Source of the DNA: a virus
Reading direction: 5' to 3' (one strand)
IMG/VR virus record: IMGVR_UViG_3300025930_000021
Coordinates: 1-44,497 of that record
DNA: 44,497 nucleotides
Shown: in pieces, positions 1-44,497 of the stretch
How positions within the stretch are numbered: the stretch's first letter is position 1
Layout: every line of letters starts with the position of its first letter
Program-made: the position numbers and the translations under genes
Notes under the pieces: model-generated
The model's database searches: none
Seen by the model: the letters and a program-made list of their open reading frames with translations, nothing else
What the model was told of the DNA's origin: nothing

Positions 1-9
1 GATGATCCC
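1..9. repeat. 9-base terminal direct repeat, left copy
   Basis: The first nine bases, gatgatccc, are identical to the last nine (44489-44497). Nine is a multiple of three, so the minus-strand tail frame stays open across the join whether or not one copy is removed. This suggests a circularly permuted or circular genome cut arbitrarily by the assembler. Nine bases alone could be chance; the gene continuity is the stronger evidence. Confidence 0.7.
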
Positions 10-605
10 GAGCCGCACCCGCTCACGATTGAGGTGGAAGCCGCCGCATCCGTGACGTTCGTGCTGCCAATGCTCAGCCCGCCGATGGCGCGTGTCGCGC
101 CTGTCAGCGTGCTCACGCCGGTCACGTCGAGCGTGCCGCCGATCGTCCCATTCCCGCCTGCGGAGATGGCATCAGTGGCGATTAGGTCGTCGCCAGCCGT
201 GATGTCGCTCGAAGTCGCGACGATGGCGCCAGCGGACGTGAGTGTCCCGCCGAAGACAACGTTCTGCGTGCCGGTCGTGTTGCCGATCACGAGCGAGACG
301 GTATTGGGGGTGTAGAGCGACCAGTCATAGGACGATCCGGCGACCCCAACGATCGTCAACCCGGTCGCCGCCGCCTTCTGGAGCGAGCCATTAACGACCG
401 GCGTGGCGTTGGAACCGAACTTCACGGTGCCGACCATCATGCCGCCCGTGCAGGTCGTGGGCGCGCCGGGATTGTTCCCGCCGACGCAGATGCTCGTCGG
501 CCCGGTGTGCGTCGTGACGAGCGTCGTCGCGACCGTGGGCGCGGGCTGCGCGCTCGCACAAACCGGCACGAAGAGAAAGAACAGGATGTTTCGCAATGCA
601 CACAT
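1..605 (-). CDS. Tail fibre/appendage protein, N-terminal part (continues at 44497)
   Basis: The ATG at 605 (minus) opens a frame that runs off the window start without a stop. It begins with a hydrophobic, signal-like stretch (ALRNILFFLFVPVCASAQ), followed by a Gly/Thr/Ser-rich beta-structured region with short repeats such as TIGGTLDVTGVSTLTGA, typical of trimeric phage fibres. A Shine-Dalgarno AAGGA lies 10 nt upstream. Joined to 44497-44260 (9 shared bases counted once) it gives 277 aa. A secretion-like N terminus is odd for a virion protein; it may instead be a hydrophobic anchor, or the product may be exported. The 605 start has the only good ribosome site seen. Confidence 0.75.
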   Translation of the reverse strand, partial: MCALRNILFFLFVPVCASAQPAPTVATTLVTTHTGPTSICVGGNNPGAPTTCTGGMMVGTVKFGSNATPVVNGSLQKAAATGLTIVGVAGSSYDWSLYTPNTVSLVIGNTTGTQNVVFGGTLTSAGAIVATSSDITAGDDLIATDAISAGGNGTIGGTLDVTGVSTLTGATRAIGGLSIGSTNVTDAAASTSIVSGCGSGS

Positions 606-607
606 GG

Positions 608-1291
608 TCAGGATGTCCTTATGAGTGAAATGCCCCACGCAAAGCCGGTATTCGCCGAGACTTTTACCTTGATGCCGTATTGCTTCTCGACGCCACCGCT
701 CGCGAACGTGATCGCGCCACTCGTCGCCACCTCGCCTGTCAGACTCGTAATCGAGCAGGTTGCCAGCGGGGTATCAGGCGCTCCGTCAATGAGATTGACG
801 ATGGCGACGGTCAGCGTGCCGCCCGTGAACATCAACCCGTTGGCCTGTAAGGCGTAGGTGCCAACCAGATCGGCCGAATCGACCACGTAGACCGCCGTGC
901 CTGGATGCAGTGTGTCGAACGTGGCCCCGGACGGATAGCCGGTTGTCGTGACGGCCGCCGCCGGGTTGCCGCCGAAGGTGAAGATCGAGCCGACACCCGC
1001 GCCCGCGCCAACCGCGACCGACGTGACGGGGTCAATCGGGAATCCGACCGCAACGCCGTCCGCATCCTTCAGCACAAACTTATAGCTGAGCGCATCGAGG
1101 TAAATGGCCTGCGTGCGCCCACTGGAGTCGAGTTCGATCGGGTTGCTGTTCGGCGTGCCGGTCGAATCGCTGTAAGTCGTGGCCGGCGTGGAGGTGCCAG
1201 ACAGGTAGGTGTAGACGAAGCCGCCCGCAAGCGGATTACCATTATCGTCAAAATATTGACGCTGATCGTAGGGGGCAAGGGTGTATGGCAT
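608..1291 (-). CDS. Tail fibre/spike protein with virion-binding-type N terminus
   Basis: The protein has 227 aa. Residues 10-75 contain the motif series QYFDDNGNPLAGGFVYTY, TPATTYSD, NPIELDSSGR and YKFVLKDADG. This is common at the N terminus of podovirus tail spikes and fibres, where it anchors the protein to the tail. The C-terminal 120 residues are Gly/Thr/Val-rich and beta-like. It directly follows the ejection-protein genes and precedes the second fibre gene at 605, where P22-like phages carry their receptor-binding genes. It probably binds the tail or serves as a short adaptor; the receptor is unknown. Confidence 0.75.
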   Translation of the reverse strand: MPYTLAPYDQRQYFDDNGNPLAGGFVYTYLSGTSTPATTYSDSTGTPNSNPIELDSSGRTQAIYLDALSYKFVLKDADGVAVGFPIDPVTSVAVGAGAGVGSIFTFGGNPAAAVTTTGYPSGATFDTLHPGTAVYVVDSADLVGTYALQANGLMFTGGTLTVAIVNLIDGAPDTPLATCSITSLTGEVATSGAITFASGGVEKQYGIKVKVSANTGFAWGISLIRTS

Positions 1292-2236
1292 TTACGGCCA
1301 CCGTCCGGTGTTGTTGCGTTCGGCCACACGAGAGGCGACCGTCGCATTGGATTGCACGCCTGGAATCTTGCTAAAGGCCCGCTGCGCTAGGACCGCGTCG
1401 AGCGCCTCCTGCGGCGTCTTGCCATTGGCGAGTAGGCCCAGACCGACCTTGACCTCTTCGGCCGTCAGTTTCACGTTTCCAGGCATTTTGTTCACGGTCT
1501 GCGCCATCTTCTCGACGGTTGGCGCGGGCCGGTTCCGCATGACAATCTGGATGGCCTCTTCTGGCGTCTTGCCGCGCTGGATCAGGCTCATCGCATTGGA
1601 GGCTTCCGCCTTCAGCGGCGCCTCGCCGATAGCCTCAAATGCGTCCTTAGCGGCCTTCAGCGCGACGTTCGGCTGGTAGGCTGTGGCCTTCGCCACGGCT
1701 GGCGCCGCCTCGCTGACGGCTTCAGCGGCAGCCGGAACAGCCTTCCCGGCGAGTCGTGCGGCTAACTTGGCCGCGAGTTCCTCGCCGACGCCCGCGCCAA
1801 CCACGGCCCCGACTGGCCCACCCATTGACGCCCCGACGACCGTGCCGGCGTGTTTGACGATTTGCGGAGCAATTTTGCCGATAATCTTGGACGACGCCGC
1901 GCCTTGCACCATCCGGCCTGCCCCGGCCGCGAGCGCGCCGACGCCTTGAGCGAGAGAGGGCGCCATCAGCGCATCTTCAGGCGCGATGCCGAACCCGCCG
2001 ATCGTCGCGATGTTCGAGTCAGGCCGGTCTCGCAGGTCGCCGCGGTAGCCCGGTCCCTGCATGAACTTCACGGAGCCGTCAGGGTTGCGGACAATGCGGT
2101 TGCCGTGAGCGTCGAGCTCGCCGGCTGGCTTCGGCGCGGGCTGCGTGGACTTGAACTCGCGAATGACGAGCGCGATGTTCTCTTCCGGCTCCCCGGCATC
2201 AATCATGCGCTGGACGATAGCTTCCAAGTCAGGCAT
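1292..2236 (-). CDS. Ejection-type internal virion protein with Gly-rich membrane segment
   Basis: The protein has 314 aa. The start MPDLEAIVQRMIDAGEPEEN lies two bases after the stop of the upstream gene; the longer open frame upstream overlaps that gene and was rejected. The middle (about residues 125-175) is a glycine/alanine-rich hydrophobic stretch (VVGASMGGPVGAVVGAGVG) like those by which ejected phage proteins insert in membranes. The C-terminal third contains two copies of a short motif, GKTPEEAIQIVM and GKTPQEALDAVL. It is third in a run of three proteins that sit where P22 carries gp7, gp20 and gp16. That positional match, not sequence recognition, is the basis of the call. Confidence 0.6.
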   Translation of the reverse strand: MPDLEAIVQRMIDAGEPEENIALVIREFKSTQPAPKPAGELDAHGNRIVRNPDGSVKFMQGPGYRGDLRDRPDSNIATIGGFGIAPEDALMAPSLAQGVGALAAGAGRMVQGAASSKIIGKIAPQIVKHAGTVVGASMGGPVGAVVGAGVGEELAAKLAARLAGKAVPAAAEAVSEAAPAVAKATAYQPNVALKAAKDAFEAIGEAPLKAEASNAMSLIQRGKTPEEAIQIVMRNRPAPTVEKMAQTVNKMPGNVKLTAEEVKVGLGLLANGKTPQEALDAVLAQRAFSKIPGVQSNATVASRVAERNNTGRWP

Positions 2237-2238
2237 GG

Positions 2239-3636
2239 CTATTTGCTGTATTGTTCGATCAGTTCTTTGGCCGATTTCGGCTTCGTGGCCGGATTCGGCG
2301 CCGTCGCCCGCTTCTCGAACTGCGTCACATCGTAGTTCGCATCCTTGAGCGCGTCGAGGATGTTCTGCTTCTTCTGCTGGAGCAATTCGCGCAGGCCGAG
2401 CAGTTTCGCCTTGGCGACCTCCGGCGGATCCCCGATCGTTGGCAGGATCTTGGTGTATTTGATCTCGTCCTCTTTCCGGAGCACGCCGCCTTCCAGTGCC
2501 TTCCCGATCATCTGCTTGACCCGGTCGATCACGCCCTGCCGCGCCTTCGATTCGGCACCGACTCCGGTGTATTCCGTGATGGGATTCGGCACGTAAGATC
2601 CGAGCCATGACCCAGCTCCGGTCTTCCCGACTTCCTGTTCCAGTGTATTGAGGTTGTCGAGAGACGTGTCGATGTCGGCAATGCGGCCCGCATCGCCAGA
2701 CGTGACTTGCCGCCCCTGCTCGCGGGTTGTCGCGGGCGTCTTGCCTTCCGCAGCCGACCGCTTCACGAGCACTGGCTTACCGTCTGGTCCCATAATGGCG
2801 ACCAGCGGCTCTTTGTCCGAACCGACCACTGACGGCTCCCGGCCGGCCTCGGACGCCTGCCGCTTCAATTTCAGCAGCCGGTTGAGTTCCTGCGGGTTGT
2901 TCCGAGCCGCAAGAATAGCGGCATCGATGCTGCCAGGTTCGCCGGCCGGCTTCGGCACCTCCGGCAGCGAGGCAATCGGCTGCCCTGCTGGGTCGAAGCG
3001 GGTCTGGCCTGGACTGAGCGAGAACCCGGCCGCCGGCGGCCCCTCAGCCGCCTTCTGCGCCGCTGTGTCGGCCTGCTGCTGCTGCGGTGACTTGAATCCG
3101 GCGATGATCTGCTGGATGGCCTCCGGACCGGCCGCCGCGCGTTGTCGCAACTGGTCGGCCGGGAAGTCGGGGAAGTGGCTCTGGATGGTCCCGAGCGCGA
3201 ACTCGAACACCTTCGGATCGTAGTTCGACTTTTCGACCATTTGCAGGAACGGCTCCGCGTAGTCCTGCCCCTTCTTCGCGATATTAGCCTTCAACTCCTC
3301 GGCCCGCAGCTTGTCGGCCGCGATGTCGGAAGCGACCTTATCGAGTTCCATCCGCTGTTTCTTGAACGAGGCGAGCAGTTCTGGCACTTCAGCCTGAATC
3401 CGCGCTTCAGCCTCATCCGGCGTGCGAGAGGCGGCGATGATGGCGTAGAACCGCTGCTGCGCCTGTTCCTCGCGTGCCTGTGCGTCGATCTTCTGCCGCC
3501 GCTCATCCTCCAGCGCCTTGTTCGAGTTGATGACTTGCCGCTGCCCCTGCAACTGCTGCATCTGCGCGAGGATCTCGAACGGATTATTGAACGGCTGCGG
3601 CTTGACGCTGAGCGGGATAGAGGAATCGAGCGGCAT
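2239..3636 (-). CDS. Coiled-coil ejection-type internal virion protein
   Basis: The protein has 465 aa, with no signal or membrane segment. The N-terminal 140 residues are charged and helical (ALEDERRQKIDAQAREEQAQ), suggesting a coiled coil. The middle is Pro/Gln/Ala-rich and probably flexible. The last 150 residues (INTLEQEVGKTGAGSW-like, then RKEDEIKYTKILPTIGDPPE) are helical again. It lies between the Q/N-rich protein and the Gly-rich membrane protein, separated by 3 and 2 bases, so the three are co-transcribed and likely leave the capsid together ahead of DNA. The exact P22 counterpart (gp16 or gp20) is not decided. Confidence 0.6.
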   Translation of the reverse strand: MPLDSSIPLSVKPQPFNNPFEILAQMQQLQGQRQVINSNKALEDERRQKIDAQAREEQAQQRFYAIIAASRTPDEAEARIQAEVPELLASFKKQRMELDKVASDIAADKLRAEELKANIAKKGQDYAEPFLQMVEKSNYDPKVFEFALGTIQSHFPDFPADQLRQRAAAGPEAIQQIIAGFKSPQQQQADTAAQKAAEGPPAAGFSLSPGQTRFDPAGQPIASLPEVPKPAGEPGSIDAAILAARNNPQELNRLLKLKRQASEAGREPSVVGSDKEPLVAIMGPDGKPVLVKRSAAEGKTPATTREQGRQVTSGDAGRIADIDTSLDNLNTLEQEVGKTGAGSWLGSYVPNPITEYTGVGAESKARQGVIDRVKQMIGKALEGGVLRKEDEIKYTKILPTIGDPPEVAKAKLLGLRELLQQKKQNILDALKDANYDVTQFEKRATAPNPATKPKSAKELIEQYSK

Positions 3637-3639
3637 GGC

Positions 3640-5277
3640 CTACTGCCCCAACGCCTGCAAATACGCGAGTTGCTGCGCGGACAGCCCGAGGTTCTGCAAG
3701 GCGTTGCCCCAAGCATTCCCGGCCCCGACCTGCCCCGCGGCGTTCGCGTTGCCCTGCTGCGTATAGAGGTCGCCTGTGGCGTTCGCGTAGCCCTGCCCGT
3801 TCGGTTGGCCGGGATTCCCGAGGCTCGCCAGCTGGTAGTTCATCATCCACGGATCCATGACCTGCTGCTGGTAGTTCTGGTTATTCGTCGCGAACTGCTG
3901 GTTGAAGTTCTGCCCCTGCTGCGCCAACCCGAGGTTTCCCATGCCGAGCGCGTAGCTGTTGTTGCTGTTCTGGTAGCCAAGGTTGAGGTTGCCGAGCCCG
4001 AGCTGCGCCGCCACTTGCGCCTGGTAGTTGTTCAGTGCGGCGTTCTGGTTCTGCGACCCGAACCCCAGCGCCGTGTTCGCGTTCATCTGGTAGGCGTTCG
4101 CGGCCTGGTTGTAGCCCTGATTCTGCGCGCCGAGGTTCGCCTGATAGCCGGCGAGATTCTGCCCGAACTGCTGCCCCTGCTGCTGCAACGCATTCTGGTT
4201 ATTCGCCTGCCCGACTTGGAAGTTGCCCGCGTTGTTCGCCTGATTCGTCTGGAACGCCTGATTAAAGTTCTGATTGCCAAAGGCCAGATTGTTCGCGTTG
4301 TTCGCCTGTGTCGCGTTGAACTGGTTGCCGATATTGGCCTGCCCGAACTGGAAGGCATTGGCGTTGTTCATCCCGACATTGGCCCGCTGCCGCGCGTCCT
4401 CGGCGGCATATTCCTGACTGGCCATGCCCTGCCCGTAGTCGGTGAGCGCCTTCGCCGCGTTCCCGGTCCGCAGTGCCCCGGCGTGCGCCAGCGTGTTTTC
4501 GAGCGCCTTCTGCCCCTGCTGGAAGCGGAAGTCGTAGGCGTTCTGCGCGGTCGGCCCGCCTTGCTGGCCGTTGTAGGTCTGATACTGGAGCTGCTGCGGG
4601 TCGGCGACCTGAATTGGCGCCTGCCTCGTCGGCTCGCCCATCGCGTTGTAGTTCAGTTGTTGCATCTGGGGCACTGCCGAGCCGCCATGGAACTGCCCCA
4701 GCGTGGACGGCTGATAGGTAAACGGCGCAGGCGTCTGGAGCGGCGTGAAGTTCGGTGCGGTCGGCATGGTGAACCCGCTGCCGCCGCCCAGACTGCCGAG
4801 ATTCGCACCGCCCCAGCCGCTTGAGGGCGACCCGTTGCCGGTATTCGGCCGTGGCCCGCCGCCGCCAGCCGCATTCCAAATCTGGCCGCCACTCGTCAGC
4901 GCATCCTGCACGCCCTGCCCGAAGTCCACTCGATCGCCGGATGGCCCGCCAAGGAAGTTCGCCGTGTTCCCAGTGGCCTGCGAGTAGGCTTGGAGCATGT
5001 TCTGGAGGCCGCCGGCGGCCTGTGCGTTGACGAACCCGGCCCCGCGCGTCGGGTCGGCGCCATACTGCTGTGTTGCCCAATCGAGGAACCCCTGATTGTT
5101 GTTCGCGAACTGGCCGGCCATCGGCGGCGGCGTGCCGTTGAGCGTTTGAAGCTGATCCCGAGGGTTTCCTGTTTGCGCCGGTTTCGGTGGCGTGCCGTTC
5201 GGGTCGAATCCGGTATTCCCGAAGAGCGCATGTCCTGGCTGCACCGCCGGCTGCGCGAGGTCGTCAAACCAGCCCAT
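3640..5277 (-). CDS. Q/N-rich internal virion (ejection-type) protein
   Basis: The protein has 545 aa. From about residue 240 to 500 it is dominated by Asn, Gln, Gly and Ala in imperfect repeats of roughly 10-14 residues (FGNQNFNQAFQTNQ, VGQANNQNALQQQGQQFG, NQGYNQAANAYQMN). The N-terminal 200 residues are Pro/Gly/Asn-rich with FTPLQTPAPFTYQPS. There are no Cys residues and no membrane segments. Its start overlaps the upstream stop by one base (TAATG). Position after the gp10-like gene fits a DNA-transfer protein. Such prion-like composition may allow a disordered or fibrillar assembly; this is inference. Confidence 0.6.
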   Translation of the reverse strand: MGWFDDLAQPAVQPGHALFGNTGFDPNGTPPKPAQTGNPRDQLQTLNGTPPPMAGQFANNNQGFLDWATQQYGADPTRGAGFVNAQAAGGLQNMLQAYSQATGNTANFLGGPSGDRVDFGQGVQDALTSGGQIWNAAGGGGPRPNTGNGSPSSGWGGANLGSLGGGSGFTMPTAPNFTPLQTPAPFTYQPSTLGQFHGGSAVPQMQQLNYNAMGEPTRQAPIQVADPQQLQYQTYNGQQGGPTAQNAYDFRFQQGQKALENTLAHAGALRTGNAAKALTDYGQGMASQEYAAEDARQRANVGMNNANAFQFGQANIGNQFNATQANNANNLAFGNQNFNQAFQTNQANNAGNFQVGQANNQNALQQQGQQFGQNLAGYQANLGAQNQGYNQAANAYQMNANTALGFGSQNQNAALNNYQAQVAAQLGLGNLNLGYQNSNNSYALGMGNLGLAQQGQNFNQQFATNNQNYQQQVMDPWMMNYQLASLGNPGQPNGQGYANATGDLYTQQGNANAAGQVGAGNAWGNALQNLGLSAQQLAYLQALGQ

Positions 5278-5714
5278 TACTGCACCACCCGCCCGCCACG
5301 CTGCAATGCCATCGGTACGAGGTTCGCCGGAATCGGTCGGACCTCGCCGTCAGGACTCTGGATCTTCACCATCTGCTGCGGGCCGCCCTGCATCGGCTGC
5401 GGCGGCCCCTGCTGCGGCATGCCTTGAGGATTGCCGAGGCTGAACGTGGAGGGTTGCCCGGGCGTGAACGCGGGGGGTGGTGCCGCTGCACGCTGCTGCA
5501 ACCGTCCGACAGCCCCAGCCCCGGCCTGCTGGTAAGGGTTGAAATCCTGCCGCGCCTGCTGGTATTGCGTCTTCTGGAGGTCGATAGCCTGCTGTGCGGC
5601 CGCGCTCTGCGTCTTGGCGGCATCCTTCGCCGTGTCCGCGCCCTTTTTGGCCGCGTAGATGGACGAGGCCGCCCCGGCGCCGATGGCAATCGCAGTCGTC
5701 GTGGCTACACACAT
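5277..5714 (-). CDS. Small ejection-type protein with hydrophobic N terminus
   Basis: The protein has 145 aa. Residues 5-22 (TTTAIAIGAGAASSIYAA) are a small-residue hydrophobic segment. An Ala/Gln/Lys-rich helix follows (DTAKDAAKTQSAAAQQAID), then a Pro/Gln/Gly-rich tail. Many short-tailed phages carry a similar small protein at the head of the ejection block. The ATG at 5714 overlaps the end of the oxygenase gene by 10 bases, and the stop overlaps the next ATG. It is probably the P22 gp7 positional counterpart; sequence evidence is limited to composition. Confidence 0.6.
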   Translation of the reverse strand: MCVATTTAIAIGAGAASSIYAAKKGADTAKDAAKTQSAAAQQAIDLQKTQYQQARQDFNPYQQAGAGAVGRLQQRAAAPPPAFTPGQPSTFSLGNPQGMPQQGPPQPMQGGPQQMVKIQSPDGEVRPIPANLVPMALQRGGRVVQ

Positions 5715-6277
5715 GGCAGCGTTCCTGTTCCGAAGCAGAGTTGAATCAACCGGGCGTCGTCGCCGGCGCCCCAGTTCTCGTAGATGGCGCGCGAGTGAAA
5801 GTAGGGCGACGGGAACAACAGTAACCGGTTGAATCGGGCATTCACGGTGTGCCACGGATCCCACAGCGTCAGGTCGCGCCACGCCAGCCATTCGCCGTAT
5901 TTCTCCTGCGGGTCGGACGCCACGCTCTGAATCTCGCCGGTCTTCACTGAGCGCCAGAACACCGTGCCGTCTTGTTTCGGCGGCTCCGGATGCAGGTAGA
6001 GGATCGCCGTCCACTCCCCCATGTCCTGATCGGTGTGGATGTAGTTCGGTTCCTCTTGGCCCTCCGGCGATAGCCGGAAAAAGCTGGTCGTCGTGGTCAG
6101 CCCGAATCGCTCCGCGAGTAGGTCCGAGAGCGGCGACCGCCCAACATCAGCCATGCCGTGAAAGGTCACGCTCTCGCACGGCTGAATGTCGTGGAAATCG
6201 AGATAGAGCGCCGCGGCCCGGTAGCCCTCTGGGTCGGGCAGCACGTCGTCGAGCACACGGATGGCGTGCGGCGTCAT
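5705..6277 (-). CDS. 2-oxoglutarate/Fe(II) oxygenase-like protein (DUF6445-type)
   Basis: The protein has 190 aa. The iron-binding facial triad is visible: H81 and D83 in IHTDQDMGEW and H161 in SPYFHSRAIYENW, with R176 in DARLIQLCF placed to bind 2-oxoglutarate. The strand ILYLHPEPP and the FWR segment fit the double-stranded beta-helix fold. Such enzymes hydroxylate proteins, nucleotides or small molecules; the substrate is unknown. It overlaps the GNAT gene by four bases (ATGA) inside the tail operon, so virion-protein modification is one possibility. The fold call is fairly secure, the role is not. Confidence 0.75.
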   Translation of the reverse strand: MTPHAIRVLDDVLPDPEGYRAAALYLDFHDIQPCESVTFHGMADVGRSPLSDLLAERFGLTTTTSFFRLSPEGQEEPNYIHTDQDMGEWTAILYLHPEPPKQDGTVFWRSVKTGEIQSVASDPQEKYGEWLAWRDLTLWDPWHTVNARFNRLLLFPSPYFHSRAIYENWGAGDDARLIQLCFGTGTLPCV

Positions 6278-6720
6278 GCGGCCTCCAAATCGAGCTGCCA
6301 GGCCACTTCGATCCGATGGAAGCCGAGATGAGCGTAGAGTGGCCCGAGGCGCGGTTCCGATTCGGGCTGAATCATCTGCATCTTCGTCGCGCCTTGCTCC
6401 TTCGCCCACAGCTTGCCCCGCTCGAACAGCCGCAACCCGGCGCCGGCCTGCTCGCTCCACCAAAACGCCTCGCCGACCGTCCAGTCTCCGGACATCGGAT
6501 GCTGAAAACAGATCAGGCCCATCATGCCGATCAGGTCGCCTCCGACCCCTTCCGCCACGAACACAGTCGAGCGCGGGCCAGTGATGAGGTTCGAGGCCGT
6601 GATCTCCATCTGCCCCACGTTCTCGGCCAGAATCGTCGAGTAGCCCGAGGTCGATCGAAACCTGCGGCCCATCGCGACAAGTTCCGGCACGTCGGCGAGG
6701 GTCGCGGTCCGGAGGGTCAT
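6274..6720 (-). CDS. GNAT-family N-acetyltransferase
   Basis: The protein has 148 aa, full length for a GNAT domain. The N terminus MTLRTATLADVPELVAMGRR is the usual beta1-alpha1 start. The central strands are TVFVAEGVGGDLIGMMGLI. A helix entry with WWSEQAGAGLRLFERGKLWA replaces the usual acetyl-CoA pyrophosphate loop, and the C-terminal LYAHLGFHRIEVAWQLDL is the typical Y/LGF element. It transfers an acyl group from acyl-CoA to an unknown amine. Four-base overlaps on both sides tie it to the tail operon and the oxygenase. Confidence 0.85.
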   Translation of the reverse strand: MTLRTATLADVPELVAMGRRFRSTSGYSTILAENVGQMEITASNLITGPRSTVFVAEGVGGDLIGMMGLICFQHPMSGDWTVGEAFWWSEQAGAGLRLFERGKLWAKEQGATKMQMIQPESEPRLGPLYAHLGFHRIEVAWQLDLEAA

Positions 6721-6986
6721 GCGAACGGCTCCCAGCCGGTATCCGTCAGCGTGGTCGGGTCCGTGCCCCCGCTCACCTTGGCATAGAGCGTGGTCCCTGA
6801 GCCCCCGTCGGTGCGGCGCCAGATAGTGCCCTGCGGCGCCACGAGCACGCCGTCAGGGTCGCCCTCGCCGGTCTGGATGCCGACCAGTAGCGCATTGACC
6901 GCCACGACGAGCGCGGTATACCAGAGGTCGTAGGTAATCGGCAGCGGCTTCTCCGGCGACCGTGGGAAGCGGCTGAGAGGAATCAC
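6717..6986 (-). CDS. Small tail-module protein, unknown function
   Basis: The protein has 89 aa and I do not recognise the family. It contains YDLWYTALVVAVNALLVG, an amphipathic helix, then a beta-like C-terminal half with GTIWRRTDGGSGTTLYAKVS that resembles small carbohydrate-binding or fibre-tip domains. It overlaps the gp10-like gene and the GNAT gene by four bases each, so it is translated with the tail proteins. It could be a minor tail component. Confidence 0.6.
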   Translation of the reverse strand: MIPLSRFPRSPEKPLPITYDLWYTALVVAVNALLVGIQTGEGDPDGVLVAPQGTIWRRTDGGSGTTLYAKVSGGTDPTTLTDTGWEPFA

Positions 6987-8524
6987 GACCGCCCCACCCG
7001 GTAATCAATCAGGCAGTCCGTAATCGCCCACGGCACCGGATCCGTCGCCACGAATTGCGGCGTGAAGTTGCGCGCCTGCCCGAGCATCTGCCAGTAGACC
7101 CGCTCGTTCCACTTCCCGATCCGCCCGGTATCGGACCATCGCTCCAGCGGGAACGTCTTCCCACCGTCCCGCGATACCCTGAGCATCATCTGCGGATTGG
7201 CGCCCAGTGGCGGCACCGACGGCGCATCGGCCATGTCGCCCCAGGCATCACCCCACGAATCGCCCCAGGACAGCCCCCAGGACGACCCAGAGGCCGGCGC
7301 CGGGACGCCCTCGATCGATGGCACGCCCTGCCCGACATCCATAACGAGCTGGAGGCTATCGATGGTCAGGCGGCGCTGGTCGAGCGAGAGGCGCGGCGCC
7401 TGACGGACTCGCCGGATCGCGTTATCGTCCACGTCCGTGTAGAACCGTGGCGAGACTTCGTAGATGTTTCCGCCGAGCCGGTCGCCCATGAACGTCCGCC
7501 CGAACGCCTCCATCATGCACGACGGCCGATAGGCTAGCGAGGTCGCCGTCCGCGTGTCCCAGTAGTCCCGCTGATGCCAGAGCGACGAGGTGCGGTCAAA
7601 CACCCACGTCTTCTCGGCATCACCGAAGGTGAACACGTCGAACTCGTGACCGCCCTGCTGGTAGTTGAACCCGATCGCGTCGGAGATGTCCTCGTAGCCT
7701 TGGATCTGGTCCTCGATGGCGTGCGTGGAGATGCGCTCCGGCTGGTAGCCTGGCGCGCGGACAATTTGCGCCTTCCCTTTGGCGTTCTGTGCGACCCAGG
7801 ACAGCGTCGTGCCGAGCGCCCACGCCCACGGCGACGTGATGCCGTAGGGAATCCCGGATTCCTGAATGCGGCTGAACGGAAACGGGAACGTGCCTTGGTT
7901 CGCCCAGCACTCGCCGGAGGATTCTCCGAGGAGGCGGATCAGGTTGTCCGGCGTGACGATGAGCGCCCGCCACGGATCGCCGCTTTCAGACTGCGCCACC
8001 ATTGACGCATCCCAGGTCGTGCCGTCGTAAAGCTCTGAGGCGTAGAAGGCGCCAGAATCCGCATCTAGATAGAGGAATCGTCCGGATAGGAATCCGCCCA
8101 TGCTGACTGTCGTTCCGCCCACGCCTTCAGTTGAGAGCGTGTCGCTACTGAGGTCGTAGATGTAGCCCACTCCCCCTGACGTAATCCAGAGTTGGTTGCC
8201 CGCGTCACCGTTGGCTGAGATGGTAATTGGTAGGCCATCATTCTCCACCGTCCCTCTCTGCGTCTTCGTGCCGTCCTCGAACAGTTCGTAGAAGGCAAAC
8301 CCGACGACCGCGAACGCGCGCCCGCGCTGGTAGAACATGCCTCGCACTGGCGCCTGCTGAATCTCCCACTCCACGGCGAAGCCGGGACACGGCAGCATGA
8401 CCCACGGATGCGGCGCGGTCGGCGATTCGTTCTTCTCCAGATACCAATTCAGGCAGACCTCGGCGTCGGCCATATACGACTGGCTCTTGTAGGCTGGCCC
8501 GAGGAAGCCAGGATACGACGGCAC
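6983..8524 (-). CDS. P22 gp10-like tail hub / packaged-DNA stabilisation protein
   Basis: The protein has 513 aa (P22 gp10 has 472). The start is a GTG at 8524 inside TAGTG, overlapping the upstream stop. The N terminus VPSYPGFLGPAYKSQSYMAD and the phrases CPGFAVEW, VRGMFYQRGRAFAVVG, GNQLWITSGGVGYIYD, ASELYDGTTWDA and AEKTWVFDRTSSLWHQRDYW match the phage stabilisation family. This protein closes the portal-gp4 tail tube below the connector and holds in packaged DNA. A Gly/Ser/Trp/Asp-repeat loop (SSWGLSWGDSWGDAWGDM) is inserted near residue 435 and is unusual. Downstream lie the ejection proteins, as in P22. Confidence 0.85.
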   Translation of the reverse strand: MPSYPGFLGPAYKSQSYMADAEVCLNWYLEKNESPTAPHPWVMLPCPGFAVEWEIQQAPVRGMFYQRGRAFAVVGFAFYELFEDGTKTQRGTVENDGLPITISANGDAGNQLWITSGGVGYIYDLSSDTLSTEGVGGTTVSMGGFLSGRFLYLDADSGAFYASELYDGTTWDASMVAQSESGDPWRALIVTPDNLIRLLGESSGECWANQGTFPFPFSRIQESGIPYGITSPWAWALGTTLSWVAQNAKGKAQIVRAPGYQPERISTHAIEDQIQGYEDISDAIGFNYQQGGHEFDVFTFGDAEKTWVFDRTSSLWHQRDYWDTRTATSLAYRPSCMMEAFGRTFMGDRLGGNIYEVSPRFYTDVDDNAIRRVRQAPRLSLDQRRLTIDSLQLVMDVGQGVPSIEGVPAPASGSSWGLSWGDSWGDAWGDMADAPSVPPLGANPQMMLRVSRDGGKTFPLERWSDTGRIGKWNERVYWQMLGQARNFTPQFVATDPVPWAITDCLIDYRVGRS

Positions 8525-8838
8525 TACGTAATCCCGAGGCTCACATCGACGCCGGTTGCCGTCGCGCCGGTCGTGGCTGCCGTCGTGGCCGCCAGCCAGA
8601 GGCCATCGCGGAAGTAGACATCCTCGGTGCGGAGCTGGGTTGTGGTCGCGGCAGGAATCGCCACCGACCATTTCGGCGTCGTGCCGCCCACGGTCGGCCC
8701 CAGCAGTGTGTCGAAGAACTGGATGTAGGCCGCGCCCGTGTTCGGGTTGTAAACCGAATACGACGTGACCTTCCCGGAGCCGCCAAACACGAACTTGGCA
8801 GCGCCAGTCGAGAGCGCGATTTGAATCGGTGTCGCCAT
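8524..8838 (-). CDS. Small beta-rich structural protein
   Basis: The protein has 104 aa, rich in Thr, Ala, Gly and aromatic residues (MATPIQIALSTGAAKFVFGG). No charged helices or membrane segments are seen. The layout (KVTSYSVYNPNTGAAYIQFFD) looks like a beta-sandwich, as in small head decoration or neck proteins of many phages. It sits between the gp4-like and gp10-like genes, 4 bases after the former and overlapping the GTG of the latter. A connector or decoration role is inferred from position only. Confidence 0.65.
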   Translation of the reverse strand: MATPIQIALSTGAAKFVFGGSGKVTSYSVYNPNTGAAYIQFFDTLLGPTVGGTTPKWSVAIPAATTTQLRTEDVYFRDGLWLAATTAATTGATATGVDVSLGIT

Positions 8839-8842
8839 CAGA

Positions 8843-9601
8843 TCACCTGTTGTTGGGAGACGAGGTCGAATCGTTCAAGTAATTGTAGCCCCCGGCATGC
8901 GTCGGCGACAGCGCCGGATCCACGCCGAGTAAACCCGGCATCGTGTTCGCCCGATGGAGCACCCGGAGCGCCTTGGCCGCGAAGCCGTCCGGCCCGACCA
9001 GCAGCGGAAAGTCCTGCGGGCTCTGACCGAACGGCGTCAAGAGCCGCTCCGCAAGTAGATACATCAGGGCGTCCGGCGTGCCGGGTGGCCCATAGAGCAC
9101 GCTATCGAGCGAGGTCGGCACGCCCAACCCCTGCGGCGTGTAGAGCGCGATCGTCACGTCCTGCGTGACCTGCGGCCAGAAGAACAGCGAGCCGACAACG
9201 GTATCGTTGGAGGTCTGGTAGAAACACTGCGTCGGGAGCGCGGACTGCAACGCCTTGATGGAGTTCATCGCGTATTGGTCCCGGCCCATCTGCGCGATCG
9301 GCGTCTCGACCGCCGGAGACGAGCCAGGAATGACGTAGGTGACGGTATCAATCCAGACCGGGCGCTGCATCGTGACTGTGGCGCCAGTCGGTCCCAACGT
9401 GACGGTTGACGTGCCGCTCGGGAGCGTGAACGTGGTGCGAAGCTGGATGTTGAGCGCCAGCCGGTCGGCCTGCATCGAGTCGATCAACTGCTGGAGGCGC
9501 GTCAGAGCCACCGAGCCATTCTCGGCCGTCATGGACTCCCCCGGCGCAATCACGCCGATTTCCATCAGCGCATCCGAGCAGATCGATCGCACCGTCGGCA
9601 C
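8843..9601 (-). CDS. P22 gp4-like tail accessory (head-completion) protein
   Basis: The protein has 252 aa, longer than P22 gp4 (166). The N terminus VRSICSDALMEIGVIAPGES followed by ALTRLQQLIDSMQADRL is the helical signature of the gp4-like tail accessory family, which binds below the portal after packaging. The middle is beta-rich (TVTLGPTGATVTMQRPVWID), and the C terminus carries LMYLLAERLLTPFGQ. The neighbouring gp10-like gene supports the call. The stop shares bases with no other gene; the start follows the 59-aa gene directly. Confidence 0.8.
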   Translation of the reverse strand: MPTVRSICSDALMEIGVIAPGESMTAENGSVALTRLQQLIDSMQADRLALNIQLRTTFTLPSGTSTVTLGPTGATVTMQRPVWIDTVTYVIPGSSPAVETPIAQMGRDQYAMNSIKALQSALPTQCFYQTSNDTVVGSLFFWPQVTQDVTIALYTPQGLGVPTSLDSVLYGPPGTPDALMYLLAERLLTPFGQSPQDFPLLVGPDGFAAKALRVLHRANTMPGLLGVDPALSPTHAGGYNYLNDSTSSPNNR

Positions 9602-9780
9602 TACTTCTTGGCCTTCTTCTTGTGGTCGTCGACCGTCGATTCGTTCTGCAAGACGCGCTCTTGCGGTTCACGCACGAGCCGGTAGCCCTCGGCAACCCGA
9701 TCGGCCTCCTCAACCTCGTTGTGCACAGTGACCTCTTCGTCGGCCGCCGACCACATCAACTTCGGATACGTGCCGGCCAT
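9601..9780 (-). CDS. 59-aa protein paralogous to part of the next gene
   Basis: The ATG at 9780 overlaps the preceding stop (TGATG) and has GAAGGTG upstream. The protein contains YPKLMWSAADEEVTVHNEVE and then GYRLV, matching FPKLMWKGDTGQEITVASAE and GYVL in the 169-aa protein encoded just upstream. It is therefore a stand-alone copy of that short domain plus a basic, Lys-rich tail (DDHKKKAKK). Function is unknown. A longer in-frame extension lies inside the upstream gene and was rejected. Confidence 0.65.
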   Translation of the reverse strand: MAGTYPKLMWSAADEEVTVHNEVEEADRVAEGYRLVREPQERVLQNESTVDDHKKKAKK

Positions 9781-10289
9781 CACGACACCTTCTTTCGTGC
9801 CTGTTGCGTGATCTTGAAGATGGCATCGAGTTGCGACTGGTCGAGTTTGGCGAGCTGATCCACCATTGTCTCGATCCGGTTCTCGTAGGTCGCCTTCCGA
9901 ATCGCCAACTGGTCTTCGTCGGACAGCATGGAGAACTGCTTCTGCAATTCCTCCATCGGGTCGAGCTCCACCGCCAGCGGGCACGTCAGCACGTAGCCAA
10001 ATCGCATCTTGGTCGCCTGCTCTTCGGCCGAGGCCACGGTGATTTCCTGCCCCGTATCGCCCTTCCACATCAGCTTCGGGAACTCGTAGGTCTTCGACAC
10101 GTCAATGTTGCGCGGTTTCTCGGCTGAGGGAAACCATGTCGGCCGCGGGTCGTCCTTGGTCGGCAGCAGCGTCAGGTCGTGCAACTGGCGCGGCCGAATC
10201 GGCGACCGCCCGCCGGGATTGCCGACAACCAGCGTGCCGTCCGCGATGGCGGCTTGAATCTGCGTGAGTAGTTCAGGCGACAACTGCAT
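9780..10289 (-). CDS. Virion-module protein with PKLMW domain and helical C terminus
   Basis: The protein has 169 aa, mostly hydrophilic. Residues 70-105 carry FPKLMWKGDTGQEITVASAE, shared with the next small gene. The C-terminal third is helical (EELQKQFSMLSDEDQLAIRK, then DQLAKLDQSQLDAIFKITQQ). There is no enzyme motif. It overlaps the 3' end of the glycosyltransferase gene by 17 bases. Its place between coat and gp4 suggests a head or head-tail accessory protein; I do not recognise the family. Confidence 0.65.
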   Translation of the reverse strand: MQLSPELLTQIQAAIADGTLVVGNPGGRSPIRPRQLHDLTLLPTKDDPRPTWFPSAEKPRNIDVSKTYEFPKLMWKGDTGQEITVASAEEQATKMRFGYVLTCPLAVELDPMEELQKQFSMLSDEDQLAIRKATYENRIETMVDQLAKLDQSQLDAIFKITQQARKKVS

Positions 10290-11355
10290 AGTCTCTCCTC
10301 TGAGGTTGCGGGAATCCCGGCGCGCTGTCGTTCCAGCCGTCTTTCCCGATCAGGTCCAAGCGTCGGAAGTAGTCACGATAGGACACTTTCGCCGCTTCGA
10401 TGCTGTAGAGGCTGCGCGCCCGCTCGCGAATGTCCTGCCGATCGAGATATTGCGCGAGGTCAATCGCCTGCGCGAACTCGCCGAGCGTGTGGCACCGATA
10501 CCCGCTGACGCCCTGCTGCACCGATTCCGTGAAGGCGCCGTAATCGGTCGAGATGATCGGCGTGCCGCACAGTTGCGCCTCGGCGGCGACATTCCCGAAC
10601 GGCTCGATGTATTGCGTCGGCATCAAGACAGCACGAGCGCCGGACATCAGCCGGTTGCGTTCGGCCGTCGAGACTTCGCCGAGAAACTCGCCATACGTCA
10701 CGAGCGACGCATCGCCGTGCCCGACGAGCACGAGCCGCACGCCCGCTTCACGCGCCGCCGCGCACGCCGTCGCAATGCCCTTCGCCGGCACGAGCCGGCC
10801 GCAGTAGAGGACATAGTCCTCCGGCGGATCGATGTAGGGGAAGTCGGCCTGGTCGAACCACGGCGGAATGACCGCATCGAACTCCCGGCCGCCATCCACG
10901 CCGGTATAGCCGTGCACGCAATGCCGCCAGGCGTGCGACTGGTAGACGCGATACGGCGCCGTGACGCCGCGGTAGCCGATCGAGTATTCGAGGAACTTCA
11001 GCTCCGGGTTGATCTCCCAGACGTGATGCTGTGCGCTGCCGCCAATCGTGGCGATGATGTCGTCCGGTTGCTTGATGCTGCGAATATGCGCCGCGGCCCG
11101 CGTGTTGAACGTCAGGAACAACGGCGTCGTGCCGTCGAAGTTGACGCACTGATACGGCACCGCGCCGATGAAGGTCTGCTGCTCTTGTTTCGTGACGCAC
11201 TGCACGAACAGATCGCAGGGCGCTTCGTTCTCTTCCACGCCGTAGAGCACGACCTCGTGCCCGAGCGCCTTCAACAGTCGCGCGAACAGGATCGTGCGGG
11301 TCGCAAAGCCGTCAAGGTAGTAGGCGGCGGTCGTTTGGGTGTTGGGAATACTCAA
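10273..11355 (-). CDS. GT4-type (GT-B fold) glycosyltransferase
   Basis: The protein has 360 aa. The C-terminal Rossmann half shows the diagnostic elements: YVLYCGRLVPAKGI at about 182-194, VRLVLVGHGDA, and the nucleotide-sugar E-x7-E motif EPFGNVAAEAQLCGTPII (E251, E259) with STDYGAFTE behind it. The N-terminal half has AAYYLDGFATRTILFARLLK and AWRHCVHGYTGVDG. It would transfer a sugar from a nucleotide sugar to an unknown acceptor. It is cotranscribed with capsid and tail genes (ATGA overlap at 11352-11355), so a virion protein is a plausible acceptor; phage DNA or host envelope are alternatives. Confidence 0.85.
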   Translation of the reverse strand: MSIPNTQTTAAYYLDGFATRTILFARLLKALGHEVVLYGVEENEAPCDLFVQCVTKQEQQTFIGAVPYQCVNFDGTTPLFLTFNTRAAAHIRSIKQPDDIIATIGGSAQHHVWEINPELKFLEYSIGYRGVTAPYRVYQSHAWRHCVHGYTGVDGGREFDAVIPPWFDQADFPYIDPPEDYVLYCGRLVPAKGIATACAAAREAGVRLVLVGHGDASLVTYGEFLGEVSTAERNRLMSGARAVLMPTQYIEPFGNVAAEAQLCGTPIISTDYGAFTESVQQGVSGYRCHTLGEFAQAIDLAQYLDRQDIRERARSLYSIEAAKVSYRDYFRRLDLIGKDGWNDSAPGFPQPQRRDYAVVA

Positions 11356-11528
11356 CAGGTGGAATTTCGTAACTCCTCCTTCCTGATCGCGTCAACGAGA
11401 TCGTAGACAATCGCCCGCCATTGATCGAGGCTCATCGTCTGGGACGCCCCGTCGAACCCGATATTGCGAACAGCGAGCAGGCATCGCCGCACCTCGTCAC
11501 CAGGCTTCACATCCCGCTCGCTGCCCAT
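11352..11528 (-). CDS. Small helical protein, unknown function
   Basis: The protein has 58 aa from the ATG at 11528, two bases after the upstream stop. The longer frame back to 11561 overlaps the previous gene and has no better ribosome site. It contains DVKPGDEVRRCLLAVRNIGF and a helix LDQWRAIVYDLVDAIRKEEL. No family is recognised. The stop overlaps the glycosyltransferase start. Confidence 0.5.
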   Translation of the reverse strand: MGSERDVKPGDEVRRCLLAVRNIGFDGASQTMSLDQWRAIVYDLVDAIRKEELRNSTC

Positions 11529-11530
11529 AC

Positions 11531-12025
11531 CTACGTCGTCGAGATACCCGTCACGAGCCACGCGCCGGCCGTCACACAGCCGAGCGTGGCCGCTTTCGTG
11601 CCGGTTGGCGAGAGCGCCAAGGCGGTCGTGCCGGTCGTGCCGTTGATGGTCGAGCCCACCGCATAGACGTTCTGCACGCCAGTTGCTGCGTTGATGTTGC
11701 GAATCGCGTAGACCGCGCCCGCCGTGGCGACTGGGAGCCCGATGCCGGCCCCTGACGCCCCGGTCACGCTGATGATCCCCGGTGCGCCGATCGCAATCGC
11801 CGTCGCATCACTGCCGGTGGTGCCCGCAGAGGTTGCGGCCACGACTTGCCAGACCTGCGTCGCCGTGCCGGCAATCGCCACCGTGCCCGACAACGTCAGG
11901 GTGCCAGTCTGCGTAATGGTGCCCGCCAACGTCGCGCCGGTAATCGTCGGCGTCGTGAGCACCATGTTGGTGGCCGGCGGCGGATCGCCGGGAAGGAACA
12001 CGCCGCCCGCAGAATTGCTTGGCAT
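11531..12025 (-). CDS. Beta-rich virion protein, paralogue of the 12035-12649 product
   Basis: The protein has 164 aa. Residues 20-60 repeat Thr/Gly/Ala units (PTITGATLAGTITQTGTLTL), as in fibre shafts. Residues 85-164 align with the C-terminal half of the product encoded just upstream: TGASGAGIGLPVA, YAIRN, GSTINGTTGTTALALS and CVTAGAWLVTGIS match TGVSGTGINLPVP, YSFRN, GGTINGTTGTTAVSVT and CATAGAWWIAPM. It is a probable head fibre or decoration protein. Position directly behind the coat gene supports a capsid-surface role. Confidence 0.65.
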   Translation of the reverse strand: MPSNSAGGVFLPGDPPPATNMVLTTPTITGATLAGTITQTGTLTLSGTVAIAGTATQVWQVVAATSAGTTGSDATAIAIGAPGIISVTGASGAGIGLPVATAGAVYAIRNINAATGVQNVYAVGSTINGTTGTTALALSPTGTKAATLGCVTAGAWLVTGISTT

Positions 12026-12034
12026 GTGCCCTCC

Positions 12035-12649
12035 TTACGTCGGCATTGGCGCAATCCACCAGGCGCCGGCCGTGGCGCACTGGAGAATCCCGCCCAAGTC
12101 ACCCGTGGCCGTCACCGACACCGCCGTGGTGCCCGTGGTGCCGTTGATCGTCCCGCCGACACAGTAGAGCTTGATCACGCCCGTGCCGTTGTTCCGGAAC
12201 GAGTAGAAGTCACCCACCGCCGGGACCGGGAGATTGATGCCCGTGCCGCTGACGCCCGTTGCGTTCAGGAAGGCCGGTGAGGCGATCGTCACAATCGCCG
12301 CATCGGTGCCCGTCGCGCCGGTCGCCGTGATTTCGGCCGCGTTGAACCGCTGAATCGGGGTCGTCGGGACGATGGTCTGTGGGACCAGCGGCCACGCCGA
12401 ATCCGACATCAGGCCATAGGTCACACCCTCATTCGTGGTGTGCGCGACGGCCAGCGTGCCGAAGTAGCCTCGGACGACCTGCAAGGTCGGCGAGAGCGAG
12501 GCATCGACGATCTTGCAGACCTCGCCGGTCGCGAACTTCAGCATGGCTTCTGCGCCGAATCCGGAGCGCGGGTCGGTGAAGGCCGAGAGCGTGACTTGCT
12601 GCGCGCTCGCCGTGATGGTGCCGTTCAGTTTGGTTGTGGTCAATGCCAT
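12035..12649 (-). CDS. Capsid-associated beta-rich protein (decoration/head fibre candidate)
   Basis: The protein has 204 aa. The first 90 residues form a separate domain (MALTTTKLNGTITASAQQVT, then GEVCKIVDASLSPTLQVVRG) found in phage head-associated proteins that follow coat genes. The last 90 residues are paralogous to the 164-aa product. It begins one base after the coat stop. No enzyme motifs are present. The role is inferred from position and beta-rich composition. Confidence 0.65.
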   Translation of the reverse strand: MALTTTKLNGTITASAQQVTLSAFTDPRSGFGAEAMLKFATGEVCKIVDASLSPTLQVVRGYFGTLAVAHTTNEGVTYGLMSDSAWPLVPQTIVPTTPIQRFNAAEITATGATGTDAAIVTIASPAFLNATGVSGTGINLPVPAVGDFYSFRNNGTGVIKLYCVGGTINGTTGTTAVSVTATGDLGGILQCATAGAWWIAPMPT

Positions 12650-12650
12650 G

Positions 12651-13892
12651 TTACCCTCCCACCCGCACGCCGAGTTCCTGCCGCAACACAGCCAAGCCGT
12701 AGAGCACGTCGAGCCGCTGGATCCACTGGTCGGTCGTCGCGACGAAGTCCCGAATCACGCGGATGGACTTTCCGGACTTCTTCGAGGACGCCCGATACGC
12801 GCGGTCGGTTCCACCCGGCAGCGGCATATCGACCATCGCCAATGTCCCGAAGTCCCGATGCACGACCATGTTCTGTGGCGAGACTTTGGCCGAGATGGTC
12901 GAGAACGAGGCCGCCGGGGTGTTGTAGACGTAGATCGCGGTCGAGGTTGCCGGCAGGTTGGTCACATTCTGCTGATTGCTGCCCGGTCCGACGATGGCCG
13001 GCGAGAACGGGATCGTGATGGTGCCCGCCGAATCGCTGACGGTCGCCGTGACCACGAACTGCATCGCCTGCCCCGTGCTCGAGAACGACTGCGGGTTGAT
13101 GCCGTTGACGGGCGTCGAGGTCGAGACGAAGCTGATCACGTCGCCTGCGTTGAGCGTGGTCGACGTCCACGAGCCGGTGACGATGGTCGTCGCGCCGGAG
13201 CTCGGCGAGGTCGTGACGGTGGGCGTGCCTCCCAGCGTGCCGACCGTGTGCACATAGACGTTCTGGTCCATGCTCCACTTGTAGCCGAGGGTGCCCGACT
13301 GCGTCATGGAGCCGCTGTCATACTGCGCCGCAATCTCCCGCCCGGTATGGAACAGCCCTTTCAGGTTGTCCATGAGCGTAAAGTCCGCTTCCGGATTCAG
13401 GATCGCATTGCGGCGATTCTTCGGCGCCGCCATGTTGTCCAGCTTGACCTTCGCGGCGCCGTAGGTCGTCAGCGTGGTCGGTGTCGTGCCAGGGGTGCCG
13501 ACGAACTGATTCAACCCTTGCGCGAGGCCGCACACGTCCTGATCGATCAGGTTGTTGAGGCGGACGATCTGCGGCATCAGCACGCGCTCGCGATAGTCGT
13601 CGATGTCGAGCATCAGGTTTTGCGAACTGACCTCCGTGTCGATCCCGCGCTGATACGACAGCGTGAGGGGCACGTAGGTTTCGGTGATGGCTTCGACGTT
13701 GACGGCTTGCCCGAGGCGGCCGATGTAGCGGGGCGGTTTGCGGATGTTCAGCGTTTGGCCGAGCACGGTGCCGCCAAATCTGAACTCGTCGGAATACTCG
13801 CTGTTGATGATCTGCATCGCATCATCAGTATTTTCGAGCACATCCAGTGCTTCATACGTGATGATGTCGTTCGTGAGGAAGCTATTCGCCAT
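12651..13892 (-). CDS. P22 gp5-like major coat protein
   Basis: The protein has 413 aa (P22 coat has 430). The N terminus MANSFLTNDIITYEALDVLE, with GQTLNIRKPPRYIGRLGQ, SYQRGIDTEVSSQNLMLDID and RERVLMPQIVRLNNLID, is the P22-coat family pattern (N-arm, long spine helix, P-domain). Residues 190-290 are Thr/Ser/Gly-rich with beta strands, where P22 coat has its inserted domain. Twelve bases separate it from the scaffold gene upstream, the usual scaffold-coat order. It forms the HK97-fold shell. Confidence 0.9.
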   Translation of the reverse strand: MANSFLTNDIITYEALDVLENTDDAMQIINSEYSDEFRFGGTVLGQTLNIRKPPRYIGRLGQAVNVEAITETYVPLTLSYQRGIDTEVSSQNLMLDIDDYRERVLMPQIVRLNNLIDQDVCGLAQGLNQFVGTPGTTPTTLTTYGAAKVKLDNMAAPKNRRNAILNPEADFTLMDNLKGLFHTGREIAAQYDSGSMTQSGTLGYKWSMDQNVYVHTVGTLGGTPTVTTSPSSGATTIVTGSWTSTTLNAGDVISFVSTSTPVNGINPQSFSSTGQAMQFVVTATVSDSAGTITIPFSPAIVGPGSNQQNVTNLPATSTAIYVYNTPAASFSTISAKVSPQNMVVHRDFGTLAMVDMPLPGGTDRAYRASSKKSGKSIRVIRDFVATTDQWIQRLDVLYGLAVLRQELGVRVGG

Positions 13893-13903
13893 GACGGCCT
13901 ACT

Positions 13904-14890
13904 TCATCGTCGGCGACCTCCTCGTTCGGCGAGACGTGCGGCCTTGTAGGCGGCATAGTTGCCAGCCTTGGCGTGTTCCGCCGACGAGAGGCTCGTCGTT
14001 GTGCTGCCTGACCCGACCGGCTGCATCGGGGGTGGCGGCGTGGCGGAACCCGTGTTGCCCGTCGAGGCCGTTGAAACGGCGGGCGCTGCGGGAGCGATCT
14101 TGGACAGCTCGAGGCCGAAGGCATGCGGCTGATTCGTGGCAATCCACGCCAACCGCTGCGCCAAGGCCGCGTCTTTCATGATCGCGTATTGCACATGCTC
14201 AGAGTTCGGCAGGCTGTAGATGATGCGGATTGCTCCTTCGGGCATGTTGACGTGCGTGCCCGCGCCGTGTTGGAGCAGCATATCGAAGTCAGGGTAGACT
14301 GATCGGCCTTTCGCCCGGGTGCTTTCGACTTGGGCCAGGAGTTCTTGCTGAGACTTCTGCTGCTCGAGTTGCTGTCGGACAAGGTCGCCGAGTTTGTGCT
14401 GCTGCTGTTCCCATACCCACTGCGCCTGGTCGCGGACAAAGGCGCCATACGTCTCGTATTTGGTGCCGACCTCGTCTTCGGTCGGTTCGGGCCGAGATGG
14501 AGGAGGTTGCCCGGTTTCTCCCGGCACCGGGCCGGCCGTGGTCGCCGGTCCGGCCTGGGGTGGAGCGGGCGCGGCTGGAGCGGTCGGATCCCGAAATTTG
14601 GCCTTGAACTCGTCAAATTCGCGCTTGATCGCTTCTTTCTCGGCCTTTTCCGCTTCCCGCTGCTGCACCAGTTCGGAGAACCGCGCCTGCCCGCGCGTCA
14701 GCTTCGGCTGCGGCTCAGGCTGTGCTGGTCCTGCCGGAACGGCGGGCGCCTCGTCGGTTTCCTCGGCCGGCGCGCGCCGGTCCATCGTCTCGGTGAGGCG
14801 GGCCGCGTCCACGCCAACGCCGGACAGCGTGCGCCCATCCTGATTGACCGTGACCGTCGCCACCGGATCGATCGCGACTTCCTCACTCAT
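13904..14890 (-). CDS. Scaffolding protein
   Basis: The protein has 328 aa (P22 gp8 has 303). It is Pro/Ala/Gln/Glu-rich and highly charged, with a long helical centre (QREAEKAEKEAIKREFDEFK; WEQQQHKLGDLVRQQLEQQK). The C terminus is short and strongly basic (AYKAARLAERGGRRR), like the coat-binding end of P22-type scaffolds. It lies immediately before the coat gene. It would guide coat assembly and then leave the procapsid; no protease is evident nearby. Confidence 0.8.
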   Translation of the reverse strand: MSEEVAIDPVATVTVNQDGRTLSGVGVDAARLTETMDRRAPAEETDEAPAVPAGPAQPEPQPKLTRGQARFSELVQQREAEKAEKEAIKREFDEFKAKFRDPTAPAAPAPPQAGPATTAGPVPGETGQPPPSRPEPTEDEVGTKYETYGAFVRDQAQWVWEQQQHKLGDLVRQQLEQQKSQQELLAQVESTRAKGRSVYPDFDMLLQHGAGTHVNMPEGAIRIIYSLPNSEHVQYAIMKDAALAQRLAWIATNQPHAFGLELSKIAPAAPAVSTASTGNTGSATPPPPMQPVGSGSTTTSLSSAEHAKAGNYAAYKAARLAERGGRRR

Positions 14891-15084
14891 GCGGATTGCT
14901 CCTCAGTATACACGAGCCGATCCCCGATCTGCGCCGCCGACCCGCACCGGCAGTGCCAGCGCACGTCCAGCGGCGACCAATACATCGCGCACCGCGCCTG
15001 TGGGCACGGCGGACACCTCGGCGGCATCGGCGCGTAGCGTTCGAGCGGCATCGTGCCATCCTCATCCCACGGGTAATAGGTCAT
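14887..15084 (-). CDS. Small Cys-rich protein
   Basis: The protein has 65 aa. It contains PRCPPCPQARCAMYWS and HCRCGS, so up to six cysteines and a His that could bind one zinc. The start overlaps the stop of the beta-helix gene, and the stop overlaps the scaffold ATG (ATGA). The beta-helix product just upstream itself ends in a CPNCG...CWDCDE zinc ribbon, so two putative zinc-binding modules are adjacent. Function is unknown. Confidence 0.6.
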   Translation of the reverse strand: MTYYPWDEDGTMPLERYAPMPPRCPPCPQARCAMYWSPLDVRWHCRCGSAAQIGDRLVYTEEQSA

Positions 15085-16931
15085 TCGTCACAGTCCCAGC
15101 AAAAGAGGCCATCTTCGTCCCGGTCCATCTCCTGCCCGCAGTTCGGGCACAGGCCACGTCCGCGCGACATCGGCGGCGAGTCCGGCTCCGCATAGTCCCG
15201 CCAAAAGAACGCCGTGCCGCTGCCGGTGCCGGCGGGCGGTTCCGTGATTGGGAATCCGCCGCCCGTAACCAGTTCCGGCGCGTAGGCGCCCATCGCCCGG
15301 GTCAGGCCCAGCGCCGCCTGATCGACCAGCACGACTTGCAACGGCCAAGACGATGACGGTCGCAGCAGCGAAGTATACGGACTGCCGAGATTGACGCCGG
15401 AGGTCGCACATGGCGACCCGATCCGCAGCGCGTAGTTTCGTGTCGCCCGACTCACGAACTGCGGGTCGGCATCGATCGAGGCGCCATCCTGTCCCGTCGC
15501 CAGACGCCACCCCGCTAGGCCAGTCGTGGCCCCGTTGTAGCGGAGTTTATTGGCGCCGCCGCCGAACCAGTCATTCTGATTCGACACGAACGCGGCAATC
15601 GTGTAGTTCCCCGCATCGATCAGGTAGCTTCCGGTCGCCCCGTCCGCGATATTGTTCTTCAGGACGATGCCGGAGATGGAGGCATTGTCGAAGGATGCCT
15701 GAATCGCCGCCGCCGTCCAGGCTGAAATCGTGTTGTTGTAGATCAGCGTGCGGAGCGGGCTGGAATAGAGCGCGATGCCGTTCTCAAGCAGATAGAGCAC
15801 GTTGCCGTAGATCGCCACGTCTGCGGCCGTGATCACTTCGATGCCGGCGAGCCCTTCACCGGCTGGCCCATCATGGACGCGGTTGTAGCGGACGATCGTC
15901 CGCGTGCCCGACACCTCGACGGCAATCTGGTGCGTGTCGTTGTCGTAGACCTCGTTGTATTCGATGACGCAATCCGCCCCGCAGGTGTCCACGTTGATGC
16001 CGAACAGCGAATTCCCGTGCGCCTTATTGTCTCGAAACGTGATGCGGGCCGTGAGTGGGTCGTAAGCTTTCAGCCCATAGGTATTGTCGTAGGCATCGAC
16101 CCCAGACACCGTGCAATCCGTCACTTGGTAGAACGCATAGCCCTGTCCGCCATCAAACAGCACGTCGGACCCCGGCGCGTTGTCATGCGAACTGCCGCCG
16201 ATCACCGTGCCGAAGTGGGAGTCAATGAGGAATGACGCCCCATTGTGCACGTTGTGATGCCACTCGCCGTTCAGGATCGTCCCGTAGGTGTTTCCTGAGA
16301 GGAAACTGGCCCCGTCGTAGTAGCAATACGACCCCTCGCAGTTGATCAGCGTGTTGTGCGTCCCAGGCCCACCGAGCCAGAAACCGTAGCGCGATTTCGT
16401 CGCGTGCAGGTCTCGGCAGACGAGGTAGTTCAACCCGTAAGCGGCGACCGCACCGAACGATCCGCCGCTGTCCTGCTCGATACCGGGATTCGTGTAGGCG
16501 GTCGCCGGGTCCGAGGTCGAGTAGACCGTCAGCGTATCAGACGCCCAGAACCATTCGAGTGGCGCATTGACGGCAGCCTGTGAGACTTCCAGCGTGCCGC
16601 GGACGCTGTTGAAAAAGACCTGCGTGGGAACCGGCGTCACGGCGTGCGTCCACCGATTCGATCCGATGCTCGTCCATCCGCTGCTGAGCACGGTCGCGAG
16701 CGTGAGAATGGCCTTCCCGCCGCCGTAGCTGCCGAACGTGATCGGATTCGTGGCCGTCCCGGATTCGAGCGTGTAGAGCAGGCCGCGATGTGTCTGCCCG
16801 CCTTGGAACAAGAACACATCGCCCGGCGCCTTTGTCGTCGTGCTGACCTTGTCGACGGTCTGCCACGCCAACGCGGGCGTCAAGCCGCTGGCGGCATCGC
16901 TGCCGGTGTTCTTGACGTAGTAGGTCGCCAC
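15081..16931 (-). CDS. Right-handed parallel beta-helix protein with C-terminal zinc ribbon
   Basis: The protein has 616 aa. Residues 1-40 (YYVKNTGSDAASGLTPALAW) are the DUF1565-type start of surface beta-helix proteins. Residues 150-480 show repeated turns with N, G and C positions (GGSSHDNAPGSDVLFDG, YEVYDNDTHQIAVEVSGTR-like, LYNNTIS-like), as in pectate-lyase folds and tail spikes. The last 30 residues, LCPNCGQEMDRDEDGLFCWD, form a four-Cys zinc ribbon, unexpected on a spike. It may be a depolymerase or an adhesin; catalytic residues cannot be assigned. Confidence 0.75.
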   Translation of the reverse strand: MATYYVKNTGSDAASGLTPALAWQTVDKVSTTTKAPGDVFLFQGGQTHRGLLYTLESGTATNPITFGSYGGGKAILTLATVLSSGWTSIGSNRWTHAVTPVPTQVFFNSVRGTLEVSQAAVNAPLEWFWASDTLTVYSTSDPATAYTNPGIEQDSGGSFGAVAAYGLNYLVCRDLHATKSRYGFWLGGPGTHNTLINCEGSYCYYDGASFLSGNTYGTILNGEWHHNVHNGASFLIDSHFGTVIGGSSHDNAPGSDVLFDGGQGYAFYQVTDCTVSGVDAYDNTYGLKAYDPLTARITFRDNKAHGNSLFGINVDTCGADCVIEYNEVYDNDTHQIAVEVSGTRTIVRYNRVHDGPAGEGLAGIEVITAADVAIYGNVLYLLENGIALYSSPLRTLIYNNTISAWTAAAIQASFDNASISGIVLKNNIADGATGSYLIDAGNYTIAAFVSNQNDWFGGGANKLRYNGATTGLAGWRLATGQDGASIDADPQFVSRATRNYALRIGSPCATSGVNLGSPYTSLLRPSSSWPLQVVLVDQAALGLTRAMGAYAPELVTGGGFPITEPPAGTGSGTAFFWRDYAEPDSPPMSRGRGLCPNCGQEMDRDEDGLFCWDCDE

Positions 16932-16935
16932 AACC

Positions 16936-18153
16936 TTAAGCCGGCCCCCACTTGCTCGCCCCAGTGCCGACGCCCGACACCGTCACGCTGTTCACCTCGA
17001 CCACGTTGGCTTCGACCGTCGCCACCACGCTCGCCACCGACCCAGCCACGTTCCCTTCCACACTCCCCACCGAGCCGCTCAGGTTGCCGGTGATGTCGCC
17101 CGTGATCGCCACCGTCGTGGCGGCATTGGTGCCCGCGATGAACACGCCGCCCGATGCACCCGCCGTCGCACTCGGCAGGTAGCCGGTCTTCGTGTTGATG
17201 TTGTTCTGGTAGAGCCCGAACGTCCCAGCGCCGGTATGGGCCGACCCCGTGACGTTCCAGACCGCCGCCGCGACCGTGGCTGCGGAGGGCGCCGAGCCCG
17301 TGGCGATGTTGGTCACGATGCCGCCAAACGTGCCGGCGCCGGTATGGCCCGTGCCGGTCAAGTCCCACACCGCGGCGGCCACCGTCGCCGCCGAGGGCGC
17401 GGCGCCCGTCGCCACCGAGGCGATCACGAGCCCCATCGTCCCGGCGCCGGTATGACTTGCGGCTGCCGCATTCCACACCGCGTTCTCGACGTTCGTCATG
17501 GCGCCCGTCGTGAGCGAGCCGATCGAGCCGGTCACGTTGCCTTGAAGGTTGCCGACAATATTCCCGCCCACGTTCCCGGTCACGCTGCCGACCGCGCCAA
17601 CCACGGAGGCGACCGATCCCGTCACGTTCCCGTTGACGTTGCCGAGCACCGTTGTAATCGTGCCGGCCGTGATGTTGGTGGGACTCGCAACACTCGTCGG
17701 GAACGTCACACCGGCCGCCGCCGTCACCGTCTGACCCGCGAGCTGCGTCGTGTTCACCGTCGGAATCACCGACCCGCCGAAGAACCAGTTGTAGATCGCC
17801 TGCGGGAGCCAGACGATGTCTTCCCAGACCGGCGAATGCGCTAGGATGTTGCTCGTGACCGTCAACTGCCCCAAGCCGAGGCGGTTGTTGTTGGCCGCCG
17901 AGAGTTCGATCTGCATCGAGGCGTTGTCAGCCCCCGTGATGTAGTTCAGATCGTTGGACGTGCCTGACGTGGCGCCTGTGATGTTGTCGATCACCACCGT
18001 CGGGGCGCTCCCGGCATACGTCTCCGCGATGAGCGAAATGCGCTCGTCGGTGATGGTCAGCGCATTCTCTGGCGTCACGTTGTCGGTGGCGTCATAGAAC
18101 GGTCCCACTCGAATGATCACCGCCGTATTTGTCGGGATGAAATGAAGAGCCAT
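16936..18153 (-). CDS. Gly/Val-repeat adhesin-like protein A
   Basis: The protein has 405 aa. The N-terminal 130 residues form a compact domain (MALHFIPTNTAVIIRVGPFY). Then come GN-V repeats (VNGNVTGSVASVVGAVGSVT), copies of VWDLTGTGHTGAGTFG / VWNVTGSAHTGAGTFG, and a second GN-V block. The gene starts 3 bases after the second beta-helix gene and ends 4 bases before the first. It is paralogous in its repeats to the 20407-21837 product, so a module was duplicated. It is probably a fibre shaft; no enzyme motif. Confidence 0.7.
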   Translation of the reverse strand: MALHFIPTNTAVIIRVGPFYDATDNVTPENALTITDERISLIAETYAGSAPTVVIDNITGATSGTSNDLNYITGADNASMQIELSAANNNRLGLGQLTVTSNILAHSPVWEDIVWLPQAIYNWFFGGSVIPTVNTTQLAGQTVTAAAGVTFPTSVASPTNITAGTITTVLGNVNGNVTGSVASVVGAVGSVTGNVGGNIVGNLQGNVTGSIGSLTTGAMTNVENAVWNAAAASHTGAGTMGLVIASVATGAAPSAATVAAAVWDLTGTGHTGAGTFGGIVTNIATGSAPSAATVAAAVWNVTGSAHTGAGTFGLYQNNINTKTGYLPSATAGASGGVFIAGTNAATTVAITGDITGNLSGSVGSVEGNVAGSVASVVATVEANVVEVNSVTVSGVGTGASKWGPA

Positions 18154-18156
18154 GCG

Positions 18157-19965
18157 TTATCTCCGTCTGCGGAAGACCAAGAGCCCATGCGGGCTTGCCG
18201 TCACGGTAAACCACGCAATCGTCGAAGCGTAGCCGTAACTGTCCGTCGTGCCGAAATCCCACGTCGGATTGCGCGCCGCCGCGGTGCCGAGAATCACAAA
18301 CCCGAGCGATGTGCCGCCATAGTCCGGCGCCGCGGCCACAGAGGTCGGGGCAAACCCGAGATCGACCGTGGGCAACGCGGGCACCGCAAACGTCGTCGCC
18401 CCCGTCACGATCAGCGCATCGTCTGCGGATGGCGTGACCGAGCCCGGCTGAATCGTCGACTCGGTATCCCCGACCGCCGAGCCGTTCTCGCCCCCAAACG
18501 TGACGACGCCAGAGGCCGCGAACGGATACACGACGAACGACGGGAACAGATTCGCGGAGACATTCTCCACCCGGAACGTGTGCCCGGTGCCCACCGTCGG
18601 ATTGATCACGTAGTAGAGCTGACTCGCGAACACCAGCGGATCCTGCCGCGTCAGCGGGATCCACGTATTCGCATACGAATCAGTCACCGTGACCGCAGTG
18701 CTAGCAAAGATCGACCGACCGAGGCTCATCACCAGTAGTTTCGCGCCAGTCGTCGTGATGCCGGCGCTTTGCGCGAACGTGAAGCTGGCATCGCCCGTGG
18801 CCGTGACCGGCGTCATGGGCGTCCAGAGCGTCTCGCCCGAGGGCGGAATGAACTCCAGCGCGCCACGGCAATAGCCCGCGCCCTGCGGCCTGGCGACTCC
18901 CAGGAAATCCGTCGTCACGCTCGCCAGCGTGGTGCCCGTGTCGATCGCGGGACTGCCAGCGCTCAGCGTGAAATCGTTGGCCGAGACGTTGACCCAGAGT
19001 GGATCCGTGCCGTCGTCGATGTTCGTGGTGTGGGTCGTGCTCGTCCCGGTGTTGAGATAATTCGTCGTGTTGTTGTAGCAGATGTTGTTGATGACTTGCG
19101 CGCTCGTGCCGCTCTCGATATTGATGCCGCGCGTGACGCAGTTCCCAATACTGTTGTTGTAGTAGTGGTTCCCGACGCCGTAATACTGGAAAATCCCCCC
19201 GGAGTTGCCGGAGGCGGTGCGGCCAAGATTCAGCCCGTAAATCTTGCAATTCGACACGGTATTGCTATCGCCAGCGACGAGCACGCCAATAAGCCGATCG
19301 TCAATCGTGCCGAAAAAATAACTCTGCGTGACATCCCGAATGATGCAGCGGTTGATGATGTTGCCCGAGGCATTACCGGAGCCGTGGTAAATCTGGATGC
19401 CCGCGAGCGACGTGTTGTAGATCGTGCAATCTTGGACGAGATTCGAGTTACCGGAGATGTAGAACCCGAGCGGCCCCGACGTGCCATGCACGGTCAGATT
19501 CGAGAAGAAGTGATTGTCGCCACCAACGAGCAGTGCCCCGCCACCCTGCCCGTTCCCGCTTCCATTCGACACATCGGCGTTGATGAACGAAATGTAGTTC
19601 GGCGGCGTGGCGGTGCGGTTGTCGAAGATTAGGCAGCTCGAGACATCGGAGTTGACGCCGTTGAGATTGATGCCGTCGAAGACGATGTATTCCTGGGAGA
19701 GCCCGAGCTCAATCGCCCAGTTCGTGCCAGCGTTCGGCGTCAACGTGACGGTATTGCCGGCATGGGCGACGAGGCGAGTCGGGGCGCCGGCCGTGCCGGA
19801 GGGAATGTTATTCTGTAGGACCTCCGCGTAGACACCGGCGTAGATGTCAATCGTGTCGCCCCCAGAGATTTGGGAGCAGGCGTAATTAATCGTCAGATAC
19901 GCTTGCGCGAAACTGTTCCCCGTGTTCGCGTTGTTGCCGGTCTTCGCAACAACCTTCGTCGCCAT
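18157..19965 (-). CDS. Right-handed parallel beta-helix protein
   Basis: The protein has 602 aa. The N terminus (KTGNNANTGNSFAQAYLTIN) is DUF1565-like, and residues 90-340 are beta-helix coils with NxxxxxCxI ladders (SNLVQDCTIYNT, GNIINRCIIRDVTQ, SNTVSNCKIYGLN, AQVINNICYNNTT). The C-terminal 220 residues form a separate beta-sandwich-like domain (ATGDASFTFAQSAGITTTGA). It is similar in type to the 616-aa product but lacks the zinc ribbon. Likely a surface-exposed adhesin or polysaccharide-binding spike. Confidence 0.75.
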   Translation of the reverse strand: MATKVVAKTGNNANTGNSFAQAYLTINYACSQISGGDTIDIYAGVYAEVLQNNIPSGTAGAPTRLVAHAGNTVTLTPNAGTNWAIELGLSQEYIVFDGINLNGVNSDVSSCLIFDNRTATPPNYISFINADVSNGSGNGQGGGALLVGGDNHFFSNLTVHGTSGPLGFYISGNSNLVQDCTIYNTSLAGIQIYHGSGNASGNIINRCIIRDVTQSYFFGTIDDRLIGVLVAGDSNTVSNCKIYGLNLGRTASGNSGGIFQYYGVGNHYYNNSIGNCVTRGINIESGTSAQVINNICYNNTTNYLNTGTSTTHTTNIDDGTDPLWVNVSANDFTLSAGSPAIDTGTTLASVTTDFLGVARPQGAGYCRGALEFIPPSGETLWTPMTPVTATGDASFTFAQSAGITTTGAKLLVMSLGRSIFASTAVTVTDSYANTWIPLTRQDPLVFASQLYYVINPTVGTGHTFRVENVSANLFPSFVVYPFAASGVVTFGGENGSAVGDTESTIQPGSVTPSADDALIVTGATTFAVPALPTVDLGFAPTSVAAAPDYGGTSLGFVILGTAAARNPTWDFGTTDSYGYASTIAWFTVTASPHGLLVFRRRR

Positions 19966-20405
19966 CAGTCCGACCCCGCGAGGAAGCCGAGGAGAAAGAG
20001 TTCCTCCGGACTCTCAGCCGCCATCCGGCTCGCCTTCGCGCGGGCCGAGCCGCGACCCTCCACTGCCGAGACTGAGGCCGTGCCCATCATGGGAGCCACC
20101 CGTGCACGGGCCGGCTCATAGCCGATGCCACCGCGAGCGCGCACAGGCCGCACGAACGCCACGGCGCGCATCTCGGACGCCTTCGCATAGCCAGGAATGC
20201 GCGCGATGCGATTCGGGAGGTCACGCTCGCGGTAGTCCCGATTGAGGAGGGCGCGATGGTCCCGAGGCGGCTGCGTGATCGGATAGCCGCCGCCGGTCGT
20301 CGGGATCGGCGTGGCCGCTGCGGCCGGTTCCAGCCCGAAGAGCACATTGTGCGCGATGTCTGCCGGTGTGCCGACGCCGTTGACGACGACTTGACTGATG
20401 GACAC
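19965..20405 (-). CDS. Small protein linking two adhesin-like genes, unknown function
   Basis: The protein has 146 aa. The N-terminal 50 residues (SQVVVNGVGTPADIAHNVLF) are beta-like and share GGGYPITQPP with GGGFPITEPP of the 616-aa beta-helix protein. The rest is Arg/Ala-rich. It overlaps the upstream ATG of the 602-aa gene by one base. It may be an adaptor that attaches one of the adhesin-like proteins; no family recognised. Confidence 0.5.
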   Translation of the reverse strand: MSISQVVVNGVGTPADIAHNVLFGLEPAAAATPIPTTGGGYPITQPPRDHRALLNRDYRERDLPNRIARIPGYAKASEMRAVAFVRPVRARGGIGYEPARARVAPMMGTASVSAVEGRGSARAKASRMAAESPEELFLLGFLAGSD

Positions 20406-20406
20406 A

Positions 20407-21837
20407 TCAGGTCGCCCGCTGCGTGCTCGTCGGCGCTGTGGCGCTGTTCAGGGTGAGCGTGAAGAGCGGCGTGACGCCGTCCACCGCGTAGATCGTTTTT
20501 GTGACGCCGGTCACATCGACATCGCTCAGGAACTGGCCGATCAGGTAGGTGAGTTGTTCGACACTCGGCAGCACGCCAGGCGCAGCCACGTTCCCGGCGA
20601 CCGGCGCCCGGAGCGCATCCGTCACTTCGCTCTGAACTTCCGTGTCCCATGCGGCATTCCACGGAATCGCCGTCAGGCCAGAGCCGTCTCCTGCATCGCC
20701 GGAGTTGTCGGCGATTTCCTTCACGACCGACCCGGCAACCGCGCTGCCGTAGGTCGTGCCGGAATCGGTATCGAAGAAGTCTTTGAGGGCGCCCGCCGTC
20801 AGGCCGCCAATCGTGCCCGTGACGTTCCCTCCGACGTTGCCCGTCACGGACCCCACCGCCCCGACGACCGACCCGACCGACCCCGTCACGTTGCCACCGA
20901 CATTCCCCGTAACCGACCCGACCGCGCCCACGACTGAGGCCACGGTGCCGACGACGTTGCCGCCGACGTTTCCTGTCACACTGGCAACCGCCGACGCCGC
21001 CACCGCCGTGCCGATCGAGGTCTTCATCACAGCCGTAAAGTCGCCGTTCGTGGGCGCATTCGTGAGGTTCGTCGCCGTGGTTGTCGTGGTGACGGTCGTG
21101 ATGGTGCCGGCGGTGATATTGGTCGTCGAGGCCAAGGTGGCGTTGGGAAACGTGACCGTGCCGCTTGCGCTGGCGGCGTCGTTGTCGATGTTCTTCACGT
21201 TCACATCGAGGATGCCGGCCGTAGCCGGCGTGGAAATGGCCGTGCCGAGAATCTTCGTGATGTCGACGCCAGTCGCCGCCGTGATGTTGGTGGTTGAAGC
21301 GAGCGTGGCTGTGGTCGGAAAGGTGATCGTCCCGCCGTTCACGACCGGATTTGTCTTGATCGTCTCGATGTCCACCTTCTGTGTCGTGGCGATCGTCGTG
21401 CCGGTCAGAGCGTTACTGGTCGTCTTGCTGCCGACGTTCGCCCAATCCACGCCAGCTTCCCCGCCGGCCGAGACATCCAGCGTCAGGTCGGCTGTTGTTG
21501 GCATCAGTGCCGACCTCGCCTCGATGGAGAACTCGCCGACCACGTAACCGACGACCGACGTGCCGCCCACGGTGCCCGTCGTGATTACGAGCTGGTAGTT
21601 CGAGGCGGTCGCATAGCCGTTGCCGCTCGTCGCCACGACCCGCACGTTGTTCAGGCCGACGACGCCATCAAAGTCCACGCTGAGCGTGATGCCAGCCGTG
21701 ATCTGCGTGACGCTGTTGTCGACGTAGGCCGAGATGACCGGCGTCCCTGCGAGCACCGTCGGCGCGCCTGTCGTCGTGACCGTGCAGAACTTCGTATCGA
21801 AGGTCTTCCCAAGGCGGAAATCGCCCAGATACGCCAT
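20407..21837 (-). CDS. Gly/Val-repeat adhesin-like protein B
   Basis: The protein has 476 aa. The first 110 residues are a beta-sandwich domain (MAYLGDFRLGKTFDTKFCTV, ending VVGYVVGEFSIEAR) widespread at the start of tailed-phage fibre and baseplate-appendage proteins. Residues 290-360 contain tandem GSVTGNVGGNVTG units. The C-terminal 110 residues are globular and include LPSVEQLTYLIGQFLSDVDV. The start abuts the LamG gene stop. Its repeat block is paralogous to that of protein A. Confidence 0.7.
   Translation of the reverse strand: MAYLGDFRLGKTFDTKFCTVTTTGAPTVLAGTPVISAYVDNSVTQITAGITLSVDFDGVVGLNNVRVVATSGNGYATASNYQLVITTGTVGGTSVVGYVVGEFSIEARSALMPTTADLTLDVSAGGEAGVDWANVGSKTTSNALTGTTIATTQKVDIETIKTNPVVNGGTITFPTTATLASTTNITAATGVDITKILGTAISTPATAGILDVNVKNIDNDAASASGTVTFPNATLASTTNITAGTITTVTTTTTATNLTNAPTNGDFTAVMKTSIGTAVAASAVASVTGNVGGNVVGTVASVVGAVGSVTGNVGGNVTGSVGSVVGAVGSVTGNVGGNVTGTIGGLTAGALKDFFDTDSGTTYGSAVAGSVVKEIADNSGDAGDGSGLTAIPWNAAWDTEVQSEVTDALRAPVAGNVAAPGVLPSVEQLTYLIGQFLSDVDVTGVTKTIYAVDGVTPLFTLTLNSATAPTSTQRAT
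20800..20990 (-). repeat. Tandem DNA repeats encoding GNVGGNV units
   Basis: On the plus strand, near-identical units (for example gacgttgcccgtcacgga, cacgttgccaccgacatt, gacgttgccgccgacgtt) recur every 30-60 bases and encode SVTGNVGGNV repeats. A related, more diverged block lies at about 17510-17650 in the paralogous gene. The shared repeats could recombine with each other and change shaft length. Confidence 0.7.
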
Positions 21838-22643
21838 CAGGCCGCCACCACGAGCCGCGCTCGCGAACCGCCGAGCAGTGGCCCCCAGCCCGCAGCCGGC
21901 GTTTTACAGGCACGTCGCCCCACCGCCACGACGGGATAGAACGACGGCGAGGCCAAGAGCGAGATTTCGACCTGAGAGAGCACGCGGTTGTAGACCCGCA
22001 CATCATCAATGATGCCGGCCATCCCGGAGCCGTCGGCTTCGCGACTCCCGATCGTCAAGTTTTGCGCCGCATCGCTGACCGCGCCGGTCCCTTGCTGATC
22101 GGCGCCGAGCGTGCAGAGCACGCCGTCGAGATAGAACACGCCTGATGGTGCCCCGGCCAGCACACTGCGCGAAAACGCCACATGCGTCCAGCGATTCAAG
22201 GTCACGGCCTGATTGGTTTCAAAGAGGACCGAATCCGTCGCGGATTGGAACCAGCCGAGCACGCCAGTCGTGATCGCGATGTAAAACGTCCACCCCGAAT
22301 AGGCCACGGACAACTTCGCCACGATCTGTTGTTCGTCAGCGAAACTCGTGGAATACACCCACGCTGTCAGCGTGAGCGTGGCGACATCATCGAAAATCGA
22401 CGGACTGCCGCAATTCAGCAGATCGGTGCCACCAGACACGAGCTGCACGGCCGACCGATCACTCCTGATGCCGCCGATCGTCCATTTCGGGCTGCCCGTG
22501 AACACGGCATCGTTCTGATAGCCGCTCAGGTCGCGCCACGAGAGGCCGGAGCCGCCGCCCATCCAGTGCCCCACGAGGCCCGGAATCACGCGCTGATCAA
22601 GTTGCGGCGTGCCGAAGCTGCGGGATCCGGTGTGCCGCCGCAT
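21837..22643 (-). CDS. LamG/concanavalin-like lectin domain protein
   Basis: The protein has 268 aa. Residues 25-225 are a clear LamG-type jelly roll: VGHWMGGGSGLSWRDLSGYQ, TLTLTAWVYSTS, RWTHVAFSRS, GVFYLDGVL, and the closing GIIDDVRVYNRVLSQVEISL. Such domains bind carbohydrate. It lies upstream of the Gly/Val-repeat protein B and downstream of small structural genes, so it probably is part of a virion adhesin set. The Ca-binding residues cannot be fixed by eye. Confidence 0.8.
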   Translation of the reverse strand: MRRHTGSRSFGTPQLDQRVIPGLVGHWMGGGSGLSWRDLSGYQNDAVFTGSPKWTIGGIRSDRSAVQLVSGGTDLLNCGSPSIFDDVATLTLTAWVYSTSFADEQQIVAKLSVAYSGWTFYIAITTGVLGWFQSATDSVLFETNQAVTLNRWTHVAFSRSVLAGAPSGVFYLDGVLCTLGADQQGTGAVSDAAQNLTIGSREADGSGMAGIIDDVRVYNRVLSQVEISLLASPSFYPVVAVGRRACKTPAAGWGPLLGGSRARLVVAA

Positions 22644-22644
22644 C

Positions 22645-23151
22645 CTACGTCACCGTCTCGTAAATCGGCAGGACGTTGATGACGTGGTTGCCGGCGGTGG
22701 AGTTCAGGTTGACGCCGGTATTGTGCGCCACGAACACGACGAACTTGGACGGACAGACGCCGCCGAAGAGCGAGGCGACCGAGATGGGATGGAACGGGAA
22801 CGCGACGTTGCTCGTGGTCGCTGAGCAGACCATGCGACCGGCCAAGACGCAGGACGAATCGAGAATTGAGGCGGTCGTGAACGTCTCGGCGCTGTCGGTG
22901 CCGTCGAGCACGTCGGGCCAGACCGCAGAGCCGACGAGTCCGGCGACGTAGACACGGATTTCCGTGCCGGCAGTCGGAGTCGTGCCCACGGTGATTTTCT
23001 CGACCGAGAGCAGGTAATCGAGCGCGAGGAGGCTGGTGTTGTCGATGGCGGTCGATTCCCGGCCCGCCACAAACGTCGAGGACGTGGCAAGCGACGCCAG
23101 CGAGATCGTCACGGCGGCCCACGAGCCATAGACCAGTTTGACATCAGCCAT
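22645..23151 (-). CDS. Beta-rich structural protein, unknown
   Basis: The protein has 168 aa, rich in Val, Thr, Ser and Ala (VKLVYGSWAAVTISLASLAT; STFVAGRESTAIDN). The motif TEIRVYVAG and the end VFVAHNTGVNLNSTAGNHVI resemble tail or adaptor proteins commonly found beside adhesin genes of environmental phages. It has no membrane segment. The start overlaps the neighbour's stop by one base. Function inferred from operon position only. Confidence 0.6.
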   Translation of the reverse strand: MADVKLVYGSWAAVTISLASLATSSTFVAGRESTAIDNTSLLALDYLLSVEKITVGTTPTAGTEIRVYVAGLVGSAVWPDVLDGTDSAETFTTASILDSSCVLAGRMVCSATTSNVAFPFHPISVASLFGGVCPSKFVVFVAHNTGVNLNSTAGNHVINVLPIYETVT

Positions 23152-23690
23152 TAGAGATTCCGAGCCGCGCTGACTTGCGCGAGCGTGATCACGCCTTCGG
23201 TCGGCTTCCCATCCGAACCCACCCCGAACGTCGCGGGACTAGCCGTGCTGCCCGTGCCGGTTGCTAACAGTTTCTCGATGCGCTTCGTGAGCCGGCGACC
23301 AATCGCCATGCAGTGCGCGGTATTCGCGCTCGCATCGCCGTGAATCTTCCCGATGCCCGATCGCAGATTCGGCAGCGCAAAACTCGTGCGCCCGCCTTGA
23401 AACATCTGCCCGAAGGCCAGAATCTCACTGGTGCCCTGGTTTTTGTAGGTCGTCCAGTTGAACGCATCAGCCGGCGGCGCGACGCCGAGATCGTTCTGAT
23501 TCGACGTGATCTCCGTGAAGGACACATCCGTCCGCCAAGCCCAGAACGTGTTTGGTGTGGCCGGCGCGTTGAAGAGATTCACAATCGCGACGTTCCCCTC
23601 GTCGGTTTCGTCGTTTGGCCGCGTGTTCATGTCCGCACTGGCGTTGATGTGCGTCTGAATGGTTTGGAGTTGTGCTGGCGTCAGATTCAT
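23151..23690 (-). CDS. Virion-operon protein, unknown function
   Basis: The protein has 179 aa. The N terminus MNLTPAQLQTIQTHINASAD, then FWAWRTDVSFTEITSNQNDL, is a pattern I associate with small conserved phage proteins near portal and adhesin genes, without a known role. The second half contains GRRLTKRIEKLLATGTGS. The ATG overlaps the preceding stop by four bases. Confidence 0.65.
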   Translation of the reverse strand: MNLTPAQLQTIQTHINASADMNTRPNDETDEGNVAIVNLFNAPATPNTFWAWRTDVSFTEITSNQNDLGVAPPADAFNWTTYKNQGTSEILAFGQMFQGGRTSFALPNLRSGIGKIHGDASANTAHCMAIGRRLTKRIEKLLATGTGSTASPATFGVGSDGKPTEGVITLAQVSAARNL

Positions 23691-24097
23691 GCGCTCTCCA
23701 GTTCAACCGCGAGGCCGCACACGTCGAACGGCGCCGCAGTCGAGGACACATCGCACGGCTTCCCATCGTCGTCGAGGAACACCGTCACCGCGACAGCCCG
23801 GTTGCCTTTCGAGGCGTTGTAAATCAGCCCGCCGCGAGCCGTGATCGTCGCCTTCGGCACGCAGGCATCATCGAAGGACATACAGGCCCGGTGCTCGTCG
23901 AAGTGGATGCCCGTGAGCACGACGCCCCCAGGCGGATAGCCTTTCCCCTTCACTTCATGCGCCGTGATGTAGGAGGTGGTTGCCTTCGAGAGATTCGCAT
24001 CCGCCGTGTAGATCGCCAGCTTGTAGGTGTCGCCAGGCAGATGCACGCCGCGTTGAATATCGCGGAGGTAGATCGTGCACGGTCCAGGCGTGATCAC
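23687..24097 (-). CDS. Conserved portal-adjacent protein, unknown function
   Basis: The protein has 136 aa. It contains DTYKLAIYTADANLSKATTS, EVKGKGYPPGGVVLTG and CGLAVELESA. The YKLAIYT...YT..EV.G.GY..GG pattern is common in small phage proteins next to portal or head genes. It is predicted beta-rich with no membrane segment. Four-base overlaps join it to the portal gene and the next gene, so it is made with the portal. Confidence 0.7.
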   Translation of the reverse strand: MITPGPCTIYLRDIQRGVHLPGDTYKLAIYTADANLSKATTSYITAHEVKGKGYPPGGVVLTGIHFDEHRACMSFDDACVPKATITARGGLIYNASKGNRAVAVTVFLDDDGKPCDVSSTAAPFDVCGLAVELESA

Positions 24098-26355
24098 TGG
24101 AAGTCTCCGGAGACTTCGGCGCTCATGTTGCCGTTCTCGTCGCGCGACGTGGACACCTTGCGGGACTGCCGCGCCTTCGCCTCGGCGTTCTTCTCCGCGA
24201 TGCGCTCTGCGCTCTCGTCCTTCATGCGCTGGAGCGTGATTTCCAGATCCGCCTTCATCTGCGCGATGCGCATCTCGGCCTCAGTCTGGATGCGAAGCTT
24301 CTGCTCCTCCATCGCCATCTCCGCTTGCAGCTTCATCTGCTGGAGCTGGAGATCGCGCTGCGCATCCTCCTGCGATAATTGCACATCGGCCTGTGCCTTG
24401 ATTTGCGTCGATTGGATCGTGGCCTGCTGCTTCGCCTGATCGGTCTGCAACGCCTGCATCGCCTGCTGGAGCTGCATCTGGAGCTGCTGAATCATCATCT
24501 GCGCTTGCGGCGGGATGTCGCTCTTTTCGTCCTTCTCCTGCAACGCGGGCGGGAGCGCGGACCGCAGCCGCTCCGCAATCTTCTGCGCGCCTGGGAAGGA
24601 GAGCTGCTCGACGTAATCCGGCGTGGCGACCGCAGCCATCTCCGGCGGCAGATGCGGGATCAACTCGCCGAGCGCCGCGGCGCCCTCTTCGCGTTTCGTC
24701 GCCGTCGCCTTGCCGACCGTGACCGTCACGGCGTAGCGCCCGTTGTTCAAGTCGTAGAACTGATACACCGAGTCTTGGAAGTTCGGCATGTCCGGCGTGA
24801 TTTCGGGTGGCGCCGCTTCGGGCACGCCGTTCGCGCCTTCCTTGTAGGGTTTCCCGACCATCACCTGCTTCGGCTCGTCGTCGAGGCCGAGAATCTGCAA
24901 GATTTGCCCCGGCCGTGTGATGCGCGGGAGCACGACCGACATCTCGTAGGCCGCATCAATCAGCGCCCGCCGCACGTTATCCGGGTAGTTGCTGTTCGCC
25001 AGGTCGGACTGCGCCTGAAGCGCCTGCAAGGCTCGCCCACTGCGCTCATTGGGATTCGTGTTACCGAGAGACGCATCGCCCGTGCTGGTCGTGGCCTTGA
25101 TGGCGTCTTCCGACACCTGCATGAGCATCACGGCGGCTTGGAGTGTGTCACCACGCCGATCGGTGCGGAACGGCGGCGTCGAGTCGGCCGAGGTCCGTTC
25201 CCACGGCAAGTAGCTGTAGTTGTAGAGATTGGCCGTCTGCCAGATGCCGGCAAACGGCGCCACGGTCTGCGCTTCCGCAATCCACGGCGATTTCGGCTCC
25301 AGCGCGAAGATTTCCATCGCGCCGGAGTAGGTGTAGTTCACCATCCGCTGCGCGTCCATGCCCTCGCTGATGATGCCGCGGAGGACGCACTTCCCGTCAA
25401 TGTTCAGTTCTTCGCCGAGCACCGGAAATAGCGGGATCCGCGTGCCGAGCCATTCGTAGGTGGGTTCCAGCTTTTGCACCGCGTTGATCTTGTCGCAGTA
25501 TATGCGCGGCACCCGCATCACGCGCTCACGCTTGATTTGCTTGTCGTCGTATTTCGAACCCTTCGTCTTCTCGACGATGGTCCCGTCGTTCAGCTCGCAG
25601 AAGGCGCGGTCCTCGAATTCGACGTGCCAGTAGTCGGCAATTCGCACGGAGTCCTGCGTCACCCAACCTTTCATGTCGCCGGTCGCCTCGAACTCGTCCA
25701 GGCTCTTCAGGTCGGCCTTCGGCCATCGCTGCTTGAAGTCGTCGCGGTCGAGATCTTCGGTCTGAATCATCCAGAGCGCCGTGCGGCGGGTCGGATGCAG
25801 ACACGACGGGTCGCAGTAGACGGTGAGGTTGTTCGTAATCCGCTCCATGCGGATTTCCTGATCAAAGACCTCCGGGTTATTCGGGTCGCCATCCCAGAAC
25901 TGGTGCACGTAGTCGGCCCGCAGCCGAAACCAGCCGATGCCACCCTCGATGGCGCCATCTGCGGCCCATTCCAACGGCGATTCGGCCCGTGCATCGTTGT
26001 GCGTCCGCCGCATCGCGCCTTTGTAGATTTCGGCGGTGTCCGTGTCCGCGCCACCGCCGTTCGGGAGCACATCGAACCCGAAGGACGCATTTTTGATGGT
26101 ATTGGAGACTTGCCGGACAGGCTGGGAGAGGCGATCGACGACGAGACAGGGTCGCGCCGGCTGTGCGGGTTGACCTTGGATGGCTTGGCCGCCGGCCCGC
26201 GAGATTTTCAGCGCGGCGTCCCACTGATCACCGGCCCGGAATTGCTTCGCGAGCAGGATCCGCTTGCGCTGCTGGTCTTCGGCTTCTGAGGCGCGGTTCC
26301 ACCGCTTGCGGGCTTCTGCGATCAGCGGATCGGGACCGCCTCTAGTTGTCGGCAT
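24094..26355 (-). CDS. P22 gp1-like portal protein
   Basis: The protein has 753 aa (P22 portal has 725). Recognisable parts are LLAKQFRAGDQWDAALK, CLVVDRLSQPVRQVSNTIKN, DGAIEGGIGWFRLRADYVHQ, LTVYCDPSCLHPTRR and MEIFALEPKSPW. The last 170 residues are Gln/Ala/Met-rich helices (QLQMQLQQAMQALQTDQAKQ onward), corresponding to the long barrel helix inside the capsid of P22-type portals. It forms the dodecameric DNA channel, where terminase docks. Seven smaller genes lie between it and TerS, a longer gap than usual. Confidence 0.9.
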   Translation of the reverse strand: MPTTRGGPDPLIAEARKRWNRASEAEDQQRKRILLAKQFRAGDQWDAALKISRAGGQAIQGQPAQPARPCLVVDRLSQPVRQVSNTIKNASFGFDVLPNGGGADTDTAEIYKGAMRRTHNDARAESPLEWAADGAIEGGIGWFRLRADYVHQFWDGDPNNPEVFDQEIRMERITNNLTVYCDPSCLHPTRRTALWMIQTEDLDRDDFKQRWPKADLKSLDEFEATGDMKGWVTQDSVRIADYWHVEFEDRAFCELNDGTIVEKTKGSKYDDKQIKRERVMRVPRIYCDKINAVQKLEPTYEWLGTRIPLFPVLGEELNIDGKCVLRGIISEGMDAQRMVNYTYSGAMEIFALEPKSPWIAEAQTVAPFAGIWQTANLYNYSYLPWERTSADSTPPFRTDRRGDTLQAAVMLMQVSEDAIKATTSTGDASLGNTNPNERSGRALQALQAQSDLANSNYPDNVRRALIDAAYEMSVVLPRITRPGQILQILGLDDEPKQVMVGKPYKEGANGVPEAAPPEITPDMPNFQDSVYQFYDLNNGRYAVTVTVGKATATKREEGAAALGELIPHLPPEMAAVATPDYVEQLSFPGAQKIAERLRSALPPALQEKDEKSDIPPQAQMMIQQLQMQLQQAMQALQTDQAKQQATIQSTQIKAQADVQLSQEDAQRDLQLQQMKLQAEMAMEEQKLRIQTEAEMRIAQMKADLEITLQRMKDESAERIAEKNAEAKARQSRKVSTSRDENGNMSAEVSGDFQ

Positions 26356-26533
26356 CGAAGGACCGATCGAACTGTTTGAGGTCTACGAGGAATCGATCGA
26401 GCCGTGAAGTGAGGCTTCTTCGGCCGAGAACATCACTCTTGGAGCACAACTCAATCAGACTTCGCAATTCAGCGATATTCGCCTGGATGTAAGCCCGCTC
26501 GTCGTCATCATTCCAGCCCTCAATTGACGGCAT
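26342..26533 (-). CDS. Small acidic helical protein
   Basis: The protein has 63 aa, rich in Asp, Glu, Leu and Arg (DERAYIQANIAELRSLIELC; RLDRFLVDLKQFDRSFDADN). It overlaps the portal start by 14 bases and the upstream gene end by 14. It is probably a helical hairpin. No family recognised; role unknown. Confidence 0.6.
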   Translation of the reverse strand: MPSIEGWNDDDERAYIQANIAELRSLIELCSKSDVLGRRSLTSRLDRFLVDLKQFDRSFDADN

Positions 26534-26912
26534 CGAAAGGGCTCCATTTCTGAACGAGCCGCGCCTGCTCGCGTTCCCGTTCGAGGTGCGGCATGACCAT
26601 TGCCATCACTTCGCGCCATTTCTGAGGGTTGCCGTGATGCTTCAGGAGGAGCGCCTGCGTGCGCGGCTTGACGGCTTGCAGTTCGAAGTAGCGGAAGATC
26701 GAGTCGAGCAGCTGATGGTCTTCCGCAATGCGGTAGCCGCGCCAGATGTCGCCGGCAGCGCGCCGCCACTGTTCGAGGCCGCCGAGCACGATGGTGAGCA
26801 GGCGTGGCCGGTCGCGTTCCACGTCCCGCATGAACATCATGATTTCGTCGGAAAGACGCTTTTCGCGCTCCGTCGAATAGCCCGCGTTCGGCAGGTCTGG
26901 GAGGTGGAACAT
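26520..26912 (-). CDS. Helical packaging-module protein, unknown
   Basis: The protein has 130 aa. It is rich in Arg, Glu, Leu and Met (STEREKRLSDEIMMFMRDVE; QALLLKHHGNPQKWREVMAM). It looks all-helical and soluble. It lies between TerL and the portal. It could assist packaging, but there is no direct evidence. Confidence 0.6.
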   Translation of the reverse strand: MFHLPDLPNAGYSTEREKRLSDEIMMFMRDVERDRPRLLTIVLGGLEQWRRAAGDIWRGYRIAEDHQLLDSIFRYFELQAVKPRTQALLLKHHGNPQKWREVMAMVMPHLEREREQARLVQKWSPFDAVN

Positions 26913-27104
26913 TCAGAGCCCCATCGCCTTAATGAAATCGGAGATTGGTTTCCCAGGGAGAGACTCGTTGATTTGCTCTTCACGGCGGTCTAGTTCCTCT
27001 GCGGCCCACGCCATCAACTCTCGGTAATACTCGTCGATCTGAGCACTCTGCGCCGCTAGGCGCAATTCGCAGACGGTGTAGGGCAATCTCTTCTTCGTAT
27101 TCAT
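26913..27104 (-). CDS. Small helical protein, unknown
   Basis: The protein has 63 aa from the ATG at 27104, the first in-frame ATG after the upstream stop. Sequence features are RLAAQSAQIDEYYRELMAWA and REEQINESLPGKPISDFIKA. The ribosome site is weak, so translation is probably coupled to the upstream gene. No family recognised. Confidence 0.55.
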   Translation of the reverse strand: MNTKKRLPYTVCELRLAAQSAQIDEYYRELMAWAAEELDRREEQINESLPGKPISDFIKAMGL

Positions 27105-27105
27105 A

Positions 27106-27375
27106 TCAGCGCCCCAGGAACAGCCAGCGGAGACGGGCCAAAAGGGACATGCCGCAATGCTGGTTGAGAGCTTGAGAGATTTTACGGTCTTCACCATCGA
27201 CGTAAGACCGCTGTTCGTTCGCGAGTTTGAGCCGATGCGTTCGCTCTTCGCCAATCGCAGCCTTCAGCCACTCGTCGTTGATGCCATGCTGCGCCACGAC
27301 CGTCTCAAGCGCCCCGATGCGCGATTCGAGTGACTGCGTGACGGTGCGATGCGTGCGCTGTTCAGTGGCGTTCAT
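27106..27375 (-). CDS. Coiled-coil protein with hydrophobic C-terminal end
   Basis: The protein has 89 aa; the ATG at 27375 overlaps the preceding stop (ATGA). It is helical and charged (TEQRTHRTVTQSLESRIGAL; EERTHRLKLANEQRSYVDGE), ending with a short apolar stretch MSLLARLRWLFLGR. The end is amphipathic, perhaps membrane-associating. Role unknown. Confidence 0.6.
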   Translation of the reverse strand: MNATEQRTHRTVTQSLESRIGALETVVAQHGINDEWLKAAIGEERTHRLKLANEQRSYVDGEDRKISQALNQHCGMSLLARLRWLFLGR

Positions 27376-27557
27376 GCCTGCTCCTCGAACCACTCAAGGA
27401 CAGGCAAGAGATCGCCGAAGTCGTTGATGCCGTGGTTGATGTCGGCGCGATGGCCATAGACGTAGTCGCGCACGATGTCCATCATGGCGTTCGTCTTTAC
27501 GACATGCGCCGTCAGGTCGCTGAGACGGTCAACGGCGAGGGATGGTCGTTGCTCCAT
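27372..27557 (-). CDS. Small protein downstream of TerL, unknown
   Basis: The protein has 61 aa. The ATG at 27557 is preceded by GGGGGAG with a 6-base spacer, a strong ribosome site that fixes the start. Features are DRLSDLTAHVVKTNAMMDIV and DFGDLLPVLEWFEEQA. It begins 2 bases past the TerL stop. No family recognised. Confidence 0.6.
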   Translation of the reverse strand: MEQRPSLAVDRLSDLTAHVVKTNAMMDIVRDYVYGHRADINHGINDFGDLLPVLEWFEEQA

Positions 27558-27558
27558 T

Positions 27559-29106
27559 TCAGCTCCCCCAGAGGATGTTGCAGACTGCGAAGAAGAACCA
27601 CATCGCCATCCATCCCTGTCCATCCGGGTAGTGGACCGGGCGCACGATCGGCTTCGCCTGGTCCGATTTCGGCCGCACCTTCTGCGCGAATGTCAACGCG
27701 AGGGCATCCCCATCGTCCGGAGAGGCGACCCCGCGCTTTTGCATGTCTTCCTTGGATTCTAGCACGAGCTGGTTTTTCCGCGAGATGTGGTAGCCCGGCG
27801 CCTCCAAGTCGTCCTGGAGCCGCTGGTCCTTCTCTGGGATGGCGCCGCGGGGAAGCCATTCCTTCATCGAGCGCCACATGTAGGCCCGCTGGTTGCCGTC
27901 GTGGTCATCAACCGATGGCCCGCCGAAGTTGACCTCATGGACCTGCGTGTAGCCCATGTTTCGCAGCCGTTCCACGATCACCGCCCCGAAGGCCGAGTCG
28001 ATGAACATCGCGTCGATGTCGTGGTCGTTCAATGCGTTGGCGAGCTTCGAGACGAGGAGCTGGCGGTCGTTGGCGACCGTCTGCTGACCCGTAAGACGTA
28101 TTGGCGGGATGGTCCGTGCATCGTTACCGCGACGGAATCGAGCGACAGACCATGCTGAGCCGCCACCTGAGACATCGACGCCAACCACGAGCGGATCTCC
28201 TGACACTGCCTGCACAGCGTTCCGTGTAGCACTCTGCACGCGCACATGGTCGATAAACTGGAGTTCGTCCGCGTTCGGCGGGAGCCCTTTAATGTGGACC
28301 CGGCAGTAGTCGCAGTCTTCCCCGCCATACGTCTCCTCCCACTGCTTGTAGAGCGACAGCGTGACCTCGCTGGTCACGACATCGTAGCCGTTGATCACCC
28401 GATGATTCCACAAGTCGCGCTCTGACCCGAACACGGCGCGATGGAGCTGTCCGGAGCGCCGCGAGCACTGCCCGAACACGAACTGCATCGGCTCGCCGTC
28501 GAGTTCAATCCCGCGGCCCTTCTCGAATATCTCCTCTGGAATCGTTCCGCCCTCATCAAAGAAATTCGCCGTGGTGGAGAACTTGTTGTGCCACCCGGCA
28601 AACGCCTGTGCGTTCTCTGGCGCGCACGTCGTGCGAACCCCGAACCAGTTCGCCCGGTCGCCCACGGCATACATCATTTCGCTGTTGATCTTCCAGCGAT
28701 TTGCCGTCAGCTTCATGTTGTTCCACTTTGTGATTTCAGGCCACGTCGTTGTTTCGAGTTGCGTGACGGTGTTCGCGGTCACGCGGCACTTTGAATCCGG
28801 CCTCGTATCAAGAACCCAATGCCACAGCCACGCGAGCAACGCCGTCTTCCCAGGCCCAACGCCACTGGAGATGGCAATTCTGATCGCGGGAACCACATCC
28901 ACGCCGTTGAATCGGTGAAGTCTCACCTCGGCGCCAATGTCGAGCATCACGTCGCGCTGCCACGGCTTCGGGCCAGTCGATCCAGAGAGTTGCCCTTCGC
29001 CCCAGGCCCAGCAGCCTTCGACGTAACGCAGCGGGTTGTCGTAGCAGGAGGCGAGCCACGTATCGAGTTCAGCCTCGAATGCGACGGCGTCTTCGACGTT
29101 GCTCAC
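27559..29106 (-). CDS. terL: Terminase large subunit
   Basis: The protein has 515 aa. The ATPase part has Walker A GVGPGKT (82-88), preceded by IAISS, and Walker B FFDEGG (D184, E185). The RNase H-like nuclease part has VVGVDVSGGG (D311), AMFIDSAFG (D370) and SPDDGDALALTFA (D464, D465, D467), the expected three-metal-ligand spacing. It pumps DNA into the procapsid and cuts the concatemer. Its ATG overlaps the upstream small gene, and TerS lies 575 bases upstream. Type by sequence (headful or cos) cannot be settled by eye; the permuted contig fits headful packaging. Confidence 0.92.
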   Translation of the reverse strand: MSNVEDAVAFEAELDTWLASCYDNPLRYVEGCWAWGEGQLSGSTGPKPWQRDVMLDIGAEVRLHRFNGVDVVPAIRIAISSGVGPGKTALLAWLWHWVLDTRPDSKCRVTANTVTQLETTTWPEITKWNNMKLTANRWKINSEMMYAVGDRANWFGVRTTCAPENAQAFAGWHNKFSTTANFFDEGGTIPEEIFEKGRGIELDGEPMQFVFGQCSRRSGQLHRAVFGSERDLWNHRVINGYDVVTSEVTLSLYKQWEETYGGEDCDYCRVHIKGLPPNADELQFIDHVRVQSATRNAVQAVSGDPLVVGVDVSGGGSAWSVARFRRGNDARTIPPIRLTGQQTVANDRQLLVSKLANALNDHDIDAMFIDSAFGAVIVERLRNMGYTQVHEVNFGGPSVDDHDGNQRAYMWRSMKEWLPRGAIPEKDQRLQDDLEAPGYHISRKNQLVLESKEDMQKRGVASPDDGDALALTFAQKVRPKSDQAKPIVRPVHYPDGQGWMAMWFFFAVCNILWGS

Positions 29107-29258
29107 GAGAATTTCTTCGTGCCGGTGAGACGGGCGGCTTGTTTCCGGTTATGCGCGAGTCGTGCTTCTGGATTCTGGTGATTGATCTTGTGAAGTCGTC
29201 CAATCGCCCGCATTTTGCGAATGAACAACATTGAACCCTTCGATACCCTAGCGGCCAT
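29103..29258 (-). CDS. Small basic protein before TerL
   Basis: The protein has 51 aa. The ATG at 29258 follows GGAGAA with a 5-base spacer. It is very basic and contains MRAIGRLHKINHQNPEARLA and HNRKQAARLTGT, suggesting nucleic-acid binding. Its stop overlaps the TerL ATG (ATGA). Not recognised as a family. Confidence 0.55.
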   Translation of the reverse strand: MAARVSKGSMLFIRKMRAIGRLHKINHQNPEARLAHNRKQAARLTGTKKFS

Positions 29259-29338
29259 CGTATTCTCCGTGCAAACCTGTCTCGAATTGCACACCTGCGG
29301 CCCGCGCGTCCGGTTTACCGTGGATGTCGGAGGTGCTC

Positions 29339-29425
29339 ATGATCGAGTGGTTCTTCGCGTTTCTCACGTCCTACTGGCCCGACACCGATTGCGTGAACGA
29401 CGGCGAGTTCAATTCCTGCGGCTGA
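29339..29425 (+). CDS. Cys-containing membrane-type microprotein 1 (opposite strand)
   Basis: The protein has 28 aa: an aromatic, hydrophobic N terminus (MIEWFFAFLTSYW), then PDTDCVNDGEFNSCG. The ATG is preceded by GGAGG with a 5-base spacer, and 25 of 28 codons end in G or C. It is encoded on the plus strand inside the minus-strand packaging operon. The next gene encodes a protein of the same layout. Two cysteines nine residues apart could form a disulfide outside the cytoplasm. Its function is unknown. No clear promoter was found. Confidence 0.7.
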   Translation: MIEWFFAFLTSYWPDTDCVNDGEFNSCG

Positions 29426-29688
29426 GAGGAGACATTATGTTCGATTGGCTGACGACCGTGTTCCACTATTTCTGGTATGACGAGCCGTGCTGGGACGACG
29501 GCTCCGGCGTCTGCACGTAGCCCGGAGGCCGGGATGGGGGTGGCTCTGTCCCGGCGTCTCTCGGCGTGCCAGCGGCGCATGCCTTCACTCACCAGCTCAC
29601 AGAAGGCACGGTCGCGCACTTGCGCGCGGGTCGCTCGACTGATGGCGCGCTTCGCCTCGGACGTGTGATGCCAGCCCGACCTAGCCAT
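29371..29688 (-). CDS. Basic protein with NUMOD3-like motif, downstream of TerS
   Basis: The open frame encodes 105 aa. The ATG at 29688 overlaps the TerS stop by 8 bases and has GGAG 8 bases upstream. The first 45 residues (MARSGWHHTSEAKRAISRAT; FCELVSEGMRRWHAERRR) resemble the short basic DNA-binding repeats (HTSEAKRAIS) seen beside homing endonucleases. The last half is antisense to the two microproteins, and its third codon positions there are poor in G/C (about 12 of 27 across microprotein 2). So only the N-terminal half looks like conserved coding sequence. Confidence 0.5.
   Translation of the reverse strand: MARSGWHHTSEAKRAISRATRAQVRDRAFCELVSEGMRRWHAERRRDRATPIPASGLRADAGAVVPARLVIPEIVEHGRQPIEHNVSSQPQELNSPSFTQSVSGQ
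29437..29520 (+). CDS. Cys-containing membrane-type microprotein 2 (opposite strand)
   Basis: The protein has 27 aa: MFDWLTTVFHYFWYDEPCWD followed by DGSGVCT. It shares with microprotein 1 an aromatic hydrophobic start, an acidic residue before the first Cys, a [DN]DG step and a second Cys near the end. The ATG follows GAGGAG with a 5-base spacer. Of 27 codons, 24 end in G or C, and this pattern is specific to this frame rather than the antisense one. It starts 11 bases after microprotein 1, so the pair is probably co-translated. Function unknown. Confidence 0.7.
   Translation: MFDWLTTVFHYFWYDEPCWDDGSGVCT
29521..29533. other. Short hairpin after microprotein 2
   Basis: CCCGG-AGG-CCGGG directly follows the microprotein stop codon: a perfect 5-bp stem with a 3-base loop. 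No T-run follows on either strand, so it is at best a weak terminator or an mRNA end-protecting hairpin. Confidence 0.35.
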
Positions 29689-30115
29689 CTTCCCCACTCC
29701 TCGCGAGCGCCGAGCGTAGCCGCGCCTTCCGCGCATCCAGATCCTCAATCACGACATGATCCTTCAGCATGCCCAGTGACCGCGCGCACAACTCCAGCGC
29801 CTTGTCCTTTGACCAGAGTTTGATTTCCACCGTCGTGTCCTGCTCGCCATCACCAGCGGTCAGGTTCTCGGTCCGCACCTTGATGCTCGAGATGGCCCGC
29901 TGGAACTCCTCCGGCATCGCCTTGATTTCGCGCAGCGTGAAGCGCCGCCGATTGCCGTGCACGCCCTCGAACGCTTGGATGATATTGGAGAAGGCGAGGT
30001 AGCGCAGCTCTTGCTCGACCCGTTCGCGGGTGAGCTTGTTCTTACTGCCCTTCGGACGGCCAGGACCACCAGTGGTCGGAAAGCCAGCTCGCTTACCAGG
30101 ATTTGGATTTGCCAT
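29681..30115 (-). CDS. terS: Terminase small subunit (probable)
   Basis: The protein has 144 aa from the ATG at 30115; a TTG at 30130 would add 5 residues. The N terminus is Gly/Pro/Lys-rich (GGPGRPKGSKNKLTRERVEQ), a common start of phage small terminases. Then come helices (LRYLAFSNIIQAFEG, AISSIKVRTENL) and WSKDKALELCARSLGMLKDH, a pattern of the TerS oligomerisation part. It is the first packaging gene after the origin-like region and precedes TerL by two small genes. It would recognise the packaging site on phage DNA. Confidence 0.75.
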   Translation of the reverse strand: MANPNPGKRAGFPTTGGPGRPKGSKNKLTRERVEQELRYLAFSNIIQAFEGVHGNRRRFTLREIKAMPEEFQRAISSIKVRTENLTAGDGEQDTTVEIKLWSKDKALELCARSLGMLKDHVVIEDLDARKARLRSALARSGEDG

Positions 30116-30149
30116 TGGCTTAGCTGTCAAGAATCATGCCATAGAATTT

Positions 30150-30311
30150 GTAACCGTAACCGATCGTAACCGCTGTTTTCTATAACCCTCATGCGCGCGC
30201 GTGTATATATCAACGATCTATCGGTTACAAGGGTTACACGGTTACAACTGTTTAAAATCAATCAGTTGCACGTAACCGTTCAACGGTTACATCCTCTTTC
30301 TGAACGGTTAC
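30150..30311. other. Candidate replication origin with iterons
   Basis: Eight exact copies of CGGTTAC lie here: as GTAACCG at 30150, 30156, 30166 and 30272, and as CGGTTAC at 30222, 30239, 30284 and 30305. A degenerate GGGTTAC lies at 30231. Five of the eight extend to CGGTTACA. Two copies form a perfect 19-bp palindrome at 30272-30290. Between the two groups is the only AT-rich and alternating purine-pyrimidine tract of the area. The cluster overlaps the last 54 bases of the VapE-like replication gene. A repressor-binding cluster is the alternative reading. Confidence 0.6.
30190..30210. other. 21-bp alternating purine-pyrimidine tract (possible Z-DNA/unwinding element)
   Basis: The bases from 30190 to 30210 alternate pyrimidine and purine without a break: a (GC)n run passing into TATATAT. 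Such tracts can adopt Z-DNA, and the TA end would melt easily. It separates the direct and inverted iterons, as expected for an unwinding element. Confidence 0.5.
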
Positions 30312-31478
30312 AACTGGCGCGACCCAGGCTTTGACCGGCCTCGACGACCTCCTGATGGTCTGACGGTGCCAGCCGGCGAGCCGCATGATGCTCCCGATGC
30401 GGTGCTGTTCGGTGCGCCCGATGTCGGCCTCGCGAAACTTGAGCGCCCCTTGAAGAATCTCCGAACTGGTCGCGTCGACGCGCCCGATGAGCCAATCGAT
30501 CACGGTCATCGTCCACGCATCATCGGCCTGCCGGTCCGCTTGAATCGCGCGCGTGGCGTCCATGGGCGTCTCCCACCAGGTGGCGCCGGCGGTGAAGGCC
30601 TGCAACGCCTCGGCGAACCACTGAAGGCGTAACGCCCCGATCGCCTCGATGTTGATGGCGCCGCACCGAATCGGCCAGAAGCGCCGGAGACCACTGTCGT
30701 CGTTCCCCCAGTCGTCGCGGTTCGTCGTGCCGGCGAAGACGCACTGCCTCGGATGCTTCTGCACATGGCGGCCGTAACTCGATCGATATTTGTCTTCCGG
30801 TGTGCTGATGGCCGACTTCACGCGCTCACGCTCCGCACGGCTGAAGGCGTCCAGCTCGCCAATCTCGACGAGCCAGGAACCTGGCAGCGCCTGAAAGAAA
30901 TCCTTGTGCGCGACGGATTCGGCTGCGAGCATGTAGTGTTCCCCGCCGAGCACGCGCAGGGCTTTCGATTTCCCGATGCCTTGCGGCCCTTCGAAGACCA
31001 CCATGTTATCGAGGTGACAGCCTGGGGCCATGACGCGCGCGACCATCCCGATCAGCATGTTCGCGCTGATCGCGCGGATGTAGTCGCACGGCTGGTCGGC
31101 TGATGATTCCGCGCCCCAGTGCTCCTCGAAGGCATGCGCGATGCGCGGCTCGCCGTCCCATGTCACGGAGGCGATAAGTTCGCGCACACAGTGCCGCGTG
31201 CGCTGGCGCGCGACGTGCCGCACCGCGCTTGCCACGGCTGTCTCCGCGACCGTGGACATGCCGATCTGCTGCTGCATGTAGACCGTCAGGCGTGTATCGT
31301 CGTCGTCACGCCATTCACGCTCCGCGCTGTTGCGGAGGCGAATACGATCAAGGAACTCGTCATACCAAATCACGTCTGGTCCAAGGGTCGGATCGTGTTG
31401 AATGACGGTGACGGCGTTGGCGAGTGTAGGGCGAGGGCCGCGTTCCGTGCAGTCGAGAACAGACGTCCAGTTTGACAC
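30258..31478 (-). CDS. VapE-like P-loop ATPase (helicase/primase-associated)
   Basis: The protein has 406 aa. Walker A is FEGPQGIGKSKAL (GPQGIGKS at 164-171), and Walker B lies in SWLVEIGELDAF (E205, E208, D210). KSAISTPEDKYRSSYGRHVQ and CVFAGTTNRDDWGNDDSGLR are the arginine-finger and sensor regions of the virulence-associated E family. There is no primase domain, so only the helicase-like part is present. The start has AGGTGA 4 bases upstream. It ends inside the iteron cluster, which suggests that it loads or unwinds at that origin. A C-terminal 80-residue helical domain may bind DNA. Confidence 0.85.
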   Translation of the reverse strand: MSNWTSVLDCTERGPRPTLANAVTVIQHDPTLGPDVIWYDEFLDRIRLRNSAEREWRDDDDTRLTVYMQQQIGMSTVAETAVASAVRHVARQRTRHCVRELIASVTWDGEPRIAHAFEEHWGAESSADQPCDYIRAISANMLIGMVARVMAPGCHLDNMVVFEGPQGIGKSKALRVLGGEHYMLAAESVAHKDFFQALPGSWLVEIGELDAFSRAERERVKSAISTPEDKYRSSYGRHVQKHPRQCVFAGTTNRDDWGNDDSGLRRFWPIRCGAINIEAIGALRLQWFAEALQAFTAGATWWETPMDATRAIQADRQADDAWTMTVIDWLIGRVDATSSEILQGALKFREADIGRTEQHRIGSIMRLAGWHRQTIRRSSRPVKAWVAPVVTVQKEDVTVERLRATD

Positions 31479-31584
31479 ATAGTCACCTGTGATGAGGTGA
31501 ATTGCGTCGGGCCACCGCGTGCATCACCACGCGATGCGCTCGAGCGAGGCTCGGCCGAACCCGCCCGACGTAGGGAGATTTTAT
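31479..31584 (-). promoter_or_regulatory. Promoter and structured leader of the VapE-like gene
   Basis: Reading the minus strand, a TAAAAT -10 at 31584-31579 with a weak TTGGAC or TTTGGA -35 (15-16 base spacer) ends at the methyltransferase stop codon. The leader of about 95 bases before the ATG at 31478 can form two mutually exclusive hairpins: CGCGTG/CACGCG (31516-31533) and GTGCATC/GATGCGC (31519-31539). A perfect palindrome CGCTCGAGCG lies at 31537-31546. Competing stems suggest attenuation or protein control, but no T-run is visible. Nothing coding is seen in this gap. Confidence 0.35.
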
Positions 31585-32219
31585 CACGATAGAATCGCGT
31601 CCAAAAGCTGCCGCCCGATGTATTCCGTGTAGGCCGGCGGAATAGCTTGCGACAGCTCGTTCCGGTTCATCCAATCGATCCCCATTGCTGTCCGATAATC
31701 GGCAATCGTTGGGTTGTAGCCGAGTTTTGCTCTAACCCATGACGGCGTGCCGCGCCCAACGACCGATACGACAGGTCCAGTGTGATGACATGGCGCCATA
31801 AGGTCGAATCCGTTCCAGCTTGTCTCGAATAACCGAACGCGACGCAGCGGCAACCCGACACGACAGCCGCAGACGACAAAGTCCGACCGCATCGGCGCAC
31901 CAGGGACGTTCTCGATCACCCAAAACCTGCCAGACCGCGCCAGGTGATCGCGCGTTAGAGGCAATAGATTGGCGTAGATTTTCCCGGCGTTCCGCTGCGA
32001 CTGTGCGGCTTGGCTGTAAAACTGACACGGCGGGCTAGCATGAATCGCGTCGAAGCCAGCGCTAAAGGACGCGCAGAACTCCAATGCATCGCCCTGCACG
32101 AACTGAAATGGATACCGCGACTGCGGTTCGATGTCCACGCCGACGATTTCATCGAAGCCGGCACGATGATAGCCCATCGATGCGCCGCCAGCTCCGCAGA
32201 ACAGATCCAGGAGCCTCAT
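31584..32219 (-). CDS. C5 cytosine DNA methyltransferase
   Basis: The protein has 211 aa, short for the family (usually above 300). All core motifs are visible: I LLDLFCGAGGASMGYHRAGF, IV ASPPCQFYS (catalytic C65), VI WVIENVPGA (ENV 103-105), VIII LRRVRLFET, and X near the C terminus (QAIPPAYTEYIGRQLLDAI). The target-recognition region between VIII and X is only about 55 residues, so specificity may be short. It would protect phage DNA from host restriction enzymes. No partner restriction enzyme is seen, but a VRR-NUC nuclease overlaps its start by 4 bases. Confidence 0.9.
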   Translation of the reverse strand: MRLLDLFCGAGGASMGYHRAGFDEIVGVDIEPQSRYPFQFVQGDALEFCASFSAGFDAIHASPPCQFYSQAAQSQRNAGKIYANLLPLTRDHLARSGRFWVIENVPGAPMRSDFVVCGCRVGLPLRRVRLFETSWNGFDLMAPCHHTGPVVSVVGRGTPSWVRAKLGYNPTIADYRTAMGIDWMNRNELSQAIPPAYTEYIGRQLLDAILS

Positions 32220-32482
32220 TCGAATGGCGCGAAGATGATCGCGACCGCTTCATCCAAGGTTCGCACGAGCGCCTTCTGCCCGCGCCACTCCGCGAAGAAC
32301 TTCTCTTGCGACGGCCGCAGCTTGCCCTTCGCGGTCTTGATTTCGATCAGGTAATTGCGCCCGCGGTAGCCGACGAGCAGATCCAATGGCCCCTTCTCGC
32401 TGACGCTGCACCCGCATTGCTTCAGGCCATCGCGAATCTCGACGTGGTTCGCATCGAGTCGGTGGTAGGAGTAGCGTGCCAC
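32216..32482 (-). CDS. VRR-NUC domain nuclease
   Basis: The protein has 88 aa, a complete minimal VRR-NUC domain of the PD-(D/E)XK type. Catalytic residues are visible in GPLDLLVGYRGRNYLIEIKT (D34 and the EIK motif, E46-K48), and QEKFFAEWRGQKALVRTLDE follows. Such stand-alone domains cut DNA junctions or flaps in phages. The start is a GTG within TAGTG. It is translationally coupled to the methyltransferase. Confidence 0.85.
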   Translation of the reverse strand: MARYSYHRLDANHVEIRDGLKQCGCSVSEKGPLDLLVGYRGRNYLIEIKTAKGKLRPSQEKFFAEWRGQKALVRTLDEAVAIIFAPFE

Positions 32483-32739
32483 TACAGCACCGCCTTACTA
32501 TGCGGCTTGAGACGAAATAAGATTGGGCGAGACGGCCACAGATCGCCATCCGAATGCACCCACCAGTGCCCATTAGGCCACTCACCGCTGTAGTGGCAGT
32601 CATGAATACCTGTGCTCCCAGCCTCGATCGCTTCGAATACCGTCCCGTCTTTTGGGCAGTAGATAATTTCTTTCCATCCAAGCAATTCGAGCGCTTGGTA
32701 TCCACGAAACATCGCGCCGATAGCGCCACGCTCTTTCAC
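32482..32739 (-). CDS. Small protein, unknown function
   Basis: The protein has 85 aa from the GTG at 32739, which overlaps the upstream stop (GTGA). An ATG at 32763 would add 8 residues and lies inside the upstream gene. Features are GWKEIIYCPKDGTVFEAIEA and GEWPNGHWWVHSDGDLWPSR, with one CxxDG element and an aromatic GHWW turn. This looks like a small soluble early phage protein. Not recognised. Confidence 0.65.
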   Translation of the reverse strand: MKERGAIGAMFRGYQALELLGWKEIIYCPKDGTVFEAIEAGSTGIHDCHYSGEWPNGHWWVHSDGDLWPSRPILFRLKPHSKAVL

Positions 32740-32951
32740 AGCATCACATCTTGCGCTTCGCATTCGGCCGCGTAACCGTATTCCGTATTCGGCCGCTTGC
32801 GTGGCGGATCACGGAACTGGTGCGGCGAGGTCGAGACATGCTTGGCCTTCGGGTCGTGCTGCATCCGTGCCGCTTCTGTCACAACTTGACGGTAGAACTC
32901 AGACTGTGCTAGGCCGCCATCAGCGTATCGTTGCCACCAGCTCATCTCCAT
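32736..32951 (-). CDS. Small early protein, unknown function
   Basis: The protein has 71 aa. Its ATG at 32951 overlaps the previous stop by one base (TAATG). Features are MEMSWWQRYADGGLAQSEFY and a basic middle (HQFRDPPRKRPNTEYG). No family or membrane segment is seen. It is part of the coupled leftward early string. Confidence 0.65.
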   Translation of the reverse strand: MEMSWWQRYADGGLAQSEFYRQVVTEAARMQHDPKAKHVSTSPHQFRDPPRKRPNTEYGYAAECEAQDVML

Positions 32952-33112
32952 TATCGCTGCCCCTTTCTGAGTAGCCGCAGCAGGTCTGCGGTCAGTTGGC
33001 GGTTCTCTTTCACCTTCGCCGCGAGCTGCGCTTCCATTGCCGCGATCTTCTGATTCTGCTCGTAGAGCAGCGCCAACGCCGCGCAGCGGATTTCGCGCTC
33101 GATGTTCGGCAT
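32951..33112 (-). CDS. First gene of the leftward arm: small coiled-coil protein
   Basis: The protein has 53 aa: MPNIEREIRCAALALLYEQN then KIAAMEAQLAAKVKENRQLT, a heptad-like helix with a basic end (LRLLRKGQR). The ATG at 33112 is six bases after a TACAGT -10 box, so the transcript would begin at or next to the start codon. The upstream extension to 33169 runs through the divergent promoter and was rejected. A small regulator or adaptor is possible; not recognised. Confidence 0.6.
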   Translation of the reverse strand: MPNIEREIRCAALALLYEQNQKIAAMEAQLAAKVKENRQLTADLLRLLRKGQR

Positions 33113-33118
33113 CGGCGG

Positions 33119-33147
33119 ACTGTAGCACGACTTGCAAACGGTGTCTA
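33119..33147 (-). promoter_or_regulatory. Leftward early promoter (leaderless)
   Basis: On the minus strand: -35 TAGACA (33147-33142), 17-base spacer, -10 TACAGT (33124-33119), then 6 bases and the ATG at 33112. The predicted start site coincides with the ATG. The -35 lies inside the palindrome GTGTCTACAC. Confidence 0.6.
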
Positions 33148-33160
33148 CACAGAATATAGT
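33132..33160 (+). promoter_or_regulatory. Rightward early promoter (leaderless)
   Basis: -35 TTGCAA (33132-33137), a spacer of exactly 17 bases, -10 TATAGT (33155-33160), then 7 bases to the ATG at 33168. The transcript would start at or next to the start codon of the HTH gene. It overlaps the leftward promoter back to back. Confidence 0.7.
33141..33150. promoter_or_regulatory. Operator-like palindrome between divergent promoters
   Basis: GTGT-CT-ACAC is an inverted repeat with 4-base arms. It lies in the spacer of the rightward promoter and on the -35 of the leftward one, so one bound dimer could control both. The adjacent HTH protein is the obvious candidate ligand. The arms are short. Confidence 0.4.
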
Positions 33161-33167
33161 GGACGCC

Positions 33168-33371
33168 ATGCCGAATCACCGACGACGCCTTGACCCGCTG
33201 CTGTCCGCGAAAATCGAAGCCTTGATAGCCCGCTACGCCTCGCTCCGGAAGGCCGCCGCCGCCAACGGCCTCTCCGCTGGCTACCTGAGCCACGCCCGCC
33301 GTGGCAATCGCCGACCTGGCGAGAAGCTGCTCAAAGTGCTAGGCCTGAGCGAAAAAAGAATTTACAAATAG
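33168..33371 (+). CDS. Cro/XRE-like HTH transcription regulator
   Basis: The protein has 67 aa. A helix-turn-helix spans about residues 23-55 (SLRKAAAANGLSAGYLSHAR, then RGNRRPGEKLLKVLGL), as in small Cro or XRE repressors. The start MPNHRRRLDPLL at 33168 is fixed by the promoter 7 bases upstream; an upstream in-frame ATG at 33132 lies inside the -35 box. It is the first gene of the rightward arm and faces the leftward arm. It lacks the C-terminal domain of CI-type repressors, so it is more like Cro. Confidence 0.8.
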   Translation: MPNHRRRLDPLLSAKIEALIARYASLRKAAAANGLSAGYLSHARRGNRRPGEKLLKVLGLSEKRIYK

Positions 33372-33374
33372 TGC

Positions 33375-33404
33375 TTGACATGCGTATTCAGCTTGGAATA
33401 CAGT
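33375..33404 (+). promoter_or_regulatory. Second rightward early promoter
   Basis: A perfect TTGACA -35 (33375-33380), 18-base spacer, -10 TACAGT (33399-33404), then 7 bases to an ATG at 33412. Spacing to the ATG equals that of the other two early promoters. It starts 3 bases after the HTH stop. Confidence 0.65.
33384..33401. promoter_or_regulatory. Operator-like inverted repeat in the second promoter
   Basis: GTATTC-agcttg-GAATAC is a perfect inverted repeat with 6-base arms and a 6-base centre. It covers the spacer and the first half of the -10 box, so a bound protein would block transcription. Its sequence differs from the GTGTCTACAC site, which suggests a different binder or a loose consensus. 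Confidence 0.5.
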
Positions 33405-33629
33405 AGCGGACATGACAACACAGTCCACGGCAAGTTCATCGCCGACTACGAAGCCGCCCGCAAGCGGCTCGAAGGGCGCGGCATCAAGTTCGTCACTGAA
33501 TCGCGCATCATCCGCGAGATGCGTGCAGCCGAAGAGCGCAGCGGGGAGTGCGTAGCCTGCGGGCAGCCGGTGGCCGCACACTTCGACCTGCGGAACCGCA
33601 AGCTTGCGTGCCCGAAGGTGTCGCGATGA
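33393..33629 (+). CDS. Small protein with CxxC element, start uncertain
   Basis: From the TTG at 33393 the frame encodes 78 aa; a TTG at 33375 would give 84. It contains GKFIADYEAARKRLEGRGIK and CVACGQPVAAHFDLRNRKLA, and third-position G/C is high from about 33423 onward. There is no ATG in frame near the start, and both TTGs lie inside the promoter. The ATG favoured by the promoter (33412) is one base out of frame and gives a 47-aa low-complexity product ending at 33555. A missing or extra base, or frameshifting, near 33412-33425 is possible. Confidence 0.5.
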   Translation: MEYSSGHDNTVHGKFIADYEAARKRLEGRGIKFVTESRIIREMRAAEERSGECVACGQPVAAHFDLRNRKLACPKVSR

Positions 33630-33745
33630 AAACCGAACGTATCGCCGTCGTCTGCGTGGAGTGCGGCAAGAAATTCAAGACGCCGCCATCCTCGTGCCCG
33701 GTCTGCCCGAAATGCAACAGCAGCGATATTGAGGTGTGCGAATGA
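33626..33745 (+). CDS. Zinc-ribbon microprotein
   Basis: The protein has 39 aa, starting at an ATGA overlap. It contains VVCVECGKKFKTPPSSCPVC and PKCNSS plus a last Cys, so two CxxC knuckles that can hold one zinc ion. A treble-clef or rubredoxin-like ribbon is likely. Such proteins often bind RNA polymerase or nucleic acid. It is the second of four consecutive Cys-rich genes. Confidence 0.7.
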   Translation: MKTERIAVVCVECGKKFKTPPSSCPVCPKCNSSDIEVCE

Positions 33746-33939
33746 GACGCTACGGTCGCTTCGTGCCGCACTCCACCATCATGCGCCGCATGCAGGCGAA
33801 GGATGACTGCTACGCACGCGAGTTGGCGGCACGACAGCGCAAGGCTGAAGCACTGAAGCCACGCTGCGCCATCTGTGCAGCGCCGTCACCGACCACGCTG
33901 TGCCCTGGCTGCACGGCACTGATTGAGATGGAGGGCTGA
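33742..33939 (+). CDS. Small basic protein with CxxC pair
   Basis: The protein has 65 aa. The start ATG at 33742 overlaps the previous stop (ATGA). The N-terminal half is basic and helical (RRMQAKDDCYARELAARQRK); the C-terminal half has CAICAAPSPTTLCPGC, a zinc ribbon with CxxC spacing on both sides. Potential nucleic-acid-binding. Not recognised as a family. Confidence 0.65.
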   Translation: MRRYGRFVPHSTIMRRMQAKDDCYARELAARQRKAEALKPRCAICAAPSPTTLCPGCTALIEMEG

Positions 33940-33940
33940 G

Positions 33941-34159
33941 ATGGCGCGATTTTCAGACCGCATGGAGACGGCACCACACCGAGTCAGCGGCAATACACCG
34001 TGCGATTGTGAGCAGTGCCTAGAACTTCGCGACCAATGCGACGACTGTGAGCACTGCAAGGGGCGAGGCTGGCGCTGGCAGCACGTCGAGGGTGGATTCT
34101 TGGATAAGGTTCGCTGTGACGAGTGCGAGGGCACTGGAGACGCGAAGGAGGATATGTGA
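33941..34159 (+). CDS. DnaJ-type zinc-finger small protein
   Basis: The protein has 72 aa. It contains CDCEQC, CDDCEHCKGRGW and CDECEGTG. The CxxCxGxG repeats are the signature of the DnaJ central zinc domain, though only two full repeats are present. DnaJ-like zinc domains bind unfolded protein or act as disulfide exchange sites. It starts one base after the previous stop. No J domain, so it is not a complete co-chaperone. Confidence 0.75.
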   Translation: MARFSDRMETAPHRVSGNTPCDCEQCLELRDQCDDCEHCKGRGWRWQHVEGGFLDKVRCDECEGTGDAKEDM

Positions 34160-34383
34160 ACACGAGTCAACGACTACAAAATATGTCGTATCAGAACCAG
34201 ATACCGATCGAGGATCAACTCGCAGACGAACTCGATCGCGTGAAGAGGATGGTAGATCGGCTCGTTGCGGAGCGCATCGAGATCGCGCAGATACTCGCCA
34301 GATTCGCGGCTGAACCCATCTCTATTTCGGCGATTCAGCCGCTACTGGAACTCAACGACCGACTGAATCCGAGGTTGCGGTGA
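34156..34383 (+). CDS. Small helical protein
   Basis: The protein has 75 aa from the GTG at 34156 (GTGA overlap); an ATG at 34183 would give 66 aa. It is acidic and helical (IEDQLADELDRVKRMVDRLV; AERIEIAQILARFAA), likely a coiled coil. Function unknown. Confidence 0.65.
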   Translation: MNTSQRLQNMSYQNQIPIEDQLADELDRVKRMVDRLVAERIEIAQILARFAAEPISISAIQPLLELNDRLNPRLR

Positions 34384-34559
34384 ACTCGGCCGTGCTTGTC
34401 GCCGTCCTCGCTGGCGTCGTGTATCTGCTGCGCCGGTTCTCCGTGCGGGTGATTCGGTCTGACTTCTCGCCTGAGTGGTGGGTTGAGCACGAAGCGAAAC
34501 AGCGCCGCGAAGCGATGGAATGGGCCGGTGTCGGCTATGAAGGGAAGTTTAAGCGATGA
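34380..34559 (+). CDS. Small single-pass membrane protein
   Basis: The protein has 59 aa. It starts at GTG 34380, overlapping the previous stop (GTGA), and ends on the next gene's ATGA. Residues 4-18 (AVLVAVLAGVVYLLR) are a membrane segment, followed by a charged, cytoplasm-like tail with DFSPEWWVEHEAKQRREAME. Coupling on both sides supports it. Unknown role; perhaps host membrane take-over or exclusion. Confidence 0.65.
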   Translation: MNSAVLVAVLAGVVYLLRRFSVRVIRSDFSPEWWVEHEAKQRREAMEWAGVGYEGKFKR

Positions 34560-34780
34560 AAGCCTATGTTGCCGTCAAGCACAGCAAGGATGGAGACTGG
34601 ATCAGCGTGAAGGATTTCCAACTCGTGTGCGACGAGAGGAATGCGCTGATGACGGCACTAAAAGCCCTCGTGGCCGAGACTGAAGCTAAGGACAATCCGA
34701 GTGATATGGGCGTGTCTAGAGACGAGCCCGTCATGGTCGCCGCGCTCGCGGCGATTGCGAAAGTTGAGGCTACGCGATGA
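34556..34780 (+). CDS. Small soluble protein
   Basis: The protein has 74 aa. It has no Cys cluster or membrane segment. Features are YVAVKHSKDGDWISVKDFQL and a helical stretch ALMTALKALVAETEAKDN. It is coupled by ATGA overlaps at both ends, just upstream of the exonuclease. Not recognised. Confidence 0.65.
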   Translation: MKAYVAVKHSKDGDWISVKDFQLVCDERNALMTALKALVAETEAKDNPSDMGVSRDEPVMVAALAAIAKVEATR

Positions 34781-36366
34781 GCACCGAACTGCTCCTGATC
34801 GATTTGTCCTCCATCGCGCACTCGCTGTATCACCAGAGCGCGAATGAGCCAGACCCGAACTGGACGGCGAACCGCACCGTGGCGCGCGTCCATGCGCTGA
34901 ACAACGGCAAGCAATCAGGCGTGGCCGTCTGCCTCGACACGCCGCCCTACTTCCGAAAGGACATCGATCCGGCCTACAAGGCGAACCGGCAGAAAGAGCA
35001 CAACGCGGCCGTGGCGCATCAGATTGCGGTCGCGGTCGATGCGCTGAAAGCCGACGGCTTTCCGGTGTGGGGAGCCGCTGGCTATGAGGCGGACGACATC
35101 ATCGCGACGGGTGTGCGCCTGTCCAATGGAAAAAACAGAGACATCGGCGAATCTCTCGCTGGCGCTCGCGCCGAAACGCCTTGGCTCGTCCAGAATGATG
35201 TTGTCATCGCCTCGGCCGATAAGGATCTGCTCCAACTCGTGAGCGACCGCGTCACCGTGCAGAGCCTGAAGAGCGGCGACCGACTCGATCCGGATGCCGT
35301 GAAGGCGAAGTTCGGCGTGTGGCCGCATCAGATGGTCGATTACCTCGCGCTCGTCGGAGACACCAGCGACAACGTCCAAGGCGCCAAGGGCATCGGCGCG
35401 AAGCGAGCCACGGAGATTCTCGAACTGTTCGGCAACCTCGACGATGCGATGAAAGCGACGCGAGAATCGGTCGATGGCGTTGATCCGGAAGGCGTGCCCA
35501 GTATCAGCCGGTCATTGATCGCATTCGAGCCGCGACTGAACACCGTGCGGGAACTGATTCGCCTGCGGACCGATGCGCCGATTCCATTCGATGAGATTTT
35601 CAAGGAGCGACAGCCTGTGACGACGGAAGGATTCGAAGATGACCGAGAGCCGATGGACGAAACGCGACCTGTGGATCGTGGAGCAAGCCCTGAAGTGCCT
35701 GCACCGCATCCAGTCCACGACACAGAAGGCCTCAGCGCAATCAAAGCGTTCCAGAACGTCATCCCAACGGAAACGCCGCGAGAAGTCAAAGCTGCCATTG
35801 ACGTGATGATGGCACCGGCCAAGCCGAAGCCTGACGGACCTCCGGAATCAACCGCGCTGGCCGTCGTGGAGTGGGACCGCCAGCTCGAGCCGCGCGACAT
35901 GAAACAGGCGTATTGGATCGCGCAGCAGTTGTTCCAGTCGAAGCTGTTCGCCGCCTACGGCACGCCGGCTGCGGTCCTCTCGACCATCATGGCCGGCCGT
36001 GAGATGGGCTTCTCGACGATGGCGAGCCTGCGGGCGTTCCATATCATCGAAGGCAAGCCGACGATGAGCGCCGGCGCCATCCACTCGCTCGTGCTGAAAT
36101 CAGGCAAGGCGAAATTCTTTCGCTGCGTGGAGCGGTCTGCGACCAAGGCCGTGTTCGAGACACAGCGCGGCGACGATCCGCCGTTCACGATGGCCTACAC
36201 GATCGAAGAGGCGCAGCAGGCGTGGTCGAAGGATCAGTCGGCCTGGAACCGCAGCGGATGGGGCAAGCACCCGGCCGACATGCTGATCGCCAGATGCAGC
36301 AGTAAGCTGGCGCGGCTGGTCTACCCGGACGTGTGCCACGGTCTGTATTCCGAGGAGGAGATGTGA
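34777..36366 (+). CDS. 5'-3' exonuclease joined to a RecT-like annealing domain
   Basis: The protein has 529 aa. Residues 1-280 are a FEN/T5-type 5' exonuclease: D9, D54, YEADD (E104, D106, D107), SADKD (D148, D150), VGDTSDN (D195, D198) and an H3TH helix GAKGIGAKRATEIL. Residues 287-355 form a Pro/Glu-rich linker. The rest (AGREMGFSTMASLRAFHIIE, PTMSAGAIHSLVLKSGKAKF, WGKHPADMLIARCSSKLARL) matches a RecT-like single-strand annealing family of phages. So end-resection and strand annealing sit in one chain, like lambda Red in one polypeptide. A GTG/ATG at 35803/35806 could also start the second half alone (186 aa). Confidence 0.8.
   Translation: MSTELLLIDLSSIAHSLYHQSANEPDPNWTANRTVARVHALNNGKQSGVAVCLDTPPYFRKDIDPAYKANRQKEHNAAVAHQIAVAVDALKADGFPVWGAAGYEADDIIATGVRLSNGKNRDIGESLAGARAETPWLVQNDVVIASADKDLLQLVSDRVTVQSLKSGDRLDPDAVKAKFGVWPHQMVDYLALVGDTSDNVQGAKGIGAKRATEILELFGNLDDAMKATRESVDGVDPEGVPSISRSLIAFEPRLNTVRELIRLRTDAPIPFDEIFKERQPVTTEGFEDDREPMDETRPVDRGASPEVPAPHPVHDTEGLSAIKAFQNVIPTETPREVKAAIDVMMAPAKPKPDGPPESTALAVVEWDRQLEPRDMKQAYWIAQQLFQSKLFAAYGTPAAVLSTIMAGREMGFSTMASLRAFHIIEGKPTMSAGAIHSLVLKSGKAKFFRCVERSATKAVFETQRGDDPPFTMAYTIEEAQQAWSKDQSAWNRSGWGKHPADMLIARCSSKLARLVYPDVCHGLYSEEEM
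35639..35806 (+). CDS. Possible nested gene in the exonuclease-annealase linker
   Basis: In the frame one base off, the ATG at 35639 (GGAAGG 8 bases upstream) opens 55 codons: MTESRWTKRDLWIVEQALKC then LHRIQSTTQKASAQ and a Lys/Arg-rich tail. Third-position G/C is about 75% (87% for its first 31 codons) against about 55% for the host frame there. Its TGA overlaps an ATG of the host frame (TGATG, 35804-35808), which would allow re-initiation into the RecT-like half. A basic, nucleic-acid-binding microprotein is plausible; chance cannot be excluded. Confidence 0.4.
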   Translation: MTESRWTKRDLWIVEQALKCLHRIQSTTQKASAQSKRSRTSSQRKRREKSKLPLT

Positions 36367-37643
36367 CCTACGCGGAGTTCATCGCGCGCAAGCAGCGCGT
36401 CTGGACTGGCGTGGCGGTTCCGCACGCGCGCATCATGCCGGATCTGTTCCCCTTTCAGCAGGCGCTCGTGCGGTGGGCGCTGCGGAAGGGCCGCGCGGCC
36501 ATCTTCGCGGATTGCGGCCTCGGGAAGACGCCGATGCAGCTCGCATGGGCACGCGAGATTCCAGGCCGAGTGTTGATTCTCGCGCCGCTCTGCGTAGCCG
36601 AACAGACCGTGATGGAAGGGCAGAAGTTCGGCGTGGATGTCGTCTACGCCACGAGTCAGCCGGAGACGCAAGGCGCGCGAATCGTCATCACGAACTACGA
36701 GCGGCTGGATCGATTCGACGCATCGCGGTTCGAGGGTGTCGTGCTCGACGAGAGCAGCATCCTGAAAGCCTTCGACGGCAAGACACGGCAGCGACTCATC
36801 GAGACGTTCAAGGACACGCGCTATCGGCTCTGCTGCACAGCGACGCCGAGCCCGAATGACATCAGCGAACTGGCAAACCACGCCGAGTTTCTCGGCCTGA
36901 TGCCGCGCAATGAGTTCCTGGCCTCGTGGTTCATTCATGACGACCAAGGCTGGCGCATGAAGGGGCACGCGGTGCAGCCGTTCTACCGCTGGCTCGCGTC
37001 CTGGGCCGTAGCGATGCGGAAGCCGTCCGACATTGGCTACTCGGACGACGGCTACGAACTACCACCGCTCGTGATAACCGATCATGTGGTCGAAGGCGGC
37101 GAGCCTGGCGGCGTGCTATTTCCTGAGCTTGGCCTGAAGGGAATCCAAGGCCGACAGAAGGCACGACGGGCCAGCGTGGAGGACCGCTGCGCGAAGGTCG
37201 CCGAGCTCGCCACGGACGGCCAGTGGATTCTCTGGTGCGGGCTGAACGACGAGAGCGATACGTTGGGAGAGATGGACGGAGCGGTCAACGTGCAAGGCTC
37301 TGACACCTACGAGCAGAAGCGGAAGGCCATCCTCGGATTCGTAGCCGGCGACGTGCGCGTGCTGGTGACGAAGCCGCGCATTGCGGGATTCGGGCTGAAC
37401 TTTCAGCACTGCCACAATATGGCCTTCGTCGGGATCGGCGACAGCTACGAGCAGTATTACCAGATGATTCGACGCTGCTGGCGATTCGGCCAGCAGCATC
37501 CCGTCAACGCGCATATCGTGGTGAGCAACAGCGAGCGCGCGATTGTCTCGAATGTGCGCCGCAAGCAGGCCGATGCCGATGAGATGGCGCGGCAACTGCT
37601 CGTCCACATGCGCGAGTTCGAGCGAGAGGAGTTGGCCTCATGA
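36363..37643 (+). CDS. SNF2/SF2-type DNA helicase
   Basis: The protein has 426 aa from the GTG at 36363 (GTGA overlap). Helicase motifs are: I FADCGLGKTPMQ (GLGKT 52-56), Ia LILAPLCV, II VVLDESS (D129, E130), III CTATPSPND, V ITKPRIAGFGLNFQHCH-like segment near 355, and VI QMIRRCWRFGQQHPV. Motif VI with RRCWRFGQ is the SNF2 hallmark. Two RecA-like lobes are complete. It would translocate on dsDNA in phage replication or recombination beside the exonuclease-annealase. Confidence 0.88.
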   Translation: MTYAEFIARKQRVWTGVAVPHARIMPDLFPFQQALVRWALRKGRAAIFADCGLGKTPMQLAWAREIPGRVLILAPLCVAEQTVMEGQKFGVDVVYATSQPETQGARIVITNYERLDRFDASRFEGVVLDESSILKAFDGKTRQRLIETFKDTRYRLCCTATPSPNDISELANHAEFLGLMPRNEFLASWFIHDDQGWRMKGHAVQPFYRWLASWAVAMRKPSDIGYSDDGYELPPLVITDHVVEGGEPGGVLFPELGLKGIQGRQKARRASVEDRCAKVAELATDGQWILWCGLNDESDTLGEMDGAVNVQGSDTYEQKRKAILGFVAGDVRVLVTKPRIAGFGLNFQHCHNMAFVGIGDSYEQYYQMIRRCWRFGQQHPVNAHIVVSNSERAIVSNVRRKQADADEMARQLLVHMREFEREELAS

Positions 37644-37942
37644 CATGGATCGGCACGTTTACGAGACATCAGCGAGATTGGTCGAAAGTGGTGTTCGGGG
37701 AAGGTCGCCGCACGCTGGGTATCACGAGCCACATCCAGCTCGAATTACAGGAAATTCTCGCCGACCCTGACGACGTGCGCGAGTGGATCGACGTGATCAT
37801 TCTGGCGCTCGACGGCTACTGGAGGCACGGCGGAAGGATCGAGGATCTAGCCGATATGCTGGAGGCGAAACAGCGCGTCAACTTCGAACGTGCGTGGCCT
37901 CCCGTGCAACCCGAGGATCATCCCACGGAGCATCTCCGATGA
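37640..37942 (+). CDS. DUF550/MazG-like nucleotide pyrophosphohydrolase
   Basis: The protein has 100 aa. HQRDWSKVVFGEGRRTLGIT, a helix ELQEILADPDDVREWIDVII (metal-binding Glu/Asp) and AKQRVNFERAWP follow the dATP/dGTP pyrophosphohydrolase pattern of phage DUF550 proteins. It hydrolyses nucleoside triphosphates to monophosphates or signals such as ppGpp in related families. The ATGA overlap couples it to the helicase and the next methyltransferase. Confidence 0.8.
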   Translation: MTWIGTFTRHQRDWSKVVFGEGRRTLGITSHIQLELQEILADPDDVREWIDVIILALDGYWRHGGRIEDLADMLEAKQRVNFERAWPPVQPEDHPTEHLR

Positions 37943-38817
37943 CGTATTCAGGCAACGGCTGGACGCTCGTCAATGGTGACTCCTGCGAGCGACTCGGCGA
38001 TTTAGCTGAGAACAGCGTGGATCTGTCCGTCTACAGCCCGCCGTTCAGTAGCCTCTACACCTACAGCGCCAGCGAGCGAGACATCGGCAACTGCGCGACA
38101 CATGGCGAGTTCCTTGACCATCTCGCGTTTGTGATTCGAGAACTGCTGCGCGTGACGAAGCCGGGGCGCTTGTCGTGCTGCCACATCGCGCAACTGACGA
38201 GCACGAAGGCCACGCACGGCACGATCGGCTTGATCGACCTGCGCGGAGACACGATTCGTGCCTTCAAGCAAGAAGGCTGGGTGCATCATGGCGAGGTCTG
38301 CATCGACAAGGATCCGCAGGCGCAGGCCATTCGCACGCATTCCAAAGCGCTGCTGTTTGTGCAGAAGGAGAAGGATCGAAGCTGGCTGCGGCCGGCGCTG
38401 GCGGATTTTATCCTCGTGTTTCGCAAGCCAGGCGACAACGTGAGTCCGATTGTTGGCGACCCGATTACCAACAACGAATGGATTGAGTGGGCGCGGCCGA
38501 TCTGGTATGGCATCGACGAAACGGACACGCTGAACACGGCCGTGGCGAAGGAGAACGATGATGAACGTCACATTTGTCCTTTACAACTTGGGACCATCGA
38601 ACGTTGTGTCAGGCTCTGGAGCAATCCCGGCGATCTTGTCGTCTCACCCTTCGCTGGAATCGGTTCTGAAGGCTTTGAAGCGATCCGACTCGGCCGACGC
38701 TTCTGGGGGTGTGAACTCAAGGAGTCCTACGCCCGAGTCGCCGCGCGCAACCTGAAGGTGGCTGAAGGCATGCAGAAGCAAGGAGCGTTGTTCCATGAAG
38801 TGGCCGCGAATCAGTGA
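37939..38817 (+). CDS. N4/N6 DNA methyltransferase (beta-type order)
   Basis: The protein has 292 aa. Catalytic motif IV, LSVYSPPFSSLY (SPPF 33-36), comes first; the AdoMet motif I (SPFAGIGSEG, FAGIG 238-242) comes near the end, so the motif order is that of the beta group. The middle holds a large recognition region. SPP-type motifs are found in both N4-cytosine and N6-adenine enzymes, so the base cannot be fixed. Start at 37939 is coupled to the previous gene (ATGA). Confidence 0.88.
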   Translation: MTYSGNGWTLVNGDSCERLGDLAENSVDLSVYSPPFSSLYTYSASERDIGNCATHGEFLDHLAFVIRELLRVTKPGRLSCCHIAQLTSTKATHGTIGLIDLRGDTIRAFKQEGWVHHGEVCIDKDPQAQAIRTHSKALLFVQKEKDRSWLRPALADFILVFRKPGDNVSPIVGDPITNNEWIEWARPIWYGIDETDTLNTAVAKENDDERHICPLQLGTIERCVRLWSNPGDLVVSPFAGIGSEGFEAIRLGRRFWGCELKESYARVAARNLKVAEGMQKQGALFHEVAANQ

Positions 38818-38890
38818 GGCGGATGTGTTGGTCGCGGAAGCGGCGGTCATTATTGCCGCGGCGATCTGGCTGGTGTTGCGGTTTTTCTAG
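38795..38890 (+). CDS. 31-aa membrane microprotein
   Basis: The ATG at 38795 is inside the methyltransferase end, with AAGGAG 9 bases upstream. The peptide is MKWPRISEADVLVAEAAVII followed by AAAIWLVLRFF: a single hydrophobic helix of about 19 residues with a charged N terminus. It overlaps the methyltransferase by 23 bases and ends 9 bases before the lipoprotein GTG. A membrane role is inferred; function is unknown. Confidence 0.55.
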   Translation: MKWPRISEADVLVAEAAVIIAAAIWLVLRFF

Positions 38891-38899
38891 GGGGTGGTT

Positions 38900-39817
38900 G
38901 TGAAATCAGTAAGTCTCATCGTCGTCAGCGTCCTACTCTCCGCGTGTGACATCACGAAAGGCGGCAACCCGATCGTGCCGTCCGAGGTCGAATCAGCGCC
39001 GCCCGTCTCAGTCGGTGCCAGTGGCCGACTCGCCAGCGTCTTGATCGGGAAGGTCTGGTCAGGGATGCAGATCCCAGCGTGTCCGGAGTGCGGCGAAGGC
39101 GGGCCTATCGCGATGGAGTTCAGTTCGCTCAGTCCGTCGATGATCGTCGGCCAGTTGCGCTACGCGGCGCAGAACGGCGCCATCTACCATGCCACCGTCA
39201 CGGGCAGCGTGGACGCAATGGCGATCACGGTCCTCCCAGGCGAGAATCCGCAAAATACGCTCTGCGGCTATAGAGCCTCCGGGAGTCTCAATGCCGATGC
39301 TACCCGCATCGAGGGCACGTTCTCCGGTTACGGGCCAGGGCCGAACTGCAATGGCAAGCGCGGCTCGTTCTGGGTGAATGCGGACATCCTGCCGTGCACG
39401 GGTGGCGGCACCTACGTCTATCAGGGCAATCAGCATCTCGCGATTTATCCTCCGGGTTGGCCGAATCCTGAGTATCCGTTCTCGCTGCCGGCGGTGCCGT
39501 TCGCGATTCCCGCTGGCGAGTGGGCGTTCGTGGCGTTCACGGGCGATGAGCACTCCATCAAGCAGGACGGGCCGCAGGCGTTCGAGATTGTGCAGTTCGC
39601 GCTCTACGGGATGGGCGACAAGCTGCTGGGAACCGTCGGACCAACGATAGACGTGCCAGACGACAAGGACTCACAGGAGTCGCCATTAGGCACGCGGACG
39701 TTAACCGAACCCGTCGTCAGCATCAAGGCGATTCACGGCTATACCGGGCCGCCGGTCGAGGCGCCGACGCATTCGGTGTATCCGATCAGTCTCTCGTATG
39801 GCTGCCCGGTGCGGTGA
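38900..39817 (+). CDS. Putative secreted lipoprotein
   Basis: The protein has 305 aa from GTG 38900, with AGGGGG about 6 bases upstream; GTG 38894 is an alternative. The signal MKSVSLIVVSVLLSAC ends in the lipobox LSAC, so it would be lipidated at Cys16 and exposed on the membrane. The mature part has CPECGEGGPI, beta-rich segments (YHATVTGSVDAMAITVLPGE), and paired Cys residues. Phage lipoproteins often block superinfection or alter the host surface. It is expressed from the early arm, which fits that guess. Confidence 0.7.
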   Translation: MKSVSLIVVSVLLSACDITKGGNPIVPSEVESAPPVSVGASGRLASVLIGKVWSGMQIPACPECGEGGPIAMEFSSLSPSMIVGQLRYAAQNGAIYHATVTGSVDAMAITVLPGENPQNTLCGYRASGSLNADATRIEGTFSGYGPGPNCNGKRGSFWVNADILPCTGGGTYVYQGNQHLAIYPPGWPNPEYPFSLPAVPFAIPAGEWAFVAFTGDEHSIKQDGPQAFEIVQFALYGMGDKLLGTVGPTIDVPDDKDSQESPLGTRTLTEPVVSIKAIHGYTGPPVEAPTHSVYPISLSYGCPVR

Positions 39818-40008
39818 TGGCGAAAGTGCTGTGGTGGTGCACCGGCTGTCATGCCTCAGGGATTGCGAATCTGCACGGCCTCGAAACACTGGATGCCGTG
39901 TTCTACCTGCGGGTCGATCATGATTCGCACGAGGTCGCCGAGGCGAAGCGGTGCACCTTCAGCGCCGCGCTGGTCAAGGTTGAGGAGTTGCGCGAGGTGA
40001 AGTCATGA
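39817..40008 (+). CDS. Small protein with CxGCH motif
   Basis: The protein has 63 aa, starting ATG at 39817 inside TGATG. MAKVLWWCTGCHASGIANLH has a CxxCH heme- or zinc-type element, and the rest is helical and acidic (EVAEAKRCTFSAALVKVEEL). No signal peptide is present, so a c-type cytochrome is unlikely; a small zinc-binding fold is more likely. Coupled to the lipoprotein and to the next gene. Confidence 0.6.
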   Translation: MAKVLWWCTGCHASGIANLHGLETLDAVFYLRVDHDSHEVAEAKRCTFSAALVKVEELREVKS

Positions 40009-40310
40009 TGCCCTGTCCTGACGAACTACTGTTGCCGTCGGTGCCGCTGCCGCAGCTGTTCGAAACCGCGCAGGCGGCGCCACCAGACATGCGGTGGACC
40101 GTCATCGCGCTCTGTGTCGGCATCGCCGTGTTCCTGCTGCTCGACATCTGGCTGGTAAAGAAGCACAAGTTGAGCATGACGAACCTGCATCGGAAAGGGC
40201 CGACGTGGTTTAAGTGGTTCTCGGCGGGCGCCCTGACGGCGCTCGTGTGGCATCTGTTCTTTCAAGGGCGAAAGAAGGCGCAGACATCGGCGGGCGAGGC
40301 AAGTCATTGA
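40005..40310 (+). CDS. Two-TM small membrane protein
   Basis: The protein has 101 aa from an ATGATG start. Hydrophobic segments are VIALCVGIAVFLLLDIWLV (about 33-51) and FSAGALTALVWHLFF (about 73-87), separated by a basic loop. The N terminus is Pro-rich. The layout could fit a holin, but it sits in the early arm away from the lysis block. It overlaps the radical SAM TTG (TTGA). Confidence 0.6.
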   Translation: MMPCPDELLLPSVPLPQLFETAQAAPPDMRWTVIALCVGIAVFLLLDIWLVKKHKLSMTNLHRKGPTWFKWFSAGALTALVWHLFFQGRKKAQTSAGEASH

Positions 40311-41263
40311 GAATTGGGCTATTCGACCTTGATCGCACCGGCTTTCCGAATGTGGCGTTGATGAAGCTCTCGGCGTGGCACAAGGCGCAGGGCGATACGG
40401 TGCTACCGCTGAACAGCGGCCAACCAGCGGATCGGCGCTACGGCTCGTGCGTGTTCACGTGGAACCGGCGGAAAGCTGCGGCACTGGTCGCTCAAGGCGC
40501 GGTCGTCGGAGGCAGCGGCGTTGACCTGCAGAACACATTACCGCCAGACGTGGAGGCGACGCGGCCGGATTATAGCCTCTACGGCATCGACTACGGCGTT
40601 GGCTACCTGATGCGCGGGTGTATCTGGACGTGCAAGTTCTGTGTCGTTCCGGAGAAGGAAGGTAAGCCTCGCGACGTTGCGACGATTGACGATTTGTTGA
40701 ACCGCGAGAGCGCCAGTCCTCGGCCGTTCGTGGTGTTGCTGGATAACGAGTTTTTTTGGCGCGAGCGGTGGGCGATTGCCAGATTGCAAGAGTTCACAGC
40801 GAAGGGTATTGACTTTTCCCCATCGCAAGGACTCGATGTGCGCGTGCTCACACCGGCGTTGGCCGACGCGCTGGCGGCGTCGCCGTTCTGGAACGTCCAT
40901 CACAGTCGTAAGCAGATCACGTTTGCCTTCGACGACCTCGCGATCGAGCGCCAGTACCGGCGCGGTGTCGAGATGCTGTTGGAGCGCATGGCAGCGTGGC
41001 ACCTTCAGAGCTTCGTGCTCGTCGGGTTCAACTCCACGATTGAGCAAGACCTGCGTCGCCTAGAGATCATCCGCAGTTACGGGATTGACCCGTTCGTGAT
41101 GGTCTACCGGGACTATCACACCGGTCAGATGGCGCGCGATCCGCAGCTCCGAAACCTCGCGCGGTGGGTGAATCGCCGGCTCTTCAAAACCTGCACGTTC
41201 GCTGAGTACTGGCCGGAAGCACGGCGTGAGCAGCAAGGGCTGATTCCGTTATTGGTTGCATGA
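40307..41263 (+). CDS. Radical SAM enzyme
   Basis: The protein has 318 aa from TTG 40307, which overlaps the previous stop; no ATG fits better. The 4Fe-4S motif RGCIWTCKFC (C105, C109, C112) lies after an N-terminal 100-residue domain (FDLDRTGFPNVALMKLSAWH; RRYGSCVFTWN), a layout seen in uncharacterised radical SAM proteins of phages. Downstream are FVVLLDNEFFW and QSFVLVGFNST, typical of the (beta/alpha) barrel. The substrate is unknown: nucleotide, tRNA or peptide modification are candidates. Confidence 0.85.
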   Translation: MRIGLFDLDRTGFPNVALMKLSAWHKAQGDTVLPLNSGQPADRRYGSCVFTWNRRKAAALVAQGAVVGGSGVDLQNTLPPDVEATRPDYSLYGIDYGVGYLMRGCIWTCKFCVVPEKEGKPRDVATIDDLLNRESASPRPFVVLLDNEFFWRERWAIARLQEFTAKGIDFSPSQGLDVRVLTPALADALAASPFWNVHHSRKQITFAFDDLAIERQYRRGVEMLLERMAAWHLQSFVLVGFNSTIEQDLRRLEIIRSYGIDPFVMVYRDYHTGQMARDPQLRNLARWVNRRLFKTCTFAEYWPEARREQQGLIPLLVA

Positions 41264-41466
41264 AGGGTGAAGCCATGACCGATCCCGGCGTCAATAAACT
41301 CACGAATGTTCTGTTCAACGGCGTGGTCTGGGTGAAGCAAGGGGACTACGACAAGCTCCAAACCCAACTCGCAGCCGAGCGAGCCAAATCAGAATCCATG
41401 CGAGAAGAACTGCACGCGCTCCGGCGACAGGTGGCTGGACTGGATCAGGCCGCGTCAGGCGGGTAG
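41260..41466 (+). CDS. Last rightward gene: small coiled-coil protein
   Basis: The protein has 68 aa from ATG 41260 (ATGA overlap) or 63 aa from ATG 41275, which has GGTGA upstream. Features are NKLTNVLFNGVVWVKQGDYD and a C-terminal coiled coil (QTQLAAERAKSESMREELHA). The last 22 bases overlap the end of the opposing holin-like gene. Not recognised. Confidence 0.6.
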   Translation: MKGEAMTDPGVNKLTNVLFNGVVWVKQGDYDKLQTQLAAERAKSESMREELHALRRQVAGLDQAASGG

Positions 41467-41795
41467 ATGTCCTCGACCGCGCGAGGCTGTCGAATATGCG
41501 GCACTTCATCCTTTGGAGTCGAGACTGATGGCGTGGCGCCACCGTTGGCGATGTGCTCTTTCACATCGTTCTCGGTGACGCCATGCGGCATCGACAGTGC
41601 CGTCAGCAACTTGATCCGGTCGCGATACTTCGCCCACAGCGACCAGCCCAACCCGAGCACGGCCAGCGTCCCGGCTCCGACATACGTCTCGGCCTCGCTG
41701 GCGCTCCAGATCCCGGCCTTCACCACGTAGCCGAAGAGCGCCGCAAGGAAGAACCTGACGATTGAGCCGAGCGCCGCCTGCAAGATTGGATTCAT
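41445..41795 (-). CDS. Holin-like two-TM protein
   Basis: The protein has 116 aa. Segments SIVRFFLAALFGYVVKAGIW (about 11-30) and AGTLAVLGLGWSLWAKYRDR (about 40-60) are membrane helices. The C terminus is charged and disordered (NDVKEHIANGGATPSVSTPK). The pattern and place at the end of the late arm, next to hydrolase-like genes, fit a holin or a holin-like anchor. Its end overlaps the opposing gene's end by 22 bases, marking the convergent point of both arms. Confidence 0.65.
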   Translation of the reverse strand: MNPILQAALGSIVRFFLAALFGYVVKAGIWSASEAETYVGAGTLAVLGLGWSLWAKYRDRIKLLTALSMPHGVTENDVKEHIANGGATPSVSTPKDEVPHIRQPRAVEDIYPPDAA

Positions 41796-42232
41796 GGTTC
41801 ACACCGGATCAACTGGCTCGCGAGTTCGCCGCCCATCCCAAGCAGGACGCCAGCCCATGCCTGTCCGCGCGTGTGCCGGTTCGCCGCCACCCGCAAGCCG
41901 CCCGTGCCGACAGCGAAGGACGCCCCGAAGCCCCACGACCACGACGAGCCGACCGACCCGAAGGCCGCATGCAGTGACGGCATCCCGTTCCCGGCACAGC
42001 ACGGCCGCGGCGAGTCAATGACGCGCTGAAGCAGGATGCCGGTTGAGGCGATGCCGCCGGAGACGGCCAGCCGCTTCAGGTGACACGCGCGGTCCTCTGA
42101 CTGAAAGGCACGCACCAAGCCAACGGTCGGATTGACGGCTGCGGTGCCCCAACTCAGGGCATCAGGCACGGGCCGCACGTCTTGCGCGCAGAGCGGAGCC
42201 GAGAGCAACAGCACGAGAGCGATGGTTCTCAT
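41792..42232 (-). CDS. Secreted PAP2-like phosphatase, degenerate motifs
   Basis: The protein has 146 aa from ATG 42232 (GAAGGA upstream). A signal peptide (MRTIALVLLLSAPLCAQ) leads to a PAP2-type core: SPRP (R76, P77), PSLH (85-88; family PSGH) and RVAANRHTRGQ (R114, H120; family SRx5Hx3D). The Asp is replaced by Gln and the Lys of the first motif is absent, so activity is uncertain. Family members dephosphorylate lipid carriers such as undecaprenyl pyrophosphate. Beside a holin-like gene this suggests action on cell-wall lipid intermediates. Confidence 0.7.
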   Translation of the reverse strand: MRTIALVLLLSAPLCAQDVRPVPDALSWGTAAVNPTVGLVRAFQSEDRACHLKRLAVSGGIASTGILLQRVIDSPRPCCAGNGMPSLHAAFGSVGSSWSWGFGASFAVGTGGLRVAANRHTRGQAWAGVLLGMGGELASQLIRCEP

Positions 42233-42411
42233 TTGTCCTTCTCGGAATGCTTGGAGAACATCTTCACGAAGAACTCGCGGAGTGGTCGGAAGTCTTCCCA
42301 TTGCTGCTTGGCAATCTCGGCCCGCAACTCAGGCGGCTGCGATTCGATGTTGGTGATGATCAGATTGATCGTCGCCGTGTAGGCATTCAGGATAGCCGTG
42401 AGCGGATCCAT
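42229..42411 (-). CDS. Small helical protein of the lysis block
   Basis: The protein has 60 aa, MDPLTAILNAYTATINLIIT then charged helices (AKQQWEDFRPLREFFVKMFS). The N-terminal 20 residues are amphipathic to hydrophobic. It overlaps both neighbours (TAATG at 42411; ATGA at 42229). It may be a membrane-associated helper; not recognised. Confidence 0.6.
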   Translation of the reverse strand: MDPLTAILNAYTATINLIITNIESQPPELRAEIAKQQWEDFRPLREFFVKMFSKHSEKDK

Positions 42412-43577
42412 TACAACTGCATCCCTTTCACCCAGGCCGCCGCGCACTTCGCGGTCGGTTCTGTCATGAGCTGACCAAATTGCGATTGCCGATTGTGGAA
42501 CACGGCAAGCGCCCAGAGAATCGAATAGCCGCGTCCGAGGCACCACGCCTGCTGCTCGCTGTAGCCGTTGCTGTCGCCGAACGGGTTGCCTTCCGTCATC
42601 CAGCACATGCCGTAGCCGTTCTCAGGCTTCCGCATCGTGGGCGGGCTGGCCGTGGCATCCATCAGCGCCCGATCGAAACTCTGCCTGGTGGCATGCAGTT
42701 CGCCGGCAGGAGCGCCCTTCGGGTGCGTCATCACGTCGTCGACATCCGACCCGCGCGACCAGATCAGCCCCGCTCCAGGCGAGGGCAAGTCCTGCGGTTT
42801 GAACACGTAATTCCCGCTGCTATCCTTCTGCTGGTTCTTTGTCCATTGGTTGAAACCGGATAGCAGCGTCTTGGATCCGACCAGCCTCTTGCCAAGCTCG
42901 CTCCAATGTCCGAGAGGTGATTGAACGTCTTGGTTGTCAACATAGCCAGTGAGAAGTGGGGCGATCCCGTTCGCGTTGCAGAGATCGGCAAACGGTCGAA
43001 TCGCGTCATAGTAGCCAGCCTCCTTCGGCGACAGGTCGAGAAAATTGTTCTGCCTCTTGCTGCCCTGCGACCAGACGCGCCAGACCTGAAAGCCGAGACG
43101 GGCCGACTCGGCAAAGAACGGCTTAAGTGCCTCCGGCCCACCGTCCTTAAAGAACCGGAGCGCCGGGAACATATCGACGCCAGCCAGCACGATCCGGTTG
43201 CCGCTGGCATCCACGAACTCGTTGCCGCGTTGCTCGAGATGCAGCGGTTTCACTGCGGGCGGTGGCGTGTAGCCTTCCACGTCCAGCCTGACGGTCGCTA
43301 ACTCATCGCTGATCGCGGCGACTTTGCCGTCCTCGGAGATCCGCCACCAGCCGCCCCAGCCGCCGAGGTCGCCCTTGGGACGCCGTTCCAGCTTCCGACT
43401 GTGCTCGTTCACGGCGAGCTGGCCGGTATCATCGTTGAAGCTGATGGCGACGCCCTGCTTGTAGGGCACGATCGTCACCGTCTCCCACGCGCCAGGCCCG
43501 TGCGTCTCGTCGGCATAGACTTCGTGCGTCTGCGGGTGGCAGCCGACATACCAGCCGGTGAACTTGACGAACGCCAT
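42411..43577 (-). CDS. Glycoside-hydrolase-like (TIM barrel) protein with beta-trefoil-like N terminus
   Basis: The protein has 388 aa. The N-terminal 105 residues form a fascin/trefoil-like domain (MAFVKFTGWYVGCHPQTHEV; QGVAISFNDDTGQLAVNEHS). Residues 110-388 look like a cellulase/GH5-type barrel: GNRIVLAGVDMFPALRFF, ESARLGFQVWRVWSQG, CNANGIAPLLTGYVDNQ and CWMTEGNPFGDSNGYSEQQ, where E near 335 is a candidate catalytic acid. No lysozyme-like endolysin exists elsewhere, so it may be the cell-wall or capsule hydrolase of this phage, or a tail-associated depolymerase. It shows no signal peptide. Confidence 0.55.
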   Translation of the reverse strand: MAFVKFTGWYVGCHPQTHEVYADETHGPGAWETVTIVPYKQGVAISFNDDTGQLAVNEHSRKLERRPKGDLGGWGGWWRISEDGKVAAISDELATVRLDVEGYTPPPAVKPLHLEQRGNEFVDASGNRIVLAGVDMFPALRFFKDGGPEALKPFFAESARLGFQVWRVWSQGSKRQNNFLDLSPKEAGYYDAIRPFADLCNANGIAPLLTGYVDNQDVQSPLGHWSELGKRLVGSKTLLSGFNQWTKNQQKDSSGNYVFKPQDLPSPGAGLIWSRGSDVDDVMTHPKGAPAGELHATRQSFDRALMDATASPPTMRKPENGYGMCWMTEGNPFGDSNGYSEQQAWCLGRGYSILWALAVFHNRQSQFGQLMTEPTAKCAAAWVKGMQL

Positions 43578-43765
43578 CAGAATGGCGCGGGTGGCGCGGG
43601 TCCGGTCAGCACGTAGAGCAGCGCCCCGAACCCGATGCAGATTTTGATGATCGGCCAGCCGCCGCCGAGCGATAAGCCAAACAACGTGATCAGCGGAGGC
43701 AGGATGGCAAAGAGGAACAGCACGACGATCACCGCGTAGACAATGCGCCAGATCAAGGCTCTCAT
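43577..43765 (-). CDS. Small two-TM holin-like protein
   Basis: The protein has 62 aa with two hydrophobic segments: RIVYAVIVVLFLFAILPPLI (about 7-26) and GWPIIKICIGFGALLYVLTG (about 36-55). Both termini are short. The TGATG overlap couples it to the glycosidase-like gene. It is a second holin candidate or a holin/antiholin partner of the 116-aa protein. Confidence 0.65.
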   Translation of the reverse strand: MRALIWRIVYAVIVVLFLFAILPPLITLFGLSLGGGWPIIKICIGFGALLYVLTGPAPPAPF

Positions 43766-43769
43766 AGGC

Positions 43770-44150
43770 TCACTTCCAGAAATGGCTGATCAGCATGCCG
43801 ATCACGGCGATGATGGATGAAATCGCGAACATGCGCCGATCCATCTCCGATTTCATGCGCGCCTTCTCGTCAATCAACTCTTGCAGGTCGCGCGTCCGGT
43901 TCGTTTCCAAGATGAGCACGCGGTCTGCGACCAAACGGTCCTCCCGATCATGAGCGGTCATGCGGGCGCCGAGGCCATCGGCGACCGAATCAATCGAAGT
44001 GCGGAGACTCTTGTGCGAAGTCTCCAGTTTATCGGATAGCATCTGAAAGACTTGCACGACCAGCCCTTGCGTGGCCGGAGCCTGCGCGTCAACGGAGCCG
44101 GGATTCGCCATAACCGTGAGATCCCACGCGAGCAGATGTTGGTTGTTCAT
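43770..44150 (-). CDS. Tail-anchored coiled-coil membrane protein
   Basis: The protein has 126 aa from ATG 44150, with GGGGAG 4 bases upstream. The centre is a coiled coil (DKLETSHKSLRTSIDSVADG; RVLILETNRTRDLQELIDEK) and the C terminus is one membrane helix (FAISSIIAVIGMLISHFW), so it would be anchored by its tail. This matches XhlA-like lysis proteins. It opens the lysis block after a hairpin. Confidence 0.65.
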   Translation of the reverse strand: MNNQHLLAWDLTVMANPGSVDAQAPATQGLVVQVFQMLSDKLETSHKSLRTSIDSVADGLGARMTAHDREDRLVADRVLILETNRTRDLQELIDEKARMKSEMDRRMFAISSIIAVIGMLISHFWK

Positions 44151-44221
44151 GTCGCTCCCCAGAGACGTTATCTCCTCTGAGGCGGGAGCACCGACTGCCA
44201 TCCGCGTCTATCCTGCTGAGG

Positions 44222-44251
44222 TGTCCCGCCCTGTGTCCGCAGGGTGGGGCA
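44222..44251 (-). terminator. Strong hairpin between tail fibre and lysis genes
   Basis: TGTCCCGCCCTG (44222-44233) pairs with CAGGGTGGGGCA (44240-44251) over 12 bp with two G-T wobbles and a 6-base loop. It lies after the fibre stop (44260) and before the lysis genes on the minus strand. No T-run follows, so it may only attenuate or mark transcript processing rather than terminate. The rest of 44151-44259 shows nothing coding. Confidence 0.5.
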
Positions 44252-44259
44252 CTGCAAGC

Positions 44260-44497
44260 CTAATACCCCCGACAGATTACGTAGGTTTTTTCCCCATCAG
44301 AAAATCCCGTCGTGCCGATAACTAGTTGGGCGGTCGTGACGGTCTGTATGGACGGAAAGGCCGATGTGGATGCCCCGCTTGCCACGCAGACCGGCGCATT
44401 CGTGAAAACCGTATTGAAACCAACTGTGCATGTGGATGGCGAACCCGTCCCGATCGTCACGACGAAGGCAAAGGGCTTTCCCGCGATCGATGATCCC
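44260..44497 (-). CDS. Tail fibre/appendage protein, C-terminal part (continues from position 1)
   Basis: The frame entering at 44497 ends at 44260 with SSIAGKPFAFVVTIGTGSPS, TCTVGFNTVFTNAPVCVASG and TTGFSDGEKTYVICRGY. The TGSPSTCTVGF...APVCV pattern is a common C-terminal knob of phage fibre proteins. It joins in frame with the gene at 605-1. Two Cys pairs may stabilise the knob. The GTG at 44460 that would make it a separate gene has no ribosome site, and the frame is open to the end of the contig. Confidence 0.75.
   Translation of the reverse strand, partial: GSSIAGKPFAFVVTIGTGSPSTCTVGFNTVFTNAPVCVASGASTSAFPSIQTVTTAQLVIGTTGFSDGEKTYVICRGY
44489..44497. repeat. 9-base terminal direct repeat, right copy
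   Basis: Identical to positions 1-9 (gatgatccc). See the left copy for its bearing on circularity. Confidence 0.7.

What the first reader, a model, noticed from the sequence alone, without database searches (positions are those of the whole stretch)
29339..29520. Tandem paralogous Cys microproteins on the opposite strand of the packaging operon
Two 28- and 27-aa ORFs each have a strong Shine-Dalgarno (GGAGG, GAGGAG) 5 bases before the ATG, 25/28 and 24/27 G/C-ending codons, and the same layout: aromatic hydrophobic start, acidic residue, Cys, [DN]DG, Cys. They lie plus-strand between TerS and TerL, where everything else is minus. Gene finders would drop them. They may be a small membrane or secreted toxin, signal or exclusion cassette; this function is inference.
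Basis: partly seen in the sequence, partly recalled or inferred. Interest (0 to 1): 0.75.

Follow-up and report, generated by a model that had tools for sequence, protein, structure and literature searches.

The report
Antisense microprotein pair in phage packaging operon
Between the two DNA-packaging (terminase) genes of an uncultivated phage sits a tiny, opposite-strand, two-gene unit that very probably makes two related 27-28-residue peptides with a greasy aromatic start and a two-cysteine acidic tail; no relatives were found, and what they do is not known.

Summary
ORF1 (29339-29425 +, 28 aa) and ORF2 (29437-29520 +, 27 aa) each have a strong Shine-Dalgarno site 5 nt before ATG and align without gaps over M1-G22. 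That similarity has shuffle p about 2e-5, while the DNA is only 55% identical. Tandem Shine-Dalgarno-led short-ORF pairs: 0 in 2.7 Mb simulated and 0 in 0.75 Mb real (both strands) sequence. Both ORFs have codon usage typical of this phage's genes; the overlapping minus ORF does not. A 12-bp hairpin that is strong only in plus-strand RNA starts 8 nt after ORF2's stop. The TerS-TerL junction is an accessory slot: 19 nt in the 73%-identical relative L161, up to 1.77 kb elsewhere.

So I read it as a translated, probably independently transcribed (moron-like) two-microprotein cassette. That is inferred, not shown: no promoter, no expression data, and no homologue in phage or plasmid records or in narrow motif scans of IMG/VR and GTDB genomes. 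Likeliest action: an aromatic N-terminal helix lies on the membrane interface and displays an acidic two-Cys loop to a host partner; exclusion, toxin and signal ideas remain untested. A minus ORF starting on the TerS stop codon overlaps the pair and is the main rival.

The parts
29339..29425 (+). ORF1, 28 aa: MIEWFFAFLTSYWPDTDCVNDGEFNSCG
   Evidence: SD GGAGG 5 nt upstream; codon score +16 bits
29437..29520 (+). ORF2, 27 aa: MFDWLTTVFHYFWYDEPCWDDGSGVCT, paralogue of ORF1
   Evidence: SD GAGGAG 5 nt upstream; codon score +13 bits; anchored similarity p 2e-5
29329..29333 (+). Shine-Dalgarno of ORF1 (GGAGG)
   Evidence: sequence
29426..29431 (+). Shine-Dalgarno of ORF2 (GAGGAG), immediately after ORF1 stop
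   Evidence: sequence
29528..29555 (+). 12-bp stem, 4-nt loop hairpin 8 nt after ORF2 stop; candidate 3' end or terminator-like stem without U-run
   Evidence: plus strand -31.3 kcal/mol in 51 nt, z -3.1; minus strand -22.4; its G-U pairs form only in plus-strand RNA
29107..29680 (.). Accessory slot between TerS and TerL in which the cassette lies
   Evidence: gap is 19 nt in L161, 15-29 nt in L168 and L169, 1044 nt in L001, 1766 nt in L221
29371..29688 (-). Overlapping minus ORF of 105 aa (rival gene or remnant); ATG overlaps the TerS stop, SD GAGGAG
   Evidence: codon score negative in both halves; no homologue
29103..29258 (-). Minus ORF of 51 aa, basic; stop overlaps TerL start (GTGA), SD GGAGA
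29681..30130 (-). TerS (Terminase_2)
   Evidence: PF03592 E 1.3e-7; PHROG 51
27559..29106 (-). TerL
   Evidence: PHROG 2, E 2.4e-17; 73% identical relatives

Best explanation
A compact accessory (moron-like) cassette occupies the variable slot between TerS and TerL and is read against the late packaging operon. One short plus-strand transcript (SD-ORF1-SD-ORF2-hairpin) would make two diverged, duplicated microproteins. The aromatic N-terminal helix (about 13 residues, no K or R) would lie on the inner face of the cytoplasmic membrane, and the acidic C-terminal loop, closed by a Cys pair (disulphide or metal), would bind a host or superinfecting-phage membrane protein. Shown here: the ORFs, their similarity, gene-like codon usage, the strand-specific hairpin (by calculation) and the variable slot. 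Inferred: independent transcription, translation itself, membrane attachment, loop closure and the target.
For: Similarity 2e-5 and 4e-5 with only 55% DNA identity; no tandem SD-ORF pair in controls; codon log-odds +29 bits, 63rd percentile of the phage's own genes against 0.7% of off-frame stretches; synonymous-codon test 48th percentile of genes against 1.5% of off-frame stretches; hairpin 8 nt after ORF2's stop, in the most stable 0.1% of 51-nt windows and 9 kcal/mol weaker on the other strand; near-empty site in L161 and other content in relatives; interfacial dG -6.7 and -7.1 kcal/mol for residues 1-13, charge -5 for both; helix over the N-terminal part of ORF1 in a low-confidence single-sequence model.
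Against: No homologue found anywhere, so no test of purifying selection. No sigma-70-like promoter and no canonical U-run terminator in 29000-29800. The minus ORF 29371-29688, with its own SD and an ATG overlapping the TerS stop, covers most of the pair. The functional step rests on composition only.
Confidence: 0.55

Rival explanations
1. The pair is an accident: antisense open frames opposite a real minus-strand accessory gene (105 aa, 29371-29688) translationally coupled to TerS; their similarity and Shine-Dalgarno sites are coincidence.
For: Minus ORF starts on the TerS stop with SD GAGGAG; relatives fill the same gap mostly with same-strand small genes; no homologues of the pair.
Against: Minus ORF has off-frame-like codon usage (C half: only 2.6% of gene stretches score as low) and no homologue, while the plus frames score like genes; coincidence of two SDs, tandem order and similarity is below 1e-4; the hairpin is strong only in plus RNA.
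Confidence: 0.2
2. Type I toxin-like or lysis-related small hydrophobic peptides that depolarise the membrane, with translation controlled by RNA structure.
For: Size, tandem copies, hydrophobic start, strong 3' hairpin.
Against: Hydrophobic part is only about 13 residues, net charge -5, no K or R, no promoter for an antisense RNA found; toxins of this kind usually have a longer membrane span with basic residues (general knowledge).
Confidence: 0.1
3. A noncoding plus-strand RNA (antisense regulator of the packaging operon) ending in the hairpin, the ORFs being incidental.
For: Stable hairpin; antisense position.
Against: The whole 306-nt RNA is not unusually structured (z +1.25); no Rfam match; amino-acid similarity with 55% DNA identity and gene-like codons point to protein.
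Confidence: 0.1

Closest known systems
Phage morons / accessory genes between late genes
   Same: Extra gene unit in a variable slot (overlap to 1.77 kb among relatives), orientation unlike its neighbours, 3' hairpin
   Different: No promoter recognised, no U-run terminator; 27-28-aa products; lysogeny of this phage not established (integrase not sought systematically)
Predicted small phage genes (Fremin et al. 2022, cited in PMC11323111)
   Same: Very short, Shine-Dalgarno-led ORFs under gene-finder length limits
   Different: No homologous family found here, whereas such catalogues rest on conserved families (general knowledge); whether this pair is in the catalogue was not checked
Type I toxins (Ldr, Ibs, TisB; named from general knowledge)
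   Same: Tandem small hydrophobic peptides, structured mRNA
   Different: Acidic, two-Cys tail, no K/R, hydrophobic part too short to span a membrane, no antitoxin RNA found

Membership tests
Phage moron | Extra DNA present in one phage and absent at the same junction of a relative | tested here: met
   TerS-TerL gap 575 nt here, 19 nt in L161 with 73% identical TerL
Phage moron | Own promoter | tested here: inconclusive
   No sigma-70-like match; host and its promoters unknown
Phage moron | Own terminator | tested here: inconclusive
   Strong plus-strand hairpin at 29528-29555 but no U-run
Translated microprotein family | Conserved residues in homologues with synonymous bias | tested here: inconclusive
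   Only the two in-window paralogues; none in phages, plasmids, 80 TerL-related loci, IMG/VR and GTDB pattern scans
Translated microprotein family | Gene-like codon usage and ribosome-binding sites | tested here: met
Type I toxin | Membrane-spanning hydrophobic helix, commonly with basic residues | tested here: not met
   About 13 hydrophobic residues, charge -5, no K/R
Type I toxin | Antisense RNA antitoxin | not testable with these tools
   No expression data
Secreted signal peptide pheromone | Basic n-region and hydrophobic signal peptide, or cognate receptor/exporter nearby | tested here: not met
   No K/R in either peptide, so no basic n-region; neighbours are TerS, TerL, primase/helicase, portal

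The most novel reading that the evidence does not exclude
An undescribed family of two-Cys, K/R-free, aromatic microproteins encoded in tandem on the strand opposite a phage's packaging operon, in a slot that swaps its content among relatives, acting together (perhaps as a heterodimer) on the host envelope.
Probability: 0.3. Interest if true: 0.6.

Novelty: new member of a known kind. Interest (0 to 1): 0.4.

Why it matters
If translated, it adds an orphan microprotein pair below the usual gene-calling length (about 90 nt) that can be recognised in a single genome from paralogy, codon usage and a strand-specific 3' hairpin, and it marks the TerS-TerL junction of this phage group as a slot where small accessory genes, even opposite-strand ones, are exchanged.

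Tried and rejected
tblastn of the peptides against phages (both) and plasmids (ORF2 only): nothing above noise. Paralogue alignment scan and HMM search of 39,923 short ORFs from fetched loci: only the pair itself stands out. Pfam, PHROGs, NCBIfam: none (the Pfam antiholin match at E 0.22 is below its cut-off and not accepted). Leader-peptide attenuator (many W, F, C codons): rejected, as no plus-strand gene follows. Shared promoter motif elsewhere in the window: none convincing. tRNA and Rfam: none. A gene-insertion scenario (cassette splitting a minus gene whose ends would be the 105-aa ORF's N half and the frame at 29251-29340) is possible but codon scores do not support it. One script printed much of the phage window by mistake; it had no bearing on results.

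Full report
The sequence is as described. ORF1 (29339-29425 +) reads MIEWFFAFLTSYWPDTDCVNDGEFNSCG and ORF2 (29437-29520 +) reads MFDWLTTVFHYFWYDEPCWDDGSGVCT, 11 nt apart in different frames. GGAGG (29329-29333) and GAGGAG (29426-29431) stand exactly 5 nt before the ATGs. The neighbours on the other strand are TerS (29681-30130; Pfam Terminase_2) and TerL (27559-29106; PHROG 2). The window is an uncultivated virus record of 44,497 bases.

Is it more than chance? Short ORFs of 20-40 aa with a 5-nt Shine-Dalgarno match are rare: 8 in the window on both strands. No tandem pair of them appeared in 2.67 Mb of second-order Markov sequence or in 0.75 Mb (both strands) of real phage DNA. The peptides align without gaps from M1 to G22, with M1, W4, W13, D15, C18, D21 and G22 identical and the last Cys shared after a one-residue gap. 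Anchored at the start codon the similarity is matched by 2e-5 of composition shuffles and 4e-5 of random pairs of real short ORFs, although the DNA is only 55% identical. This fits an old duplication kept at the protein level, although two sequences cannot prove selection.

Coding signal. Codon log-odds of genes against the five wrong frames give +16.0 bits (ORF1) and +13.1 bits (ORF2); together they lie at the 63rd percentile of the phage's own genes and are reached by 0.7% of stop-free off-frame stretches. A test on synonymous choice only gives the 48th percentile of genes against 1.5%. The minus ORF that covers most of the pair (29371-29688) scores negative in both halves, has no homologue, yet starts on the TerS stop codon behind GAGGAG. 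It remains the chief reason for doubt.

Transcript signal. A 12-bp stem with a 4-nt loop lies at 29528-29555, 8 nt after ORF2's stop: -31.3 kcal/mol in 51 nt for plus RNA (z -3.1), -22.4 for minus, among the most stable 0.1% of 51-nt windows in the record. The stem uses G-U pairs that exist only in plus-strand RNA. There is no U-run and no recognisable sigma-70 promoter, so termination and independent transcription are inferred.

Site. In L161, whose TerL is 73% identical, TerS and TerL are 19 nt apart; a few other relatives have -6 to 29 nt (L168, L169, L211), the rest 218 nt to 1.77 kb of mostly same-strand small genes. None of the 80 TerL-related loci holds the pair. So the junction is an accessory slot and the cassette is a local occupant.

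Relatives. tblastn against 50,697 phages (both peptides) and 72,556 plasmids (ORF2), motif scans of IMG/VR and GTDB genomes, and profile searches gave no credible homologue.

Mechanism. Both peptides have charge -5 and no K or R, 7-8 aromatic residues, and a first 13 residues with calculated interfacial partitioning near -7 kcal/mol; AlphaFold2 on ORF1 with five upstream residues gives an N-terminal helix at low confidence (pLDDT 72). The most economical picture is a peripheral membrane helix carrying an acidic two-Cys loop as a binding tip. A membrane-spanning toxin, a signal-peptide pheromone and a leader peptide fit less well. Target and benefit are unknown; superinfection exclusion or host-envelope modulation are guesses that laboratory expression could test.

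Verdict. A real, probably translated, orphan two-gene cassette in an accessory slot; ordinary in kind (small accessory phage genes), unusual in orientation, paralogy and peptide composition.

Noticed in passing
L008:682-3156: TerL ORF appears interrupted by an intein-like insertion (C-WIAGTRVRT ... YANGVLVEN-C), with a second frame on the same strand (2391-3014) carrying HNH-like sequence.
   Followed up: no
window 29103-29258 (-): 51-aa basic ORF whose stop overlaps the TerL start (GTGA), with SD GGAGA; probably a small gene though its codon score is poor and no relative was found.
   Followed up: partly
window 29371-29688 (-): 105-aa ORF starting on the TerS stop; the first 47 residues look protein-like (HTSEAKRAISRATRAQ), the rest is antisense to the microproteins; possibly a gene truncated by the cassette.
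   Followed up: partly
TerS-TerL junction, L001, L004, L161, L221, L237 and others: Junction length varies from overlap to 1.77 kb among relatives, with differing small genes.
   Followed up: partly
window 34777-36366 (+): One ORF matches 5'-3' exonuclease domains at its N-terminal part and RecT at its C-terminal end; an apparent fusion.
   Followed up: no
L012:4653-4760 (+): A 35-aa SD-led ORF without K or R, acidic and Cys-rich (MTSFAVEAYDVYDPFDDDEPLECGLETPEVCESCQ), no sequence relation to the pair.
   Followed up: no

Follow-up and report, generated by a model that had tools for sequence, protein, structure and literature searches.

We found that the two arms of an uncultured tailed phage genome are separated by a 55-bp divergent intergenic region (33113..33167) that carries two predicted sigma70-type promoters, arranged back to back with overlapping cores, whose -10 elements lie only 6 and 7 nt from the start codons of the genes on either side. 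The window, by which we mean the whole stretch of DNA analysed here, is a single IMG/VR virus record of 44.5 kb, and its soil origin is an assumption. We consider it probable that both arms are launched from this gap by leaderless transcripts. According to this model, the gap would act as the early control region, with transcription by host RNA polymerase beginning at the AUG or no more than one base from it in both directions, and the first gene of each arm would thus be translated from a leaderless mRNA. Given the overlap of the promoter cores, a polymerase bound at one promoter should keep the other from being used, and host transcription would be divided at a single site between a leftward arm with predicted genes for replication, packaging and structure and a rightward arm with predicted HTH, exonuclease-RecT, helicase and methyltransferase genes. 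The first right-arm gene, a Cro/XRE-like HTH gene in the cro position, would most likely feed back on the gap, a part of the model in which we place lower confidence than in the launch itself, while the remainder of the right arm would be transcribed separately, from a third promoter behind the HTH gene.

The gene-caller map of the window contains 68 genes, with a single real -/+ divergence at 33112/33168 and a single +/- convergence at 41466/41445. A second divergence at 44150/44348 was rejected as an artefact of the record end, because an open minus-strand ORF crosses the record ends. The proposal of the initial annotation that one control region serves both genome arms is supported by this map, 33112/33168 being the only real divergent gap. 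The record ends (1-9 and 44489-44497) overlap by 9 bases, which together with the ORF running through the join suggests that the map is nearly complete and circularly permuted. End overlaps of 110-127 bases were observed in four relatives. Elsewhere in the window, a cluster of CGGTTACA/TGTAACCG repeats at 30148-30316, between a VapE-like helicase gene and the next minus-strand gene, holds 5 exact copies against 0.48 expected and forms an iteron-like array that is possibly an origin or a regulator site.

The rightward promoter, TTGCAA-17-TATAGT, occupies 33132..33160 on the plus strand (-35 at 33132-33137, -10 at 33155-33160) and stands 7 nt before ATG 33168, and its -35 matches the consensus at only 4/6 positions. 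The leftward promoter, TAGACA-17-TACAGT, occupies 33119..33147 on the minus strand (-35 at 33147-33142, -10 at 33124-33119), stands 6 nt before ATG 33112 and carries an extended -10 (TGC). The two cores have 16 bp in common (33132..33147), each -35 lying inside the spacer of the other promoter. These coordinates and the distances to both start codons had been proposed in the initial annotation, and all were correct on recheck. In a promoter scan of the whole window on both strands, requiring at least 9/12 matches and at least 4 in each hexamer, five promoters passed in 44.5 kb, three of which cluster here within 290 bp (33119-33404). The third of these, TTGACA-18-TACAGT (33375..33404, plus strand), had been overlooked previously; it starts three bases past the HTH stop codon and ends 7 nt before ATG 33412. 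The window therefore has three ATGs with a promoter 5-8 nt upstream, as compared to a mean of 0.47 and a maximum of 3 in 60 dinucleotide shuffles. The count of three alone is moderately unusual, and the promoter observation becomes convincing because of the clustering and the comparative data, beyond the count.

At all three promoters, the first T of TANNNT lies 12-13 bp before the start codon, which is the position expected of leaderless genes (PMC3160421). Unstructured 5' ends were considered as further support and dropped, as no unusual lack of structure was seen in the initial 40 nt of any of the three putative mRNAs (structure z 0.75, 0.39 and -0.59). Some Shine-Dalgarno signal is present in the genome, at 21/68 gene starts versus 12% of random positions, and leaderless translation is thus not the default of this phage. 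Both genes flanking the gap open with the identical eight bases ATGCCGAA.

The first left-arm gene (32951..33112, minus strand) encodes a 53-aa protein, probably a coiled coil as judged by reading its sequence, with no match to a regulator in the family libraries. Its homologue in L034, the closest relative by exonuclease-RecT, aligns from the same Met (E 3.9e-6, 47% identity), and the in-frame extension upstream of ATG 33112 (33113-33169) scores as non-coding (-5.0); ATG 33112 is therefore supported as the true start. In viral contigs, no close relative of the 53-aa protein was confirmed, and the alignment of this protein with its L034 homologue, used as a query, returned only the record of L034. 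For the HTH gene, the one alternative start further upstream is a TTG that lies within the -35, and the extension to it has a neutral score (0.6).

Behind the third promoter, ATG 33412 does not share the frame of R2, the second right-arm gene (33393..33629, plus strand, predicted start); over roughly the same region, the frame of this ATG has a coding score of -5.3 and that of R2 +11.0. R2 itself is in frame with the HTH gene, from which the HTH stop codon separates it. The mismatch could come from a frame-changing difference, an assembly error or the use of another start. R2 is weakly homologous to the first right-arm gene of L034 (E 0.001, a 36-residue C-terminal match), which starts directly behind a promoter at a distance of 7 nt; the window therefore resembles L034 in layout, except that an HTH gene and one more promoter stand between the divergent gap and R2.

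The 5'-3' exonuclease/RecT fusion gene (34777..36366, plus strand), which joins a polymerase-type 5'-3' exonuclease to a RecT-like annealing domain, served as the family marker for finding relatives. Many full-length relatives are present in IMG/VR; a search with the protein found 7 loci and one with its alignment found 399, from which we retained the best 80, and L034 is the closest among these best 80 of 399. In the named phage collection, no record had one place covering 80% of the fusion, and none of its 50,697 records had a near DNA match to bases 22000-44497. In bacterial genome contigs, the fusion matched by its exonuclease part only and no prophage was recognised. Searches with the RecT part covered 396 genomes from the phylum to which L136 belongs (a record titled Acidobacteriota) and 398 from that of L170 (a record titled Rhizobium), with 3 and 4 distant matches, respectively, and no host call was made from either.

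The close promoter-to-ATG spacing recurs in these relatives. In a survey of 60 family loci (871,120 bases including overlapping pieces, with pairs deduplicated and the window excluded), 14/30 pairs of a promoter of at least 10/12 and an ATG fell at distances of 6-7 nt, as compared to an average of 0.23 in each bin from 12 to 59 nt. At the same cut and distances, the controls gave 2/16 in 18 other viral loci and 7/67 in 80 bacterial contig loci, and at the looser cut of 9/12 the counts were 19/76 for the family, 7/102 for other viruses and 21/374 for bacteria. These controls indicate that a weak peak at 6-7 nt also exists elsewhere, while the peak in the family is far stronger.

In a rule-based test, we examined 44 non-redundant loci, the window among them, and took from each the closest divergent gap of 24-298 bp on the upstream side of exonuclease-RecT. 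A qualifying gap was absent in 10/44 loci, and the other 34 gaps provided 68 starts. The rule for a leaderless start was passed by 17/68 starts at the nearest gaps versus 31/1,087 other starts (odds ratio 11.4, p 1.7e-10), and by 15/66 when the window was left out. Six of the passing starts are on the left and 11 on the right, with both sides passing in four loci (the window, L034, L037 and L063). The rule is not perfect: in L041 it took another gap, and at the one not picked both sides qualify as well; in L048 it took another right start; and it fails the left side of L087/L031, where promoters of this form exist. Both sides are empty in 21/34 gaps, and the leaderless trait is thus common in the family, not universal. 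A search for an extended -10 (TGnTAnnnT, 5-8 nt before the ATG of an ORF of at least 35 aa) found 12 sites in eight records, 6 of them at these divergent gaps, with a single site in the window, at ATG 33112. In 13/16 hand-picked promoters, a C directly precedes the start codon. Because the spacing recurs before unrelated first genes, it suggests selection on the spacing itself. Taken together, the spacing and the relatives lend good support to the earlier proposal that the mRNAs on both sides are leaderless, a reading that is drawn from sequence.

Two candidate markers of this layout were discarded. The string TGCTACAGTnCGCCG(n)ATG occurred at four loci in viral contigs, one being the L034 record and the other three unlike this layout. 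A clean split of gap lengths by integrase was also dropped, as there are exceptions on both sides. Where no integrase was detected in the record, gaps with leaderless sites measure 42-86 bp, and several CI/Cro-like gaps with integrase measure 116-168 bp; the split is broken by L047 (65), L102 (90) and L076 (overlapping genes) on one side, and by L036, L043, L049, L050 and L054 on the other (109-206 bp, no integrase, no leaderless sites).

The initial annotation had further placed an operator-like palindrome in the gap, GTGTCTACAC (33141..33150), which does cover the left -35 and lie within the right spacer, as described there. However, this 4+2+4 palindrome with a CT centre is equalled or beaten in 88% of dinucleotide shuffles of the gap (p 0.88), and its role as an operator was rejected as no better than chance. 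The related 11-mer TGTCTACACAG has 10 scattered copies with at most 2 mismatches, against 5.3 expected. No C-box-like repeat stood out in the 55-bp gap, and the best inverted repeats in 15 gaps tested were mostly not significant, with the lowest p values at 0.050 (L031) and 0.053 (L066). In L034 (5121-5207), both divergent promoters contain TGCTACAGT, preceded just upstream by an inverted copy of GTTCCTGAT, which hints that the inverted copies of GTTCCTGAT may be a candidate shared control site in that relative; no such inverted copy was seen in the gap of the window.

The first right-arm gene (33168..33371, plus strand) encodes a 67-aa protein that is probably a Cro/XRE-like HTH protein as judged by its predicted fold. 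The AlphaFold model, built with seven distant sequences, is an all-helical five-helix HTH (pLDDT 78.5, pTM 0.60), as would be expected for the XRE/Cro type. Its best Foldseek matches are XRE regulators (ClgR, C.BclI, C.Esp1396I and C.AhdI), the best at E 0.017 and none at E<=0.001. The sequence families gave no match above the cut-off, with sub-threshold Pfam and weak PHROG matches only. No match was found in named phages and no close relative was confirmed in viral contigs; in L057, the first left gene encodes an HTH protein 35% identical to the 67-aa protein and lies behind a promoter at 6 nt. The position of the gene and its predicted fold make binding of the protein to the gap plausible. 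In L031, L018, L061, L048 and L032, small basic proteins of the 'GRKGG/GRLGG' type are encoded beside the divergent gap where others have an HTH.

The HTH protein in the cro position raises the question of whether the gap is a degenerate or minimal CI/Cro-type immunity region, in which a true Cro and an unrecognised repressor would form a lysis-lysogeny switch; we regard this as unlikely. Integrase-bearing relatives often have divergent XRE genes at the same place (L052, L063). Phage_integrase is present in 15/48 records, many of them fragments (8/18 in a set that includes the window, itself negative, and 7/33 in another, the sets sharing three records negative in both), and in the set of 18, HTH_3 is above the cut-off in 7/8 integrase-positive records versus 1/10 negative ones (G011). 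The window, however, yielded no integrase (PF00589) or resolvase (PF00239), other routes to lysogeny being conceivable, and no HTH_3/CI-like gene in a PF01381 search. It has divergent promoters with an HTH on one side only; the CI-type repressor gene, palindromic operator in the gap and integration functions of a lambdoid immunity region were not found in it, and the left gene encodes a probable coiled coil, not a repressor. The genetic switch suggested in the initial annotation is therefore not supported as a lysis-lysogeny switch, given that neither integrase nor CI-type repressor was found in the window, but a weaker kind of switch, mutual exclusion of RNA polymerase, is likely on physical grounds at the overlapping core elements, an arrangement also found in EcoRV-type promoters. 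We think it likelier that the gap provides an early start for each arm, perhaps under feedback from the HTH protein, and the reading that suits the window best is that of a non-integrating branch within a family in which CI/Cro-like pairs occur elsewhere.

Ordinary leadered promoters, with real transcription starts elsewhere and a coincidental spacing of 6-7 nt, appear quite improbable. The fact that shuffles can reach three such sites and the Shine-Dalgarno signal in the genome would fit this explanation, but the peak at 6-7 nt in relatives and the conserved start Met of the left gene argue against it, and no other promoter of at least 9/12 lies nearby. A circuit of the restriction-modification C-protein type, in which a small HTH protein activates and represses an overlapping divergent pair, is highly improbable: C.BclI, C.Esp1396I and C.AhdI are within the Foldseek top 20, EcoRV has overlapping divergent promoters and AhdI C a leaderless mRNA (PMC5333194), and two methyltransferase genes are present, yet those matches fall short of E<=0.001, the gap lacks a conspicuous C-box-like repeat, and a scan of 10 proteins revealed no restriction enzyme.

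Under the leaderless launch model, the phage would begin infection with messages that need no Shine-Dalgarno pairing. We tentatively suggest that, in an uncultured soil lineage that lost integrase and repressor, only a bidirectional leaderless promoter was left of an ancestral CI/Cro immunity region, the divergent promoters hugging the start codons having been kept as the main site from which the host machinery launches both arms; infection would then begin with leaderless messages, and polymerase exclusion, not a repressor pair, would set the balance. The family may offer a natural series for the decay of a lysogeny switch, from CI/Cro-like pairs with integrase to minimal pairs without it, and the recurrent spacing provides a sequence-only route to early regions in uncultured phages.

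Such an arrangement is a compact form of a known type of phage early region, and its interest comes from its recurrence in uncultured relatives. We found no publication that joins leaderless mRNAs with overlapping divergent promoters within a partial coverage of the literature, and such a report may be in print elsewhere. Lambda PR/PRM combines divergent promoters with a leaderless cI mRNA, CI, three operators and lysogeny functions. The window resembles it in its divergent promoters and cro-position gene, whereas CI, the three operators and the lysogeny functions were not found. TANNNT about 10-12 bp before the start is the published in-silico mark of leaderless (TA-led) bacterial genes, which occur in several phyla (PMC3160421), although that work is a genome-wide survey of host genes and ours concerns one divergent phage region. 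Overlapping divergent promoters with a small regulator are described for EcoRV and CfrBI, and the C gene of AhdI is leaderless (PMC5333194). EcoRV is similar in that RNA polymerase cannot occupy its two promoters together and the regulator is a small HTH protein; it differs in that the C mRNA is not leaderless, and in that it controls restriction-modification genes, not phage arms (PMC5333194). The closest precedent is phage PY54, whose cI and cro mRNAs both begin at the AUG as mapped by RACE, in a source that also reports lambda cI to be leaderless (PMC4488713). The immB region of PY54 has a 116-bp gap with one 16-bp Cro operator and a CI repressor in a temperate phage (PMC4488713), while the window has 55 bp, no significant operator, and no CI or integrase found. 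By analogy, the likeness would lie in the divergent early regulators, with a Cro-type HTH on one side (PMC4488713).
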